From Akkermansia massiliensis (GTDB taxonomy: Bacteria; Verrucomicrobiota; Verrucomicrobiia; Verrucomicrobiales; Akkermansiaceae), in assembly GCF_023516715.1 (NCBI RefSeq), contig NZ_JAMGSI010000002.1, forward strand, positions 372,001-436,000: DNA of 64,000 nucleotides, in the 5' to 3' direction. Below are positions 1 through 64,000 of this stretch, one piece after another. A model generated the notes under the pieces. The model worked only from the letters and a program-made list of their open reading frames with translations. It was not told the DNA's origin and did no database searches. Numbering within the stretch: position 1 is the first letter of the stretch; every line of letters begins with the position of its first letter. Made by a program: the position numbers and the translations under genes.

Positions 1-2
1 TC

Positions 3-1502
3 ATGCTGCAAGGCAAAGGAACCTTCGTCATTCCTTCTTCCAGGGAAGGGCAGCTCACGCGCCTGGCCATGCAGGATTCCACCGGAAAAGAAATACCCTG
101 CAATCCCTATCAGCCATGGGGAACGCCCGGCAAGCTCAATCCTTCCCATGTCACCGGGTCCCACTCATCATCCTCTCCCGGTTCACCCTACAAAACCCTG
201 CAATTCTCCTGCGGATTCAGGGAGCTTCCGGCCCCTCAATCGGAATGGCTGCGCATCCGCGGGACCTGGACCGTCCAGTTCTGCCCGGAACCGCAGCGGC
301 TGATGCTGAAGCAAACGGTCAAACCGGCGGAAGAACCCCAGACTTTTTATCTGGACCTTCCGGAACCGAACGTCCGGGAGGACAGCGACATCGCCCGGGC
401 CGATTCCGCCAGCAACACTGCTTCCATTCAGCTGAAAACCAACGAAGAGCGGACCACCCTCTCCTGCGAGGCGGAATTCCCCTCTTCCGCTTCCATTCAA
501 GGCTTTGCCATTCTGGATTCCTCCGGACTCCCCATACCGGGCCTGCGGCGCGCCCATACGCCGGAAATCACAGAACATAAAGATGGTAAAACCAGCATTT
601 CCTGCCTGCATGAAATGGAAGAAGGAGCGGGAAAACCATCCCCTTCCCTTCCCCGTGAATTGAATCTCGGCGTCGTTTACCTTCCCCGCAAACATTCACT
701 GGATGTTCCCATTGACCTGGCCGTGAACCCTTCCCTCTCTCCGCCTTCCACTCCCCGGGAAGCGGTGAACAACCATGAATCCGGCCTCTCCGCACAACCG
801 TCACCGGCTCTTCAGGTAAAATTATACAATTGGGTTTTCCATAAAGAAGGCCATGAACCCGTCTTCCTCGGCATTTACATTCATACGGATAAAAACCACG
901 CCCTGCTTAATGATATGGAACAGCAGGGCGCCAGTTACATCAACCTTTCCACCCCCGGCGGAAAAACAGCCGTTCACTGCCGGGTTCATCCCCCCACATG
1001 GGGCACTTCCACCTACAATATGCTTTTTTTCCCTCTTCCCCGTTCACTGCCTCCCGGCGACAAGGGATGGCTGCTGACCGGGGAGCTCCGCGTGCCGGCC
1101 GGAGAGGTCCGGACAACTCCGGCCCGGACGATTTCCGCAGAACCGGGCAAACAATGGGCGATCGACGTTCCGGGGGCATCCGGAGATTATCCTCCCTTCC
1201 AGGTTCAGGCCACCCTCCTCAGCATCAAGCCCTCAGCAAAGGAATTCCGGGCCACCTTCAAGTTGAAGGGTCACCATGGAAATCCGCATTTCAGCGGCTT
1301 CCATGTGGAAGGGGGCATGCAGATCATGTCCAACAAGGACCCGGAGGATGAAACCGCGCAGCTCATCACCTATTCCTTTCCGCACTCTCCCGCTACTTTA
1401 AGCTGCTGTGTAAAATACATCGGCCGCCCAACCGTCATACGCCACCCCCTGAACATGCGCATCGGGCTGGGAGGCATCGTCCCGGACCCTCCGGAAAAAT
1501 GA
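3..1502 (+). CDS. Hypothetical repeat-type protein, 5'-partial
   Basis: I do not recognise this protein. The frame is open from the window edge, so the ATG at position 3 may not be the true start and the gene probably begins upstream. The visible 499 residues contain no membrane segment. They look like about four divergent modules of roughly 110-130 residues. Each opens with a beta-strand-like stretch (near residues 140, 265 and 400) and closes with a short Leu/Pro-rich strand such as 'RELNLGVVYLPRKHSLDVPI'. Spacers are rich in Ser, Pro and Thr. This suggests an extracellular or periplasmic beta-sandwich protein, which is inference. The stop lies 52 bases before the preferred start of the downstream acetyltransferase. 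No function is assigned. Confidence 0.7.
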   Translation: MLQGKGTFVIPSSREGQLTRLAMQDSTGKEIPCNPYQPWGTPGKLNPSHVTGSHSSSSPGSPYKTLQFSCGFRELPAPQSEWLRIRGTWTVQFCPEPQRLMLKQTVKPAEEPQTFYLDLPEPNVREDSDIARADSASNTASIQLKTNEERTTLSCEAEFPSSASIQGFAILDSSGLPIPGLRRAHTPEITEHKDGKTSISCLHEMEEGAGKPSPSLPRELNLGVVYLPRKHSLDVPIDLAVNPSLSPPSTPREAVNNHESGLSAQPSPALQVKLYNWVFHKEGHEPVFLGIYIHTDKNHALLNDMEQQGASYINLSTPGGKTAVHCRVHPPTWGTSTYNMLFFPLPRSLPPGDKGWLLTGELRVPAGEVRTTPARTISAEPGKQWAIDVPGASGDYPPFQVQATLLSIKPSAKEFRATFKLKGHHGNPHFSGFHVEGGMQIMSNKDPEDETAQLITYSFPHSPATLSCCVKYIGRPTVIRHPLNMRIGLGGIVPDPPEK

Positions 1503-1554
1503 CATTCCGCTTTTTTTCATGGCTTCCGTCCTGCTACGGAACCATGATGGAGGC

Positions 1555-2007
1555 ATGATCCGGCAAGCGTCCCGGGAAGATTTTCCGGCAATCCTGAAGC
1601 TTCAATTACTCGCCTTCGGAGAAGTGGCGGAGCGGCTTGGACTCGCCAGCATCCCGCCTCTGGAACAAACCCTGGAACATTTGCGGGAAGAGGCGCGGAA
1701 CAGCGTCTTCTTCAAGTATACGGAAAACAGCCGCATCGTCGGCTCCGTCAGGGGCTGTCTGGACGGCAAAAACGTCTGCCATGTCGGCAAGCTGGTTGTG
1801 GACCCGGCCCGCCGGAACAGGGGAATCGGCCAGCAACTCATGCTTGCCCTGGAAGAACACTTCCGCGGACAGGCAGCCGCCTACCTTCTGTTCACTTCGG
1901 CAGATACTCCTGAAACCCTGTATCTGTACCTCAAACTGGGCTATACGGAACTGTACCGGAAAGAGGCCGGAGGGATGACCACGGTGTTTCTGGAAAAGAA
2001 GGCGTGA
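1555..2007 (+). CDS. GNAT family N-acetyltransferase
   Basis: The product (about 150 aa) should transfer an acetyl group from acetyl-CoA to an amine; the substrate cannot be read from sequence. The GNAT fold is visible: an N-terminal beta strand (MIRQASREDF), a central 'VGKLVVDPARRNRGIGQQLM' stretch containing the Arg-rich acetyl-CoA pyrophosphate loop (R-x-x-G-I-G, near residues 83-91), and the C-terminal 'LYLKLGYTELYRKEAGG' motif. I chose the ATG at 1555 because GNAT proteins normally start at this strand. An in-frame ATG at 1519 would add 12 residues. Neither start has a well-spaced ribosome binding site. The small gene that follows is convergent, so this gene may be the end of its transcript. 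Confidence 0.8.
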   Translation: MIRQASREDFPAILKLQLLAFGEVAERLGLASIPPLEQTLEHLREEARNSVFFKYTENSRIVGSVRGCLDGKNVCHVGKLVVDPARRNRGIGQQLMLALEEHFRGQAAAYLLFTSADTPETLYLYLKLGYTELYRKEAGGMTTVFLEKKA

Positions 2008-2022
2008 GGGCGCCGGAAGCCC

Positions 2023-2271
2023 TCATTCCATCAGCTTCCACACAGCCAGCCGGGTGATGGAGCCTATCAGCAGAAGAGCCGCCGCAATTAGGAAGGGAGA
2101 CCATCCCAGCGCCCCCGCAGCCAGCAGAAACGCCACGGCGCACACCAATAGAAAAGCATTGATGAACCGCATCAGGCTCCATTCCTCCGGATAGAGGGGC
2201 GATAGGCTGAAGGCATCCGCCAGCCTGTCCATCACGAATTCAAGAATTTCACTTTCCATCCATTCCCACAT
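2023..2271 (-). CDS. Small two-helix membrane protein, function unknown
   Basis: An 82-residue protein with an acidic, aromatic N-terminal stretch of about 30 residues (MWEWMESEILEFVMDRLADAF) followed by two hydrophobic segments at about 36-54 and 57-76 and a short basic tail. It is probably an inner-membrane hairpin. No family is recognised. A second in-frame ATG at 2259 is possible. It is convergent with the acetyltransferase gene (15-base gap). An operator-like palindrome lies upstream at 2309-2330. The composition looks coding, but only the membrane prediction supports the call. Confidence 0.55.
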   Translation of the reverse strand: MWEWMESEILEFVMDRLADAFSLSPLYPEEWSLMRFINAFLLVCAVAFLLAAGALGWSPFLIAAALLLIGSITRLAVWKLME

Positions 2272-2308
2272 AGACTTAACTTTTTTACCGCAATTTGACC
2301 ATCAATGA

Positions 2309-2330
2309 TTTACCTGCACATGCAAGTAAA
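2309..2330. promoter_or_regulatory. Operator-like imperfect palindrome
   Basis: TTTACcTGCA-CA-TGCAaGTAAA has 10-base arms with 9 matches and a 2-base centre. It lies 38 bases upstream of the small membrane protein start, in the gap beyond the polyferredoxin gene. The compact dyad resembles a binding site for a dimeric repressor. The regulator is unknown. Confidence 0.35.
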
Positions 2331-2366
2331 AGAATGGTCGGAGTTTTTCATGATGAAAGGGTTTTT

Positions 2367-2391
2367 CAAGGGCCCGGAGGCCCTTGTTCCC
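2367..2391. repeat. Hairpin repeat, copy A
   Basis: CAAGGGCC-CGGA-GGCCCTTG followed by TTCCC. The perfect 8-base stem is 24 of 25 bases identical to a second copy at 11775-11799. It lies 86 bases beyond the stop codon of the minus-strand polyferredoxin gene. No T-tract follows on either strand, so it is not a standard intrinsic terminator. Confidence 0.6.
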
Positions 2392-2476
2392 GGCAGCGCG
2401 AGCATCAGGCAACACAGGGGAATGGGGCCGCCCATTGCGTGGACAAAACAGGCATCCCGGCCTTCACGGACCCTAT

Positions 2477-4234
2477 TCAGAACGGGAAGTCCGCATCGCC
2501 CACCGGGTCCACGGCCTTTTCCTCAAACTTCTTCACGGCTTTCTGCTGGGGATTCACGGCGCGGACGACGAGCGCGCGGGGCGGCATTTCCCGGCGCTTT
2601 TTGAACTCGCACTTTTCCTCGCACAGGTTGCAGGTATTCAGGCGCGCGCGTTCCTCAGGCCGTTCCGTGGTGACGGGGCAGGCATGTTCGCACGCGCCGC
2701 AGCCGATGCACAGGGAGGGGTCCAGCCTGGGCAGGCGGTGTTCCTGGCCGTCCCGCCCGATGTAGGGCACCGTATAAAGGGCCTTGGTGGGGCAATGCTC
2801 CGTACAGGCGCCGCAGTCCATGTCCTCCCGGGCAACCAGGCAGCGGCAGACGTAAAACCGGGCTACGGCGATGCGCGTGGTATCCTTCGTAATTTCCGCG
2901 GTATCCCTCTCCGCAGTAATGGGCAGCCTGCGAATGGCTCCTGTGGGGCAGACTTCCGCGCAGCGGTGGCAGTCGTACAGACAATACTTGGTGGAAAAAT
3001 CCATCCGGGGCTTCATGAACCCTTTCAGCCCAAGCTGCAAATAGGCGGGCTGGAGCACATGGGTAGGGCAGTTGGCAATGCACATCTGGCAGCCGGTGCA
3101 AACATCCAGAAAACGTTCCAGGGAACCGGCTCCGGGAGGAAGAACGCACTGGGTGGGGTCCAGCCTCTGGGCGGCGTCGCCCCGGCATCCGGAAAGAGCC
3201 GCCGTAGCCAGGCCGGCCGCCGTAGCCCCCAGGAACTGGCGGCGGGAGCTCCCGGCAATGAAGGGAACCGCGGCAGAAGAAGCGGGAGCGGGCGCCGGAG
3301 CGGTTTTTTTCTTCCTGGCGGGAATCAGGCGGCGGGTTTTGGCAAACCAGCGGTAGCGTATCCCCCCCTCGCTGCACGAACGCACGCAGTCATAGCATGC
3401 TACGCAGCGGGAGGCGTCTATTTTGTATTCCTTGAGGTTCAGGCACTGGGCCTTGCATGATTTGACGCATTTGCCGCATTTCTTGCAGGAGGCGGGATCA
3501 AAGCCCAGCCGGAAGAGGGAAACGCGGGAAAGCAGCCCCAGCAGAGTACCGACGGGGCATACCGTATTGCAGTACAACCGCCCTTTCCAGGCGCTCATGG
3601 CGACCACCAGGCCGAGCATGCCGGCAGAAGCCAGCAGAGCCGGGAGAGCCACGGGAAAATAATTCATCCGGACCAGGTCCGCGGAAGAACTGTCAGCCGC
3701 CAGCAGGTTATTGCTCCAGATGGCGGCAGGCCACGCCAGCACATACATGATGCGCCCGAAAATGCTGTACGGGTCCAGCCAGTTCAGGGAAAGTCCGGCC
3801 AGTCCCGTCACGCAGCAGGCGGCCAGCAAAACCAGAACCACATACCGCACCCACGGCACGGGGCGCGCAAACTTCAAGAAGCGCTTCGGCGCAATCCAGC
3901 GGCGGATTCTGAAAACGATGTCCTGGAGAATCCCCAGCGGACAGAGGAAGGAGCAGTACACCCTCCCGAACAGCAGCGTAAGCAGCAGCAGAACCGCCAG
4001 AATCACGGCGGAAACGGCCACCCCGTCCAGAGTCCCGAGCACGGATGGAATGAATTGCCACTGAGCCAGGAAAAAGGAGTCTTCCATGCCCTCTCCGCCG
4101 CCCGTCATGTTCGGCACGTTCCACGCGGGGATATGGTGCAGGAAAGCGTACGCAATCCCGAGGAAGAAGATGACGGCCACCGTCACGCGGAGCCACTTCA
4201 GCGGACTGACGAAAAAGGCTTTGATGACTGACAT
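2477..4234 (-). CDS. Membrane polyferredoxin, NapH-NapG-like fusion
   Basis: A 585-residue electron-transfer protein. Residues 1-240 resemble NapH/NosR-type membrane ferredoxins: transmembrane helices near 12-34, 70-92, 128-150 and 193-215, with the characteristic C-x3-C-P motifs at C94-C98 and C222-C226. Two [4Fe-4S] motifs follow (C250/253/256/260 and C277/280/283/287). At 329-350 there is an internal twin-arginine-like segment, SSRRQFL plus a hydrophobic stretch ending in ALSGC. The C-terminal part carries further cluster motifs at C379/382/385/389, C418/422/425/429, C474/477/481 with C463 or C465, and C509/512/515/519, plus an extra C535/538/542 group, as in NapG. A NapH-like quinol-side module fused to a NapG-like ferredoxin is inferred. 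The gene lies 69 bases downstream of a Tat-exported DUF362 protein, probably in one operon. No nitrate reductase subunit is nearby, so the terminal acceptor is unknown. Confidence 0.85.
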   Translation of the reverse strand: MSVIKAFFVSPLKWLRVTVAVIFFLGIAYAFLHHIPAWNVPNMTGGGEGMEDSFFLAQWQFIPSVLGTLDGVAVSAVILAVLLLLTLLFGRVYCSFLCPLGILQDIVFRIRRWIAPKRFLKFARPVPWVRYVVLVLLAACCVTGLAGLSLNWLDPYSIFGRIMYVLAWPAAIWSNNLLAADSSSADLVRMNYFPVALPALLASAGMLGLVVAMSAWKGRLYCNTVCPVGTLLGLLSRVSLFRLGFDPASCKKCGKCVKSCKAQCLNLKEYKIDASRCVACYDCVRSCSEGGIRYRWFAKTRRLIPARKKKTAPAPAPASSAAVPFIAGSSRRQFLGATAAGLATAALSGCRGDAAQRLDPTQCVLPPGAGSLERFLDVCTGCQMCIANCPTHVLQPAYLQLGLKGFMKPRMDFSTKYCLYDCHRCAEVCPTGAIRRLPITAERDTAEITKDTTRIAVARFYVCRCLVAREDMDCGACTEHCPTKALYTVPYIGRDGQEHRLPRLDPSLCIGCGACEHACPVTTERPEERARLNTCNLCEEKCEFKKRREMPPRALVVRAVNPQQKAVKKFEEKAVDPVGDADFPF

Positions 4235-4303
4235 ATTTATTTTAAACCCGCCGGAGGCGGAAAGTTGGCCCCCTTCGCGTCATCCGCAGGAGGGGGCGCC
4301 GCG

Positions 4304-5218
4304 TCAGGCCATGCTGATGCGGCGGATATTGAGCTTGGAAAGGTCGGCGGTGCCCAGCCCCATTTCTTCCCCAAGCTGCACGTGGCGGATCTTTCCGGCC
4401 TTGTTCAGCAGGGCCGCGCCTGCGGCGTCAATGGCTACGATGTCACGGGAAGCCAGAAGGGTTTTGCGCTCCACCAGGTCATTCGTGTCCTTCCCCACGG
4501 GGCCGTTGCGCACCATGGGCATGTAGGCGTCCAGCACGCACAGGTCCGGCTTGCGGAAATACACGGCGTCCGCGATGCACTGGTGCAGGTCGTTCTTATG
4601 CATGGCTCCACGGTCCCAGACGGTGCCCATCACGTTCTTCATGCAGGCGGTCATCTCGGAACCGCTGTGGTGCTTGAGCGGGGGGCAGGTGATATAAACG
4701 TCCGCTTCCAGCACGGCCTTGTGCACCTTGGCGGAGGTGAATTTTTTGGCCTTCGGGTTTTCCGTCTGCACGTACTGCCCTTCATTGCCGCCGTCCACCA
4801 TCACGCCCCCGGCTTTTTCCACGGCCTCTTTCACGCCGCTGCCTTCATAGGCGCCGTTGTGGCAGCAGTGGTCGAATACCCTGACTTCCTTCGCCCCCGC
4901 CTGCTTGCACAGCTCCACCAGCGTGGCGACGGTTTCAGGATGGGTGTTGGAGCCGAATTCCGGAGCCTTGTTCCAGCCGATGTTGGGCTTGATCACGACG
5001 GTCTGGCCCGGCTTGACGAATGCCTTCATGCCTCCCAGCGTATCCACGGCCTTCCTGACCATTTCCGCACGGGTTCCGTTGCGGACGGCCACCAAGTCCG
5101 GAATGCCGGAAGCTGCCGAAGCTCCGGCCTCCTGGGCGAACAGGGAATCCATGTCCGATATGGCTGCCAGCGCCCCTACGGCGGCAGTCCCTTTTAGAAA
5201 AGTGCGTCTGTCAGTCAT
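4304..5218 (-). CDS. Tat-exported DUF362 domain protein
   Basis: A 304-residue protein starting with a clear twin-arginine signal (DRRTFLKGTAAVGALAAIS, residues 3-21), so it should be exported folded, with a cofactor or partner. The body matches DUF362: 'VVIKPNIGWN' near residues 73-82, a 'VFDHCCHNGAY' segment with paired Cys near 116-117, 'CPPLKHHSGSEMTACMKNVMG' near 176-196 and a C-terminal 'DIVAIDAAGAALL' strand. DUF362 proteins often occur beside iron-sulfur proteins, but their reaction is undefined. This one is the first gene of a two-gene unit with the polyferredoxin. I infer that the two exchange electrons outside the cytoplasm. Confidence 0.85.
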   Translation of the reverse strand: MTDRRTFLKGTAAVGALAAISDMDSLFAQEAGASAASGIPDLVAVRNGTRAEMVRKAVDTLGGMKAFVKPGQTVVIKPNIGWNKAPEFGSNTHPETVATLVELCKQAGAKEVRVFDHCCHNGAYEGSGVKEAVEKAGGVMVDGGNEGQYVQTENPKAKKFTSAKVHKAVLEADVYITCPPLKHHSGSEMTACMKNVMGTVWDRGAMHKNDLHQCIADAVYFRKPDLCVLDAYMPMVRNGPVGKDTNDLVERKTLLASRDIVAIDAAGAALLNKAGKIRHVQLGEEMGLGTADLSKLNIRRISMA

Positions 5219-5238
5219 CTTCGTTGCAAAGTCAGTGG

Positions 5239-5267
5239 TTTATCCCCGCATGCAAAGGCATGTACAA
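5239..5267 (-). promoter_or_regulatory. Candidate promoter of the DUF362 operon, with a dyad in the spacer
   Basis: On the minus strand, TTGTAC (5262-5267) and GATAAA (5239-5244) are separated by 17 bases, about 20 bases upstream of the DUF362 start. The spacer holds a CATGC-AAAG-GCATG dyad (5249-5262) that overlaps the last base of the -35 hexamer, where a repressor could sit. Confidence 0.4.
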
Positions 5268-5347
5268 GGTTTTATGCCTCTTCCTAACATACGCCTTGCT
5301 GAAAAACAACCTGTCATCATTCCTGCACGGGAATTTTTACAAACGAA

Positions 5348-5374
5348 TTGTCATACAGGGGCGGCTCCTATAAA
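5348..5374 (+). promoter_or_regulatory. Candidate promoter of the methyltransferase gene
   Basis: TTGTCA (5348-5353) and TATAAA (5369-5374) are separated by 15 bases. Transcription from this -10 would start at about the ATG at 5383, giving a leaderless mRNA, or a leader of about 28 bases if the next in-frame ATG (5410) is used. The short spacing lowers confidence. Confidence 0.3.
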
Positions 5375-5382
5375 ACCCGGTC

Positions 5383-5958
5383 ATGAAATGTTCCCTGCTC
5401 AGCCGTCCCATGACCTGCACGCATGACTGGATCAGCCGCGTCGTCCTGCCCGGGGATACGGTCGTGGACGCTACGGCAGGCAACGGACACGACACGGTTT
5501 TCCTGGCCCGTCTGGCCGGCCCTTCCGGCCAGGTGCACGCCTTTGACGTGCAGGAGGAAGCCATTCGCGCCACCAGGGAGCGTCTGGAGAAAGAAGGGCT
5601 GCTCACCTCCGCCGTCCACCTCCATCTGGCCAGCCATGACCGCCTGGCGGAACTGGTCACCGGTCCCGTGAAGGCCGTCGTCTTCAACCTGGGCTACCTG
5701 CCGGGCGGGGATAAAAAAACGATCACCAGAACGGGCTGCACCCTGGCGGCGCTGGAACAGGCCGCCGCCCTCATCGCCCCGAACGGCCTTCTCAGCGTCA
5801 TGTGCTATCCCGGCCACGAAGGCGGGGATGCGGAAGCGGAAGCCGTGGAGGATTTCCTTTCCCGCCTGCCGCACCATTCCTGGCGCACCGGCAAATACCA
5901 GCTCCTGAATACCGGAACTCCGGCCCCCTTCCAGATCTGCGCGTTCAGGCTGGACTGA
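5383..5958 (+). CDS. mnmM: MnmM/YtqB-like SAM-dependent methyltransferase
   Basis: The 191-residue protein matches the small YtqB/MnmM family (formerly 'putative rRNA methylase'), which methylates the wobble uridine (nm5s2U34 to mnm5s2U34) of certain tRNAs. Visible motifs are the SAM loop VDATAGNGHDTVFLA (about 28-42), the acidic strand end FDVQEEA (about 59-65), and VVFNLGYLPGGDKK (about 103-116), which carries the family's N-L-G-Y-L-P-G signature. Almost the whole length is the Rossmann methyltransferase core. The next gene is convergent, so this gene is probably monocistronic. The start could be the ATG at 5383 or the one at 5410. The family assignment is strong; the exact tRNA substrate is by analogy. 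Confidence 0.8.
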   Translation: MKCSLLSRPMTCTHDWISRVVLPGDTVVDATAGNGHDTVFLARLAGPSGQVHAFDVQEEAIRATRERLEKEGLLTSAVHLHLASHDRLAELVTGPVKAVVFNLGYLPGGDKKTITRTGCTLAALEQAAALIAPNGLLSVMCYPGHEGGDAEAEAVEDFLSRLPHHSWRTGKYQLLNTGTPAPFQICAFRLD

Positions 5959-6017
5959 CCTTCCCCGTAAAAATACGGGAACAAGGCCAGTTCACCATCA
6001 AATGCCCGGAAAAACCA

Positions 6018-6638
6018 TCAGTCCCGGCATTCCTTCATCCATTCCACCACCTGCGCCAGAGCCCGGGCGCGGTGCGACATGGAATTCTTCACCTCCATGG
6101 GAAGCTGGGCAAAACTCAGTTCATGGCCTTCCGGGACAAACAGCGGATCATAGCCGAACCCCCCTTCCCCGGCCGGTTCCGTCAGCATGTGGCCTTCCAC
6201 GGAACCGGAAAACTCCGCCAGCACGCTGCCATTCCTGGCAAGCACCATCACGCAGCGGAACCGTGCGGAGGGCTTGTCCCCCGGCTTGACTCCGGCGCGC
6301 CGCAGTTCCTCCATCATGCGGAGGTTGTTCCGCGCGTGGTTCCCTTCCTCCCCGCCGAAGGAGGAGGACCAGACGCCGGGACGGCCGCCCAGCACATCCA
6401 CCTCCAGCCCGGAATCATCCGCCAGCAGGACGCCGGGAATGCACCTGGAGGCGGAAAGCGCCTTGAGCGTGGCGTTCTCCGTAAACGTGACTCCCGTTTC
6501 ATCCACGGGCGGAGCCTGGGGGTAGTCGGAAAGGTCCTTCACTTCCCATTCTCCGGCCAGCATGGCGCGGATTTCCCCGGTCTTGTGGGCGTTGCGCGTG
6601 GCAACCACCAGCAGAGGCAATTCTTGTTCCATCATCAT
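6018..6638 (-). CDS. rdgB: XTP/dITP diphosphatase (RdgB/HAM1 family)
   Basis: Hydrolyses non-canonical purine nucleoside triphosphates (dITP, XTP) to monophosphates and pyrophosphate, keeping them out of DNA and RNA. Family signatures are present: the N-terminal S/T-x-N-x-x-K motif as ATRNAHKTGEI, GVTFTENATLKA, the catalytic LADDSGLEVDVLGGRPGVWSS, and FGYDPLFVPEGHELSFAQL near the C-terminus with SHRARAL at the end. I start at the ATG cluster 6638/6635/6632, which gives about 206 aa, the usual family length. A TTG 48 bases further upstream would overlap the exonuclease gene. The stop of the upstream exonuclease III gene is 37 bases away, so the two probably form a nucleic-acid-protection operon. 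Confidence 0.93.
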   Translation of the reverse strand: MMMEQELPLLVVATRNAHKTGEIRAMLAGEWEVKDLSDYPQAPPVDETGVTFTENATLKALSASRCIPGVLLADDSGLEVDVLGGRPGVWSSSFGGEEGNHARNNLRMMEELRRAGVKPGDKPSARFRCVMVLARNGSVLAEFSGSVEGHMLTEPAGEGGFGYDPLFVPEGHELSFAQLPMEVKNSMSHRARALAQVVEWMKECRD

Positions 6639-6675
6639 GAATTTTTGCAGTTGAAAACCGTATGGAAGACCGCGT

Positions 6676-7437
6676 TCAGCAGTCAATTTCCAGGCTGACG
6701 GGGCAATGGTCGGACCCCGTCACGTCCGGATGGATGGCGGCGCCCTTCACCCTGGGAGCCAGCGGATTGGAAACGCAGAAGTAGTCAATGCGCCATCCGA
6801 CGTTCCGGGCGCGGGCGCCTGCGCGGTAGGACCACCAGCTGTACCAGCCCGGTTCCTCCGGATGCAGGGCGCGGAAGGTATCCGTGAACCCGGCCTCAAG
6901 CAGCAGCGTGAACCCGGCGCGCTCCTGGTCGCTGAACCCGGCGGAAAAACGGTTCTCCCTGGGGCGGGCGATGTCGATCTCCTCATGGGCTACATTCAAA
7001 TCCCCGCAGAAGACGACCGGCTTGGTTTCCGCCAAGGCCGCCACATACTTGCGGAACGCAGCATCCCACTGTTCTCGGTACGGGAGGCGCACCAGCTCGT
7101 TCTGGGAATTGGGGGTATAGCAGTTGACCAGGTAAAACTGTTCAAACTCCATCGTGCACACGCGCCCCTCCCGGTCATGCTCCGGCCAGCCGATTCCGGT
7201 GGACGTGGAAAGGGGCTGCACACGGCTGAGGATCAGCACGCCGGAATAACCGGCCTTCTCCGCCGGATTCCAGAGCTGGTGCGGCCAGGAGGAAATCCAC
7301 AGGTCATTCACCTGTTCTGGACGCGCCTTGATCTCCTGAAGGCAGAGGACGTCCGGCTCCAGCGCCTCCACGGCGTCCCCCATTCCCTTGCCGAGGATCG
7401 CCCGCAATCCGTTCACATTCCATGAGACGAGTTTCAT
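6676..7437 (-). CDS. xth: Exodeoxyribonuclease III (AP endonuclease family 1)
   Basis: A 253-residue EEP-fold nuclease that cleaves abasic sites and removes 3'-blocking groups during base excision repair. Diagnostic motifs in order: MKLVSWNVNGLRA at the N-terminus (metal-binding Asn), LCLQEIKA with the metal-ligand Glu near residue 35, 'VFCGDLNVAHEEIDI' with the catalytic Asp/Asn pair, the 'YSWWSYRAGARARNVGWRIDY' substrate loop, and the C-terminal 'GSDHCPVSLEI' with the catalytic His. Length is typical. It is the upstream member of a two-gene unit with rdgB and is divergent from nusA across a 254-base gap. Confidence 0.95.
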   Translation of the reverse strand: MKLVSWNVNGLRAILGKGMGDAVEALEPDVLCLQEIKARPEQVNDLWISSWPHQLWNPAEKAGYSGVLILSRVQPLSTSTGIGWPEHDREGRVCTMEFEQFYLVNCYTPNSQNELVRLPYREQWDAAFRKYVAALAETKPVVFCGDLNVAHEEIDIARPRENRFSAGFSDQERAGFTLLLEAGFTDTFRALHPEEPGWYSWWSYRAGARARNVGWRIDYFCVSNPLAPRVKGAAIHPDVTGSDHCPVSLEIDC

Positions 7438-7636
7438 GCACGCATACTTCCCGTTTTTGCCGGCTCCGTCAAGCCCTCAAACACCCCCGCCCCGCACCCT
7501 TCCAGGGGACCGCTGAAAACCCTTCTTCCGGAATCATCCCCAGTCTTTTGCATGCCGCATAGAACAAGCGTTTTTTCTTGCCAGGACCGCCCCCTCATGC
7601 TTACTTAGATAGGCAAACACCCCGAGAGACACTCGA

Positions 7637-7664
7637 GAGTGGGTCTGTCGACCCGCTCTTTTTT
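7637..7664 (+). terminator. Terminator-like hairpin in the nusA leader
   Basis: GAGTGGGT (7637-7644), a 6-base loop, then ACCCGCTC (7651-7658) followed by six T. The stem is fully paired if one G-U wobble is allowed. It ends 27 bases before the nusA ATG, so it would stop transcription before the operon unless overridden. A small CGAG-AGACA-CTCG hairpin lies immediately upstream. This fits NusA-dependent attenuation. Confidence 0.6.
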
Positions 7665-7691
7665 GTCTATCCATCACACTCCTCCACACTC

Positions 7692-8987
7692 ATGACAAAC
7701 GATATCAAAGCTTTAATTGACTACTACGAGAGGGAAAAAGGGCTCTCCCGTGAAAAAATTCTTCTCGCTCTGGAATCCGCTTTTCTCTCCGCCTACCGCA
7801 AGATGGTTCCCGGCTCCGGCAGCATCAACTACCTGAGGGCTGAAATCAACGTGGACAAGGGGAAGGTGCGCATCTTTGCGGATCTGGAAGTGGTGCCGGA
7901 TGAAGAATACTCCGACAAGTTCAACCAAATCCCCCTCTCCCTGGCCGTCAAGCTGGACCGGAACGCCGTCCTGCACGACCTGCTGCCCACCAACATCACG
8001 CCGAAGGGCTTTGGCCGCATCGCGGTACAGACTGCCCGCCAGACCATGCTCCAGAAGCTGCTGGATGCGGAAAAGGAAATGCTTTACGACGAGTTCAAGG
8101 ACCGCGCCGGCGATCTGGTGACGGGCACCATCCGCCGCTTTGAAAAGGGGGACATCTTTGTGGACCTCGGCAAATTCGAGGGCGTCATGACCTCCCGCGA
8201 ACGCGTGCCGAATGAAGACTACAGCGTCGGCGACCGCATGCGCTTCTACGTGGTGGAAGTGCGCACGGAAGCCCGCGGACCGGAAGTCATCCTCTCCCGC
8301 AGCCATCCGAATCTGGTGCGCCGCCTCTTTGAATCGGAAGTGGTGGAAATAGGCGACCAGACCGTAGAAATCCACGGCATCGCCCGTGAAGCGGGCTACC
8401 GCACCAAGGTGGCCGTCATCAGCCATGACGACAAGGTGGACCCGGTGGGCGCATGCGTAGGCATGCGCGGAGCCCGCGTCAAAAACATTGTCCGGGAGCT
8501 CAACAACGAAAAAGTGGACATCCTGGAATGGACGGAGGACCCCGTCATCTTCGTCCGGGAGGCCCTCAGCCCCGTGGAACCGCGGGAAATCACCGTGGAC
8601 GAGGAAGCCAAAAAAATCTTCGTCATCGTCCAGGACGACAAGGACCTCTCCAAGGCCATCGGCCGCAGGGGCCAGAACGCCCGCCTCACCTCCCGCCTGA
8701 TGGGCTGGGACGTCCAGGTGCGCGTCTTTGACGTCCAGGAAGCGGAAAAACGCCAGAACCAGGCCGCGGCCGAGGAAGTGATGCGCCAATGCCAGGCCGC
8801 CGCAAAGACCCTCAGCGAACAACTGGAAATCCCAGAAGAAACCGCCATGGGCCTAGTGACCATGGGTGGGACGGACCTGGTGGCCCTCACCGGATTTGAA
8901 GCTTCCGACATCGCGGAAAGCATGGGCATTCCCGCAGAGGAAGCCGCCCAGATTCTGGACAAGGCCCGGGACCTTATCTCCCAATAA
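7692..8987 (+). CDS. nusA: Transcription termination/antitermination factor NusA
   Basis: A 431-residue RNA polymerase-binding factor controlling pausing, termination and antitermination. Order of domains: N-terminal RNAP-binding domain (about 1-135, MTNDIKALIDYYEREKG start), S1 domain (about 136-205, GDLVTGTIRRFEKGDIFVDLG), and KH1/KH2 (about 230-350, with DPVGACVGMRGARVKNIVREL and SKAIGRRGQNARLTSRLMGW). A short C-terminal helix-hairpin-helix-like tail is present rather than the two acidic repeats of E. coli NusA. The ATG at 7692 is chosen because it matches the family N-terminus; upstream codons in frame run through the leader hairpin. infB follows after 42 bases. rimP, the usual upstream neighbour, is absent. 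Confidence 0.95.
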   Translation: MTNDIKALIDYYEREKGLSREKILLALESAFLSAYRKMVPGSGSINYLRAEINVDKGKVRIFADLEVVPDEEYSDKFNQIPLSLAVKLDRNAVLHDLLPTNITPKGFGRIAVQTARQTMLQKLLDAEKEMLYDEFKDRAGDLVTGTIRRFEKGDIFVDLGKFEGVMTSRERVPNEDYSVGDRMRFYVVEVRTEARGPEVILSRSHPNLVRRLFESEVVEIGDQTVEIHGIAREAGYRTKVAVISHDDKVDPVGACVGMRGARVKNIVRELNNEKVDILEWTEDPVIFVREALSPVEPREITVDEEAKKIFVIVQDDKDLSKAIGRRGQNARLTSRLMGWDVQVRVFDVQEAEKRQNQAAAEEVMRQCQAAAKTLSEQLEIPEETAMGLVTMGGTDLVALTGFEASDIAESMGIPAEEAAQILDKARDLISQ

Positions 8988-9029
8988 CCGTTGAGCGCGG
9001 CGCTCAATATCTAACAAACTTAAATTAAG

Positions 9030-11087
9030 ATGCCTAATAAACAAGAAGAGAACGAACCCAAAAAGGAAGTGTTGGATCTGATCGGCGGATCTCCCAAAAA
9101 GAAACGCGCACCCCAGCCGGAACCCGCACCGGCGCCATCCCGTCCTGCCCCGGTCAAGAAAGAAGCTCTCGACTTGCTTTCCGGCCCCAAGAAAAAAGCG
9201 CCCGCCTCCGCTCCCTCCGAGCCGGCTACCGCCCCTGCCCAGGCCGCACCCGCCGCAGAATCTGCCGCGCCTGCCCCCCAGGAAACGGACTCCGCAGACG
9301 ATAAAATCATCAACCTCAAGCCGCCCGTCTCCGTCTCCGAGCTGGCAGGCATGCTGCAAGCCAAGCCCTTCCAGATCATCAAGGACCTGATGGGCATGGG
9401 CATCTTCGCCAACCCGAATACGCCGCTGGACGCGGACGCCGTCAGCGCCATCTGCGACCTGCACGGCTACACCTTCGCCCGTGAAAAACGGGAAAAGGGC
9501 GGCGGCGTCAAGGCCCAGCAGGAACCGGTCAAGGAACCGGAACCCGTGCCGGTGGTGGAAGAACCCAAGGCCACCCTCATCCTGCGCACGCCCATCATCA
9601 CCGTCATGGGCCATGTGGACCACGGCAAAACCTCCCTGCTGGACTACATCCGCAAGGCGCGCGTAGCCAAGGGGGAAGCCGGGGGCATCACCCAGCACAT
9701 CGGCGCCTATACGGTGGAATACAACGGCAGCACCCTCACCTTCCTGGATACCCCGGGACACGCCATCTTCACGGAAATGCGCGCCCGCGGCGCGGACGTG
9801 ACGGACATCGTGGTACTGGTAGTGGCCGCCAATGACGGCATCATGCCCCAGACGAGGGAAGCCATCGCCCACTCCAAGGCGGCCGGCAAAACCATCATCG
9901 TGGCCATCAACAAATGCGACCTTCCGGCCGCAGACCCCGTCAAGACCAAGAGCGGCCTGATGGAGGAAGGACTGGTTCCCACGGACTTCGGCGGCGACGT
10001 GGAATGCGTGGAAGTCTCCGCCCTGACCGGCGACGGCATCGACGACCTTCTCGGCCTTCTCGTCCTCCAATCGGAAGTGCTCGAACTCCAGGCCAACCCC
10101 AAGGCCAACTGCCGCGCCTCCATCATTGAGGCCCGCGTGGAACCCGGCACGGGCAGCTCCGCCACGGCCATCGTGGAAAGCGGCACCATCCGCGTAGGCA
10201 TGCCCTTCATCTGCGGCCCGTACGCCGGCAAGGTGCGCGCCCTGGTCAACGACCACGGCGAACGCGTCAAAAAGGTGGGGCCCGGCATGCCCGTGGAAAT
10301 TACCGGCTTTTCCGAAACCCCGAACGTGGGCGACGAACTGGTGGAAATGGAAAACGAACGCGCCGCCAAGAAGCTGGGCGAAGAACGCCAGGAGGAACTG
10401 CGCAAGCAGCGCCTGGCCCAGCCCCGCAAGGCCCGCATGGAAGAACTGCTCGCCATGATGGGCGACGGCACCCAGAAAGCCCAGCTCAAGATCCTTCTCA
10501 AGGGGGACGTGCAGGGCTCCGTGGAAGCCATCAAGAAGGCCATTATGGACATCCAGTCGGACAAGGTGGAATGCGTCTTCCTGAACGCCTCCGCCGGCCC
10601 CATCTCGGAATCGGACGTGCTGCTGGCCTCCTCCTCGGACGCCGTCATCCTGGGCTTCAACGTCAAGGTGGAAGCCAACGCCGTGAAACTGCTCAAGCGG
10701 GAAGGCGTGCAGGTGAAGCTTTACTCCATCGTTTACGAACTCATCGACCAGGTGAGGGATGCCATGCTGGGTCTTCTGGAACCGGAAACGCGTGAAACCA
10801 TCATCGGCCACGCCAAAGTGCTCCAGGTCTTCAAACTCAACAAGGGCCGCGCGGCGGGCTGCATGGTGGAGGACGGAAAAATCCTCCGCAGCTGTGAAGC
10901 GCGCGTTATCCGCGACAAGACTCCCGTCTTTGACGGTAAAATGTCCACCCTGCGCCGCTTCCAGGATGAAGTGGAAGAAGTCAAGGCCGGCCTGGAATGC
11001 GGCATCCGCCTGGGCGACTTCAACGAATACGAGGCAGGCGACATCATCGAATGCTACACGCTGGAAAAAATCCAGCAAACGCTGTAA
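9030..11087 (+). CDS. infB: Translation initiation factor IF-2
   Basis: A GTPase (685 aa) that places initiator tRNA on the 30S subunit and promotes subunit joining. The N-terminal 90 residues are Lys/Pro/Ala-rich and disordered, including repeated 'EVLDLIGGSPKKK' / 'EALDLLSGPKKK' blocks. An IF2N-like helical domain follows (about 100-150), then the G domain: GHVDHGKT (P-loop, near 194-201), DTPGHAIF (G3) and NKCD (G4). Domains II, III and the C-terminal tRNA-binding domain IV complete the protein. It is shorter than E. coli IF-2 because the N-terminal region is reduced. It sits between nusA and rbfA in the conserved order. Confidence 0.97.
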   Translation: MPNKQEENEPKKEVLDLIGGSPKKKRAPQPEPAPAPSRPAPVKKEALDLLSGPKKKAPASAPSEPATAPAQAAPAAESAAPAPQETDSADDKIINLKPPVSVSELAGMLQAKPFQIIKDLMGMGIFANPNTPLDADAVSAICDLHGYTFAREKREKGGGVKAQQEPVKEPEPVPVVEEPKATLILRTPIITVMGHVDHGKTSLLDYIRKARVAKGEAGGITQHIGAYTVEYNGSTLTFLDTPGHAIFTEMRARGADVTDIVVLVVAANDGIMPQTREAIAHSKAAGKTIIVAINKCDLPAADPVKTKSGLMEEGLVPTDFGGDVECVEVSALTGDGIDDLLGLLVLQSEVLELQANPKANCRASIIEARVEPGTGSSATAIVESGTIRVGMPFICGPYAGKVRALVNDHGERVKKVGPGMPVEITGFSETPNVGDELVEMENERAAKKLGEERQEELRKQRLAQPRKARMEELLAMMGDGTQKAQLKILLKGDVQGSVEAIKKAIMDIQSDKVECVFLNASAGPISESDVLLASSSDAVILGFNVKVEANAVKLLKREGVQVKLYSIVYELIDQVRDAMLGLLEPETRETIIGHAKVLQVFKLNKGRAAGCMVEDGKILRSCEARVIRDKTPVFDGKMSTLRRFQDEVEEVKAGLECGIRLGDFNEYEAGDIIECYTLEKIQQTL

Positions 11088-11108
11088 CCCCAAGCAGGAA
11101 CCATATAA

Positions 11109-11164
11109 CAGGGATGGACGCCCCTTTCACGCCTCTCCGGGCGTTCAAAGAAGCTCCATCCCTG
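11109..11164 (+). promoter_or_regulatory. Long inverted repeat between infB and rbfA
   Basis: CAGGGATGGA (11109-11118) pairs perfectly with TCCATCCCTG (11155-11164), and inside it CGCCC (11119-11123) pairs with GGGCG (11139-11143). A pyrimidine-rich run follows but no clean T-tract. It could be a partial terminator, an RNase processing site or an mRNA-stability element within the operon. Confidence 0.4.
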
Positions 11165-11231
11165 TCCTTTCTCCCCCATTCTTCCTTCTCCGATTGAACC
11201 AATCGGTCCATCCATCACTCTATCCCTTCAT

Positions 11232-11609
11232 ATGAGCAGACGCACTGACAAGGTAAATGAACTCCTCCGCCGTGAAATAGGCACCACCATCCAGCGGGAC
11301 TTTGAATTCCCCGGAACGATTGTCACCGTTATTGAAGTGGAAGTGACGGACGACTTGAAAGAAGGAAAAGTATGGGTAGGCGTCGTAGGAAAAATGTCCC
11401 CCGCCCAGGTGCTGGAAAAACTGAACTCCAGGCATGGCCTCATCCAGTCCGCCGTAGCCAAGCGCGTGGTGCTGCGCAACACGCCGCGCCTGTCGTTCCG
11501 GCTGGACGACTCCGCCCAGCGCGGCGTTGACCTGGTCAACCTCCTGGAAGACATTGATAAAAACCTTCCCAAAGCCCCTCCGGCCGATCCGGAAAACGGC
11601 GAGGAATAA
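11232..11609 (+). CDS. rbfA: Ribosome-binding factor A
   Basis: A 125-residue KH-type protein needed for late 16S rRNA maturation and 30S assembly. The start 'MSRRTDKVNELLRREIGTTI', the 'VTVIEVEVTDDLKEGKVWVGVVG' strand pair and 'AKRVVLRNTPRLSFRLDDSAQRGVDLVNLL' (with the family's P-x-L-x-F-x-x-D-D/E-S motif) define it. The acidic, Pro-rich C-terminal tail is common. It is the last gene of the nusA-infB-rbfA operon and is followed by a strong terminator. truB, often next, is not here. Confidence 0.95.
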   Translation: MSRRTDKVNELLRREIGTTIQRDFEFPGTIVTVIEVEVTDDLKEGKVWVGVVGKMSPAQVLEKLNSRHGLIQSAVAKRVVLRNTPRLSFRLDDSAQRGVDLVNLLEDIDKNLPKAPPADPENGEE

Positions 11610-11635
11610 AACCCTGCTGAACAGTAAAAAATCCT

Positions 11636-11667
11636 CCTTGTCTTTTTGCAAGACAAGGATTTCTTTT
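11636..11667 (+). terminator. Intrinsic terminator of the nusA-infB-rbfA operon
   Basis: CCTTGTCTT (11636-11644), a 5-base loop, AAGACAAGG (11650-11658), then ATTTCTTTTT. The 9-base perfect stem with a T-rich tail begins 27 bases after the rbfA stop. Confidence 0.8.
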
Positions 11668-11774
11668 TCCGGCTAAAAGCACGGAGGCAATCGCCGTGCC
11701 GTGTTTACGGACAGGCAAAACGGCGAAGTGGAATTGGCAGGATGATTTCTTCAGGGGAAATTCTGTAACAGATA

Positions 11775-11799
11775 CAAGGGCCGGGAGGCCCTTGTTCCC
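11775..11799. repeat. Hairpin repeat, copy B
   Basis: CAAGGGCC-GGGA-GGCCCTTG then TTCCC; 24 of 25 bases match copy A (2367-2391) in the same orientation. Flanking A and T extend the stem to 9 pairs here. It is 44 bases beyond the stop of the minus-strand sulfatase gene, as copy A is beyond the polyferredoxin gene. Confidence 0.6.
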
Positions 11800-11842
11800 A
11801 GAGGAACCGTTACCGGGAAACGGGGTGGAATTTATTTCTTCC

Positions 11843-14800
11843 TTACCTCGTCACCTTCAACCTCAGGAACCGGCGTGCCGGGGCGCTTTCCTCCAGAGCC
11901 GCCGTATCACGGAATTCCCCGCGGACACCGGCCGGAGTGACTATTCCTTCATCGGACCATTCCTTCAAGTCGGACGAACTTTCCACACTGAACGCCACAT
12001 CCGCCGCTTCCGGATTTACCGGCCAGGAAAGCACGAGGTATTTTTTGCCCCCTTCCTCCCGGATCGCCAGCCCCGTCACGCTTCCGCACGGTTTGTTGGG
12101 GTCCAGGCCCGTTGCATACTTCATCAGGTTGGTGACCCCGTCTCCGGCGGGACAGGCATCCGGAGCCATCTGGTCCTCCGGCGTTCCGTCCCCGAAGTTG
12201 TCCTTTTTCCACTTATCGTACCCTGCCGGGGCCGGAGCCGCGGACTGGGTCAGCGTGAACGTTCTTTCCTCGCCGCCGCACTGGACGGTAACCACGGCCA
12301 CCCGTTCCGTTTGCTGGGCGTTGGCTTCCATTTGAATGTCCAGCGTGGCAGTTCCGGAGCCTGAAGCCGGCCGGATCGTGACGCAGGCCTGGTCACAGGA
12401 GGCCGTCCATGGAAGCTGCGTCTGCACGGTCAGCGTGGTGGAGGCAGCGGCAAACCCTACGGTTTCCTCCGTTTTGTCAATATTGACGGGGTTTACGTAT
12501 TCATAGCTGAAGGCGCTGGCGGGAATCTCCTGCTTGCTTATTCCCGGCCCCTCCCATTGCATGGTGAGGGCAGAGCCGGAGGCGTGGCCCACATAACCGA
12601 TGCGGATGGGATGCACCCCCGCCGCAAGCCGGACGGCCTGTACCGCATTGGGCGTGACTTCCGAACCCTGCCGGGCATTGGAGTTGGCTTCCGTGCCCGG
12701 CGTATAGGCGTAGTCGGCATCAATGAGCTGCATGCCGTGCAGGTGTACGAAGGCTTTGGATCCCGCGTTGGAATCCGTCTGAAGGTAGAATTTGTACTCC
12801 CCTGTAACGGGAACGGTAAGGTAGCCCGTGAGTTCCACCCCCTTTTGAGCGGCGGAACCGGCATTCACGCTGAGAGAAGACACAGCGCCTGTGACAGAGG
12901 GAGCCTCTTCCATCTGGCGGAAGTCGGGCACCCAGTCAAAACCACGGTTCCAGTAGCGCATCTTCAGACCTTGCCGGAGATTGGCCGGAGCCGTTGCAGC
13001 GGGCACGTCACCGGCATTCAGAGTTCCATTCGTGGAAGGCAGGGAGCGCCGCACAGACAAGGCCCGGGCCTTCATCTTCGCCTGCAAGTCCGGACGGGAG
13101 GAGGCGAGATTGGAAGCTTCCTGCGGGTCTTTTTCAGTATCATAAATCTGGAAGTCCTGATCCGTCCCGGAAATGTTGAAACGCACGCCTTTAAGGCCAT
13201 CCACAAACACGACCTGCTGCAAACCGCGGGGAGAGCTTTTGTGGTGCGACAGGAAGTCCTGATAGGAGGCGCCATTGCCGCCATAGTTATATTCGGAATA
13301 AATCAGGCTCTCCTTCTGGCGTTCCGGAACGCCGGCCAGCGTCGGCAGCAGGGAAACGCCGTCGCAACGCGCAGGAACCGCCACGCCCGCCGCATCCGCA
13401 AAGGTAGCCATCCAGTCATGGAACTGGCAGGCATTCAGGCTGATGCCGTTGGCAGGAATCACGCCGGGCCAGCGCACCAGGGTGGGCACGCGCATGCCGC
13501 CCTCCCAGCAGTCGCGCTTGATGCCGTCCATCATGCCGTAGCTTTGGAAGAAGGCGGGATTCTGCGCCCCCCGCTGGTGCTGCCCGTCCGAACCGCTTTC
13601 ATTATGAGGTCCGTTGTCGGAGGTAAAGACGATCATCGTGTTGTCATCAATTCCCAAATCCTTGAGCGTTTGAATCAAATCCCCCATCACATCATCCACG
13701 CGCCTGATCATGGTGGCGTGGCGTTTCTCCGTCTGGTTGGGGGAGGCGTCATTGATTCCCTCATTGTCCGGATGGATGTAGGTATCCTTGGAGAAGGTTC
13801 CTTCCACCCCGGCCGCTGCCGCCCGCTGCGCCGTAGCCGTGTTGGAGGCTTCATACCCGTCCTCATTCCCGGCCACCCACTGCAAGCCTCCCTTGAGGCC
13901 CGGTTTGGGGGGATAGGCGCACGCGGGCACCGCCAGGGAACCGTGCGGAGCGGGGAAGGCCAGGTACAGGAAGAAGGGCTGGGTGGCCGATTTGGCATGG
14001 TGGTCCACGATCCACTGCTTGGCGCGCGCGCCGAACAGGTCCGTGTCATAAGCCGTATCCGGAACCTTGTTCGTCACATTGGCGAAGGCGGGGGAAGAGG
14101 CGCCGTCATTGTATTCGTAAATGTTCTTGGATTCCGTGATGTAGTGGTAGTGCCCCGTCAGGTGCTCCATAATCCCGTAAAAGTAATCGAATCCGCGTTC
14201 GTTGGGGCGGGCATACAAGCCGGACGGCCCCTGCCCGTAGCCGCCGATGCCCCATTTGCCGACAGCCGCCGTATGGTACCCGGCGCCTTTCAGCACCGTG
14301 GCCAGCGTGTGGGAGTTTTCTATGGGATAATCAAAGCTGTTGTTGCGGATAACGCGGGAATGGCCCTGGTGCACCCCCAGCAGCAGGGAGGCGCGGGCCG
14401 GAGCGCAAACGGGCGCGGCGCTGTAATGGCGCCGCAATTGCATCCCTTCCGTCGCCATGGAATTCAGCTGCGGCGTCTTGAAGCTGTTGCGCCGCGTCAC
14501 CGTTCTTCCGTTCTTGTCCTGATGGTTCCAGTTTTCTTCCAGGTCGCCCCAGCCCATGTCATCCACCAGCACGAAGATGATATTGGGCCTGGCCCCGGAA
14601 ACATGCCCCGGCATGGCCGGCTTTTCCGCCACATCCGTCTGAAGCGTCAGCAATTTGGCCGCCTCATCATAATTCCATGAAACCGCCCCTTTCGGCAGTT
14701 CCTTCACGGTGATGGAGGCGGTCGTTTCCGGCTTGAACTGCACGCCCAGCGTATGCCTGCCCGGCCACGCGGCAATGAGATCTTCAAAAGAGGAATCAAA

Positions 14801-16099
14801 CAGGACAACGTATTCCCGCGCCTGCAGGGAGGGGCTCTCCGGCTGTACGGCTGACTTTTGCGGCACGCCGTCCAGCACGGATACATGGACGCGCCCCAGC
14901 GTCAGGGAAGAGCTGGGCAGGGAAATGTCCCCCTCCACGGAAAGAGCGCCTCCGGGCGCATAAGTGATCGTCCCCGGAAACGTGCCGCTGCCGCCCAGCG
15001 TGCAGCTCCCCTGCACCACCAGGTCCACCGCCGGAATCTCCCCGTCAAAATGGATGGAGGAGTTGTTCAGCGTAATCGTTACATTCCTGCCCACGTTCCG
15101 GATTTCCCCCGCCTTGACGTGCCGGTCCGTATAAGTCACCCGGGCGTCATCCAGAATCGTCTGTTTCAGCGTCCCCTTGTCACCGGTAATGCCGGATGAG
15201 CCGGAAAGCGTCACATTCCCGTCCACTCCAGTTTCCGCCAGGTCCAGCGTGGAATTTTCCAGCGCAAATTCCGTGTTCGCGCCGATGTTCCATTGGCCGG
15301 ACGCCTTGGCAGAGGTTCCGGAAAAAGTCACGGAGGCCTTCTCCTGCGTCACCAGGGAGCCCTGGTACAGGGACATGCCCTCCAGCCGCCCGGCGTCTTC
15401 CACCGTAATCGTATTGCTCATGCCCCGGTCCGCCAGGTCCAGCGTGGGCATTCCCTTCCCGGCATTCATTACAAAACCGATGAGGCCGGAAATATTATTC
15501 AGCAGCATTCCTTCTCCAATGCGCACGGCTCCCCCTCCCGTCACCGTCACGCGCCGCGGAGCATCATTTTCAGAAGTCAGGGAATACAATCCTCCGGAGG
15601 GAGCTCCATCGTCCTGCCCCACATAAAAACAGCGGCCTTCTGCCACATTCCACTCCTGGTCGGCGGCTACGCGCAGCTGCGCAATCCCGAAATCCGCATT
15701 ATAACCGCCCGTGCTCGTGTTTTCCACGGTAATGCCGCCCGTCTCCACGCGCAGATATACGCCGGAAGAAGTATTCAACACGAAGAGCTGGACCTTTCCT
15801 CCCGGCTGATTGTTAACTCCCGCCACCCGGATTCCTTTCAAATACCGTCCTCCGGACCCCAACCCGCCTATATTGGTCATGCCAGCCGAGTCTGTCCCGT
15901 TCGTGACCATCCAATGCGTGTAGGCGGAGGCCGACGCGCCGGGAGCAGCCGCCGGCGCGCTTCCGTTCAGAGCCCAGTTTGACAAGTTCGACCAGGGAGA
16001 CGCCGCCCCTTTCCAGACATATTCATCGGCGGCAGACCTGGCTGGCGCGAGAAATAATAAAGAAGGAACAAGAACAGATAAGAAACGGTACAGGAACAT
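11843..16099 (-). CDS. Secreted multidomain sulfatase with beta-solenoid-like N-terminus, PA14 and BACON modules
   Basis: A 1418-residue exported enzyme. The ATG at 16099 gives a good signal peptide (MFLYRFLSVLVPSLLFLAPARSA); ATGs at 16132 and 16147 are alternatives. Residues about 25-485 are Gly/Ser/Thr-rich repeated strands resembling autotransporter-type beta-solenoid passengers. The arylsulfatase domain (about 503-1040) starts RPNIIFVLVDDMGWGD, with metal-ligand Asp pair and the formylglycine site C565 in CAPARASLLLG; 'AAVGKWGIGG' and 'VFTSDNGPHNESG' hold further active-site residues. A PA14-like domain (about 1060-1200) and a BACON-like domain (about 1203-1286) follow, then a tail with 'DGVTNLMKYATGLDPN', common in verrucomicrobial secreted proteins. 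It should remove sulfate from a host glycan, plausibly mucin; the exact linkage cannot be read. The Cys-type site requires a formylglycine-generating or anaerobic maturase enzyme not in the window. Confidence 0.9.
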   Translation of the reverse strand: MFLYRFLSVLVPSLLFLAPARSAADEYVWKGAASPWSNLSNWALNGSAPAAAPGASASAYTHWMVTNGTDSAGMTNIGGLGSGGRYLKGIRVAGVNNQPGGKVQLFVLNTSSGVYLRVETGGITVENTSTGGYNADFGIAQLRVAADQEWNVAEGRCFYVGQDDGAPSGGLYSLTSENDAPRRVTVTGGGAVRIGEGMLLNNISGLIGFVMNAGKGMPTLDLADRGMSNTITVEDAGRLEGMSLYQGSLVTQEKASVTFSGTSAKASGQWNIGANTEFALENSTLDLAETGVDGNVTLSGSSGITGDKGTLKQTILDDARVTYTDRHVKAGEIRNVGRNVTITLNNSSIHFDGEIPAVDLVVQGSCTLGGSGTFPGTITYAPGGALSVEGDISLPSSSLTLGRVHVSVLDGVPQKSAVQPESPSLQAREYVVLFDSSFEDLIAAWPGRHTLGVQFKPETTASITVKELPKGAVSWNYDEAAKLLTLQTDVAEKPAMPGHVSGARPNIIFVLVDDMGWGDLEENWNHQDKNGRTVTRRNSFKTPQLNSMATEGMQLRRHYSAAPVCAPARASLLLGVHQGHSRVIRNNSFDYPIENSHTLATVLKGAGYHTAAVGKWGIGGYGQGPSGLYARPNERGFDYFYGIMEHLTGHYHYITESKNIYEYNDGASSPAFANVTNKVPDTAYDTDLFGARAKQWIVDHHAKSATQPFFLYLAFPAPHGSLAVPACAYPPKPGLKGGLQWVAGNEDGYEASNTATAQRAAAAGVEGTFSKDTYIHPDNEGINDASPNQTEKRHATMIRRVDDVMGDLIQTLKDLGIDDNTMIVFTSDNGPHNESGSDGQHQRGAQNPAFFQSYGMMDGIKRDCWEGGMRVPTLVRWPGVIPANGISLNACQFHDWMATFADAAGVAVPARCDGVSLLPTLAGVPERQKESLIYSEYNYGGNGASYQDFLSHHKSSPRGLQQVVFVDGLKGVRFNISGTDQDFQIYDTEKDPQEASNLASSRPDLQAKMKARALSVRRSLPSTNGTLNAGDVPAATAPANLRQGLKMRYWNRGFDWVPDFRQMEEAPSVTGAVSSLSVNAGSAAQKGVELTGYLTVPVTGEYKFYLQTDSNAGSKAFVHLHGMQLIDADYAYTPGTEANSNARQGSEVTPNAVQAVRLAAGVHPIRIGYVGHASGSALTMQWEGPGISKQEIPASAFSYEYVNPVNIDKTEETVGFAAASTTLTVQTQLPWTASCDQACVTIRPASGSGTATLDIQMEANAQQTERVAVVTVQCGGEERTFTLTQSAAPAPAGYDKWKKDNFGDGTPEDQMAPDACPAGDGVTNLMKYATGLDPNKPCGSVTGLAIREEGGKKYLVLSWPVNPEAADVAFSVESSSDLKEWSDEGIVTPAGVRGEFRDTAALEESAPARRFLRLKVTR

Positions 16100-16213
16100 G
16101 GCAAGCTGGCGGAAAAGTGATTCAAGAGGCATCAGGCTAAAGAACAAACTGCCTGAGGAATCATGTTGATTACTGATATTAAATATTAAAAAGTGTTAGA
16201 TTCTGCTAACTGA

Positions 16214-16251
16214 AAATAAAAAAGCCGCCAATTTCAAAAAACGGACGGCTT
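16214..16251 (-). terminator. Terminator of the PEP-CTERM gene
   Basis: On the minus strand AAGCCGTCC and GGCGGCTT flank a T-rich loop and are followed by TTTTTTATTTT. The stem has one bulge. It begins 26 bases after the PEP-CTERM gene stop and separates it from the sulfatase gene. Confidence 0.65.
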
Positions 16252-16276
16252 GATCAAATGTTTCAGGAGCATGGAC

Positions 16277-17038
16277 TTAAAGTCTGCGGCGGCGCATCAT
16301 CAGCGCAGCCAGCCCCAGAAGACCCAGGGAGGCCGTGGCAGGTTCGGGAACCACCAAATCACCGTTAATCTGAATTCCCGAAAGCCCGGCAAAGCAGCCC
16401 TTGTTATAAGCGCTGTTATTGGAAGCCGTGATGGTGATGGTCAGGGATTCCCCGGCTTTCAGCAGAAAATCATCGTACGTGTGGCTTCCCGTATGAATGC
16501 CGGTCCATGCGCCGGTGGAACCATTGGCGGCGGTGGAACCGTTATAGGTCAGCGTCTGGTCCGGCTGCCCGTCAATGGAGAGAGTCATATCGACAGGTTT
16601 GTTGAAATTGCCTTCATATCCGCCCACATAACCATTATTGGCTATACCGCCACCGCCATTCTGGGCAGCCCCCGCACCCGTGAACCCGACCATGGACAAG
16701 TCAATGGAAGATATCAGCATGTCGTGGGAACCGGTATTGGTGAATGTGAAGGAAACGCTCCATGTATTGTTTCCGGCGCCTCCCACATTGGCATTGGGAG
16801 AAAACACGGAGGCCGGAATGGAACCTGAGGCCAGGAGGTCATTGCCCGAGGTGCTCTTGCTGAAATCGTCAGAACTGATCGAGGTGGAGGAAGTGAGCCC
16901 TACATCGGATGTCGTGTTCACCGTGACGGTATCCAGGGAAGTGCCGGTCCGGTTAAAAGTAGTGGAACACAACACCGCAGCCTGGGAAACTGCTGTTCCA
17001 AAAGTCAGGGAGGCAATGATTATCAATGATTTCTTCAT
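16277..17038 (-). CDS. PEP-CTERM sorting domain protein
   Basis: A 253-residue secreted protein. It begins with a signal peptide (MKKSLIIIASLTFGTAVSQA) and ends with the sorting tail VPEPATASLGLLGLAALMMR plus Arg residues: a V-P-E-P motif, hydrophobic helix and basic end, processed by an exosortase and typical of Verrucomicrobiota. The body (about 22-225) is Thr/Ser/Asn/Gly-rich beta-sandwich-like sequence with 'NNTWSVSFTFTNTGSHDMLISSIDL', suggesting a surface or extracellular matrix protein. No catalytic motif is seen. It is divergent from cstA across a region dense in dyads and has its own terminator. Confidence 0.88.
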   Translation of the reverse strand: MKKSLIIIASLTFGTAVSQAAVLCSTTFNRTGTSLDTVTVNTTSDVGLTSSTSISSDDFSKSTSGNDLLASGSIPASVFSPNANVGGAGNNTWSVSFTFTNTGSHDMLISSIDLSMVGFTGAGAAQNGGGGIANNGYVGGYEGNFNKPVDMTLSIDGQPDQTLTYNGSTAANGSTGAWTGIHTGSHTYDDFLLKAGESLTITITASNNSAYNKGCFAGLSGIQINGDLVVPEPATASLGLLGLAALMMRRRRL

Positions 17039-17078
17039 AACTAGGAGAGGTTGGATGAAAGCAACCTTTATCCCTTAG

Positions 17079-17093
17079 CGGATTGCCAATCCG
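17079..17093. promoter_or_regulatory. CGGATT-N3-AATCCG palindrome 1
   Basis: CGGATTGCCAATCCG, 7-base arms around one central base. It lies 41 bases upstream of the PEP-CTERM start codon. It is the exact reverse complement of the site at 17248-17262. Probably an operator. Confidence 0.5.
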
Positions 17094-17247
17094 AAGTCAA
17101 CAATAAATGATAAAAACAAGATGTTTAGGAAGATAAACGCCCAGGGGCGTTTTCTGATGAGAGTTTCTTTTTTGGGAATTTTAAATCGTTGTAAAATTCC
17201 TAATGCCAGATTTTTATGCATAAAAATGGCACATCGGATTTCTTTTT

Positions 17248-17262
17248 CGGATTGGCAATCCG
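17248..17262. promoter_or_regulatory. CGGATT-N3-AATCCG palindrome 2
   Basis: CGGATTGGCAATCCG, about 105 bases upstream of the chosen cstA start and 154 bases from site 1. Two facing copies between divergent genes fit a shared regulator binding both promoters or forming a loop. Confidence 0.5.
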
Positions 17263-17368
17263 TTCCGTATTTTTTTCTCTTTCACTAACGGCTTGCCAGA
17301 AGAGAGGAGAACAGTTAAGTTCCCCGAACGGACAGCCTGTCCATGAGATGGCTGGACCTTTTTCCAAC

Positions 17369-18841
17369 ATGAACGGTTACTGCTACTTCATTCTGGGGAT
17401 ATTGATCCTGGCGGCCGGTTATTTCACCTACGGGCGGGTGCTGGAAAAGATTTTCCGGCCGGACGCCTCGCGGCAGACTCCCGCCGTGGCCTGCACGGAC
17501 GGCGTGGATTACGTGGTGATGCCGCGCTGGCGCGTGTTCCTGATTCAGTTGCTGAACATTGCGGGGCTGGGCCCTATCTTCGGCGCCGTCATGGGCGTGC
17601 TGTACGGGCCGGCCGCGCTCCTGTGGATCGTCATCGGCTGCATCTTCGGCGGAATGGTGCACGATTACTTTTCCGGCATGATTTCCCTGCGCCACAAGGG
17701 GGAAAACCTGCCGGAAATCCTGGGCCGCTACCTGGGCAGCCAGGCCCAGTGGATCAGCCGCGCCGTCTGCATCGTGTTCAGCGTGCTGGTGGGCGTCGTC
17801 TTCGCCGTGGGCCCCGCCGCCATCCTGGCCCCCATGACTGGCTGGAGCGTTTCTGCATGGGTGTGGATCATCTTCGGCTACTACTTTCTGGCGACCATCC
17901 TTCCCATCCAAGCCATCATGGGAAAGGTGTATCCCCTTTTCTCCGTCGCCCTGATCATCATGGTCGTGGGCATTCTGGGCGTGATGCTCCTGGCTCCCTT
18001 TGCGGAATTCATGCCGTACTGGATGCACATTCCTTCTATGGAAGTGCTCCCGGACCTGGACTTCTTCCATAACCGCCACCCGGCGGATTTCCCGCTCTTC
18101 CCCGTGATGTTCATCACCATCGCCTGCGGAGCGGTGAGCGGCTTCCACGCCACGCAGTCCCCGCTGATGGCGCGCTGCCTGAAAACGGAGCAGGAAGGAC
18201 TGCCCGTCTTCGGCGGAGCCATGATTACGGAAGGAATCATCGCCTTCATATGGGCGGCCGCCGCGCTGACCTTCTACGGCACCCCGGAAGCCCTGGGAGC
18301 GGCTACCGCCAACGGAAAGGCCCCGGCGCTGGCCATCCAGATGATTTCCGAATCCTGGATGGGCCACGTCGGCTCCATCCTGGTCATGGTCGGCGTGGTC
18401 ATCCTCCCCATCAGCACGGGGGACGGCGCCCTGCGGGTCACGCGCCTGATGATTGCGGATTGCTTCAAGCTGAACCAGGAGCAACTGAGCCGCCGCCTGA
18501 TGATCGCCATCCCCCTCTTTGCCGCAGCCATTGCCGTAAGCAGCATGGACTACGCCATCATCTGGCAGTACTTCGGCTGGGCCAACCAGCTCCTGGCCGC
18601 CGCCACCCTCTGGGCCGTCTCCATTTACCTGCGCAGCAAAAACCGCTGCTGCTGGACGGCCGCCGTTCCCGCCGCCTTCCTGAGCCTGGTGGTGCTCCAG
18701 TACCTGTTCTCCAGCCCGGAAATGTGCGGGTTCAGTTATGAAGCTTCCCTGGTCTGCAGCGTCCTGCTCGTGGCCGTCATCGGCGTGCTGTGCCTGTTCC
18801 GCGGCTCCGGACTGGAAAAAGCGGAGGAGCCCAACCTGTAA
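17369..18841 (+). CDS. cstA: CstA-family transporter (carbon starvation protein)
   Basis: A polytopic inner-membrane transporter of 490 residues. The family is associated with uptake of peptides or pyruvate under carbon limitation. Hydrophobic segments fill the whole length (about 12-13 helices). The CstA signatures are clear: N-terminal 'AAGYFTYGRVLEKIF', 'DYVVMPRWRVFLIQLLNIAGLGPIFGA', 'GGMVHDYFSGMISLRHKG' and 'GAVSGFHATQSPLMARCL'. I start at the ATG at 17369, where the family N-terminus begins; an ATG at 17348 is 7 codons upstream. The length matches the short CstA subgroup rather than the roughly 700-residue E. coli protein. The MFS gene follows 4 bases after the stop, so they are co-transcribed. 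The substrate here is unknown. Confidence 0.88.
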   Translation: MNGYCYFILGILILAAGYFTYGRVLEKIFRPDASRQTPAVACTDGVDYVVMPRWRVFLIQLLNIAGLGPIFGAVMGVLYGPAALLWIVIGCIFGGMVHDYFSGMISLRHKGENLPEILGRYLGSQAQWISRAVCIVFSVLVGVVFAVGPAAILAPMTGWSVSAWVWIIFGYYFLATILPIQAIMGKVYPLFSVALIIMVVGILGVMLLAPFAEFMPYWMHIPSMEVLPDLDFFHNRHPADFPLFPVMFITIACGAVSGFHATQSPLMARCLKTEQEGLPVFGGAMITEGIIAFIWAAAALTFYGTPEALGAATANGKAPALAIQMISESWMGHVGSILVMVGVVILPISTGDGALRVTRLMIADCFKLNQEQLSRRLMIAIPLFAAAIAVSSMDYAIIWQYFGWANQLLAAATLWAVSIYLRSKNRCCWTAAVPAAFLSLVVLQYLFSSPEMCGFSYEASLVCSVLLVAVIGVLCLFRGSGLEKAEEPNL

Positions 18842-18845
18842 TTTC

Positions 18846-20189
18846 ATGAACCCCAGCCCCCATACGCCCGGAAACGCCGGCAAGGTTCCATGGGGAGCCT
18901 TCTGGCGACTCGTGCTGATCCAGGCGCAGAATTCCTTTAATGAAAAGGGGGCGCAATTCCTGCTCATTCCCCTGGGCGTCTGGCTGTACGGCACGCAGGG
19001 AGACCTGGAATACCCGCTTGGGGCCATCATCGTGCTGCCCTTCATCCTGTTTTCCCCGTTCGTCGGCTGGCTCTCGGACCGTTTCTGCAAGGCGCGCATC
19101 ATCCAGTCCATGGCGCTGCTCCAGATCTGCGTGCTGGCGGGCATGTACTGGAGCCTGCGTACCCATAACCTGGACGGGGCCATCCTGTGGTTCTGCGTCT
19201 TTGCCGTGCAGGCCACCATCTTCAGCCCGTCCAAGAAGGGCATCGTCAAGGACATCGTGGGCACCTCCCGCATGGGGTTCGCCAGCGGCATTGTGGAAAT
19301 GGCTTCCATCCTCAGCCTGCTCATCGGCCAGATCGGCGTTTTCGTCTGGTTCCGCTACCTGCTGGAGCCTTCCACGGATACCGTCTGGCACCACTGGCTG
19401 GGGGAAGGCTTCTTCCAGTGGTTTGACGCCTGGCTGAAACCCTCCGGCCTCAACGACGGCTGGTATGCCGCCTCCTTCCCCTGCCTGGTGTTCCTGCTGA
19501 TGGCCGTTCCCGTGGCGATTTCCAGCTTCTACCTGCCCCGGTACGCTCCGGAGGGTTTCCGGCCCTTCTCCTGGTCCCTGTTTTACGAACACTTCCACCA
19601 ACTGGGCAAGCTGTGGAAAAACCGCAACCTGCGCGTCAGCGAGATGGGCATCGGCTACTTCTGGTTCTTCGGCGGCACGATCATGCTGATGACCATCCAG
19701 ATGGCCAAGGAAATCTCCGGCGGCAGCGACGATTTCAGCTCCGTGGGAGCCGTGCTGATGGCCTGGATGAGCGGAGGAACCGTGCTGGGGGGCATCCTGG
19801 CCTCCCTGATCTGCCGCCGCCACATCCGGATGAACGTCTCCGTGGCGGGAGGCGCGCTGATGGCGCTGAGCTGCGTGGCCCTCTCTACGGTCTCCATGAC
19901 TTCCACGGTCTTTTATGCTCTGCTGATGGCGGCGGGCATCTCCGCCGCACTGTTCCTGGTGCCGCTGAACGCCTTCTTCCAGGACCGGGCGGACAACGAC
20001 AAGCGCGGGGACATGATTGCCGCCGGCAACCTGGTGGACTGCGTGCTGGGACTGATGGCCGTCGGATTCCAATACGCCATGATGCTGGTGATTCCCCCCT
20101 CCTGGCAATTCGTCGTCATGGGAATCCTGAGCCTCGGCATGGCGTGGGTGATCTTCCGTTTTTCCCGCGTGGCGCCGGGCGCAAGATAA
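18846..20189 (+). CDS. Major facilitator superfamily transporter
   Basis: A 447-residue transporter with about 12 hydrophobic helices. The N-terminal helix 'LVLIQAQNSFNEKGAQFLLIPLGVWLYG' and the loop 'FVGWLSDRFCKARIIQ' (the MFS loop 2-3 motif G-x-L-S/A-D-R-x-x-K/R) place it in MFS. The pattern is closest in my judgement to the LplT lysophospholipid-transporter branch, but it lacks any acyltransferase domain, and LplT identity is only a suggestion. It is tightly coupled to cstA (4-base gap), which could mean joint control of nutrient import. Confidence 0.8.
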   Translation: MNPSPHTPGNAGKVPWGAFWRLVLIQAQNSFNEKGAQFLLIPLGVWLYGTQGDLEYPLGAIIVLPFILFSPFVGWLSDRFCKARIIQSMALLQICVLAGMYWSLRTHNLDGAILWFCVFAVQATIFSPSKKGIVKDIVGTSRMGFASGIVEMASILSLLIGQIGVFVWFRYLLEPSTDTVWHHWLGEGFFQWFDAWLKPSGLNDGWYAASFPCLVFLLMAVPVAISSFYLPRYAPEGFRPFSWSLFYEHFHQLGKLWKNRNLRVSEMGIGYFWFFGGTIMLMTIQMAKEISGGSDDFSSVGAVLMAWMSGGTVLGGILASLICRRHIRMNVSVAGGALMALSCVALSTVSMTSTVFYALLMAAGISAALFLVPLNAFFQDRADNDKRGDMIAAGNLVDCVLGLMAVGFQYAMMLVIPPSWQFVVMGILSLGMAWVIFRFSRVAPGAR

Positions 20190-20213
20190 AATGTACTGGC
20201 AATCAGGCAGTAA

Positions 20214-20238
20214 TCTTTAAAAATCCTCCTTTTAAAGA
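20214..20238 (+). terminator. Weak AT-rich hairpin after the MFS gene
   Basis: TCTTTAAAA (20214-20222) and TTTTAAAGA (20230-20238) flank a 7-base loop, 24 bases beyond the stop. There is no T-tract after it, so termination would be weak; an RNA-processing role is equally possible. Confidence 0.35.
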
Positions 20239-20347
20239 AAAACCTTTCCCTCCTTCCGCGCACCCTGCGCCATTCTCCCGTCAGGGCGCGCGATTTACTT
20301 GCAAACCCGCTTTTATTCAGGCAACATAGGGGGGAAAACAAGAAGCT

Positions 20348-20941
20348 ATGAAAAAGTATCTTACCCTTCTGTTGTGTTCCCTGTGCGCCCTGGCGGGCTT
20401 CACCGCCTCTGCGGCATCCACTGCTGGCCTCAAGGACGTCAATATCGTCATCTCCACCACCAAGGGGGACATTGAACTGGCCCTTTACCCCTCCAAGGCG
20501 CCCGTCACCGTAGCCAATTTCCTGAACCTCATCAACAGGGGCTACTACAAGGGAATCTCCTTCCACCGCGTGATTCCGGACTTCATGATCCAGGGCGGCG
20601 ACCCCACCGGCACGGGCATGGGAGGCCCCGGCTACAGCTTTGAAGACGAGTTTTCCCCGGACCTCAAGCATGATGGCCCCGGCGTGCTTTCCATGGCGAA
20701 CGCGGGACCCGGCACCAACGGCTCCCAATTCTTCATCACCCACGTTGCCACGCCTCATCTGGACGGCCGCCATACGGTTTTCGGGAAGGTGCTGAAAGGC
20801 CAGGCCATCGTCAACTCCATCGTCCGGGGAGACAAGATCAAGGACATCCGCATTCTGGACAAGAACGCCGCGGCCGCCGTGCTGAAGGCGGAAGCCGCCC
20901 GCGTGGCCCAGTGGAACAAGGCGCTGGACGCCGCCAAATAA
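20348..20941 (+). CDS. Exported cyclophilin-type peptidyl-prolyl isomerase
   Basis: A 197-residue PPIase catalysing cis-trans isomerisation of X-Pro bonds during protein folding outside the cytoplasm. The N-terminal signal peptide is [24 protein letters not shown]. The cyclophilin core is complete: '[36 protein letters not shown]' with the catalytic Arg in [10 protein letters not shown], '[21 protein letters not shown]' and '[14 protein letters not shown]'. A 35-residue Ala/Lys-rich tail follows. A GGGGGG run 10 bases before the ATG may serve as ribosome binding site. It leads a run of same-strand genes to 24173. Confidence 0.95.
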
Positions 20942-20960
20942 ACCGGGAGCAATCAACGGC

Positions 20961-21209
20961 ATGAATATTCTCAGGCGGTTCATCAACCAGGTCTTCACTC
21001 CGCAGAAAGTGGAGGCCACGCCGGAGAACGTCGCCAAATGGGAAAAAAAAGCGCCCGGATGGACCATCCGCTGCAACCGCTGCGGCCTGGAGGAACCCTT
21101 CGGGAAATACGGCATCCTTTACAAATCGGCAGGCAGGAAAAGGAACTTTGCCCGCTGTCCCCGCTGCCGCAAATGGTCGTGGCTCGTCATTTCCGGAAAA
21201 ACGGCATGA
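20961..21209 (+). CDS. Small zinc-ribbon protein
   Basis: An 82-residue basic protein with two C-x2-C pairs: CNRC near residues 37-40 and CPRC near 68-71, separated by about 27 residues, the spacing of a zinc ribbon. There is no signal peptide. It starts 19 bases after the cyclophilin stop and ends 60 bases before nagA, so it is probably co-transcribed. No family name is recognised; nucleic-acid or protein binding through the ribbon is inferred. Confidence 0.65.
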   Translation: MNILRRFINQVFTPQKVEATPENVAKWEKKAPGWTIRCNRCGLEEPFGKYGILYKSAGRKRNFARCPRCRKWSWLVISGKTA

Positions 21210-21269
21210 AACAACCCCGTATTCATCATCAAGCGACTCTAAAAATCCATCCACCAACCATTCATTTTT

Positions 21270-22418
21270 ATGAAAACACTCATTAAAAACGCACGCATCA
21301 TCTCCCCCGGCATTGACCTGCCCGGGGCTGCCGTGGAAATCGAAGGCAAGACCATCACCGCCGTCTATCCCGCCGGGAGCGAACTCCCCGCCGCAGACAA
21401 GGTGGTGGATGCGGAAGGCCGCATGCTCCTTCCCGGTTTCATTGACATCCACAGCCACGGCGCCGGCGGCTGCGACACCTGCGACGCCAAGCTGGAAAGC
21501 CTCCGCACCATTGCGGAATGCAAGATGAAGGAAGGCGTCACCTCCTGGCTGCCGACCACCCTCACCCTGTCTCCCAAGGTGCTGGAAGACGTGTGCGCCT
21601 CTGTGGCGGAATACATGAAGAACCAGGAATTCGCCAAGACGCCCGGCATCCATCTGGAAGGGCCGTTCATCAATCCCAAGTGCTGCGGCGCGCAGAATCC
21701 CGCCTTTGTCCGCCAGCCGGACTATGATGAAGTAGCCAACCTGAACTCCATCGCCAAGGTTCTGCTGGTCTCCCTGGCGCCGGAAATGCCCGGAGCCGTG
21801 GAATTCATTGAAAAAGCCACGGCCAGCGGCATCCGTTGCTCCGCCGGGCACAGCGCGGCCACCCATGCGGACTTCAACAAGGCGAAATCCGCGGGCCTGG
21901 TGCACCTGACCCACTACTGCAACCAGATGTCCCCCCTGCACCACCGTGAAATCGGCCTGGTGGGCTCCGGCCTGCTGGACAGGGAAATCAAGATTGAAAT
22001 CATCTGCGACACCATCCACCTCTGCGCGGACATGCTCAAGACCGTGTTCAAGAACAAGGAAACGGACCAGATGATGATGATTACGGATTCCCTGGCCTGC
22101 TCCTGGATGCCGGACGGCCCCGGAGACCTGGGCGGCCTACCCATCATCGTGAAGGACGGCGTGGCGCGCCTGCAGGAATCCGGCGCGCTGGCCGGCAGCA
22201 CCCTCAAATACGCCCACGGCCTGAAAAACGTGCACCGCCTGACCGGCAAGCCCCTCAGCGACCTGGTGAAATCCACCTCCTGGAACCAGGCGCAGTCCCT
22301 GGGCCTGGAAGGCCTGGGCAAAATCGCCCCCGGCTTCACGGCAGACATGGTTCTGCTGGACGATGACTTCAACACCTGCAAGGTGTTCATCGACGGCGTG
22401 GAAAAATACAGCGCGTAA
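21270..22418 (+). CDS. nagA: N-acetylglucosamine-6-phosphate deacetylase
   Basis: Deacetylates GlcNAc-6-phosphate to glucosamine-6-phosphate, the entry step for amino sugars from mucin or peptidoglycan into glycolysis and wall synthesis. The 382-residue amidohydrolase shows the family series: 'LLPGFIDIHSHGAGG' (metal-site His pair), 'GIHLEGPFINPKCCGAQNP' with the metal-ligand Glu, 'CSAGHSAATHADF' and 'LVHLTHYCNQMSPLHHRE' (His ligands), and 'MMMITDSLACSWMPDG' with the catalytic Asp. The C-terminal 'KIAPGFTADMVLLDDDFN' closes the metallo-hydrolase fold. nagB is not adjacent. The gene sits between the zinc-ribbon gene and an E2-like gene on the same strand. Confidence 0.95.
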   Translation: MKTLIKNARIISPGIDLPGAAVEIEGKTITAVYPAGSELPAADKVVDAEGRMLLPGFIDIHSHGAGGCDTCDAKLESLRTIAECKMKEGVTSWLPTTLTLSPKVLEDVCASVAEYMKNQEFAKTPGIHLEGPFINPKCCGAQNPAFVRQPDYDEVANLNSIAKVLLVSLAPEMPGAVEFIEKATASGIRCSAGHSAATHADFNKAKSAGLVHLTHYCNQMSPLHHREIGLVGSGLLDREIKIEIICDTIHLCADMLKTVFKNKETDQMMMITDSLACSWMPDGPGDLGGLPIIVKDGVARLQESGALAGSTLKYAHGLKNVHRLTGKPLSDLVKSTSWNQAQSLGLEGLGKIAPGFTADMVLLDDDFNTCKVFIDGVEKYSA

Positions 22419-22505
22419 CCGCGCACCCGCGCGCCGGACGGGACGGAAACCCTTCCGGCGCGCCATCCCCCTCTTACCGTATTCCAACGTTCAACATTCA
22501 CCTCC

Positions 22506-23546
22506 ATGGCTATTACCATTGAAATGCCCCGCCTGTCCGACTCCATGCACGAAGGAATCGTCCTGAGATGGGTCAAAAAGATAGGAGACTTCGTAGAAGT
22601 CGGCGACCATCTGGCCGACATCGAGACGGACAAGGCCCACGTGGAACTCCAGGCATGCGAGGACGGAACCCTGATGGAAATCCTGGTGCCGGAAGGCGGT
22701 TCCGCCGCGGTGGGCGCTCCCATTGCGCTGCTTCAGTCGGAATTCGGCGCCGCCTCCTGCGACTGCCCTCCGTGCCCGCCCGTCAAATGCAGCCCGCTGG
22801 CCGCCAGGCTGGCCGCGGAAGCCGGGCTGAACGCCGGAACCCTGCGCGGCACCGGACCACGCGGCAAGATCATGGCCGCGGACGTGCGCGCCTCCATACG
22901 CCCCGCAGACGGCCCCGCCCGCCGGGTGCAGACCCCGCTGGCGCCCCGGGACACGCGCCACGCCACGCGCGTGGATAATTTCTACCTGTACTCCCTGGAG
23001 GCGAACATGGCCTACCTGGCCGCCATCAGCACGCCCATCGCCGTCCAGTGCGAAAAACTCATCGGCGGCCGCTACAGCCTCTTTGACTACGTGGTGCGCG
23101 CCGCGGTGAAAGCGTGCATCAGCGAGCCGGAATGGCTGGCGGGAGACTCCGCCGCAGAACTGCTCATGGTGCTGGACAAGGGGGAAAAATACGTCTTTAT
23201 TGAAAACGCCTCCGGCAAGACGATTTACAACATCGCCATGGAACGGCTGGCCGCCCCCGCGGCAGGGCCGCCCCCCGCGGGCAGCATCACGCCCAACATC
23301 CTGCTCTGCGACAGCGGCGTGAACGTGGAAGCCCAGCGCACCGTGCTCCCGGAAATGCCCCACAGCATCATCAGCATCGGCGGCACCACGCCGAAAACGG
23401 GCATAGAAGCGGGACGCCCCGTGTCCAAGCTCATCCTGCCCGTCACCCTGTACGTGAACGCCAACATCCTGCCGGAATGCAAGGCGTCCAAAATTGCCGC
23501 CGAATTCAAGACGCTGCTGGAAAATCCGGTCCTGCTTCTCCTGTAG
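22506..23546 (+). CDS. 2-oxoacid dehydrogenase E2-like protein with lipoyl domain, catalytic motif lost
   Basis: A 346-residue relative of dihydrolipoamide acyltransferases. The N-terminal lipoyl domain (1-78) is intact, with the lipoylation Lys at K43 in IETDKAHVE. A peripheral subunit-binding domain follows (about 94-132, SPLAARLAAEAGLNAGTLRG), then a catalytic-type domain (about 150-346). At its end, where E2 enzymes have D-H-R-x-x-D-G, this protein reads VNANILPEC, so both the catalytic His and the Asp are missing. The fold pattern around it (leading strand, then a Leu-rich tail ELLENP-like) is kept. It could be a structural core, a lipoyl carrier or a pseudoenzyme. No E1 or E3 gene is adjacent. 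Confidence 0.8.
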   Translation: MAITIEMPRLSDSMHEGIVLRWVKKIGDFVEVGDHLADIETDKAHVELQACEDGTLMEILVPEGGSAAVGAPIALLQSEFGAASCDCPPCPPVKCSPLAARLAAEAGLNAGTLRGTGPRGKIMAADVRASIRPADGPARRVQTPLAPRDTRHATRVDNFYLYSLEANMAYLAAISTPIAVQCEKLIGGRYSLFDYVVRAAVKACISEPEWLAGDSAAELLMVLDKGEKYVFIENASGKTIYNIAMERLAAPAAGPPPAGSITPNILLCDSGVNVEAQRTVLPEMPHSIISIGGTTPKTGIEAGRPVSKLILPVTLYVNANILPECKASKIAAEFKTLLENPVLLLL

Positions 23547-23609
23547 GGCTGCCGGCATCCTGCCCCCTTTTCCTTGAACGTTCCATTCCCTCCCCTTGTC
23601 TCATTAACC

Positions 23610-24173
23610 ATGAAAAAAGCCGCCATCCTCGCCGCCCCCGGATTTGAAGAAATCGAACTCATGGCTCCGCTGGACATCCTGCGCCGCCTGAACTTTGACG
23701 TGCAGCTGGCCGGCGTGCAGTCTGACAAGGTGGTCAGCACCCATGACGTGACCGTCACCACGGACACCATGCTGGACAAGCTCCATGCGGACAAGCTGGA
23801 CGCCCTGATCCTGCCCGGCGGCGCAGGCGCCTGGGTGCTCCGCGACACGCCGGAAGTCATCCACCTGGTCAAGAAGATGCATGCCGCGGGCAAGCTGGTG
23901 GCCGCCATCTGCGCCGCCCCTATCGTTCTGGCGAAAGCCGGTCTGGTCAAGGACAAGAACGTTACGGCCTACCCGGCCCAGGACGTCTACCGGGAACTCA
24001 ATGAGGCGGGAGCCCACATCGTGAAGGATGAAAACGTGGTGCTGGACGGCAATATGCTCACCGCCAACGGTCCCGGAGCCGCCACGCTCTTCGGCTACTG
24101 CATCGGGGAATACCTGGGAGAAGACCTCCAGGTAGCCCAGCTCAAGGAGCAGATGTGCTACACGGGCCTGTAG
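23610..24173 (+). CDS. DJ-1/PfpI family protein
   Basis: A 187-residue class I glutamine-amidotransferase-like protein. The start 'MKKAAILAAPGFEEIELMAPLDILRR' carries the conserved Glu near residue 14, and the nucleophile elbow reads VAAICAAPIVLAKAG with the reactive Cys near residue 100. 'DALILPGGAGAW' and 'VTAYPAQDVYRELNEAGA' complete the family. DJ-1-type members act in protein/nucleic-acid deglycation or glyoxal detoxification and in oxidative stress; which activity applies is not readable. I use the ATG at 23610 rather than a TTG at 23574. The gene is the last of the plus-strand run and is convergent with the GT2 operon. Confidence 0.88.
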   Translation: MKKAAILAAPGFEEIELMAPLDILRRLNFDVQLAGVQSDKVVSTHDVTVTTDTMLDKLHADKLDALILPGGAGAWVLRDTPEVIHLVKKMHAAGKLVAAICAAPIVLAKAGLVKDKNVTAYPAQDVYRELNEAGAHIVKDENVVLDGNMLTANGPGAATLFGYCIGEYLGEDLQVAQLKEQMCYTGL

Positions 24174-24218
24174 GATTCCGGAAAGCATTCCGGCTCCTTC
24201 ACGGTCTCATACCACACC

Positions 24219-24248
24219 AAAAAACCGAGGGAAGAAGGGTTTTCCCTC
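24219..24248 (-). terminator. Terminator of the GT2 operon
   Basis: On the minus strand GAGGGAA (24242-24248), an 8-base loop, TTCCCTC (24227-24233), then GGTTTTTT. The stem begins at the base directly after the stop codon of the last GT2 gene. Confidence 0.75.
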
Positions 24249-25325
24249 TCACCTCGCCAAGTGCCTTTTCAGGGTATAATAAGCCCCCCGGCGTCCTTTG
24301 CGGGATGACATCAGGCGGGCACGCAGGGAAGAAAAGAAATTGCCCTGGAGGGGATAGTCCAGCAGAAGGCGGCAGAACGCCTGGTCCCACCGGTCCAGCC
24401 GGGAGAGGGCTTTCTCCCCGCCCACCAGTTCCAGCCATTTTTTCCACCCGGACAGGAGGGTTTCCCGGTCTTCCGGCGACGCCTTGAAGAAGGCCCCTTC
24501 TTTCATGATGAAGTGCCTGCGGATGAATTCCATGTAGTAGTCCACCAGCCCGAAGACGGCGGGGGAATCCAGCAGGCCGTGCCGCTGCCAGAAACGGGCC
24601 ACCCGGTCCATGCCCAGCAGGTCCATGCGGAAGTCGCCCAGCAGCAAGTCCCGTCCATACGTGGCGGAGCCGGGACGTTCCCTGCGGTAATGGTAAAAAC
24701 GGTCCGACAGGGTCCGGAGCCGGGGTGCGAAGGGCAGCAGCATCAGCAGGAAGGCCAGGTCCTCCCCTTCCTTCAAGCCCACCACAAAACGGAGGGAATG
24801 TTCTTCCACCAGGCTTCTGCGGACCAGTTTGTTGTATACGGGACCCACGCACCGGCACCAGGCGGAACCGCGGCGGAATTGCTCCACCCGTTCCTCCGGA
24901 TAAAATTCATCATCCGGGGACCAGCCGCCCTCATGGACGACCACACCGTCTTTTTCCACGAATTCCCGGCAACCGCACACCACGACGTCCGCATCATTCT
25001 TTTCAGCGGCGCCAAGCAGGCGCGAGAACATCCTCCGGTCCACCCGGTCATCCGGGTCCACAAAGCCCACGTATTTTCCCTCCGCGGCATCCAGCCCGGC
25101 ATTCCGGGCCGCGGACACTCCGGCGTTGGACTGGCTGATAACCCGGAGGCGATTGTCTTTTTCCCGCCACCTGTACAGAAGCTCCAGCGTCCCGTCCGTG
25201 GAGCCGTCATCCACGCAGATGATTTCCATGGGACCCAGCGTCTGCTCCGCCAGGCCGGACATGCATTCGTCCACGTAGGGCGCTACGTTGTAACAGGGGA
25301 CAATGACGGAAACGGCGGTCTTCAT
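24249..25325 (-). CDS. Family 2 glycosyltransferase (GT2-4, last of the array)
   Basis: A 358-residue cytoplasmic GT-A enzyme that should add a sugar from a nucleotide donor to a surface glycan acceptor. The N-terminal fold is clear: VSVIVPCYNVAPYVDECMSGL, 'IICVDDGSTDGT', 'NAGVSAARNAGLDAAEGKYVGFVDPDDRVDRRMFSRLL' with the metal-binding D-P-D-D. The C-terminal 230 residues are basic and helical. The start overlaps the previous gene's stop by 4 bases (ATGA-type coupling), so translation is coupled. It is the most diverged of the four neighbouring paralogues. Confidence 0.92.
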   Translation of the reverse strand: MKTAVSVIVPCYNVAPYVDECMSGLAEQTLGPMEIICVDDGSTDGTLELLYRWREKDNRLRVISQSNAGVSAARNAGLDAAEGKYVGFVDPDDRVDRRMFSRLLGAAEKNDADVVVCGCREFVEKDGVVVHEGGWSPDDEFYPEERVEQFRRGSAWCRCVGPVYNKLVRRSLVEEHSLRFVVGLKEGEDLAFLLMLLPFAPRLRTLSDRFYHYRRERPGSATYGRDLLLGDFRMDLLGMDRVARFWQRHGLLDSPAVFGLVDYYMEFIRRHFIMKEGAFFKASPEDRETLLSGWKKWLELVGGEKALSRLDRWDQAFCRLLLDYPLQGNFFSSLRARLMSSRKGRRGAYYTLKRHLAR

Positions 25326-26407
25326 GATAATCCGGATAACAGGAGCTTAAGACGGTGGTACCGCCCTTTTCTTCCGCTGCATGCCGACATCAGGGTACTG
25401 TGAAGACGCGCGCAGGGACCGAGCTTTACCGGTTCCGCACCCAGCAGGCGGCAGAACGCGCGGTCCCACTTGTTCAGTCCTGCAAAGCCGGGACCGATTT
25501 CCACGCCTTTCAACCATTTGCGGTAACGCGCCGCCAGTCCCCTGCGTTCCTCTTCATCCAGCCGCCGGAAGATTTCCTCTGCGGAGGTGACGTGAGCCAG
25601 CAGATAACGCTTCATGATATGGGCCAGCCAGCCCTGCCTGACGGCAGATTCCAGCCAGCCGATTTTTTCCCAGTAGGCCGTCACATATTCCAGACGGTCC
25701 ATGTTCATGGAGTAAAACCATCCGTCCCGGTCCCAGACGTCGGAAAGGGATCCGGCCCTTTTCCTGCGGTAAAAGTACAGTTGATCCGGAATGACTGCGA
25801 GCCGTGACGCGTGGGGAAGCGCCGTCAGCCAGAAAATGTCATCTTCCCCGCCGCGGAACCCTGGTTTCATGCGCAGGCCGTTTTCTTCAAAAAAGGAACG
25901 CCTGTACACCTTGTTCCATACCACCACGTCCATCCGGAGCCATACGGACTCACCGCTGAAACAGGATTTTTTGGCATCAGGTTCAAATCCGGGTTCCGGC
26001 GCGTGCCCGGCGTCTTCCATCACCGTGCCGTCTTCTTCGGAAAAGGAGGTATATCCGCAAGCCGCCACCTCCGCACCATGCCGCTGCGCGGTTTCCACCA
26101 GCCGGGCATACATGGAGGTATCCACGTAATCATCCGGATCCACAAAGCCGATGTATTCACCCGCCGCCGCATCCAGCCCCGCATTGCGCGCGGAAAAGGC
26201 GCCCCCGTTTTCCTGGTGAATCACCCGGATGCGGGCGTCCTTTTCAGCCCATCCGCGCAGTACGGCCGGCGTATCGTCCGTGGAGCCGTCGTTGACACAG
26301 ATGATTTCCAGGTCTTCCCAGGTCTGCCGGACCAGGCTTTCCAGGCATTCATCCAGATAAGGAGCAACGTTGTAGCAGGGTAAAATAATGGAAACAGTAC
26401 CATCCAT
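25322..26407 (-). CDS. Family 2 glycosyltransferase (GT2-3)
   Basis: A 361-residue GT-A enzyme, paralogous to its neighbours: VSIILPCYNVAPYLDECLESL, 'IICVNDGSTDDTPAVL', 'ENGGAFSARNAGLDAAAGEYIGFVDPDDYVDTSMYARLV' with the D-P-D-D metal site, and 'VAACGYTSFSEEDGTVMED'. I start at the ATG at 26407 because the family begins a few residues before V-S-I-I-L-P; an upstream ATG at 26461 would add 18 residues. It is separated from the preceding GT gene by 162 bases and overlaps the next by 4 bases. Donor and acceptor are unknown. Confidence 0.92.
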   Translation of the reverse strand: MDGTVSIILPCYNVAPYLDECLESLVRQTWEDLEIICVNDGSTDDTPAVLRGWAEKDARIRVIHQENGGAFSARNAGLDAAAGEYIGFVDPDDYVDTSMYARLVETAQRHGAEVAACGYTSFSEEDGTVMEDAGHAPEPGFEPDAKKSCFSGESVWLRMDVVVWNKVYRRSFFEENGLRMKPGFRGGEDDIFWLTALPHASRLAVIPDQLYFYRRKRAGSLSDVWDRDGWFYSMNMDRLEYVTAYWEKIGWLESAVRQGWLAHIMKRYLLAHVTSAEEIFRRLDEEERRGLAARYRKWLKGVEIGPGFAGLNKWDRAFCRLLGAEPVKLGPCARLHSTLMSACSGRKGRYHRLKLLLSGLS

Positions 26408-26569
26408 AGAGAAATCGGGAGTATCATTCAGTTTTTCATGGGAAAAACCAGCGGAAACCATGATTCATGATGCCCGCGCCTTTTCCCGCAACGGCTACCT
26501 TACTTCAACACAGGCGTTCCCGCAAGCCCCAACGATGCGCAGAATGTTAAGAACCAGTCCGCCGGGAAG

Positions 26570-27658
26570 CTATTTCCCACCGCCGCAAGAGGAAAGCTTC
26601 CCTTTAAGCCTGTAGTAACGTCCCCGCCGTCCGCGGCAGCGGGAGAGAAGCTTCCACCACGCACGGGACAGGAAGCCGGGATGTTCCGGCGGAGAAGCCA
26701 GCATCCGGCATAGCTCAAAGTCCCATTTGCCGAGAGTCCGGAACGCTTCCGCTTCCCCCGCCAGGGCAAACCATTCCCGGCATTTGCCGCGCAGGCGCCC
26801 CCATTCCTCCTCACTCAACTGCGGCAGGGGCTGCCCCGGATTCAGCAGCCGGACCAGAAGATAATGCCTCAGAGCCCGGAGTACCCAGCCGCGCTCCAGG
26901 CCGGATTCCAGCCAGCCGCATTTTTTCCAATACTCCGTAGCATGCAGCAGCCGTTCCGCCACCAGCAGGAGGGGACGTTCCTGCGCTTCCAGCATCTGGG
27001 AGACGGAGCCGTGCCTCTGGCGGCGGTACCAATACAAGCGGTCCGGTATCACAGCCAGGCACGTGGCATGGGCCAGCACCATCAGCCAGAGGACGTCGTC
27101 CTCCATGGATCTGAAAGAAGTTTCAAAACGGAGACCGTGCCGGTCCAGAAAATCTCTCCGGTACAGCTTGTTGCATGTCACCACGTCCATCCGCTCCCAG
27201 ACGGAGTTCGTTCGCATCACGTCTGACTGCACCCCCTTGTCCACGCCCGGAGCCGGAGACCAGCTCAGTTCCTCCAGCACGGAGCCGTCTCCGTCGGAAA
27301 AGCTGGTGTAGCCGCAGGCTGTCACATCAGCGCCATGCCTGCGGGCTTCCTCCACCAGGCGGGCAAACATGGAAGGTTCCACATAGTCGTCCGGATCCAC
27401 AAAACCCACGTATTCACCTCCGGCCATATCCATTCCGAGGTTCCGCGCCAACGCCTGCCCTCCGTTTTCACGGTGAATGACGCGGATGCGGTCCTCCTTT
27501 TCCGCCCATGCGTCCAAAAGAGCCGGGGTCACGTCCGTAGAACCGTCATTCACGCAGATGATTTCAATATTCCGCAAGCTCTGGTTCACCAGGCTGTCCA
27601 GGCAGGCCTCCACATACGGGGCCACATTGTAACACGGAACAATAATGGAAACGGACAT
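26570..27658 (-). CDS. Family 2 glycosyltransferase (GT2-2)
   Basis: A 362-residue GT-A enzyme with VSIIVPCYNVAPYVEACLDSL, 'IICVNDGSTDVTPALLDAW', 'NGGQALARNLGMDMAGGEYVGFVDPDDYVEPSMFARLV' and 'VTACGYTSFSDGDGSVLEE'. The C-terminal half shares blocks such as 'MVLAHATCLAVIPDRLYWYRRQRHGS' and 'YWKKCGWLESGLERGWVL' with the neighbouring GT2-1, which shows recent tandem duplication of the pair. Its start is 6 bases after the GT2-1 stop. Role: one step in assembly of a surface or capsular glycan, inferred from the array. Confidence 0.92.
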   Translation of the reverse strand: MSVSIIVPCYNVAPYVEACLDSLVNQSLRNIEIICVNDGSTDVTPALLDAWAEKEDRIRVIHRENGGQALARNLGMDMAGGEYVGFVDPDDYVEPSMFARLVEEARRHGADVTACGYTSFSDGDGSVLEELSWSPAPGVDKGVQSDVMRTNSVWERMDVVTCNKLYRRDFLDRHGLRFETSFRSMEDDVLWLMVLAHATCLAVIPDRLYWYRRQRHGSVSQMLEAQERPLLLVAERLLHATEYWKKCGWLESGLERGWVLRALRHYLLVRLLNPGQPLPQLSEEEWGRLRGKCREWFALAGEAEAFRTLGKWDFELCRMLASPPEHPGFLSRAWWKLLSRCRGRRGRYYRLKGKLSSCGGGK

Positions 27659-27664
27659 GGTGCA

Positions 27665-28765
27665 TCAGCTATGGGTTTTACCTCCGCAGGAAGCCAGAAG
27701 CAGACGGAGAGCGTAATAGCGACCGCGGCGCCCTTTGCGGAGGGAAAGGCGTTTCCACAAGATGCGGGACAGCAAGCCGGGACGTTCCGCAGGTCGTTCC
27801 AGCAGGCGGCAAAAAGCTGTTTCCCATTTGTCAAGACCCTGCAACCGCTCCGTGCCTTCTACCAGGGAGAACCATTCCCGGAACTGGCCGTGCAGCTGCG
27901 CCCATTCCCCCGCAGTCAGACGTGGGAGCGGCTTGTGCGCAGGCACCAGATGGACAAGCAGGTAGTACCAGAGGGCATGCAGAACCCAGCCGCGCTCCAG
28001 GCCGGATTCCAGCCAGCCGCATTTTTTCCAGTAAGCGGTGGCATGGAGAAGACGGTCCGCAACGAGGGGCAACGGGCACCCCTTCTCCTCCCATGCCAGG
28101 GAGATGGCGCCCTTCCTCTGGCGGCGGTACCAGTATAATTGATCCGGAATCACAGCCAGCCGGGTAGCGTGGGCCAGCACCATCAGCCAGAAGGCATCGT
28201 CCTCCCCCTGCCGGAAGCGGGGCTCAAAGCGGAGGCCGTTCCTTTCCAGGAATTCCCTCTTGTAAAGCTTGTTCCATGCCACGGCGGCCATCCTTCTCCA
28301 TACGGCATTTTCCTGAAAAACGCATGCCTGTACATTCTCTTCCACTCCTTCTTCCGGTGACAGGCTCCATTTTTCCAGTATGGAACCGTCACGGTCGGAA
28401 AAACCGGTATAGCCGCAGGCCGTCACATCCGCATCACTCCTGCGGGCTTTTTCCAGCAGGCGGCCATACATGGAGTGTTCCACGTAATCATCCGGGTCCA
28501 CAAAGCCGATATATTCCCCGCCAGCCAGGGCCATGCCGGTATTGCGCGCCGCAGAAAGGCCGCCGTTTTCCCGGTCCACCACCCGGATGCGGCCATCCCT
28601 TTCAGCCCATGCGCGCAGGATGGCTGGGGTATCGTCCCCGGAACCGTCATTCACGCTAATGATCTCAAGGTCCCCCAGCGTCTGGAGAGTTAGGCTTTCC
28701 ATGCATTTATCCAGATAAGGAGCTACATTATAACAGGGGACGATGATGGAAACAGCCGCGCTCAT
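27665..28765 (-). CDS. Family 2 glycosyltransferase (GT2-1, first of the array)
   Basis: A 366-residue GT-A enzyme: VSIIVPCYNVAPYLDKCMESL, 'IISVNDGSGDDTPAILRAW', 'NGGLSAARNTGMALAGGEYIGFVDPDDYVEHSMYGRLL', 'VTACGYTGFSDRDGSILEK'. The C-terminal half ('GEDDAFWLMVLAHATRLAVI', 'YWKKCGWLESGLERGWVLHAL') closely matches GT2-2. As the first gene of the minus-strand unit it faces the two GT8 genes across a 557-base region. Donor and acceptor are not readable. Confidence 0.92.
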   Translation of the reverse strand: MSAAVSIIVPCYNVAPYLDKCMESLTLQTLGDLEIISVNDGSGDDTPAILRAWAERDGRIRVVDRENGGLSAARNTGMALAGGEYIGFVDPDDYVEHSMYGRLLEKARRSDADVTACGYTGFSDRDGSILEKWSLSPEEGVEENVQACVFQENAVWRRMAAVAWNKLYKREFLERNGLRFEPRFRQGEDDAFWLMVLAHATRLAVIPDQLYWYRRQRKGAISLAWEEKGCPLPLVADRLLHATAYWKKCGWLESGLERGWVLHALWYYLLVHLVPAHKPLPRLTAGEWAQLHGQFREWFSLVEGTERLQGLDKWETAFCRLLERPAERPGLLSRILWKRLSLRKGRRGRYYALRLLLASCGGKTHS

Positions 28766-29322
28766 ACCAAGAAAACCCTATGTAAACGGATTTCAAATCC
28801 GGGGTCAAGGGCCGATTTTCATACCAAGGAGCTTACGTTGCGTGGCCCTTCCTCGAGGGGAAACCGTTTTCCCCCGGAAAAAGCCTTCCGGAATTACGCA
28901 ACGGAAACCTGGACCGCGGCAAGCCTCTCAGCCGTTGAAATGCATGCATTCCGTCAGGACGCACTGGCTTTCAGGAAAGAGAGTTCGCTGCCTCCCGGTT
29001 TGGCTTCCGGAAGCCGCAAGCGTTTACGGCGCTCCAAACGGTACGGGAATCATTCCATATTAATCCATGACGGATTTGAAATTCGTATGATGCCCAAACA
29101 AAATATGAGCGTTTTCACCGCCGGGAATGTCCCATGCAGAGAATAACGGAACGCCGGAACAGGGATGCCCGTTTTCCCTGTTTCAACAGCTCTTCCGGTA
29201 TTCATCTCCGCCATGAAAAACAAGACCTTTCTCCCAACTACCTTTATACCGGAATTCCCGGCAGGCACCGGAAACGCTTTCAGCTTTTCCCATTCTTCTT
29301 CATGACCTGTTGAATTCCTTTT
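28766..29322. other. Divergent intergenic region between GT2 and GT8 genes (no gene)
   Basis: 557 bases without a credible coding frame. It holds CGGATTTCAAATCCG (28787-28801), CAAGGGCC and GGCCCTT arms 30 bases apart (28806-28813, 28844-28850), CGGATTTGAAATTCG (29071-29085) and an AACAGGGA/TCCCTGTT hairpin (29158-29182). Promoters for both glycosyltransferase units must lie here, but I see no convincing -35/-10 pair. Confidence 0.5.
28787..28801. promoter_or_regulatory. CGGATT-N3-AATCCG palindrome 3
   Basis: CGGATTTCAAATCCG, 21 bases upstream of the GT2-1 start codon. It has the same outer hexamers as the two palindromes next to cstA. A near-copy in the opposite orientation, CGGATTTGAAATTCG, is at 29071-29085. 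Confidence 0.45.
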
Positions 29323-30411
29323 ATGCCGACTATCTCTCCCTTATCCGGCATGGCGGAACCTCCCGTTTCCGTCATGTTCGCCGTCACTTCCTCCTGGCTC
29401 ATCCCGCTGGCCGTGGCGATACGCTCCCTTTGCGTGCATTCCGATCCGCGGCGGAATTATGAACTCCATATCGTTCATCATGGATTGGAGGAAGAGCAGA
29501 TGAAGGAACTGGGAAAAGCCGTTTCCAGCTATCCCCGCGTCTCGCTGGGGTTTTGCAGGCTTCCGGAGAGGCTGCTTCGCATTCTGCAGCACAGGGATTG
29601 CGGACGGTTCTCCCCCCTCACATATGGACGCCTGCTGGCCGCCGCCCTGTTCCCCCGGCACGACAGGGTGGTTTACCTGGACGTGGACGTGCTGCTGAAT
29701 GGAGACGTGGCCGAACTTTACGATGCGGACCTGCACGGCGCGCCGATAGGCGCCGTCCGGGACTGCGCCGTCCTGCAAAGCATCAGTACGGGCCGCCTTC
29801 CCGACCATCTGGAATACATCAGCGGCATGGGGGTAACGAATCCGCGCCTGTACTGCAATACCGGGGTCATGGTCATGGACCTGGTCCAGATGAGGGAGCA
29901 GGAAACGGAAGACAGGCTGCTGAGGCTGCTTGAGGCCCATCCGGATTCCTTTCCGTACGTGGACCAGGACATTATCAACATTGTCTTTCACGGCCGCATT
30001 GCTCCGCTGCCCCTCCGCTGGAATTACCACTTCCAGTTTGAGCTGCACCATGCGGGAATGGCGGACCTCATCTCCGGCACCGAGTTTGAAGAAGCTCCGG
30101 CCCTGTTTGAAAGCCGTTCCTGGAAGCTTTTCCACCTGGTGGGTGATTACAAGCCGTGGCTGCCGCCGGATATGGAAAAAATCTACCACCGCCTGTATCT
30201 CGCCCTCTGGTGGCCCCTTGCCCGGCAAACTCCGGCTTTCCGCAGGGAGCTGCGCGCCCTGTACCGGCAATTCACGCGCGCCTTCCGTTCCCGGCTGCGC
30301 CACCACCAATGGAGCCTCCCCGTCTCTCCGGGCCGGAATTTCCGGAAACGCCGGGAGAAAATCAAAACCCTTCAACGCCAACTGGCCGTGTTTGACGGCT
30401 CATGGCCCTGA
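29323..30411 (+). CDS. Family 8 glycosyltransferase
   Basis: A 362-residue GT8 (LPS/glycogenin-type) enzyme using a nucleotide sugar with retention of configuration. Features: 'VMFAVTSSWLIPLAVAIRSL' start strand, 'FSPLTYGRLLAAALFPRHDRVVYLDVDVLLNGDVAELYDADL' with the metal-binding D-V-D, 'YCNTGVMVMDLVQMR', 'DQDIINIVFHGRIAPLPLRWNYHFQ' and 'WKLFHLVGDYKPW' near the C-terminus with the family His. The tail is basic (RKRREKIKTLQRQL). ATG at 29323; an alternative at 29350 would remove 9 residues. It is followed 22 bases later by a frameshifted paralogue. Likely role: sugar addition to surface glycan. Confidence 0.9.
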   Translation: MPTISPLSGMAEPPVSVMFAVTSSWLIPLAVAIRSLCVHSDPRRNYELHIVHHGLEEEQMKELGKAVSSYPRVSLGFCRLPERLLRILQHRDCGRFSPLTYGRLLAAALFPRHDRVVYLDVDVLLNGDVAELYDADLHGAPIGAVRDCAVLQSISTGRLPDHLEYISGMGVTNPRLYCNTGVMVMDLVQMREQETEDRLLRLLEAHPDSFPYVDQDIINIVFHGRIAPLPLRWNYHFQFELHHAGMADLISGTEFEEAPALFESRSWKLFHLVGDYKPWLPPDMEKIYHRLYLALWWPLARQTPAFRRELRALYRQFTRAFRSRLRHHQWSLPVSPGRNFRKRREKIKTLQRQLAVFDGSWP

Positions 30412-30433
30412 TTCCATCCCATCCTTTAACATC

Positions 30434-31536
30434 ATGCCCTCCTCCCTTTCCGCCGCACCGCCCACAGCCTTCCATGCTGCCGCTGCGCCTCCTGCCATAG
30501 ACGTCATGTTTGCCGTCACCTCCGCCTGGACCGTGTGCCTGGCCGTCACCCTGCATTCCCTGGCACGCCATTCCAACCCGGAACGGAACTACAGGCTGTG
30601 GGTGGTCCATGACGGGCTGGAAGAAGAAAACATGCAGGAACTGGACAAGGCCGTTTCCGGTTATCCGAACGCAGCCCTTCAGTTCATGACCATTCCCGGC
30701 AAGCTGGAACAGATGCTGCGCCGGAGGGACGTGAAACGCTTTTCCGCCCTGGCCTACGCGCGCCTGCTGGCACCCAGCCTGTTCCCCCGGCATTCCCGGA
30801 TTGTCTATCTGGATGCGGATACGGTCCTGTATGCGGACGTAGCGGAGCTTTACGATACGGACCTCTGCGGGGCGGCCGTGGGCGCCGTACGGGATACGGG
30901 GCGGTGCTGAGCAGCCTGGTAGCGGGGTATCCGCGGCGCCAGCTCCGGAAACTTCAACCTTTGGGCCTGCACGATCCCTTCCACTATTTCAACTCCGGCG
31001 TGCTGGTCCTGGACCTGGACCGAATGAGGGAGGAGGATGCGGAAGTCCGCCTGCTCCACGTCATTGAAGAACACAATGAGCTCCTGGAACATCCGGACCA
31101 GGACGCGCTGAATATCGTCTTCCACCGGCAGATTTTTCCGCTGCCTGTTGAATGGAACTACCATTTCCAATTTGAACTGGGGAAAAACGGACTGGAAGAG
31201 TCCTGCGCAGGCACGGAATTCGCCGGGGTTTCCAACATCCACGCCACCTGCTCCTGGAAGCTTTTCCACATGATCGGCTCCAAAAAGCCCTGGCTGTTCC
31301 CGGAAAAATCAGAGGAATACATCGTGTCTGCGGCCGTCTGGTGGAAGCCGGCCATGGAAACGGCCTCCCTTCGGCCCCATCTGTCCCAATTGCTGGAGGA
31401 ATTCACGCAATGGACGCGACGGCAATTGCGCCACAATCAATGGCACCTGCCGTTCTCCTTCGGGAACGGCTTCCGGAAACGCAAGGCCAGAATCAACCTG
31501 CTGAAACGCCTGCTGCGCGTCTTTGAAGGCGTATAG
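30434..31536 (+). pseudogene. Family 8 glycosyltransferase, frameshifted
   Basis: A second GT8 gene, paralogous to its neighbour. The first part (30434-30910) runs 'DVMFAVTSAWTVCLAVTLHSL' to 'RIVYLDADTVLYADVAELYDTDLCGAAVGAVRDTG' and then stops early. The remaining two thirds continue in another frame from about 30900 to 31536: 'DPFHYFNSGVLVLDLDRMRE', 'DQDALNIVFHRQIFPLPVEWNYHFQFEL', 'SWKLFHMIGSKKPWLFPE'. The junction is a GGGG run at 30898-30901. Five (or two) G would restore the frame and join RD-T(G)-AVL, matching the paralogue's RDCAVL. All later motifs are intact, so the lesion is recent, phase-variable or a sequence error. Confidence 0.85.
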
Positions 31537-31581
31537 CCCCGCCGGCGGCAACAGGCGTTCGAGAAGAGCCGCAGTCTCCAA

Positions 31582-36753
<5,172 letters not shown>

Positions 36754-36758
<5 letters not shown>

Positions 36759-36778
36759 GTCTCATGAAAAGACATGTT
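36754..36778 (-). promoter_or_regulatory. Hairpin sequestering the porin start codon
   Basis: AACATGTC and GACATGTT form a perfect 8-base stem with a 9-base loop. The porin ATG (36756-36758) is in the 3' arm of the mRNA hairpin, so translation would need unwinding. An RNA thermometer or sRNA/ribosome-coupled switch is possible. Confidence 0.45.
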
Positions 36779-36845
36779 CCGGACCGCTACGTGTTGAAGG
36801 TATGCCGGAGGATGCCACGCATGCGGCCCAATGCTCCGGACCGGG

Positions 36846-38933
36846 TTAATGCGGCGTGTGGGGCTCCAGCATCTGCTGGCGTTCCCGTTCCTTGTCCTTG
36901 GCCAAGCGGCGGGCCTCCTTGGTCAGGTACTGCTGCAAACGGAAGGCTTTCTGGCCCTTTTTCCGAACGACGTGCTCGGAAGTGCCGTCAGGCAAAATAT
37001 TGCAGGCCTGCACGTTGTCCCTGAAACAGGCGTCCAGGATGGATTTGAGGCGGCGCGCCAGCTTCCCGTTGGTGACGGGCACCATGAGCTCCACCCTCTT
37101 GTCCAGATTGCGGGTCATCCAGTCCGCGCTGGCAATGAAGAGCTGGTGGTTGCCGCCGTGGTGGAAGAAGAAGATGCGCGCGTGCTCCAGATAGCGGTCC
37201 ACAATGCTGACCACGCGGATCACCTTGCCGTTGGGCCGGGGGCCCGTTTTCAGGCAGCAGATGCCGCGCACGTTCAGTTCAATGTCCACCCCGGCGTCCG
37301 CGGCCCTGTACAGGGCGTCAATGATTTCCACATCCTGAAGGCTGTTCATCTTGGCGGAGATGCGGGCCGGTTCCCCCTGCCGTGCGCGCTCCGCCTCCCC
37401 TTCAATGAGTTCAATGAGGCGAGCCTTCATCAGCACCGGCGAGGGGTACAGCTTGCGGAAGCGCATGAGCTTGGTGCGTCCCGTTACGGAGTTGAAGAAC
37501 TGGGAGGCATCCGCCCCCAATTGGTCGTCACAGGTGAGGTAGGAGATGTCCGTGTAAATCTTGGCGGTTGTTTCATTGTAGTTCCCCGTGCCGAAGTGGC
37601 AGTAACGCCGCAGCATGCCCTGCTCCCGGCGCACCACCAGGCATATCTTGGCATGGGTTTTCAGGCCCTTGACGCCGTAGACCACCTGCACGCCGGAACG
37701 CTGCAGTTCCTCCGCCTTTTCCAGGTTGCGGGCTTCGTCAAACCGGGCTTTCAGTTCCACCAGCGCCGTCACTTGCTTGCCGCTTTCCGCCGCCTTTTTC
37801 AAGGCGGCTACGATGCGGGAGTTTTTGGCGGTCCGGTACAGGACCTGCTTGATGGCGATGACGTCCGGGTCTTCCGCGGCTTCCTCCACCAGGCGCAGGA
37901 CGGGTTCAAAGCTTTCATAGGGATGGTTGAGCAGGATGTCTCCGTTGGCGATGTTTTCAAAGATGCTGACGGCAGGGTCCACGGAGGGTGACGGCTGCGG
38001 GGACCATTGCTCCACTTTCAATTGGTCATTGCCGGGGGCAAAGGCCATTTCCATGAAGTCGGAAAGCATCAGGGGGCCCTTGAGGTCATACGTTTCCTCC
38101 TTCCCCGCGCCGACGATCTGCATGATCCTGTCATGCAGGGGGACGGGAGCGGAGGATTCTATTTCCAGCCTCACGCATTCGGAGAATTTGCGGGCCACCA
38201 GCACTTCCTCCATTTCATCCGCCAGGTCCAGGGCGTCCTCCTCCTGCACGGCAATGTCCCCATTGCGCGTGACGCGGAATACCGCGGCGGAGAGAACGGT
38301 TTCACCGGGGAAAACGGTGCCGATGCATTCCCGGACCAGGTCCTCCAGCATCACGTAGCGTTCCGTTTCCGCGGAAGGGACGGGCACGCGCCGCGGCAGG
38401 CCGTCCGGCAGGGCCACCACGCTGGCGCGGACCTCCCCGGTTTCATTGTCCCGCAGTTCCACGCCCATCAGCAGCTTGAGGGACGGCAGCGCGGGAGCCT
38501 CCGGCGCATCCATGTCCAGCGGCGTCAGCAGCGGGAATATCTGGTTGTTGAAGTATTGCTCCAGCGTCAGCTTCTGGGAAGTGCTGAGGTCCTCCATGGC
38601 CAGCGGATTGATGCCGTTGATTTCCATCCACGGCAGGATTTCTTCATGAAACAGGCGGTACTGGTCCTCAATCATGCGGCCCACGCGGGTGCGGATGTCC
38701 TTGAGCTGGCGGGTTGGGGTCAGCCCGGAAATGTCCTTCACGCGGGAGCCGGAATGCCGCAGCATCTGGAGGCCGCCCACGCGCACCATGAAGAACTCGT
38801 CCAGGTTGGAGGCGGTAATAGCCAGGAACTTCAGGCGTTCCAGCAGGGGAAGGTCCGTTCTCACGGCCTGGTCCAGCACGCGCTGGTTGAATTCCAGCCA
38901 GGAGAGCTCTCTGTTGATGTATTCGTTAGACAT
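36846..38933 (-). CDS. ppk1: Polyphosphate kinase 1
   Basis: Reversibly polymerises the gamma-phosphate of ATP into inorganic polyphosphate. The 695-residue protein has the four PPK1 domains: N-terminal 'INRELSWLEFNQRVLDQA', 'FLAITASNLDEFFMVRVGGL', the catalytic 'GLKTHAKICLVVRREQGMLRRYCHFGTGNYNE' with the phosphorylated His in T-H-A-K, and the second phospholipase-D-like site 'IFFFHHGGNHQLFIASADWMTRNLDKRVELMVP'. Length is normal. It starts 35 bases after the Ppx-like gene stop and is followed by the porin, forming a phosphate-related unit with coordinated expression likely. Confidence 0.96.
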   Translation of the reverse strand: MSNEYINRELSWLEFNQRVLDQAVRTDLPLLERLKFLAITASNLDEFFMVRVGGLQMLRHSGSRVKDISGLTPTRQLKDIRTRVGRMIEDQYRLFHEEILPWMEINGINPLAMEDLSTSQKLTLEQYFNNQIFPLLTPLDMDAPEAPALPSLKLLMGVELRDNETGEVRASVVALPDGLPRRVPVPSAETERYVMLEDLVRECIGTVFPGETVLSAAVFRVTRNGDIAVQEEDALDLADEMEEVLVARKFSECVRLEIESSAPVPLHDRIMQIVGAGKEETYDLKGPLMLSDFMEMAFAPGNDQLKVEQWSPQPSPSVDPAVSIFENIANGDILLNHPYESFEPVLRLVEEAAEDPDVIAIKQVLYRTAKNSRIVAALKKAAESGKQVTALVELKARFDEARNLEKAEELQRSGVQVVYGVKGLKTHAKICLVVRREQGMLRRYCHFGTGNYNETTAKIYTDISYLTCDDQLGADASQFFNSVTGRTKLMRFRKLYPSPVLMKARLIELIEGEAERARQGEPARISAKMNSLQDVEIIDALYRAADAGVDIELNVRGICCLKTGPRPNGKVIRVVSIVDRYLEHARIFFFHHGGNHQLFIASADWMTRNLDKRVELMVPVTNGKLARRLKSILDACFRDNVQACNILPDGTSEHVVRKKGQKAFRLQQYLTKEARRLAKDKERERQQMLEPHTPH

Positions 38934-38968
38934 GGAGAAAATAAGGGATGGAAGTTTCTTGAATCAGC

Positions 38969-40531
38969 CTACCGCTGGGGCACCAGCACGACGTCATAAC
39001 CGAAGATGTCCGCAAACAGGTCGCCCTTCAGCCGCAGCGCCAGGTCTTCCACGGCGGTTTCACGCACGCCCTGGAGCTCCAGCTCCAGCATCCGGCCCCG
39101 GATGCGCGCCCGGACGCCGTTCACGCGCTGGGCATGGCCGCGTTCCAGGGCGTCCGCCACGCGCAGGATGGCAGCCATCTTGGCTACGCGCATGCGGTCC
39201 GTCAGCTCCAGCTCCCCGTACATGGGGTCGGAATTGGCGGGCACCTCATGCCGATGGTAGCGGGCCAACAGGGCGATCGTTTCCACGTCGTCCCGGGAAA
39301 GGCCGAAGATTTCACTGTTCAGGATGATGTACTGGGAATGGAGCTGGTGGTCCTGCTGGCTGATGAAAGACCCCACCTCATGCAGGATGGAGGCCACCTC
39401 CAGCAGCAGCCGGTCGTGCTCGGAAAGGCGGTGCAGGTCCTGGAGCTGGTCAAACATTTCCATGCACAGGCGCGCCACATGCTCGCGGTGCCCCTTGTCC
39501 GCCTTGTACCTGTCCGCCAGAATCCCGGCGAAGTGGAGCACCTCCGCCTCCAGGTCCCCCGGATGCTGTTCCGCCCGGATCAGGCTGCTTGAGAATTCCT
39601 CGTCATAGCCGCTTCCGGGGATGATCACGTCATTCAGGTTCAGGCTGCGGGCAATCATCTCCGTCATCAGCACGGCGGGCAGAAGGGAATCCACCCCGGC
39701 AAAGTCCGCCCCGTAAACGTTCATGCGCTGCTCCAGGGTGGTGCGGGACATCCGTTCCGCTTCCGCCACCAAGGCGGAACACGCCACCTTGCCTTCCGGC
39801 GTGGGGTCCAGGCGGTCACGGAGCTGCTGCATCTCCTGGCCGATGACGATGAGCCCAGCGAGGCCCTTGACGCCGCCGTAATCCAGGCAAATCTGGTCCA
39901 CCTGCCCGCGCATGTGCTCCCGTAGCAGGGAAAGTTCCGCCACATCGTCCCCGTATTCTATTTCTCCGACGGCCTCGCCCGTGCGGTGCGTCCCCAGCCG
40001 GTAGCAGGAATAGCGCACGATGCGCCCCTTTTGGAACAGGAGCACGCGGGTATTGCCCGGCCCCGTATGGACCACGAGCACCTTTTTCTTGCTGAATCCC
40101 GGGTATTGCGCCAGCGTTTCCTGCACCTTCACGTAAATGAGGCGCGTCATCTTGCCGTCGTCAATCCGGCGTCCCCGCAGGCCGTGGGCCACGTGCATGC
40201 GGTTGACGAACACGTCCACATTGTCCGCCTCGGAAATGATGTTGGAGATCATGAGCCGGACGGAAAGCCTGCTGCCGGTTCCGTATTCCTTGAGAATTTC
40301 CAGATAGTCTCCGATGATTTGCACGCAACGGTCCATGGTATGCCGGGAAATGCGGTGGAAACGGAAGATGTCCCGCGCCATGGGCACGGGCTGCTGGAGG
40401 AAGTCCAGCAGGCGAATCCTGTCCTGAACCACCTCAGCCACCATCAGGCTCATGGAGCTCGGCCCCAGGTAGATCACCGCCTGCGTTGATAATTCCGAAT
40501 CCTGAACCTGCTCGCCTTGAATCATTGCCAT
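38969..40531 (-). CDS. ppx: Ppx/GppA-like protein with degenerate phosphate-binding motifs
   Basis: A 520-residue protein in the exopolyphosphatase slot next to ppk1. I start at ATG 40531 (MAMIQGEQVQDSE); upstream codons do not resemble the family. The overall layout is Ppx/GppA: an ASKHA-type N-terminal half and a C-terminal HD-type half (HVARLCMEMFDQLQDLHRL, 'LEVASILHEVGSFISQQDHQ', 'ALLARYHRHEVPA'). In the N-terminal half the usual D-L-G-S-N-S loop reads VIYLGPSSMSL and the second loop, usually D-I-G-G-G-S-T-E, reads VVHTGPGNTR. The Asp residues and most glycines are lost. The protein may be inactive, regulatory or of altered substrate. Confidence 0.8.
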   Translation of the reverse strand: MAMIQGEQVQDSELSTQAVIYLGPSSMSLMVAEVVQDRIRLLDFLQQPVPMARDIFRFHRISRHTMDRCVQIIGDYLEILKEYGTGSRLSVRLMISNIISEADNVDVFVNRMHVAHGLRGRRIDDGKMTRLIYVKVQETLAQYPGFSKKKVLVVHTGPGNTRVLLFQKGRIVRYSCYRLGTHRTGEAVGEIEYGDDVAELSLLREHMRGQVDQICLDYGGVKGLAGLIVIGQEMQQLRDRLDPTPEGKVACSALVAEAERMSRTTLEQRMNVYGADFAGVDSLLPAVLMTEMIARSLNLNDVIIPGSGYDEEFSSSLIRAEQHPGDLEAEVLHFAGILADRYKADKGHREHVARLCMEMFDQLQDLHRLSEHDRLLLEVASILHEVGSFISQQDHQLHSQYIILNSEIFGLSRDDVETIALLARYHRHEVPANSDPMYGELELTDRMRVAKMAAILRVADALERGHAQRVNGVRARIRGRMLELELQGVRETAVEDLALRLKGDLFADIFGYDVVLVPQR

Positions 40532-40690
40532 ACCATGTATTGTTTCCCAGCCGTGGAGCAAGAATGGCGGCGTGACAAAAGCGCCATCCCCGCCCGTTCC
40601 AGCAAGGGGCAGAATAAGGAATTTGCCTTTTGACGGCAAGAGATAAGCGCGGCTCCTTTTCCGGTCCGGAGGAACGGCCCTGCAGGGCGG

Positions 40691-41764
40691 CTATTTCCCG
40701 TAGGCTCCCAGCAGGGGAACCAGGCGCGGGGCAAACCTTTTCATGCAGAAGAAGAGCCCCGCCAGCACGGCGAAGATGACCGGAACCAGGCAGAGCCACA
40801 GGACGTCCCAGGCCTCCCCCTTCCACGTAATCCAGCCGCTTTCACGCAGCAGGATGATGACGATGTAGTGCGTGCCGAAGATGAAGAAGCACGCCGGGGC
40901 CAGCCCCGCCACCCATCTGGCCGCGCGCGGAAACCATTCCGTGAACAGAATGGCCAGGGACATCAGCCCCAGCATTCCCAGCGCAATAAGCATGGAGTTG
41001 TGCTGGTCCCGGTGGCCCACCAGCCACCAAGTGAGCGCGAGCGTGGCAAGCAGGAACGGCACCGCATACCGTCGCACGGATTCCGTCAGGAACGGAAGGG
41101 AGTAACGGGATACGTACATCCCCACCAGGAAAAAGCCCAGGCTGTTGGCGATAGGATAGTCATGATCCGCCAGGTCCAGCGCAAAGTAGTTCAGGGAGAG
41201 CATGATGATTCCCACCCAGAGCATGTAGTTCCCCATGCGGTACAGGAGGGGCGCTACAGCGGTATAAATGATGATGTCGCGCAGAAACCACATGGGGGCG
41301 TCCACCGGGTGCCCGGCAATGCCCAGGCAGCGGCCGAACGCCGCGAGGGCGGACCAGAAGCCGCTGCCCGCCTCCCCCTTCAGCCATGCATACATGGGCT
41401 GGTAGGAGGCGTAGTATTCATGAAGGGGGGACCAGCCGATCAGAACGGCCGCCGCCAGCCCCCACACCAGGTACGGGCGGAGAAGAAACCAGCTCCGCTT
41501 CCACAGGAAAAAGCTCCCCCCGTCCAGCGGACCGAACGAACCGCGCCCCACAAAGTAACCCGCCGCCAGCAGGAAAAAGGGAGTGCGCGCCGCCAGAAAT
41601 TCCGCCCATATCCACCGGTAGAGCTCCGCCGAATAGAAGGCCATGTGGTTTGCAATAATCAGGATGCAGGCAATCACACGGGCCACATCCACCCACACCA
41701 TCCGGTGCGTGGCCGTCCTCTCCAGAATTACGGGAGCGGGAATCTGGGCGTCCGGCGGCGTCAT
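40691..41764 (-). CDS. Acyltransferase-3 family membrane protein
   Basis: A 357-residue polytopic membrane protein with about 10 hydrophobic helices. The N-terminal 'RMVWVDVARVIACILIIANHMAFYS' carries the conserved Asp-x-x-R and the catalytic-type His after the first helix, as in OafA/YrhL-type acyltransferase-3 proteins that O-acylate polysaccharides or lipids. 'FLAARTPFFLLAAGYFVGRG' and 'MWFLRDIIIYTAVAPLLY' are further family blocks. It follows map after 18 bases, which is unusual for a translation operon and suggests read-through. Substrate unknown, plausibly a surface glycan. Confidence 0.8.
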   Translation of the reverse strand: MTPPDAQIPAPVILERTATHRMVWVDVARVIACILIIANHMAFYSAELYRWIWAEFLAARTPFFLLAAGYFVGRGSFGPLDGGSFFLWKRSWFLLRPYLVWGLAAAVLIGWSPLHEYYASYQPMYAWLKGEAGSGFWSALAAFGRCLGIAGHPVDAPMWFLRDIIIYTAVAPLLYRMGNYMLWVGIIMLSLNYFALDLADHDYPIANSLGFFLVGMYVSRYSLPFLTESVRRYAVPFLLATLALTWWLVGHRDQHNSMLIALGMLGLMSLAILFTEWFPRAARWVAGLAPACFFIFGTHYIVIILLRESGWITWKGEAWDVLWLCLVPVIFAVLAGLFFCMKRFAPRLVPLLGAYGK

Positions 41765-41782
41765 TCCCTTGCGGGGCTGGAG

Positions 41783-42580
41783 TTACAAAGGGGCGATGCC
41801 GAGCTGCTCCGGCAACGCGATGCGGGGGCGCTCCGTCACAATCAGGGGAGCCCCGTCCGTCACGATGACCGTGTGTTCAAAGTGGGCGGATGGCTTGCCG
41901 TCCGCCGTGACGACCGTCCAGCCGTCATCCAGAATCTTGACGGAAGGCCTGCCGGCGTTCACCATCGGTTCGATAGCCAGCGCCATGCCCTTTTTCAGGC
42001 GCGGAAGCTTGTAATGGGGGCGGTAGTTGGGAACCTGGGGCTCTTCATGCAGATGGCGGCCTATGCCATGGCCTACAAAGTCCCTGACCACGGTGTACCC
42101 GCGGGGACGCACAAAGCCCTCCACAGCCGCGCAGACGTCCGCCAGCAGCGCGCCGGGCCTCACCAGTTCAATGGCACGGAACAGGGATTCCTCCGTCACG
42201 GCCAGCAGGCGCAGCTTTTCCGGGTCCACCATGCCCACGGGCACGGTCATGGCGTTGTCTCCATGCCAGCCGTCCACAATGGCACCCACGTCCAGGCTCA
42301 CGATGTCCCCGTTCTGGATGCGGCGCGGACCGCCGCTGCCGTGCACCACTTCCTCATTGATGGAAATGCAGAGCTGGCCGGGGAACCCGCGGTACTGGTA
42401 GAAGGAGTTGCCTACCTTGTGCTTCTTGAAGATTTCACGCGCGATGTCGTCTATTTCCCGCGTGGTGCGGCCCGCCTGGACCTCGGCTCCGATCTCCATC
42501 AAGATTTCCGCCGTTACAGCTCCGGCCTTTTGCATTTTGGCAACCTCGCCGGGAGACTTGATGTGGATTCGTTCTGCCAT
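41783..42580 (-). CDS. map: Type I methionine aminopeptidase
   Basis: Removes the N-terminal Met from nascent proteins. The 265-residue pita-bread fold enzyme shows the five metal ligands: Asp in VSLDVGAIVDGW, Asp in GWHGDNAMTVPVG, His in FVGHGIGRHLHEEP, Glu in LAIEPMVNAG and Glu in SAHFEHTVIVT. The N-terminal 'IKSPGEVAKMQKAGAVTAEIL' is typical. It lacks the SH3-binding zinc extension seen in some types. Start codon 13 bases after the adk stop, in the classic secY-adk-map order. Confidence 0.96.
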   Translation of the reverse strand: MAERIHIKSPGEVAKMQKAGAVTAEILMEIGAEVQAGRTTREIDDIAREIFKKHKVGNSFYQYRGFPGQLCISINEEVVHGSGGPRRIQNGDIVSLDVGAIVDGWHGDNAMTVPVGMVDPEKLRLLAVTEESLFRAIELVRPGALLADVCAAVEGFVRPRGYTVVRDFVGHGIGRHLHEEPQVPNYRPHYKLPRLKKGMALAIEPMVNAGRPSVKILDDGWTVVTADGKPSAHFEHTVIVTDGAPLIVTERPRIALPEQLGIAPL

Positions 42581-42593
42581 GGAATTCGTCTTT

Positions 42594-43244
42594 CTATTGC
42601 CGGTATTCTTCCAGCTTGCGGGCCAGGTCGCGGGAAACCTCGGCAGGTTCCCGTTCCTCGGTTACCGTCATTTTAACCACCAGGCCGCGGGCTTCGTAGT
42701 ACCTGGCTACGGGCAGCGTCATGGCTTCAAAGTCTTTCCAGCGGCGGGCGAAGGCCTCCATGTTGTCATCCTTGCGGGAGACCATTTTGCCTCCGCATTT
42801 GGAGCATTCCTCTTCCGATGTCTGCACCACATGGCCGCACGTGGAGCATTCCCGGCGGTGCATGATGCGCTGTTCAATGAGTTCCCGGGCTACGTCCATC
42901 CAGACGACCACGTCCACGGAGGTTCCGCGCTGGGTCAGGAAATGGTCCAGGGCTTCCGCCTGCGCAACCGTGCGGGGATAGCCGTCCAGCAGCCATGCGT
43001 CATTGTCCATTTCCGAAAGCCAGCCGCGCACCATGTCGTTGACGATCTCGTCCGGAACCAGCATGGCCTTGTCCATATAGCCCAGGGCTTTCCGTCCCAG
43101 CTCCGTGCAGGATTCCACTTCCCGCCGCAGCAGGGAGCCGGTGCTCAGGGAGTTCAGGTTGAAAGTATCAGCCAGAAACCGGCCCTGGGTTCCTTTGCCG
43201 GATGCGGGAGGCCCAACCAGGATGAAATGCTTGAGATCCTTCAT
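42594..43244 (-). CDS. adk: Adenylate kinase
   Basis: Interconverts ATP + AMP and 2 ADP. A 216-residue long-form kinase: P-loop 'FILVGPPASGKGTQ' (residues 7-20), NMP-binding 'LSTGSLLRREV', 'DEIVNDMVRGWL', 'WLLDGYPRTVAQAEALD', and a LID with four Cys (CSTC then CSKC, about residues 127-149), which should bind zinc. I start at ATG 43244 because the P-loop sits a few residues in, as in the family; upstream codons overlap secY. Located between secY and map (32- and 13-base gaps). Confidence 0.96.
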   Translation of the reverse strand: MKDLKHFILVGPPASGKGTQGRFLADTFNLNSLSTGSLLRREVESCTELGRKALGYMDKAMLVPDEIVNDMVRGWLSEMDNDAWLLDGYPRTVAQAEALDHFLTQRGTSVDVVVWMDVARELIEQRIMHRRECSTCGHVVQTSEEECSKCGGKMVSRKDDNMEAFARRWKDFEAMTLPVARYYEARGLVVKMTVTEEREPAEVSRDLARKLEEYRQ

Positions 43245-43276
43245 GTCTTTACTTTCGGAAGAGGGAATGGCGTTCC

Positions 43277-44779
43277 TTACTGCATGGCATTGTAGGCGAT
43301 GGCACCAGCCAGCACCAGCAGGGCGATGACGACCCACATGACGGTGACCGTGCGGCTGCCTGCGGCGGCTCCGGTACCCTGGATGTGACCGTATTTGCCC
43401 TTGAGCTTGCCTTTTTTCAGGAAGCCATCGTAGTTGCGGGAGAGAAGAGTGGTTTCCACCTGGCGCATCATGTCAAGCAGCACGCCGACCAGAATCAGAA
43501 GGCTGGTGCCCCCGAAGAATTGGGTGACCAGGTAGGGGATGCTGCCCCCGATGTTCAGCAGGGAAGGCAGGAAGTAGATGAGGGTCAGGAATGCGGAACC
43601 GGCAAAGGTCAGCCTCTGCATGGTCTGGTCCAGGAAAAGGGCGGTGGGAGGTCCGGGGCGGATGCCGGGGATGTAGCCGCCGTTGCGCTTCAGGTCTTCC
43701 GCGATCTGGGAGGGCTGGAACATGGTAGCCACCCAGAAGTAGGAGAAGAAGAAGATCATGAGGCCGGAAATGATGTAGTAGCCGGAGGAAGCGGGGTTCA
43801 TCCAGTCATTCATCTTGGTGGCGATCCACTGCAGCGTGGTGTTGTAGTGGGCGATCTGGGAGAAGAGCACCTGCGGAAGGGACAGGATGGCCGTGGCGAA
43901 GATGACGGGCATCACGCCGGAGTAGTTGAGCTTGAGCGGCAGGTACTGAGTGGCGCCGTTGAACATTTTATTGCCCATGACCCGTTTGGCGTATTGCACG
44001 GGTATGCGCCGCTGGGCCTGCGTTACCGTGACGACGAGCGCCACCACGATAATCAGGAAGGCGATCAGGGCCACGAGCAGCATGGCGCCCATCGGGACAA
44101 CCGCGCCGTCCTTGTACACCAGCGTTTTCCAGGCCAGGGTCACCGCGCCCGGAAGGGCATGGATAATGTTGACGGAAATAATGAGGGAGACGCCGTTGCC
44201 GACGCCGCGCTCCGTAATCTGGTCGCCTATCCACATCAGGAACATGGTGCCCGCCACCATGATGAGCACCGTCATCAGGGCAAACTGCATGCCTGGGTCA
44301 ATGACGAGCTGGCAGTCCGGAGGGATGTTGAGGCCCACGGCTTTCAAACGGTCCGGATGTTCCAATGTACCGACCAGGAACCAGCCCTGCACAATGGCGA
44401 TGACGATGGCAATGGCGCGCGTCCATTTGGTCATCTTCTGGCGGCCTCCCTCTTCCCGCACCATCTTGGCCCACTGGGGAACCACCGCGGAAAGGAGCTG
44501 GGTCATGATGGAAGCGGAGATGTAGGGCATGATGCCCAGCGCAAAAATGCCGCACTGCTGCAGGCCGCCGCCGGAAAAGATGGTCAGCACGGTAGCCAGG
44601 CCCGCGCCGGGGCCGCTGGCATTCGCGGAGGCTTCAATCACTTTCTGCAGCTCCATGACGTCAATGCCCGGCAGGGGTATCTGTACCCCCAGGCGGACGA
44701 CGACGATCATCGCCAGTGTGAACAAAATCCGGTGCCTGAGCTCCGGTACTTTCATGGAGTTTGCAAATGCGGATATCAT
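43277..44779 (-). CDS. secY: Protein translocase subunit SecY
   Basis: The channel subunit of the SecYEG translocon, 500 residues with the 10-helix pattern. Conserved blocks: 'RILFTLAMIVVVRLGVQIPLPGID', 'LGIMPYISASIMTQLLSAVVPQ', 'GNGVSLIISVNIIHALPG', 'RRIPVQYAKRVMG' (ribosome-docking loop), 'LNYSGVMPVIFATAILSLPQVLF', 'IAEDLKRNGGYIPGIRPG' and 'FGGTSLLILVGVLLDMMRQVE'. It is longer than the E. coli protein by about 55 residues, mainly in loops. It follows rplO after 140 bases that contain a strong hairpin. Confidence 0.97.
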   Translation of the reverse strand: MISAFANSMKVPELRHRILFTLAMIVVVRLGVQIPLPGIDVMELQKVIEASANASGPGAGLATVLTIFSGGGLQQCGIFALGIMPYISASIMTQLLSAVVPQWAKMVREEGGRQKMTKWTRAIAIVIAIVQGWFLVGTLEHPDRLKAVGLNIPPDCQLVIDPGMQFALMTVLIMVAGTMFLMWIGDQITERGVGNGVSLIISVNIIHALPGAVTLAWKTLVYKDGAVVPMGAMLLVALIAFLIIVVALVVTVTQAQRRIPVQYAKRVMGNKMFNGATQYLPLKLNYSGVMPVIFATAILSLPQVLFSQIAHYNTTLQWIATKMNDWMNPASSGYYIISGLMIFFFSYFWVATMFQPSQIAEDLKRNGGYIPGIRPGPPTALFLDQTMQRLTFAGSAFLTLIYFLPSLLNIGGSIPYLVTQFFGGTSLLILVGVLLDMMRQVETTLLSRNYDGFLKKGKLKGKYGHIQGTGAAAGSRTVTVMWVVIALLVLAGAIAYNAMQ

Positions 44780-44877
44780 GGTCCTGTAATATAGAAGTTG
44801 TCGCGCAGCTTGGCTTGCATGTCACGGCGGCTTGTACCCGGGGCATCCATGGGGACCGCAACAGTAAACACAATGAT

Positions 44878-44910
44878 GCGAACCGGGTCAAGCTGCATGA
44901 CCCGGTTCGC
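44878..44910 (-). terminator. Strong hairpin between rplO and secY
   Basis: A perfect 13-base stem (GCGAACCGGGTCA / TGACCCGGTTCGC) with a 7-base loop, 9 bases after the rplO stop. Only a poor T-tract (ATCATTGTGTTTACTG) follows on the minus strand, so it may be a partial terminator or a 3'-end stabiliser that lowers secY relative to ribosomal proteins. Confidence 0.55.
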
Positions 44911-44919
44911 CAAATGTGA

Positions 44920-45378
44920 TTAGGCTTCGCTGAGCACGGTGACGGTGCCACCGGCCTGAGTCACCTTTTCGCGGGCGCTGGCGCTCACGAAGTCCACGAC
45001 TACGTTCAGGCTTTTGGTCAGGGTGCCGTTGCCGAGAAGTTTCACGGCGTCACAGGGACCTTGAACGAGCTTGGCTGCACGCAGGGTGTTTTCATCAACC
45101 GTAGCGCCGGCTTCAAACACGCGTTCGAGCTGGGAGAGGTTGACGATGAGGATTTTGTCCTGGAAGCGGGTGTTGTTGAACCCCTTCTTGGGCAGACGGC
45201 GGTGAAGGGGCATCTGGCCGCCTTCAAATCCCGGGCGGATGGAGCCGCCGGAACGGGCCTTCTGGCCCTTGTTGCCTTTGCCGCAGGTCTTGCCGAGACC
45301 GGAGCTTTCCCCGTTGCCGAGGCGCTTCCTGCGGTGCTTGGCTCCCGGATTGGGCTTAATCGTATGAAGCTGTAACAT
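44920..45378 (-). CDS. rplO: 50S ribosomal protein L15
   Basis: A 152-residue ribosomal protein with the family start 'MLQLHTIKPNPGAKHRRKRLGNGESSGLGKTCGKGNKGQKARSGG' pattern (Gly-rich, basic N-terminal arm) and the 'RPGFEGGQMPLHRRLPKKGFNN' block. The ATG at 45378 matches the family; an upstream start would add 13 unrelated residues. Positioned between rpsE and secY. rpmD, normally just upstream, is missing (62-base gap only). Confidence 0.96.
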   Translation of the reverse strand: MLQLHTIKPNPGAKHRRKRLGNGESSGLGKTCGKGNKGQKARSGGSIRPGFEGGQMPLHRRLPKKGFNNTRFQDKILIVNLSQLERVFEAGATVDENTLRAAKLVQGPCDAVKLLGNGTLTKSLNVVVDFVSASAREKVTQAGGTVTVLSEA

Positions 45379-45440
45379 GTTATTTACAATGGTTGGATTT
45401 CGTGGAGGCGGCGGCACGGGGCGACCGCCTCCTGGTCAGA

Positions 45441-46112
45441 TTAGATGGCCTTTTCCTTCTTCTTGCCGCGGTCGGCAAGAACCTGGTCGCTCGTGCGCAG
45501 GGAAGCGAGAGCCTGCAGGGTAGCCTTCACCACGTTGGCATGGTTGGAGGAACCGAGGGATTTGGCAACGATGTCACGCACGCCGGCTGCTTCCAGCACG
45601 GCACGGATGGTGTTGCCGGCAATGAGGCCGGTACCGGGGGAGGCGGGCTTCAGGAGCACCTTGCCGCCGCCGAATTCGGAGTAGACTTCATGCGGAATCG
45701 TGCCGTTGGCGATGGAGACCGGGCGAAGCTGGCGCTTGGCGGCTTCCGTAGCCTTGCGGATGGCGTCTGCCACTTCATTGGCCTTGCCGAAGCCGAAGCC
45801 TACGCGGCCTTCCATGTCGCCGCTCACGACGAGGGCGGAGAAGGAGAAGCGGCGGCCGCCCTTGACGACCTTGGCGCAACGGTTGATGAACACAACCTTT
45901 TCAGCGAGCTGGGGGCCTTCTTCCACGGGAGCTTCAGCCTGGGGGCCACGGCGTCCGTCACGGCGGGGACCACGGGGTCCGCGGCCATTCTGGCCGTCAC
46001 GGCGGGGTCCGCGGGGACCGCGGAAGTCGCGGCCGCCCTGTGCGGGTTGCTGCGCTTGAGCGGGAGCGGCGGCTTCCGTAGCAGGAGCAGTGTTTTCCGT
46101 TTCGTTATTCAT
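45441..46112 (-). CDS. rpsE: 30S ribosomal protein S5 with Arg-Gly-Pro-rich N-terminal extension
   Basis: Small-subunit protein important for decoding accuracy and assembly. The canonical S5 begins near residue 70 ([31 protein letters not shown]) and includes the double-stranded-RNA-binding domain and '[43 protein letters not shown]'. Before it is a roughly 70-residue extension: Ala/Glu/Gln-rich first, then two 13-residue [10 protein letters not shown]-type repeats (about 31-57). Total 223 aa versus about 167 in E. coli. The start ATG at 46112 is 16 bases after the rplR stop. The extension probably contacts RNA. Confidence 0.95.
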
Positions 46113-46128
46113 TTAGGGAATCTTTCAA

Positions 46129-46491
46129 TTAGAATTTCAAACCAGTTTCGCGGGCGGCATCGGCCAGGGCCTTCACCTTGCCGCAGAACTTGAAGCCACC
46201 GCGGTCGAAGACGACTTCAGTGACATTGGCGGCCTTCGCACGTTCACCAATCAGGTTGCCTACCTTGGTGGCAGAGGCGCGGTTGGCGAGCTTGGAAGGA
46301 TCGGCGATGGAGGCATCGGCCGTGGAAGCGGAGCAGATGGTCTTGCCCACCGTGTCGTCGATGATCTGGGCATAGACGTGACGGTTGGAGAAATAGACAG
46401 CCAGGCGGGGGCGGGAAGCCGTTCCGGAGAGCTTTCTGCGGATGCGGCGGCGAACCTTGGCGCGGATGGCTTTGCGATTGATAGTACTCAT
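46129..46491 (-). CDS. rplR: 50S ribosomal protein L18
   Basis: A 120-residue 5S rRNA-binding protein of the central protuberance. Motifs: 'RAKVRRRIRRKLSGTASRPRLAVYFSNRHVYAQIIDD' and the end 'VVFDRGGFKFCGKVKALADAARETGLKF'. Length and basic N-terminus are typical. It lies between rplF (35-base gap) and rpsE in conserved order. Confidence 0.96.
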   Translation of the reverse strand: MSTINRKAIRAKVRRRIRRKLSGTASRPRLAVYFSNRHVYAQIIDDTVGKTICSASTADASIADPSKLANRASATKVGNLIGERAKAANVTEVVFDRGGFKFCGKVKALADAARETGLKF

Positions 46492-46526
46492 CGTGTATAA
46501 ATATGTTGTAATAGTTATTACCTGAA

Positions 46527-47066
46527 TTACTTACCGACGCTCTTGCCTTCCTTGCGGCGGATAACTTCACCGGCGAAGCGCACGCCCTTGCCCTTGTAGG
46601 GTTCCGGGGGATAGTACGCACGGACTTCAGCGGCAAACTGGCCTACGACCTGCTTGTCGATGCCTTCGACCGTCACTTTCGTGTTTTCGGTCACGGTCAC
46701 CTTGAGGCCTTCGGGAATTACCTGGTTGATCGGATGGGACTTGCCCAGGTTCAGGTCCAGGATGTTGCCCTTCACGGCGGCGCGGAAACCGACGCCGACG
46801 ATTTCAAGGTTTTTGACGAAGCCTTCGGAAACGCCGATGACCATGTTGTTCAACAGGGAACGGTTCGTGCCGTGCAGGGCGCGAAGCTGGCGGCTTTCGC
46901 CAGCGCGGTCAACGGAAAGCTGATTGCCTTCAACGGAGGCGGTGATGCCTTCCGGAAGCGTCCAGGAAAGCTTGCCTTTGGGGCCTTCCACCTGAACGGA
47001 AGAGCCGTTAACCTTTACCGTTACCTTGTCCGGCAATGTGATGGATTTTTTACCAACTCGGGACAT
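46527..47066 (-). CDS. rplF: 50S ribosomal protein L6
   Basis: A 179-residue protein at the base of the L7/L12 stalk. It has the duplicated L6 fold, start 'MSRVGKKSITLPDKVTVKVNGSSVQVEGPKG', 'ALHGTNRSLLNNMVIGVSEGF' and the C-terminal signature 'YYPPEPYKGKGVRFAGEVIRRKEGKS'. Its start is 21 bases after the rpsH stop. Confidence 0.97.
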   Translation of the reverse strand: MSRVGKKSITLPDKVTVKVNGSSVQVEGPKGKLSWTLPEGITASVEGNQLSVDRAGESRQLRALHGTNRSLLNNMVIGVSEGFVKNLEIVGVGFRAAVKGNILDLNLGKSHPINQVIPEGLKVTVTENTKVTVEGIDKQVVGQFAAEVRAYYPPEPYKGKGVRFAGEVIRRKEGKSVGK

Positions 47067-47087
47067 ATGTTTAGGAAATGTTAATGG

Positions 47088-47489
47088 TTACCATACAAGG
47101 GCGAGAAGTTCGCCGCCGATGCTCTGCTTGCGCGCCTGCGCACCGGTCATCACACCACGGGAGGTGGAGACGATGGCAATGCCAAGCCCACTGAGAACGC
47201 GGGGAATGTCCTCGGAAGAAACGTACTGGCGGCGGCCCGGCTTGGAGCTGCGCTTCACGTCGGTGACGACCGGCTTGCCCTGGGGGGTAAATTTGGTCTT
47301 CACCTTGATTTGCTTCTTGGTTCCTTCACCGGTCACTTCATAGTTCCAGATGTAGCCTTCTTCCTGCAGAATCCGGGCGATTTCCACCTTGATGTTGGAG
47401 CAGGGAGCGGTAAATTCCTCGTTGCCGGCCAGGCTGGCGTTTTTCAGGCGGGTGAGGAAGTCGGAAATGGGGTCACTTAATACGGCCAT
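47088..47489 (-). CDS. rpsH: 30S ribosomal protein S8
   Basis: A 133-residue primary 16S rRNA-binding protein. Start 'MAVLSDPISDFLTRLKNASLAG' and end 'GLGIAIVSTSRGVMTGAQARKQSIGGELLALVW' carry the family signature (S-T-S-x-G-x-x-T). It begins 12 bases after the rplE stop, so there is no room for rpsN, which normally separates them. In E. coli S8 represses the spc operon; whether it does here is unknown. Confidence 0.97.
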   Translation of the reverse strand: MAVLSDPISDFLTRLKNASLAGNEEFTAPCSNIKVEIARILQEEGYIWNYEVTGEGTKKQIKVKTKFTPQGKPVVTDVKRSSKPGRRQYVSSEDIPRVLSGLGIAIVSTSRGVMTGAQARKQSIGGELLALVW

Positions 47490-47501
47490 GGTAAGAAATA
47501 G

Positions 47502-48083
47502 TTAGGCGTTAGCGGTTTGAGTTTCTTCGGCCTTCTTCGGTTCACGCATGGGAACGCCCAGACCGCGAAGCAGGTCGCGGCCTTCATCGTCCGTAGGAGC
47601 GGAAGTCACGAAAATGATGTCGAAGCCGATCTGACGCTTGATCTGGTCAAGTTCGATTTCGGGGAAGATGGACTGGTCGGAGATACCGATGGCATAGTTC
47701 CCGTTGCCGTCAAAGGACTTGTAGGGAAGGCCGCGGAAGTCGCGGATGTTCGGAGCCGTCACGTTGATGAAGCGGTCCAGGAATTCCCACATGCGGGTGC
47801 CGCGCAGCGTTACGCGGGCTCCCAGAGGTTCGCCTTCACGCACCTTGAAGTTGGCCACGCTCTTGCGGGCGAAGGTGACGGACGGCTTTTGTCCGGTAAT
47901 TTTAGCGATTTCATTGACGGCATCTTCCACGGCCTGTTTGCGGTCCGGGTGCTTGCCCATGCAGGAGGTGACAACGATCTTCTCCAGGCGGGGAATCTGA
48001 TGCACGTTCTTGTATGCATGCTTCGCTTGAAGGCCGGGAACGACCTTTTCACGGTAGTATGTTTGCAGTGTTGGTGTACTCAT
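47502..48083 (-). CDS. rplE: 50S ribosomal protein L5
   Basis: A 193-residue 5S rRNA-binding protein. Motifs: 'LQTYYREKVVPGLQ', 'IPRLEKIVVTSCMGKHPDRKQAVEDAVNEIAKITGQKPSVTFA', 'LGARVTLRGTRMWEFLDRFI' and 'IFPEIELDQIKRQIGFDIIFVTSA'. A short Lys/Glu/Thr tail ends the protein. It follows rplX after 65 bases. Confidence 0.97.
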   Translation of the reverse strand: MSTPTLQTYYREKVVPGLQAKHAYKNVHQIPRLEKIVVTSCMGKHPDRKQAVEDAVNEIAKITGQKPSVTFARKSVANFKVREGEPLGARVTLRGTRMWEFLDRFINVTAPNIRDFRGLPYKSFDGNGNYAIGISDQSIFPEIELDQIKRQIGFDIIFVTSAPTDDEGRDLLRGLGVPMREPKKAEETQTANA

Positions 48084-48148
48084 TGTTTTAGCGGGTCAGC
48101 TCTTTATTAATGATTTATGTGGCTTAAGCGCAGGGTCAGGCCGGAGGC

Positions 48149-48376
48149 CTAGCCTACTTTTTTCACGTTGGAGATGTGAATCGGGCCGTTAATCTCCTGA
48201 ATGCCGCCTTCCGGGTTCTGTTCCGTCGGGCGCACAGCCTTTTTCAGGGTGCGGACGCCTTCTACGATGACAGTACCTTTGGAAGCATTCACGGCGAGAA
48301 CGGTGCCGCGCTTGCCCTTGTGGTTACGTCCGGCGATGATTTCTACTTCATCACCTTTTTTCACGTGGGTCTTCAT
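48149..48376 (-). CDS. rplX: 50S ribosomal protein L24
   Basis: A 75-residue KOW-motif protein that starts 50S assembly. '[36 protein letters not shown]' is the KOW domain, and '[17 protein letters not shown]' follows. It is shorter than the roughly 104-residue E. coli protein, lacking the C-terminal extension. It is the first gene of this ribosomal unit: upstream, instead of rplN, is a leader with a hairpin and a candidate promoter, then nadK. Confidence 0.95.
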
Positions 48377-48412
48377 ATATGACTATTTCTTACGCGTTTA
48401 TGCGATTAAGAT

Positions 48413-48433
48413 CTACCACCCCCTTGGTGGTAG
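48413..48433 (-). promoter_or_regulatory. Leader hairpin of the rplX operon
   Basis: CTACCACC / GGTGGTAG, perfect 8-base stem with a 5-base loop, 37 bases before the rplX start and about 13 bases downstream of the candidate -10. Its place in a short ribosomal-operon leader suggests autoregulation by a ribosomal protein or a 5'-end stabiliser. Confidence 0.45.
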
Positions 48434-48445
48434 GGCAGGAAGAGT

Positions 48446-48470
48446 ATTATAGGATAGGCCTTTTCGTCAA
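48446..48470 (-). promoter_or_regulatory. Candidate rplX operon promoter
   Basis: A perfect TATAAT (48446-48451, minus strand) lies about 70 bases before rplX. TTGACG (48465-48470) is only 13 bases upstream of it, too short for standard spacing, so the -10 is the firmer part of the call. Confidence 0.4.
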
Positions 48471-48586
48471 GCCCGCATCCTAAAAAAATCGTTTTACCGC
48501 CCCTGCGCCAATGTGGAACGATCAATGGAGAAGCGCCCCGGCCTGCAAAAGACACCGGGCCCGGTTTCCGAACCGCCGGAACGGTT

Positions 48587-49459
48587 TTATTCATCATCCG
48601 TAGGAATCTCCGCTCCCTGCCAGCGCAGCTTGGCCCTCAAGAGAGCGCCGAAGTTCTGTTTGCGGAGATGAACCAGGGAGAGGGTTTCCGGAGCTTTCCG
48701 GATCACGAGGCTTTCTCCCACTTCAATGGGATAGGCGGAACGGCCGTCCAGGGAATAAACCATGGAATCAAAGCGGCCGCGGCGCTCGCGGGGCCGCAGG
48801 CGTATGGTCATGGTGTCCGGAAGCACCACGGAACGGTTGGTCAGGCTGTGCGGGCAGATGGGGGTGACGCACACCACGCGGGACATGGGCCATACCAGCG
48901 GCCCTCCGGCGGAAAGGGAGTACGCCGTGGAGCCGGTGGGGGTGGAGACCAGAACGCCGTCCGCATGGTAGCGGTTCAGCAGTTCTCCGTCTATCTCGGC
49001 ATCCAGGTCCACCATCTTGCCGGACTGGGCGCGGATGAGGGAGACTTCATTCAGCGCCAGCTTGCGGGGAGGGACTGCGACACCGTCCACGCCCATCCGG
49101 ACCACCTCCAGCATGGAGCGCTCGTCCGTCAGGAAGGAACCCTCCTGGAGGGCGTACGCCAGCAGCGGCAGCTCCTGTACGGAACAGGTGGTCATGAATC
49201 CCAGGCGTCCCAGGTTCACGCCCGCCAGGGGCACGTGGTGCGCAGCCGCCAGAGAGGAGACGGTCAGCATGGTGCCGTCCCCGCCGAAGGTTACCAGCAT
49301 GCTACACCGGACAATGGCCTGTTCCAGGGCATCCGGCGTCTCAATGACGCAGGACCCCAGCCCGTGGCGGGAAAGCTCGCGGCGCATGATGCGCAGCGCT
49401 TCCCCCAGTCCCGGTTTTTCCGCCAACGCGACCAGGCCGATTACCTTGGAAGGATTCAT
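48587..49459 (-). CDS. nadK: NAD kinase
   Basis: Phosphorylates NAD to NADP using ATP or polyphosphate. The 290-residue protein shows the GGDGT motif in MLVTFGGDGTMLTVS (near residues 58-72), 'GVNLGRLGFMT', 'RYHADGVLVSTPTGSTAYSLSAGGPLVWP' (NAD-binding) and 'SDLGVT'-region equivalent 'PICPHSLTNRSVVLP'. I use the ATG at 49459, which gives the family N-terminus (MNPSKVIGLVALAEKPG). Upstream codons are poor. The gene is divergent from the RlpA-like gene and upstream of the ribosomal unit on the same strand. Confidence 0.95.
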   Translation of the reverse strand: MNPSKVIGLVALAEKPGLGEALRIMRRELSRHGLGSCVIETPDALEQAIVRCSMLVTFGGDGTMLTVSSLAAAHHVPLAGVNLGRLGFMTTCSVQELPLLAYALQEGSFLTDERSMLEVVRMGVDGVAVPPRKLALNEVSLIRAQSGKMVDLDAEIDGELLNRYHADGVLVSTPTGSTAYSLSAGGPLVWPMSRVVCVTPICPHSLTNRSVVLPDTMTIRLRPRERRGRFDSMVYSLDGRSAYPIEVGESLVIRKAPETLSLVHLRKQNFGALLRAKLRWQGAEIPTDDE

Positions 49460-49592
49460 GCGGGCAAGCATACTGCATTTTCCCGCGCCGCTCAACTGGT
49501 AAACCACGGCAGGGGGAAAGATTCCTTCCGGGCATCCCTATCCATTAAATTTCAATTCCTGTTTCTTTTTTGTTATACAAGATTATAAACAT

Positions 49593-50114
49593 GTGTTAAA
49601 GATAAAAAGCGTGAATTGGTCCCTCCCCGTCCTGCTGCTTTTTCTGATGCCGGGCTGTTCCACTACGGAGAAGTGCGGCCAGAAAACGGCCCCGGCCGTA
49701 CAGGCGACAGAGGCGCATGTAAAAAATGCGCCCTACCGGGTGAGGGGGAAAAGATATACTCCCATGAGCGTCGCAGACGCCCTGCAATACAGTGAAACCG
49801 GCTATGCCTCCTGGTATGGCGGGAAAGGACGCAGCATGAAGACATCCTCCGGAGAGTACATCAATCCCCAGCGGTCCATGACGGCGGCCCACAAAACCCT
49901 GCCGATGCCGTGCAAGGTGAAAGTCACCTGCCTGGCCACGGGCAAATCAGCCGTCGTCAGGATCAACAACCGAGGCCCCTTTCACAGCAACCGCCTGATA
50001 GACCTGACCGCGTCCGCCGCAAGCCGCATCGGCCTGCACAGCCGCGGCGTATCCAAGGTCCGTCTGGAAGTCATTTCAGTGGGTGACGGCCCGTACGAGG
50101 TTTTCGCCCGTTAA
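49593..50114 (+). CDS. rlpA: RlpA-like lipoprotein (double-psi beta-barrel)
   Basis: A 173-residue envelope protein. The GTG at 49593 gives a lysine-bearing signal and a lipobox ending in M-P-G-C (Cys at residue 22); a GTG at 49611 is less likely because no positive charge would precede the hydrophobic core. RlpA proteins cleave denuded glycan strands of peptidoglycan at septa. The DPBB core has 'ETGYASWYGGKGRSMKTSSGEYINPQRSMTAAHKTLP' with the conserved Glu and His. The usual N-D-R-G-P-F reads NNRGPF, so the Asp thought to act in catalysis is Asn. No SPOR domain is present. The phosphatase gene follows after 39 bases. Confidence 0.88.
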   Translation: MLKIKSVNWSLPVLLLFLMPGCSTTEKCGQKTAPAVQATEAHVKNAPYRVRGKRYTPMSVADALQYSETGYASWYGGKGRSMKTSSGEYINPQRSMTAAHKTLPMPCKVKVTCLATGKSAVVRINNRGPFHSNRLIDLTASAASRIGLHSRGVSKVRLEVISVGDGPYEVFAR

Positions 50115-50153
50115 TCCCTTTTATCATTTCCCGTATCTCTACTTTCTCCATCC

Positions 50154-51611
50154 ATGATTCCGCCCCGCATTCTCCTTGCCGGCCTGGCATGCCTGTGCCC
50201 GTTCACCCTGGCTCAGAAGCTCAAATCGGATCCCCACAAAACGCTGATCATCATTTCCACCAGCGATATGCACGGCAATCTGGAAAAATTCCCCAAACTG
50301 GCCACGCTGGTAAAACAGTACCGCGCCAAATACCCGCACGTGCTGCTGGTGGATTCCGGAGATTATTTCATGGGCAACCCCTATGTGGACGACTGGGAAA
50401 AACGGGGCGAACCCCTGACTGTCCTGATGAACAAGCTTAAGTACGACATCGTGACCATCGGGAACCATGACCTGGATTACGGGCAGGAAGCCCTGCGGGA
50501 CCACATTAAGGGGATGCCCGGCACCAAGTTTGTCGTTACCAACGTCAATCCCTCCCCCACGCTGGAAAATTGTTTTTCCCCGTATGCCAGCATCCCCATC
50601 AAGGGCACGCCGATTTCCATAGGGTTCATCGGCCTGGTGGACCTACAGACCACGGACGTCCGCAGGATGAGCGGCATTTCATGGAAACTGCCGGATGAAG
50701 AGGATTACAAGGGCATCACGGACAGGTTCCGCCTGCACCATAACACCATCAATGTCATCCTCAGCCACCTGGGATACGACCACGATCTGAAAATGATGAA
50801 GTATTCTCCGAATATCGACGTCATTCTGGGTGGCCATACTCATGTGATGCTTCCGCACGGCCATCTCAGAACCGGAACGCTGCTCAGCCACACGGGCCAC
50901 AGACTGAGCCATGCAGGCGTTACGGAAATCACCTTCTCCACGGAAAAACCCGCCTCCATCCTTTCCAAGTCCACGAAGGCCGTTTCCCTGGACGAAAGGA
51001 TTCCCAGCGACCCGGAAGTAGAGAAGATTGTCCAGCAGTTCACCGGAAACCCGTTCTTCAACCAGCAGGTGGGCGTCGCCGGGGAGGATATCACGCACGT
51101 CACCGTAGGCACCTTTTTCTGCAAAGCCATCCAGCAGGCCTCCCATTCGGACATTGCCATTTACAACTGCGGCGGCGTACGGGCCAGAAGCCATCTCTGC
51201 AAGGGCCCCATCAAGATCAAGGATATTTATGAAATGGAGCCCTTCCGGGAAAAGGTCGTCACCTGCTCCATGAGCAAGGCGGACATTGAACAACTGATTC
51301 TGTCCAAATTCATGTCCCCGTCCGATGACGAAGGAGGCATTCTGGAAGTTTACTGCTCCGGCTTTTCCTACCAGATTATGGACGGCGTTACGCCAAGCAT
51401 CACCAGCACCTTGAAAAACGGCGTCATTTACACTGTCGCGATGGGCGACTACCTGTGCAACAATTTCAAATTCCCTCAAAAGGGAAACGGCAAACCGACG
51501 GGAATAAGCGTCCGTTCAGCCCTGATCGAATATCTGAAACAAATCAAGGAGCTTTTCAATCCGCCGCCGCCCAAACTGCCCATCATCAAAGATACGACGT
51601 TCGCCCTGTAA
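50154..51611 (+). CDS. 5'-nucleotidase/2',3'-cyclic phosphodiesterase family metallophosphatase
   Basis: A 485-residue exported enzyme (signal peptide near 1-20, MIPPRILLAGLACLCPFTLA) that should hydrolyse nucleotides or related phosphate esters outside the cytoplasm. N-terminal metallophosphoesterase motifs: DMHGN (D-x-H), VDSGDYFMGN, IGNHDLDYG, 'ILSHLGYDHD' and GGHTH. The C-terminal 5'-nucleotidase domain (about 290-485) shows 'FFCKAIQQASHSDIAIYNCGGVRA' and 'DIYEMEPFREKVVTCSMSKADIEQLI', matching the UshA family. It is 39 bases downstream of the RlpA-like gene. Substrate choice is unresolved. Confidence 0.9.
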   Translation: MIPPRILLAGLACLCPFTLAQKLKSDPHKTLIIISTSDMHGNLEKFPKLATLVKQYRAKYPHVLLVDSGDYFMGNPYVDDWEKRGEPLTVLMNKLKYDIVTIGNHDLDYGQEALRDHIKGMPGTKFVVTNVNPSPTLENCFSPYASIPIKGTPISIGFIGLVDLQTTDVRRMSGISWKLPDEEDYKGITDRFRLHHNTINVILSHLGYDHDLKMMKYSPNIDVILGGHTHVMLPHGHLRTGTLLSHTGHRLSHAGVTEITFSTEKPASILSKSTKAVSLDERIPSDPEVEKIVQQFTGNPFFNQQVGVAGEDITHVTVGTFFCKAIQQASHSDIAIYNCGGVRARSHLCKGPIKIKDIYEMEPFREKVVTCSMSKADIEQLILSKFMSPSDDEGGILEVYCSGFSYQIMDGVTPSITSTLKNGVIYTVAMGDYLCNNFKFPQKGNGKPTGISVRSALIEYLKQIKELFNPPPPKLPIIKDTTFAL

Positions 51612-51689
51612 GCGGCACGGGAACCGCATGCCGCAGGGCGGCGGGATGGATTGAACAAGCTGGGCGGCCATGCTACATTCCTTCCAGCC

Positions 51690-54371
51690 ATGCAGCCGGA
51701 ATCCCATCACGCAGCGCCGGAAGAGGAACGGAACTTCAGCGGTTTCCGCATCCTTCCATCCGGAGCGCCGGTGACGGACACGCCCCCCTTCGACCGCCTG
51801 TTTGAAGAGGGGGCCGGAAACGGATTATATGCCCTCGCGGTCTCCAACTGGGAAACCGCGCCTGACCCGGGCGCCTTTTTTATCAAGAACATGGCGCGCC
51901 AGGCGCTCACCCGCATGGCGCACGCCGCCGCGGAAAGGCCGGATGAGGTGGACACCGTCCTGGACCACCTGCTGGCCTCCACGGCGGAAAGAGCGGCCCT
52001 GGCGGAACAGTTCCCTCCCGTGCCGGGGGCGGAATACGTCACTCCAGGCGTCATCGCCGGATGGCTTGAGGATTTCCGGAGGCTGGTGAAAAAGGAAGTC
52101 GGCGCCCGCGGCATCACTCCCGCCGCGTGGCTGAACGGGCTGGGCGCCCCCTGGAACCAGATTGGGAAGGTATTCTTCCACCTTGCGGAAAACCGGGATG
52201 ACGCCACGGGCTCCCGGCCCTTTGCCTTCATGGCTACCTTTGCGCATCAAAGCGCGGCGGACAACCAGGTGCGCCACCTTCCCCTTTCCACCGCCCTGAA
52301 ACTTCATGAAGGGAACTACACTGCCCTGCTGGCCGTGCTCCAGCCCTTGAAGGAAGCGGCACGGGAAAGCTCCCTGCTGCAGCGACTGCTGGACAATGGA
52401 AAGATTTACGCCCCGCTGGCCTGGAGCGCTGCGGAAGCCCGGGACTTTTTACAGGACACGCCAGCCTATGAACATGCAGGCATCATCGTGCGCATGGTGA
52501 ACCTGTGGAGAAAATCCCCTCCCAAATTACAGGTAAAAGTCACGGCGGACGCTCCCGGCAGTGAAAAAACGGCTCATTCCTCCGGGCTTTCCGTCCACAG
52601 CCTGCTGCGGTTTTCCGTAGCCGCCACGCTGGGAGGCAGGGACCTGGCCCCGGAGGAACTGGAGGAACTGCTCAGCAACGGAGACGGCCTGATACGCTTC
52701 AAGGGGGAATGGGTGCGCGTGGACGCTCAAAAAGTCCGGGACCTGATGGACCGGTGGACCAAGGCGGCGCGCATGATGAGTTCCCTGGGCATTCCCCTGG
52801 TTCAGGGGCTGAGGCTGCTGGTCAACGGCCCTTCCGACCAGCTTGCGCAACTCCCGGAACCGGATGAAGACTGCGTGGTGGAACCGGGCCGGGATCTCCG
52901 GCAGGCCCTGGATATCCTGGCGGGGGAGGTTTCCGTCTCCGTGCCGGAGCTTGCGCCCCGGTTGAACGCACTGATGCGCCCTTACCAGAAAGAGGGCTTT
53001 TCCTTCCTGTACCGGGTTACGGAACGGGGCTTCGGCGCCTGCCTGGCGGACGACATGGGGCTGGGGAAAACCCTTCAGGTCATCGCATGGCTGGATGCGC
53101 TGCGGAGGGAAGGCCGGCTGGAAGGCCTCCCGGCCCTGATCGTGGCCCCGGCGTCCCTCCTGTCCAACTGGAAGGAGGAAGCGGAACGCTTCGCGCCGGA
53201 GCTCGCCCTGCGCATCATGCACCCCTCCGCCCCGGATTCATGGCAGCCGGAGGAAATACCGCGCCGGGAAGGCTGCCACGCCGTCATTACTACCTACGGC
53301 ATGGCCGCGCGCGCGCCTGCGCTGGCCGGGCTGCATTTCCCGGCCATCATTCTGGATGAAGCCCAGGCCATTAAAAACGCAGGTTCCGCACGTTCCCGCG
53401 CCATCCGCTCCCTGCACGGGGAGAGGCGCGCCGCCCTGTCCGGCACGCCGGTGGAAAACAACCTGAATGAATTATGGAGCCTGATGGAATTCCTGAATCC
53501 GGGCCTGCTTGGCGGCAGAAAAAGCTTTGAAGCCTTCACCCGCTCCCTGGAACGAGGCTATGCCCCGCTGCGCCGCCTGGTGCGCCCTTTCATCCTGCGC
53601 AGGATGAAGACGGATCCAGCCCTGGTCCCCGACCTGCCGGACAAGACGGAAATACCCGCCTACTGCCCCCTCACGCCGGAACAGGCCGCCCTGTACCAGA
53701 CGCAGATAGATACGCTGCACGCCATGCTGGACGAACCGGACCCGGCCGCCCGCCTCATGCTGATCCTGCCCGTCCTGGCGCGCCTCAAGCAAATCTGCAA
53801 CCATCCGGCGCAGTTCCAGGGCACGGACGACTACGCCCCGGAACGCTCCGGAAAGTTCCTGCGTCTTCAGGAATTGTGCGCCTCCATCGCCGCCCGGCAG
53901 GAAAAAGCCATCCTCTTCACGCAGTTCCGTTCCATCATTCCCCATCTGCACGACTTGCTTTCCGGGGTCTTCGGCCGTTCCGGGCTTACCCTGCACGGAG
54001 GCACGCCCATTCCGGAACGCCAGGGCATCGTCACCGCCTTCCAGAAGGAATCCGGGCCTCCCTTCTGCATCCTGTCCCTGAAGGCCGCCGGGACCGGACT
54101 GACTCTGACCCAGGCCTCCCACGTCATCCATGTGGACCGCTGGTGGAACCCCGCCGTGGAAAACCAGGCGACGGACCGGGCCTACCGCATCGGCCAGCAC
54201 CGGAACGTGCTGGTGCACCGCCTGATCTGCCGCGGCACCATTGAGGACCGCATTGACGCCATGCTGACGGAAAAGCGCCGCATGGCGGACGACCTGTTCT
54301 CCGGCGGTCCGGAACAGTGGCTCATGAACATGAGCGCAGAAGAACTTAAGGACGTTCTTTGCAAGAGCTGA
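51690..54371 (+). CDS. SNF2-family DEAD/DEAH helicase
   Basis: An 893-residue ATP-dependent DNA translocase. The N-terminal 420 residues are an uncharacterised helical region. The SNF2 ATPase follows: 'RPYQKEGFSFLYRV', Walker A 'ADDMGLGKTLQVIAWLDAL' (about residue 455), 'LIVAPASLLSNWKEEAERF', Walker B-type LDEAQAIKN (about 556), 'ALSGTPVENNLNELWSLMEFL', then the helicase C domain with 'AILFTQFRSIIPHLHDLL', 'ILSLKAAGTGLTLTQASHVIHVDRWWNPAVENQATDRAYRIGQ'. Bacterial proteins of this type are linked to RNA polymerase recycling or DNA repair. Chosen start ATG 51690; an upstream TTG is unlikely. A terminator-like hairpin follows. Confidence 0.93.
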   Translation: MQPESHHAAPEEERNFSGFRILPSGAPVTDTPPFDRLFEEGAGNGLYALAVSNWETAPDPGAFFIKNMARQALTRMAHAAAERPDEVDTVLDHLLASTAERAALAEQFPPVPGAEYVTPGVIAGWLEDFRRLVKKEVGARGITPAAWLNGLGAPWNQIGKVFFHLAENRDDATGSRPFAFMATFAHQSAADNQVRHLPLSTALKLHEGNYTALLAVLQPLKEAARESSLLQRLLDNGKIYAPLAWSAAEARDFLQDTPAYEHAGIIVRMVNLWRKSPPKLQVKVTADAPGSEKTAHSSGLSVHSLLRFSVAATLGGRDLAPEELEELLSNGDGLIRFKGEWVRVDAQKVRDLMDRWTKAARMMSSLGIPLVQGLRLLVNGPSDQLAQLPEPDEDCVVEPGRDLRQALDILAGEVSVSVPELAPRLNALMRPYQKEGFSFLYRVTERGFGACLADDMGLGKTLQVIAWLDALRREGRLEGLPALIVAPASLLSNWKEEAERFAPELALRIMHPSAPDSWQPEEIPRREGCHAVITTYGMAARAPALAGLHFPAIILDEAQAIKNAGSARSRAIRSLHGERRAALSGTPVENNLNELWSLMEFLNPGLLGGRKSFEAFTRSLERGYAPLRRLVRPFILRRMKTDPALVPDLPDKTEIPAYCPLTPEQAALYQTQIDTLHAMLDEPDPAARLMLILPVLARLKQICNHPAQFQGTDDYAPERSGKFLRLQELCASIAARQEKAILFTQFRSIIPHLHDLLSGVFGRSGLTLHGGTPIPERQGIVTAFQKESGPPFCILSLKAAGTGLTLTQASHVIHVDRWWNPAVENQATDRAYRIGQHRNVLVHRLICRGTIEDRIDAMLTEKRRMADDLFSGGPEQWLMNMSAEELKDVLCKS

Positions 54372-54439
54372 ACCAATTTCATCTCCTGAAGGAGCGGTTG
54401 ATGAAAATCAATTCAACGGGGAGATGAGAAAGGGAACAG

Positions 54440-54464
54440 AAAAATGCATTAATACGCATTTTTT
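54440..54464 (+). terminator. Terminator of the SNF2 helicase gene
   Basis: AAAAATGC and GCATTTTT with an 8-base loop and one more T. It lies 68 bases after the helicase stop. Confidence 0.55.
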
Positions 54465-54509
54465 CCTCTCTGACGAGGGAAAGTCAGAAAATCCGGTTTT
54501 CTTGATGAG

Positions 54510-54570
54510 CCCTGTTTTTGGCATCCGGCCGCCCATGCCGGAGAATTTGCCGGAAATCATAAAAACAGGG
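54510..54570. ncRNA. Nested inverted repeats, possible structured RNA
   Basis: CCCTGTTTTT (54510-54519) pairs with AAAAACAGGG (54561-54570). Inside, GGCAT (54520-54524) pairs with ATGCC (54535-54539), and CCGGA/GCCGG segments allow further pairing. The structure could be an RNA or a DNA cruciform. No promoter is evident. Confidence 0.25.
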
Positions 54571-54877
54571 GCGTACACCATCACGGCATTCCACCTGTTT
54601 GCGGCAGCCTTGGAACAATCCCATGACGAAATCTTTCACCGTGCATTCCGCGTCCATTGTGTCTCACCCATATTAGCCATGCAAAGTTGCACCGGGGAAA
54701 CTGATTCGCGAGCTTCCAGGAATGCCTTATCTAACAGTAAAGCTTATAATTTATTTATTATGAATTAGAAAAATATTTTTACCACCCAATTCCTTTACGA
54801 TGGAATAACGGCAAAACATCTACCGGGATTATCAATTTTCATTGACAATTTATCATTTCAATTTCATAGGTGATAAT

Positions 54878-55255
54878 ATGATGATGGTTCCAAAAATATT
54901 GTGCTGTTTTTCGCTTGTTTTGGGCATCCTCGTTGGAGCGGCACATGCCAAACAAGCAAAATGCGGCTATGAGCTCATAAATATTTCAGAGCCGACAGCA
55001 GAGCTGGTTGAACCGGTTAAGGGAAAATCAATGAAATTCAAGGTTCATGCGACTGCCATGGCAACTTACACTCACAAGGACGGCTCCACTGTTTCAGAGA
55101 TCGTGAATCTGGATCAGGGTGCCACTGTTGTCGTGGATGTCTCGGAAGACCTGCCCTGGAATGAGAGAGCAAAAGAAAAGGCGATTCTTCTTTTACACCA
55201 AAAAGCCCTTTCCAGAAGAATGGAATTATGCAGAGACAACGGATGCAGCAAATAA
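54878..55255 (+). CDS. Small secreted protein of unknown function
   Basis: A 125-residue protein with signal peptide (MMMVPKILCCFSLVLGILVGAAHA) and a mature part of about 100 residues with three Cys. An AGGTGAT sequence at 54868-54874 is a good ribosome binding site for the ATG run at 54878/54881/54884; spacing favours 54881. The mature region 'KFKVHATAMATYTHKDGSTVSEIVNLDQGATVVVDV' looks beta-rich. No family is recognised. The composition is AT-richer than the surroundings, suggesting transfer. A second small secreted gene follows 45 bases later. Confidence 0.65.
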   Translation: MMMVPKILCCFSLVLGILVGAAHAKQAKCGYELINISEPTAELVEPVKGKSMKFKVHATAMATYTHKDGSTVSEIVNLDQGATVVVDVSEDLPWNERAKEKAILLLHQKALSRRMELCRDNGCSK

Positions 55256-55300
55256 TGGCGGCAACACAATAACCATACATATTAACAATAACATAGGGCA

Positions 55301-55798
55301 ATGAAGATGAAAATATTATTAAAAATAACCATTTTGACCATAGGATGCAGCGCCATGCTGGCCATCAACCCATCATTTGGAGCGGACGAAGCACAAAAAC
55401 AGGCCGCCGGGGCCGTCCAGTTTCCTGCCGGTTCCTATAAAAATCCCGCCGTGCTTGATCTTAAAGGGGTCAAGGATTACAGCATGCTGGAATCGGCGCG
55501 AGATGAATACCTCAGAAAACATTACGACGGTTACCGTGTTCTGGGTGAAGGATTCACCATGATTGGAGGCCGCTACATCCTTACCGTCAGCTTGACGAAT
55601 GATGAAGACGAAAACAAGGTAAACAATCTTAAGCTGGTCTATTTCGACATGACTGATGCGTATAAGAAATTAGGCAAATCAAAAGACAGGCAGACGCGCG
55701 AGAAAATAAAGGAATTGAAGAATAATCACCAACCCATGAGTGAAAAGGAACTCATGGAAAAACTGGAACGGGGGACGACGGAAAAAACCGGAAAATAA
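55301..55798 (+). CDS. Small secreted protein of unknown function
   Basis: A 165-residue protein with a signal peptide (MKMKILLKITILTIGCSAMLAINPSFGADEA); the ATG at 55307 is an alternative start. The mature part includes 'VKDYSMLESARDEYLRKHYDGYRVLGEGFTMIGGRYILTVSLTNDEDENKVNNLKLVYFDMTDAY', an alpha-beta pattern reminiscent of small periplasmic folds, and ends in a charged Lys/Glu-rich tail. No family is recognised. It forms a pair with the preceding gene and is closed by a strong terminator. Confidence 0.7.
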   Translation: MKMKILLKITILTIGCSAMLAINPSFGADEAQKQAAGAVQFPAGSYKNPAVLDLKGVKDYSMLESARDEYLRKHYDGYRVLGEGFTMIGGRYILTVSLTNDEDENKVNNLKLVYFDMTDAYKKLGKSKDRQTREKIKELKNNHQPMSEKELMEKLERGTTEKTGK

Positions 55799-55830
55799 GA
55801 TAAATGCCGTCTGGCCCCGGTTTTCATTTT

Positions 55831-55864
55831 AATCCCTCGCTATTTCCATAGTGAGGGATTTTTT
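55831..55864 (+). terminator. Intrinsic terminator
   Basis: AATCCCTCGCTA (55831-55842) and TAGTGAGGGATT (55849-55860) pair over 12 bases with one G-U pair and a 6-base loop, then TTTT. It closes the two-gene unit of small secreted proteins. Confidence 0.85.
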
Positions 55865-56025
55865 ACTGGAATGACTCCGCGCGCTGGCCTGTTAAATATA
55901 GAGCCTGTATTTTCTGATAAGCCGTAGTTTTTTTCAGGAATGCGACTCGCAGGCTTCATTTCCATGATGGCTGCGAGTCAAACACTGTACATCTGCTTTT
56001 CCAGCATCTTCTGCTATTTTCCTTC

Positions 56026-57447
56026 TCAGGAAACCACGGCCAGCGGCGCGGTGGTTTTCCAGTCTCCGCGGGTAAAGTCCGGGAACTCCACGGGCATGCC
56101 GCCCTGCGCGATGGAATGAGCCGTCAACGGCAGCAGGGAAGACCAGGCGGCTCCTTCGTAAACATTCTGGTCCATCGGCTCTCCGTTCCGGAGGCATTCC
56201 ACGATGCGGGAAAGCATCACGAAGTCCATGCCGCCGTGGCCGCCCATTTTCGTAGCCAGATTCCCGATGCGTTTCCAGAGCGGATGGTCGTATTTCTCGT
56301 AAATGGCGGCCAGCTTCTCCCGGCCTTCAATCCATTCGTGATAGTTGCCGTTGCCCAGCTTTTCACCCGCCACCCGGGTCGGAAAGCCGGCCAGGGTTCC
56401 TTCGGTTCCCTGGATCAGGTTGGCGCGGGAATAGGGCCGGGGGGACGTTTCATCCAGTTGGACGACAATAGTGCGCCCCAGTTGCGTCTTGACGATGGCC
56501 GTGTTCATGTCCCCGCAGATGAAGGGGGTATTGTTCCAGCGGTGGTCCGCGGGAAGGTGTTTTTTGGCGTAGGCATTGCGCCCGAGCGCAGGGGAGGCGA
56601 ACGCAGCCACCCGGCTGAAATGGTCTTCTCCGCGCGCCAGGTTCATGTACTGTGCCACGGGGCCCAGTCCATGGGTGGGGTACAGGTTTCCGTTGATCCG
56701 GGTATGGTATTCAGGCCGCCAGGCCCCTTCCCCGCGCGTGTCCCCCAACTGCGTCACCAGGCAGTGGATATATGCGGCCTCCCCGTGGAGCAGATCGCCG
56801 ATGACCCCCTGCCGGACCATGTTCAGGAACATAAGCTCGTCCCGGCCGTAGTTGACGTTTTCCATCATCATGCAGTGCTTCCGGGTGGCCTCGCTGGTGT
56901 CCACCAGATTCCAGAGTTCTTCCAGGGAGACGGCCAGCGGAACTTCCACAAAGGCGTGCGCGCCGTGCTTCATGCTGTCGCAGGCGATTCCGGCATGGGT
57001 ACTCCAGTCCGTGCTGATGATGACAGCGTCCGGTTTCAGCTCCTTCAGCATGGTCAGGTATTCCGTGTCCCCGCCGGAATAACTCAGCGGGCTTTTCCCC
57101 ATCTTGGAAAGCACGCGGTCCACGCCGCGCTTGGCCAGGTCTTCCTTCAAATCACATACGCCCACGATTTCCACCCCGTCCATCACGCACATTTGAGCCA
57201 GATGGGAAAAGCCGCGGCCGCCCACGCCGATGAAGGCAAGCCTGATGCGGGCCAGCCCGGGAGCCTTGAAGCCCCCCATGTACATGGAGCCGGAAGGCCG
57301 CGGAGACGCCTGGGCGCCGGATTTCCAGAGGCTGTCCCCGGCAGGGATTTCCAGGGCCTGCCCGGGGAGAACGTTTCCGGCGGCAGCCGCTCCGGCCGCG
57401 AGCCCCAGGGATTTGAGAAATTGTCTGCGTGATGAAAAAATAGACAT
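56026..57447 (-). CDS. GH109-type alpha-N-acetylgalactosaminidase (Gfo/Idh/MocA fold)
   Basis: A 473-residue exported oxidoreductase-fold enzyme. The start ATG 57447 gives the Tat signal SSRRQFLKSLGLAAGAAAAG (5-24), so it is exported folded, as expected for an NAD-bound protein. The Rossmann motif is GVGGRG (74-79). Family blocks include 'VFVEVPLAVSLEELW'-like 'AFVEVPLAVSLEEL', 'HCMMMENVNYGRDELMFLNMVRQGVIGDL', 'YPTHGLGPVAQYMNLARG' and 'MGGHGGMDFVMLSRIVECLRNGEP'. This pattern matches GH109, whose members remove alpha-linked GalNAc (for example blood-group A) by a redox-assisted mechanism, and which is known from Akkermansia. Exact activity is inferred. Confidence 0.85.
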   Translation of the reverse strand: MSIFSSRRQFLKSLGLAAGAAAAGNVLPGQALEIPAGDSLWKSGAQASPRPSGSMYMGGFKAPGLARIRLAFIGVGGRGFSHLAQMCVMDGVEIVGVCDLKEDLAKRGVDRVLSKMGKSPLSYSGGDTEYLTMLKELKPDAVIISTDWSTHAGIACDSMKHGAHAFVEVPLAVSLEELWNLVDTSEATRKHCMMMENVNYGRDELMFLNMVRQGVIGDLLHGEAAYIHCLVTQLGDTRGEGAWRPEYHTRINGNLYPTHGLGPVAQYMNLARGEDHFSRVAAFASPALGRNAYAKKHLPADHRWNNTPFICGDMNTAIVKTQLGRTIVVQLDETSPRPYSRANLIQGTEGTLAGFPTRVAGEKLGNGNYHEWIEGREKLAAIYEKYDHPLWKRIGNLATKMGGHGGMDFVMLSRIVECLRNGEPMDQNVYEGAAWSSLLPLTAHSIAQGGMPVEFPDFTRGDWKTTAPLAVVS

Positions 57448-57612
57448 GATTTGAAAGTATGGCTTCAAGGAAGATTACGCCTCCCGTGCCGCGGATTTAT
57501 CATCATTCCCGTCCCGGAGGAAAAAAGCTCCGGATGGCTGATTTTAAGGTTTGCAAAATCCGGCGGAACTTCCACTATGAGATAAACTTCTGCCTCTAAC
57601 CACCTTCAATTT

Positions 57613-58629
57613 ATGCGTTACCTTCTTCTTATCCTGTTGCTCGCCGGCGGCTATTACGGCTGGGATTATTACCAAACCGGCCTCGTGCCCAGGCATGAAG
57701 CCATCAAAGCCATGGAGCAGGAGCCTTATCCGGAGCTGGATGCGGCCCAGGCCCGTTTTGACGAGGCGGCGGAACTTCACGAACAGCAGGCGGCACGCCT
57801 CCAGGCGGCCATCCAGAGGAAGGAAGAGGCCATCCGCAAGTATTGGGATGCCCAGATGGAGAAGATCGACCAGGCAAACGCCGGGAAAAAGTCCGTGCCC
57901 GCCGTGAAGGGAAGGCCCAATGCCCGGAGCGCGGAAGCCCGGATAGCCAATCTCCTGGAACAATATGACCGCCGCGTCGCGGACGTGGAGGAGCTCAAAG
58001 GCAAGCGGGACACCACCAGGCAGCAGTTGGACAACGCCCGGAACCGGCTCCAGGAACAAATACGCCAGGTGGAAACCCGGCTGGACATCAACCGCATCCA
58101 GCGCGCGGAGGCGTCCAATACGAAGAGCAAGGATTTCAAGGTGACGGAGAGCCGGGCGGACCTGCTCAAGCTCCAGGCCAGCCTGCCGCAGGAGCTGGAC
58201 CGCATCACCCGCAAGGGAGAAGCCATGCTGAGTGACCAGACGGCGGCCTACGAAAAGGCCAAAAGGGAGCTGGCCCTGTTCCAGAACAAGGTGGACAGAC
58301 AGATCGCCAGTCTCCGGGATTCCATGAACTCCCCCCTGGCGGAAGAGTATGATGAGACGGAAATCCTTTCGGAAGACCCCGAGTTCCGCACCATGATCTC
58401 CCCTTACGACCAGGCCGTCAGCCATGAGGAAACGCTTGTCATGCGGACGGAGGCGGACGTGGAGGAGCAGGCCAAGGTCCTGCACGGGCTGCAGCGCATC
58501 AGGGACGGGAAAATTGAAGGGGAGCGCAGCCAGCTCAGGCAGGAGGAAGAGATTTTCTTCACGGCCGCCGCCGTCATCGGCGTGGTTCTGCTGATCTCCA
58601 TTTTGCTCTCCTTTACCAGAAGGAGATGA
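57613..58629 (+). CDS. Coiled-coil membrane protein of unknown function
   Basis: A 338-residue protein with an N-terminal membrane anchor (about 2-18, RYLLLILLLAGGYYGW) and a C-terminal helix (about 312-334, FFTAAAVIGVVLLISILLSF). The region between is almost entirely charged heptad-like coiled coil (about 50-300) rich in Glu, Gln, Arg and Ala. The two anchors could span a periplasmic rod or both sit in the inner membrane. No family is recognised. The following gene is the SRP RNA with its own promoter. Confidence 0.75.
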   Translation: MRYLLLILLLAGGYYGWDYYQTGLVPRHEAIKAMEQEPYPELDAAQARFDEAAELHEQQAARLQAAIQRKEEAIRKYWDAQMEKIDQANAGKKSVPAVKGRPNARSAEARIANLLEQYDRRVADVEELKGKRDTTRQQLDNARNRLQEQIRQVETRLDINRIQRAEASNTKSKDFKVTESRADLLKLQASLPQELDRITRKGEAMLSDQTAAYEKAKRELALFQNKVDRQIASLRDSMNSPLAEEYDETEILSEDPEFRTMISPYDQAVSHEETLVMRTEADVEEQAKVLHGLQRIRDGKIEGERSQLRQEEEIFFTAAAVIGVVLLISILLSFTRRR

Positions 58630-58641
58630 TGCCTTTGAAGG

Positions 58642-58670
58642 TTGACACTGCACCGCAAACCTAGTTTACT
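58642..58670 (+). promoter_or_regulatory. Promoter of the SRP RNA gene
   Basis: A perfect TTGACA (58642-58647), 17 bases, then TTTACT (58665-58670). The expected transcription start at about 58677 coincides with the 5' end of the predicted RNA stem. Confidence 0.75.
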
Positions 58671-58676
58671 GTCTGG

Positions 58677-58778
58677 GCCGCCGGGAACCCCGTGGAGGCA
58701 CGACTGGCAAACCCCGCCAGGACCGAGAGGTAGCAACGGTAGCTTGTTCGTGTTTGCCGCGTCCGTTCCCGGCGGTAT
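58677..58778 (+). ncRNA. ffs: Signal recognition particle 4.5S RNA
   Basis: About 100 nt. The closing stem is CCGCCGGGAAC (58678-58688) with GTTCCCGGCGG (58765-58775), and a second stem is GGCAAAC (58706-58712) with GTTTGCC (58752-58758). The apical part carries the conserved Ffh-binding domain: CCAGG-ACC, a GAGA tetraloop (58725-58728), then GG-U-AGCAAC. The usual tetraloop is GGAA, so the GNRA-type loop is a variation. With Ffh it targets nascent membrane proteins to the translocon. A TATTTTATT tail may end transcription. It lies between the coiled-coil gene and folC. Confidence 0.88.
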
Positions 58779-58841
58779 TTTATTGACGCCCCCTCCCATA
58801 CCGGGATTGAACGGGAGCCTTCCCGTGGTAGAATACCGCCC

Positions 58842-60056
58842 ATGAACGTGTCCGCCGCCCTTGACTGGCTTTTTTCCACCCAATTCTTCGGGATCAAGCT
58901 GGGGCTTGACAATACCGGGAAGCTGCTGGCGGCAGCCGATGCGGACCGGACGGATGCCACAGTGGTCCACGTGGCTGGCACCAACGGGAAAGGCTCCACC
59001 TGCGCCATGATTGAGGCCCTGGCCAGGGCACAGGGGTATGTGACCGGCCTGTTCACCTCCCCCCATCTGGTGGAGTTTTCCGAACGCATCCGCGTGAACG
59101 GGAATATGATTCCCCCGGAGGCGCTGGCGGAAGAAATCTTCTTCCTGAAACAACTGGCGGAAGGCTGGGAACAGCCGCCCACCTTTTTTGAGCTGGCGCT
59201 TGCCGTCGCCCTGCGCCACTTCCGCAAAAGCGGCGTGAACTTCATCATTCTGGAAACGGGCCTGGGCGGCAGGCTGGACGCCACCAACGCCGTGCCCAAG
59301 GACATCGCCGTGCTGGCCCCCATCGGCCTGGACCACCAGCAGTACCTGGGAGACACCCTGGAAGAGATCGCCGCGGAAAAGGCGGCCATCATCTCCCCCG
59401 GCAAACCGGCCGTGACCGCCGTGCAGAGCCCGGAAGCCATGGCCGTCATTGAACGGACGGCACGGGACCGCCGTTCCCCCCTTACGGTCGCCCGGGCGGA
59501 CGGGGAAACGCCCCGGCCATCCCTGTCCGGAGCCCATCAGCGGGAAAATGCCGCCCTGGCGCTGGAAACCATGAGGCAGCTCCACGCCCTCCCCTCCCCT
59601 TCCGCAGCCGCCGCTGCCCTGGCAAAGGTGCAGTGGCCCGGAAGGTTTGAACGCCTTGAAACGCCACCGCTGGTGCTGGACGGCGCCCATAACGAACATG
59701 CGGCGCGCGTGCTCGCGGCCACATGGAAGGAGGAATTCCCCGGGCGGAAGGCGGCTCTGGTTTTTGCCGCATCCGCAGACAAGCACATCCGGGAGATGAT
59801 CCCCGTTTTGCGGGAAATCACCGGAGAATGGCACCTGGTTCCCTGCACTTCCCCCCGCATCATGCCGGCGGAAGAATTGGCCGTCCTGCTGGCCGGACTG
59901 GAAACCGGCCCCGTCTTTATCCATTCCACCCTTCCGGACGGGCTGCATGCGGCCCTGGCCTCCCCGCTTCCGGCTCTGGCGGCAGGCTCCCTGTTCCTTC
60001 TGGGGGATTTGAAAGCGTTGCTCCGCCATGCGGAAAAACGCAGCACCGCCCAGTAA
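58842..60056 (+). CDS. folC: Folylpolyglutamate synthase/dihydrofolate synthase
   Basis: Adds glutamate to dihydropteroate and folates, retaining them in the cell. The 404-residue Mur-ligase-type enzyme has the P-loop HVAGTNGKGSTCAM (about residues 43-56), 'LFTSPHLVEFSERIRVNG', 'FFELALAVALRHF', 'ILETGLGGRLDATN' and 'LDGAHNEHAA' in the C-terminal half. The start MNVSAALDWLF matches the family. The U32 gene follows after 41 bases, so the two are probably co-transcribed. Confidence 0.95.
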   Translation: MNVSAALDWLFSTQFFGIKLGLDNTGKLLAAADADRTDATVVHVAGTNGKGSTCAMIEALARAQGYVTGLFTSPHLVEFSERIRVNGNMIPPEALAEEIFFLKQLAEGWEQPPTFFELALAVALRHFRKSGVNFIILETGLGGRLDATNAVPKDIAVLAPIGLDHQQYLGDTLEEIAAEKAAIISPGKPAVTAVQSPEAMAVIERTARDRRSPLTVARADGETPRPSLSGAHQRENAALALETMRQLHALPSPSAAAAALAKVQWPGRFERLETPPLVLDGAHNEHAARVLAATWKEEFPGRKAALVFAASADKHIREMIPVLREITGEWHLVPCTSPRIMPAEELAVLLAGLETGPVFIHSTLPDGLHAALASPLPALAAGSLFLLGDLKALLRHAEKRSTAQ

Positions 60057-60097
60057 CCCCTCCATCCTTTTTGTTTTTCCCCGTGATTTCCGACGAC

Positions 60098-62590
60098 ATG
60101 ACCCTTTCCTCTCTCCGGCCCGGAGACCTGCGCCCCGAATTGCTGGCTCCCGCCGGGGACATGGACTGCGCCCGCGCCGCCGTAACCAATGGCGCAGACG
60201 CCATTTATTTTGGCCTGGACCGTTTCAACGCCCGCTTGCGCGCGAATAATTTTACGCTGGATTCCCTGCCGGAACTGATGCGCTTCCTCCACGCGCACGG
60301 CGTGAGGGGGTACGTGACGATGAACACGCTCCTTTTCACCTCCGAGCTGGCGGACGCCCTCACCTACCTGGGCCATTTGAATGCCGCCGGCGTGGACGGC
60401 GTGATCGTGCAGGATATCGGGCTTGCCCGCTGCCTGACAGAGTGGGGAAGGCAGGATCCCGCCATGAAGCTGGAGCTGCACGCCTCCACCCAGATGACGC
60501 TTTCCTCCCCGGACGGCCTGGAATTCGCCGCCGGTTTCCTGGACCTGAAGCAGGCCGTGCTGGCGCGGGAATTGAGCCTGGAGGAAATCGGGCAATGCAT
60601 ACGCCATACGGATATTCCCCTGGAGGTGTTTGTGCACGGGGCGCTCTGCGTGGCTTACTCCGGCCAGTGCCTCACGTCGGAAAGCCTGGGCCAGCGCAGC
60701 GCCAACCGCGGAGAATGCGCGCAGGCCTGCCGCCTGCCCTATACCCTGGTCGTGGACGGCAAGGCCGTTCCGCTGGGAGAAAGGCGCTATCTGCTCAGCC
60801 CGCAGGATCTGTGCGCCCTTGACCGCATTCCGGACCTGGTCCGCATGGGCGTGAAGAGCTACAAGATAGAGGGGCGGCTGAAAAGCCCGGAATACGTTGC
60901 GGCGGTAACGGCGGCCTACAGAAAGGCCCTGGACGCCGCCTGCGCCGGAATACCCGTGGATGAATTGGTGACCGCACGCGACCGTTATGCACTGCAAATG
61001 GTATTTTCACGCGGCTTTTCCACCGGCTGGCTGGACGGCACGGACCACCCGCGCCTGACCCACGGCCGCCACGGCAAGAAGCGCGGCGCCTATGCAGGCA
61101 CCATTGTGGACAGCAGCCAGGGCTGGCTGGACATCAGGCCGGAAGGGAACGTTCCGCTCGCTCCCGGCGACGGCTTCGTCATTGACGCCGGGGAGGACCG
61201 CAATGAAGAACAGGGCGGCCGCATCTGGAAAGTGCAGAGAAACCGCCTTTTCTTCCACGGAAAAGCCTCCGGCATTGACTGGAGCAAGGTCAGGCCGGGG
61301 CAGAAGCTCTGGAAAACGGATGATCCGGCCCTGAACGCCGAGCTGAAAAAAATGCGGGAGCACCTGCCGGAGGCCGTCCTTCCCCTCCATTTGGCATGCA
61401 CCGGATCCGCCGGGGAGCCTCTGACGGTTTCCTGCCCGGAATACGGGTGTTCCGTGCAGTCCACACAGCCCCTGCAAACGGCGGAAAAACGCCCGCTGAC
61501 TCCTGAAGTTCTGGAACAGCAGCTCGGCAGGCTGGGAGGAACGGGGTTCCGCCTGGCTTCCTGCGAATGCCGCCTGCCGGAGGGCCTGATGCTCCCGCTC
61601 AGCATCCTCAACCAGACAAGGCGCGCCCTCGTGGAACAAATTCAAACGGTCCGGCAGGAGAGGGAAGCCTCCGTTCCCACCCGTCTTCCGGAACCTTTCG
61701 TCCTTCCCGCGCTTCCGGCGGGTGCGGCAACTCCGGACGCGCCGCCGCACCTGTCCGTGCTGTGCCGCAGGCCGGAACAGATACCTTCCGTTCTGGATGC
61801 CGGGGCGGACGCCGTCTATCTGGATTTTGAAGACCTCCGGGACTATGCGGCGGGAGTGGAAGCGGTCCGGCGGCACACGAAAAGCATCCCCGTCTTTCTG
61901 GCGACGCCCCGCATCCAGAAGCCGTCGGAAACCGGTTACTTCAAGCTCATGGAACGGGCGGAGCCGGACGGCGTCCTCATCCGCAACCTGGGCGCGGCGC
62001 AGTACTTCCGCCATTCCCCCCTGCACCGCATCGGGGATTTTTCCCTGAATGTCGCCAATCCGTACAGCGCGGCCATCCTGAAGGAACAGGGGAACCTGGA
62101 TTATCTCACCATTTCCTATGACCTGAACGCCGGACAGGTGGAGGACCTGCTCCGCGCCGCGCCGCCGGAATGGTTTGAACTGACTCTGCACCAGCACATG
62201 CCCATGTTCCACATGGAGCACTGCGTGTTCTGCACCTTCCTGTCGGACGGCTCCAGCTATAAGAACTGCGGCCGCCCCTGTGAACGGTACCACGTGCAGC
62301 TGCGGGACCGCGTGGGGCAGCTCCATCCCCTGCTGGCGGACGCCGGGTGCCGGAACACCCTGTTCAACGGCCGCGCGCAGACGGGAGCCGGCTTTTTCCG
62401 GGGTTTCCGCCATCAGGGCCTTTCCCGCTTCCGCGTGGAACTGCTGGACGATTCTCCGGAAAAAGCACGCCTTCTGGTATCCCGCTACCGGGAATTGCTG
62501 GACGGCTCCTGCACTGCGGCCCGGCTCATCCGGGAACTGGACGTCGCGGAACAGCTCGGCACCACGGAAGGCACGCTCCGGCCCAGATAA
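60098..62590 (+). CDS. U32 family peptidase-like protein with DUF3656 region
   Basis: An 830-residue protein. Residues 1-390 form the U32 TIM-barrel: 'ELLAPAGDMDCARAAVTNGADAIYFGLDRFNARLRANNF', 'LHAHGVRGYVTMNTLLFTSEL', 'SGQCLTSESLGQRSANRGECAQACRLPY' with its Cys cluster, and 'YKIEGRLKSPEYVAAVT'. A middle DUF3656-like region and a second barrel-like region follow, ending with 'MEHCVFCTFLSDGSSYKNCGRPCERY'. Related proteins (RlhA, TrhO/TrhP, UbiU/V) act in RNA or ubiquinone hydroxylation with an iron-sulfur cluster rather than in proteolysis. Closest role here is probably RNA hydroxylation like RlhA; this is inference. Confidence 0.85.
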   Translation: MTLSSLRPGDLRPELLAPAGDMDCARAAVTNGADAIYFGLDRFNARLRANNFTLDSLPELMRFLHAHGVRGYVTMNTLLFTSELADALTYLGHLNAAGVDGVIVQDIGLARCLTEWGRQDPAMKLELHASTQMTLSSPDGLEFAAGFLDLKQAVLARELSLEEIGQCIRHTDIPLEVFVHGALCVAYSGQCLTSESLGQRSANRGECAQACRLPYTLVVDGKAVPLGERRYLLSPQDLCALDRIPDLVRMGVKSYKIEGRLKSPEYVAAVTAAYRKALDAACAGIPVDELVTARDRYALQMVFSRGFSTGWLDGTDHPRLTHGRHGKKRGAYAGTIVDSSQGWLDIRPEGNVPLAPGDGFVIDAGEDRNEEQGGRIWKVQRNRLFFHGKASGIDWSKVRPGQKLWKTDDPALNAELKKMREHLPEAVLPLHLACTGSAGEPLTVSCPEYGCSVQSTQPLQTAEKRPLTPEVLEQQLGRLGGTGFRLASCECRLPEGLMLPLSILNQTRRALVEQIQTVRQEREASVPTRLPEPFVLPALPAGAATPDAPPHLSVLCRRPEQIPSVLDAGADAVYLDFEDLRDYAAGVEAVRRHTKSIPVFLATPRIQKPSETGYFKLMERAEPDGVLIRNLGAAQYFRHSPLHRIGDFSLNVANPYSAAILKEQGNLDYLTISYDLNAGQVEDLLRAAPPEWFELTLHQHMPMFHMEHCVFCTFLSDGSSYKNCGRPCERYHVQLRDRVGQLHPLLADAGCRNTLFNGRAQTGAGFFRGFRHQGLSRFRVELLDDSPEKARLLVSRYRELLDGSCTAARLIRELDVAEQLGTTEGTLRPR

Positions 62591-62645
62591 CGCAAGCCCG
62601 GGCCTGGCAAGGAGAAAGGCGGACAAAGAATGCACCGCCCGCGCC

Positions 62646-62674
62646 TTGAAGCGGCGCAAAAACCGCCTTATGAT
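62646..62674 (+). promoter_or_regulatory. Promoter of the RNase R gene
   Basis: TTGAAG (62646-62651), 17 bases, TATGAT (62669-62674), 46 bases before the rnr start. Spacing and hexamers are close to the sigma-70 consensus. Confidence 0.6.
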
Positions 62675-62719
62675 GGCATCAATGGGAATGGAAGACTCCT
62701 TTCCCGGAACTTCCGCAAG

Positions 62720-64000
62720 ATGAATAATTCCCTTAAAGACCGCCTGGTCCGTCACATGGAAGACGGACATTACGAACCCCAGAGCAAATCAGAACTGGCC
62801 CGCGCCCTGAACGTGGATTCCCGGCAGAAGCAGGACTTCCGCGCCATTGTGGACCAGCTGGAGGAGGAAGGCAGGCTCGTGCGGCTGCAAAAGGGGAGAT
62901 ACGCCCTGAAACGGGAACGCCGGAACCTGGTGCACGGCATGATCCGCATCCTGCGCTCCGGCAAGATTCTTTTTCTCCCCAAAAAGGGGGATCCCGCCGC
63001 GGCGGACCTGGGGTGGGATCTGGAGGCCATTCCGGAGCTGGAGCTCAAGCCCAACCACCTGGGAACCGCCCTGGACGGGGACCGCGTGGCCGTGCGCGTG
63101 GAACGCAAGGCGGCCAAGGGCCGGAGAAACGTCCGCAGGGACCGCTTTTCTTCTCCGGATACCGGCATGAAAGCCCGCGTGGAGGAAGTGACGGAACGCG
63201 CGCGCTCCCGCTGGCTGGGCGTTTTCCGCGCCGGAAAGAACAAGCTGGGCCGCGTGCTCGGGGACGGCGTAGGCTCTCCGGAATACATTGAACTGGTGGA
63301 AAAACCCGCCATGGAGGTGCTTCCCGGCCAACTGGTTTCCGTGGAACCCGTGTCCCGCGGGGAAGAAAAGAAGGCCCCGCGCGGGAAAATCGTGGAGGTG
63401 CTCGGCTACCCGGACGATCCCCACGTGGACATGGAAGCCGTCATCAGAAAGTATGACCTGCCCGTGGAATTCCCCGCCTCCGTGCTTCAGGAGGTGGAAT
63501 CTTTCCGGAAAAACCCTTCTTCCGCGGAACTGGGCCGCCGGGAGGACTGGACGGACCGCACCGTCATCACCATTGACCCGGCAAGCGCCAGGGATTTTGA
63601 CGACGCCATCTCCATCACGGCCACTCCGTCCGGCTGGACGCTGGCCGTCCACATCGCGGATGTCTCCCATTTTGTGAAGCCCGGCGGCGCGCTGGATGAG
63701 GAAGCCCTGCGCCGCGGCAACTCCACCTACCTGCCGGACCGCGTCCTTCCGATGCTGCCTCCCCGCCTTTCCGATGATTTGTGCAGCCTGCGGCCGGACG
63801 TCGTGCGCCTGACGAAGGTATGCGAAATGAAGTTTGATAAAAAGGGGAAGATGCTCCACGCCCGCTTCGCGGACGCCTTCATCCGCAGCAAGGCGCGCCT
63901 GACCTACCAGGAGGCCTTCACCATGCTGAAAGGGCATGACAAGGGGGAAGTTCCCTCCATGGTCCGTGAAGCCTGGAAGCTGGCCTCCATCCTGCGCCGC
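62720..64000 (+). CDS. rnr: Ribonuclease R, 3'-partial
   Basis: A processive 3'-5' exoribonuclease for structured RNA; 427 residues are visible and the frame is open at the window edge. Order: N-terminal helix-turn-helix (about 1-65, KSELARALNVDSRQKQDFRAIVDQLEEEGRLVRLQKGRY), cold-shock domains (about 70-235), and the RNB domain with the catalytic 'TIDPASARDFDDAISI' (about 283-298), 'VHIADVSHFVKPGGALDEEALRRGNSTYLPDRVLPMLP' and 'LSDDLCSLRPDVVRL'. The ATG at 62720 sits 46 bases after a good promoter and 129 bases after the U32 stop. Confidence 0.95.
   Translation, partial: MNNSLKDRLVRHMEDGHYEPQSKSELARALNVDSRQKQDFRAIVDQLEEEGRLVRLQKGRYALKRERRNLVHGMIRILRSGKILFLPKKGDPAAADLGWDLEAIPELELKPNHLGTALDGDRVAVRVERKAAKGRRNVRRDRFSSPDTGMKARVEEVTERARSRWLGVFRAGKNKLGRVLGDGVGSPEYIELVEKPAMEVLPGQLVSVEPVSRGEEKKAPRGKIVEVLGYPDDPHVDMEAVIRKYDLPVEFPASVLQEVESFRKNPSSAELGRREDWTDRTVITIDPASARDFDDAISITATPSGWTLAVHIADVSHFVKPGGALDEEALRRGNSTYLPDRVLPMLPPRLSDDLCSLRPDVVRLTKVCEMKFDKKGKMLHARFADAFIRSKARLTYQEAFTMLKGHDKGEVPSMVREAWKLASILRR

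Follow-up and report, generated by a model that had tools for sequence, protein, structure and literature searches.

Among described proteins, the polyferredoxin MLMS-1 Q1NSB0 most closely resembles the one considered here. It is a NapH-NapG fusion with clusters on both sides of the membrane, five membrane segments and an RR pair directly ahead of the weakly hydrophobic fifth segment, and Tat-dependent translocation of its C-terminal half has been shown (Tooke et al. 2017, PMC5449189). The passages on it mention no partner gene, and they describe NapGH as a quinol dehydrogenase. A second relevant system is LarA, whose members use the nickel-pincer nucleotide (NPN) and are racemases or epimerases according to a 2024 paper (PMC11796402). 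There, the combination of larB, larE and larC with an absent larA is put at about 15% of the analysed genomes, and the cyanobacterial LarB, LarE and LarC are reported really to make NPN, with the user protein yet to be identified. In LarASp, residue 195 is the NPN-lysine and residue 211 the nickel-histidine (PMC12611868). DUF362, in turn, figures in passages of PMC11770544 solely as an outgroup to LarA, and in passages of PMC5742341 as occurring with CBM9 modules. A search of titles and abstract openings, a scope that left subscription papers mostly outside, found no literature linking DUF362 to NPN.

The locus lies in the window, i.e., the whole 64,000-nucleotide stretch of Akkermansia massiliensis DNA that was analysed, where a DUF362 gene, a gap of 69 bp and a NapH-NapG fusion gene follow one another in this order on the minus strand. 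The gene pairing, the anatomy of the fusion, the register of site residues and the co-occurrence and clustering of larB, larC and larE were computed here, and the features are the following.

4304..5218, minus strand: DUF362 gene, 304 aa, matching PF04015 and the TAT_signal profile PF10518
5132..5218, minus strand: Tat signal of DUF362, residues 1-29, TDRRTFLKG...FAQ, by PF10518
4667..4669, minus strand: codon of DUF362 His184, in register with the catalytic LarA His174
4637..4639, minus strand: codon of DUF362 Lys194, in register with LarA Lys184 and LarASp Lys195 (NPN thioamide)
4598..4600, minus strand: codon of DUF362 His207, in register with the Ni-coordinating LarA His200 and LarASp His211
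4235..4303, minus strand: intergenic gap of 69 bp, read from the sequence
2477..4234, minus strand: NapH-NapG fusion polyferredoxin, 585 aa, with the architecture of the polyferredoxin of PMC5449189
3335..4234, minus strand: NapH-like half, residues 1-300, with four hydrophobic segments, two CX3CP and two 4Fe-4S motifs
3185..3250, minus strand: internal twin-arginine segment, residues 329-350, SSRRQFLGATAAGLATAALSGC, with a lipobox at its end, by RR conservation
2480..3184, minus strand: NapG-like Cys-rich half, residues 351-585, predicted periplasmic, by its match to NF007012

The preliminary description had placed the unit at 2477-5267, an extent that does contain both genes but runs 49 bp beyond the DUF362 start codon at 5218. 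Its NapH-NapG fusion is real in architecture, though not novel, as the protein is a dual Sec/Tat polyferredoxin of a known kind that belongs to an already published family (PMC5449189). In a hydropathy profile, the basis for its membrane segments, peaks lie at residues 14-32, 71-89, 132-150 and 195-213, with a minor one at 122-140 merging into the third, and the fifth segment, after the RR, is weakly hydrophobic (0.85 Kyte-Doolittle over 333-351). The two C-x3-C-P motifs noted earlier in the NapH-like half are present at Cys94 and Cys222, both in the membrane half, and CX2CX2CX3C motifs occur at Cys250 and Cys277, with two more (379 and 509) in the last half. The earlier observation of a twin-arginine-like segment within the chain at 329-350 is borne out by an RR at residues 331-332, conserved in all 64 readable fusions (67 aligned, 3 too short), and a PPG motif follows the segment in 64/64 (PAG in L059). 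In Akkermansia the segment closes with the lipobox ALSGC, an addition relative to the MLMS-1 protein as described; a lipobox-like ending is seen in 14 of the 64 fusions, of which L083 is doubtful by eye, and Cys350 is invariant in the seven sequences of alignment A1. The NapH-like half matches TIGR02163 (E 1.1e-19; 71 bits, below the 213-bit cut-off) and the NapG-like half matches the NapG model NF007012 over 329-520 (E 1.7e-12; 47 bits, below the 269-bit cut-off). Hence, compared to the NapGH of nitrate respiration, the motifs and the order of both halves are the same, whereas the Akkermansia protein is a single chain, scores below both cut-offs and has a DUF362 partner. An AlphaFold model of the fusion from 7 sequences reached a pLDDT of 32.5, too low to be of use.

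The association with DUF362 extends well beyond this genome. A scan of genome_contigs returned 15 loci, comprising six from Akkermansiaceae (59-96% identity), all of which keep the DUF362-fusion pair, and nine distant ferredoxin-like matches (25-40% identity over part of the query only). Together with the window and these six, 60 further regions, mainly picked from the strongest matches, make up a non-random set of 67 Verrucomicrobiota fusion loci that possibly includes the same species twice; in 56 of them a DUF362 gene lies directly upstream on the same strand. Conversely, the fusion lies immediately downstream in every one of the 56 loci with a pair-type DUF362, and 33 of the 56 gaps fall within -8 to +6 bp, nine being exactly -4, with start codons set mechanically. 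The conservation of the RR in all readable fusions, along with the retention of the pair in every Akkermansiaceae locus, argues that the two-gene unit is not a product of chance. The proposal of a conserved two-gene redox unit is thus upheld, with both genes on the minus strand, and the absence of NapA or NosZ next to the pair agrees with the open reading frames in window positions 1-9000. A restriction of the fusion to the neighbourhoods of nitrate or TMAO reductases, which was raised at the outset as the outcome that would speak against the unit, is not what was found, given the DUF362 gene at 56/67 loci.

The window DUF362 protein is a clear member of PF04015 (E 4.8e-51; 174 bits against a gathering cut-off of 24). 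Its identification as a Tat-signal protein stands, as it matches PF10518 (E 6.3e-6) and all 56 pair-type proteins contain RRxF, followed by Lys in 54. It also matches the Npun_F2552 family (NF052623), another DUF362 family, over most of its length (E 1.9e-19), yet at 70 bits it is not a member under the 500-bit cut-off.

The chemistry of this protein had been described as undefined, an account that missed its likeness to a LarA-type NPN enzyme, which emerges by computation from a low-confidence model. The AlphaFold model (7 sequences) has a pLDDT of 47.2 and a pTM of 0.55, with residues 179-218 and 223-304 below a pLDDT of 50. In a Foldseek search with this model, the sole PDB match at E<=0.001 was the LarA-like NPN enzyme 9q3j (5.0e-4), and the ten best VIA rows were all of the LarA type (Z 7.0-8.0, rmsd 3.6-4.0, 146-154 residues, model residues 46-228; model pLDDT 47), although Z values up to 8 in VIA can reflect a common arrangement. 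NAD-dependent alcohol dehydrogenases came next, at Z 6.4-6.8, level with the LarA entries lower down. Since the LarA rows align no further than model residue 228, the second domain of LarA remains unmatched.

Sequence comparisons address the site residues. His184, Lys194 and His207 are invariant in the 42 sequences of the pair-type alignment A3, for which 43 of the 56 proteins remained below 80% identity and the most divergent one, L098 (30% identity to that of the window), was excluded; in the larger set of 56 they are conserved in 56, 56 and 55 proteins, respectively. A profile of eight DUF362 paralogues (A5), run against 177,635 PDB sequences, gave four matches to E 10, with LarA-like 9q2u first (0.074) and 9q3j fourth (0.4), and the alignment with 9q2u sets the DUF362 lysine on residue 195 and the histidine on residue 211. 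These positions are carried to Lys194 and His207 by an hhalign comparison of A5 with A3 (E 5.4e-10), and LarA (A4) aligns with A5 in register at E 0.086; the E-values of both links to LarA (0.074 and 0.086) are weak. Directly against pair-type A3, LarA gave no significant match (E 0.67); phmmer with the window protein found none among the PDB sequences to E 1, and LarA was not among the two matches to E 10 of profile A3. Likewise, Lar_N (PF09861) did not match to E 5 in ten pair-type proteins including that of the window, under HMMER filters that drop most weak matches. In whole-genome Lar_N scans the best match was a DUF362 gene in 21 of 29 genomes, which were selected mainly for weak Lar_N matches (G105, G261, G123 and G211 for having larC and DUF362) and many of which share a genus (8 in g71, 5 in g90); Lar_N also matches at E<=1 in the control genomes of B. 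subtilis and D. chartae, which lack DUF362. The LarA family provides the best structural neighbours of the low-confidence DUF362 model, and DUF362 has in common with it the register of the histidine, NPN-lysine and Ni-histidine and the presence of cofactor-synthesis genes in the Akkermansia genome. It differs in lacking a Lar_N match in the window protein, in its length (~300 aa versus ~425 aa), in a Lys-to-His spacing of 13 rather than 16, in its predicted Tat export and in its pairing with an electron-transfer protein.

The genomic distribution of the cofactor-synthesis genes offers a further line of evidence. The genome of the window contains larC-larE-larB, all above curated cut-offs, and no LarA by Lar_N at E 0.001. 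Across 23 Akkermansia genomes, LarB, LarC, LarE (above cut-off) and any DUF362 are all found in the same 18 and none of them in the other 5, with LarA in 0/23 at E 0.001; LarB was sought with a single query protein. Among 191 LarA-absent genomes, tallied by hand, a strong DUF362 is present in 59/85 with LarC versus 13/106 without, a table that read 44/70 versus 11/104 before 17 genomes, whose Lar_N match turned out to be DUF362 itself, were moved into the set. The association is weaker when collapsed by genus (19/43 versus 9/61, p 0.0014). As a yardstick, LarC is present in 62/73 genomes with a pair-type DUF362 versus 85/109 with a strong LarA. The pair-type border of E<=1e-100 was set after viewing a gap between 1e-116 and 1e-93, and the DUF362 borders of 1e-30 and 1e-8 were chosen by eye. 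Further, in 16 genomes, chosen for the closeness of the matches, larB, larC or larE cluster with DUF362 or the polyferredoxin, as in the order DUF362-fusion-larB-larC-larE in G006, with further clusters in G228, G105, G069, G283, G005, G261, G070 and others.

The correspondence has exceptions. In the fetched flanks, larB, larC or larE turned up at no more than 4 of the 67 fusion loci. Six Opitutaceae (G080, G099, G140, G166, G178, G280) keep the pair with no LarC, LarB or above-cut-off LarE, the five of them in A3 with intact DUF362 site residues; a true LarA is likewise present without LarB or LarC in the Opitutaceae G166, G280 and G060. DUF362 also occurs in six f36 genomes in which neither LarC nor an above-cut-off LarE was found, and the f36 protein L217 retains the His-x9-Lys motif. 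Conversely, no DUF362 appears at E<=1e-8 in 17/85 genomes with LarC and without LarA, so that other NPN users must exist; genus g63 includes one LarC-containing genome without DUF362 (G029).

The conserved pairing, the LarA-like features and the co-occurrence with larB, larC and larE make it reasonably probable that the two genes encode a redox module of the periplasm in which an NPN-loaded, LarA-like DUF362 protein, probably the catalytic end, is coupled to the quinone pool. DUF362 would probably be loaded with NPN supplied by the LarB, LarC and LarE of the same genome, whose genes lie at another site, with the cofactor held via Lys194 (thioamide) and His207 (nickel), and the protein would then be exported folded by Tat, a route that does not suit some larB-adjacent paralogues (L210-L213), which have no RR signal. 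In the fusion, the four NapH-like helices would be inserted by Sec and the fifth segment by Tat, placing two 4Fe-4S clusters towards the cytoplasm and about four towards the periplasm, and electrons could pass from the quinone pool to DUF362, the direction suggested earlier, or in reverse. NPN would carry the hydride, as it does in LarA, with the hydride's two electrons leaving or arriving via the Fe-S chain, such that a periplasmic substrate, perhaps a 2-hydroxy or 2-oxo acid, would undergo net oxidation or reduction rather than racemization.

Alternatively, the fusion could hand quinol electrons to a DUF362 reductase with other site contents, i.e., a metal ion, an Fe-S cluster or no cofactor at all. 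The conserved pair and the relationship of the fusion to NapH-NapG, with NapGH being a quinol dehydrogenase (PMC5449189), fit this, and the lar-less Opitutaceae and f36 genomes, as well as the scarcity of lar genes close to most fusion loci, speak in its favor. We nonetheless regard it as unlikely, as it leaves unexplained the all-or-none co-occurrence with larB, larC and larE in Akkermansia, the shared lar clusters, the LarA-like fold and the Lys/His register.

The LarA-like fold and site would also fit a DUF362 that uses NPN to racemize or epimerize a hydroxy acid in the periplasm, as the LarA enzymes are racemases and epimerases (PMC11796402), with the fusion only maintaining the active redox state of the cofactor. 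However, racemization takes no net electrons, whereas the polyferredoxin is immediately downstream of all 56 pair-type genes and LarA enzymes are not known to need one, and the second LarA domain has no counterpart in the alignment, all of which renders this quite improbable. Clustering with larB, larC and larE and export alongside an Fe-S protein could also be accommodated by a non-enzymatic DUF362, acting as a carrier or chaperone for nickel or NPN or as an Fe-S inserter for the fusion. This appears very improbable, as the catalytic-type His184 is fully conserved along with many invariant polar residues, and LarA-less genomes like that of the window would then make NPN without a known enzyme to use it.

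The NPN-loaded redox module would make DUF362 a candidate for one of the sought LarA-independent NPN users. More tentatively, and with a prospect somewhat short of even, DUF362 could be the missing non-LarA NPN family of both bacteria and archaea, LarA-less cyanobacteria and haloarchaea among them, performing net redox via a dedicated Fe-S protein. In Verrucomicrobiota this chemistry would be periplasmic and work against the quinone pool, and in Akkermansia the fusion may in addition be cut at its internal Tat-lipoprotein signal, so that a single chain yields a membrane protein of the NapH type and a lipoprotein of the NapG type. The fusion type itself being known, what may be new is the role proposed for the pair. 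If true, a long-sought user is identified for a rare nickel cofactor whose known enzymes have so far all been racemases and epimerases, nickel-pincer chemistry extends from the hidden redox of racemization to net redox outside the cytoplasm, and both a domain of unknown function and the dual Sec/Tat polyferredoxins acquire a job, in a genus of gut bacteria of wide medical interest.

A scan with profile A3 found no relatives in viral_contigs, and at the locus itself the scans returned 0 sigma-70 promoters (1.1 expected) and 4 terminators (3.9 expected). The long DUF362 reading frames of L063, L066 and L098 were considered as possible fusions; by eye the extra stretch holds no recognisable domain and is taken to be reading frame that happens to stay open ahead of the true start codon. 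Finally, among the 11 fusion loci without a pair-type DUF362, one carries a Tat-signal protein that by eye appears to be an aldo/keto reductase; at two, a neighbor resembles TatC by eye.

Inspection of the window (G000:C2:372001-436000, in an Akkermansia genome of 3.28 Mb on 3 contigs) shows two minus-strand genes separated by 69 bp:

4304-5218, minus strand: DUF362 gene, 304 aa, PF04015 match of 174 bits (cut-off 24), Tat signal
2477-4234, minus strand: NapH-NapG fusion polyferredoxin gene, 585 aa, downstream of the DUF362 gene

In the fusion, four main hydrophobic segments can be read; CX3CP occurs twice, at Cys94 and Cys222, Cys250 and Cys277 mark ferredoxin-type motifs, and an RR inside the chain at 331-332 is followed by a Cys-rich half. 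This motif and hydropathy reading bears out the preliminary description of a NapH-like membrane half, an internal RR and a NapG-like half in one chain, as the PF04015 match does that of a Tat-signal DUF362 protein as the upstream partner; the resemblance of the halves to NapH and NapG scores far under both family cut-offs. An 82-aa membrane-protein-like ORF 3' of the fusion (2023-2271, minus strand), present in four of six Akkermansiaceae loci, is probably separate from the pair. The sole Rfam match above the gathering score in the window is a bacterial small SRP RNA (RF00169; 58681-58775, plus strand).

A search across Verrucomicrobiota found the pair kept: among 67 fusion loci (the window, six from genome_contigs and 60 regions drawn from a search of 387 phylum genomes), 56 have a DUF362 of the window's sort (hereafter pair-type), always upstream of the fusion on the same strand (56/56) and always with RRxF near its start. 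With gene starts set mechanically, 33 of the 56 intergenic distances fall in the range -8 to +6 bp, including nine of -4. The 11 loci lacking a pair-type DUF362 include L071, at a contig end, whose genome (G290) carries one on a different contig; L105 and L093, with TatC by eye beside the fusion (5204-5950 and 6525-7385, respectively); and L056, with a Tat-signal protein just downstream, an aldo/keto reductase by eye, similar to those identified by Pfam in polyferredoxin loci elsewhere. A further TatC gene (L214 8063-8788) lies near a polyferredoxin gene, between larB and a DUF362 gene.

Taken alone, the fusion adds one member to a family already described: a passage of Tooke et al. 2017 (PMC5449189) describes polyferredoxins with five membrane segments and an RR before the Tat-inserted fifth, and regards them as NapH fused to NapG. 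The weak hydrophobicity of the fusion's fifth segment (0.85) agrees with that passage. Alignment of the 67 fusions shows RR in all 64 readable internal segments, with a PPG motif (in L059 as PAG) just past the segment in 64 of 64. In Akkermansia the internal Tat segment (window 3185-3250) ends in a lipobox (ALSGC, ALSSC), so lipidation and LspA cleavage could split the chain there. Of 64 fusions, 14 were scored as having a lipobox-like end (including L083, doubtful by eye) and most others lack one, so the lipobox is not a family feature.

The DUF362 protein, in turn, looks like LarA, the lactate racemase family, on sequence and modelled structure; according to a passage of PMC11770544, DUF362 and the LarA domain share one Pfam clan. 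Searching all PDB sequences with a profile built from eight DUF362 paralogues (A5) gave four matches up to E 10. The first (E 0.074) and the fourth (0.4) are LarA-like enzymes of the nickel-pincer nucleotide (NPN); the two between them are unrelated proteins. The first match, 9q2u, which we take from the entry titles to be LarASp, places a DUF362 lysine on residue 195 and a histidine on residue 211; in passages of PMC12611868, Lys195 of LarASp anchors NPN and His211 ligates nickel (His221 being printed elsewhere in the same paper). Since A5 aligns over its length with the 42 pair-type sequences (A3; E 5.4e-10), these positions correspond to Lys194 and His207 of the pair type, and His184 falls at the place of LarA His174. 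All three are invariant in the 42 members; in a larger set they are found in 56/56 (Lys194), 55/56 (His207) and 56/56 (His184). The LarA spacing (A4), His-x9-Lys-x15-His, recurs in several DUF362 genes, that of the second DUF362 in the window's genome among them, the final spacing being x16 in L210-L213 and x12 in the pair type. Direct hhalign comparison of LarA with A5 reaches only E 0.086, its best segment being the His-x9-Lys part, in register, and with A3 gives no significant match (E 0.67). Whole-genome Lar_N (PF09861) scans of 29 genomes, chosen mainly for weak Lar_N matches and partly of the same genera, had a DUF362 gene (by profile A5) as best match in 21 and another gene in eight; at a loose E of 1, Lar_N also matches in two control genomes without DUF362. 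The second DUF362 of the window's genome (L206 6323-7468; G000:C1:1242490-1243137) has an RR start and the exact LarA spacing, with no polyferredoxin in the 14 kb read.

The AlphaFold DUF362 model, built from seven sequences, is weak (pLDDT 47, best at residues 41-150). With it, the sole Foldseek PDB match at E<=0.001 was 9q3j, a LarA-like NPN enzyme (5.0e-4). Malate racemase and LarA-type structures fill the top ten VIA rows, all at Z 7.0-8.0 and rmsd 3.6-4.0 over 146-154 residues within model 46-228. Such Z values may reflect a common arrangement; NAD-dependent alcohol dehydrogenases come next (Z 6.4-6.8), level with the lower LarA rows.

Genomic distribution points to the NPN-synthesis genes larB, larC and larE. 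The window's genome has larC-larE-larB in a row on a contig other than the pair's (bits/cut-off: LarB 281/175, LarE 266/150, LarC1 200/90, LarC2 132/50), and no LarA was found in it. Across 23 Akkermansia genomes, LarC, LarB, above-cut-off LarE and any DUF362 occur in the same 18 and are all missing from the other five, with LarA at E 0.001 in none of the 23. The LarE search also showed the G217 match (C1:200578-201355) split into two neighbouring parts that lie in separate reading frames, such as a frameshift or sequencing error would give. Over the 387 phylum genomes, LarC is present in 62/73 with pair-type DUF362 versus 176/314 without (p 2e-6, ignoring kinship), and among those lacking a Lar_N match in 28/31 versus 42/143 (p 3e-10, ignoring kinship). 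Genomes with strong LarA serve as a yardstick: LarC is found in 85/109 of them, so the association of DUF362 with LarC is about as close as that of LarA. Among 191 LarA-absent genomes, DUF362 at E<=1e-30 occurs in 59/85 with LarC versus 13/106 without; collapsed to genus, in 19/43 versus 9/61 (p 0.0014, ignoring kinship). Of nine genera with variable LarC, DUF362 varies with it in three (g1, g71, g75), is absent in either state in five and present in both in g62; in g63, one LarC-positive genome (G029) lacks DUF362. Beyond the phylum, the only hints come from 14 control genomes: DUF362 and LarC occur together in Synechococcus elongatus and Haloferax volcanii, where LarA is absent (E<=0.001), and in Thermotoga maritima and Methanosarcina acetivorans, where LarA is also present; DUF362 occurs without LarC in Bacteroides ihuae, and LarC with neither DUF362 nor LarA in Corynebacterium glutamicum and Methanocaldococcus jannaschii.

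Further, 16 genomes selected for closeness of matches (also including G009, G281, G049, G322, G171, G377 and G211) cluster these genes, in transcription order:

G006: DUF362-fusion-larB-larC-larE
G228: larC-larE-larB-(GNAT/MarR gene)-DUF362-fusion
G261: polyferredoxin-larB-larC-larE-DUF362 paralogue
G105, G069, G283, G005: DUF362 paralogue-larB-larC-larE
G070: polyferredoxin-larB-TatC-DUF362 paralogue
G135: polyferredoxin-larB-larC-larE

Against the NPN link, a lar gene lies in the fetched flanks of only 4/67 fusion loci, and some DUF362 paralogues adjoining larB lack RR at their start. DUF362 at E<=1e-8 was not found in 17 of the 85 LarC-positive, LarA-absent genomes. Conversely, searches for LarB, LarC and above-cut-off LarE found none in six Opitutaceae genomes with the pair, the site residues being intact in the five of these in A3, nor were LarC and above-cut-off LarE found in six f36 genomes with DUF362. 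Such proteins may use another cofactor, another NPN route or uptake. The lar-less Opitutaceae do not single out DUF362, because true LarA also occurs there without LarB and LarC (G166, G280, G060): these three genomes and G342, G354 and G369 have strong Lar_N matches without LarC or above-cut-off LarE, and LarB is absent from the first three. This suggests a different NPN source, or a LarA not needing NPN.

We propose that DUF362 uses the NPN of the orphan pathway. As a passage of PMC7583248 describes, the NPN of LarA accepts a hydride from the hydroxy acid and then returns it. DUF362 seems to retain the cofactor-binding half of this machine, and its constant accompaniment by a transmembrane Fe-S protein suggests exchange with the quinone pool: the two electrons of the NPN site would be swapped with that pool rather than returned to the same substrate. 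DUF362 and the fusion would, this suggests, form a periplasmic NPN oxidoreductase. Since NapGH performs quinol oxidation, we lean by analogy towards reduction of a periplasmic compound over the reverse direction. Among the papers listed by literature searches, none, as judged by title and opening of the abstract, joins DUF362 to NPN; as an orphan-pathway user, it would answer a question posed openly in a passage of PMC11796402, which expected an NPN user of distinct sequence and fold.

Polyferredoxin genes also occur with an aldo/keto reductase bearing a C-terminal 4Fe-4S domain in L200 6870-12904 (G377) and L201 6745-12138 (G171), loci that also hold larE-larB-larC; DUF362 and LarA were looked for in both genomes and neither was found. 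Loci of the same sort are L204 11255-12676, where the reductase has a Tat signal, and L215 7676-8908.
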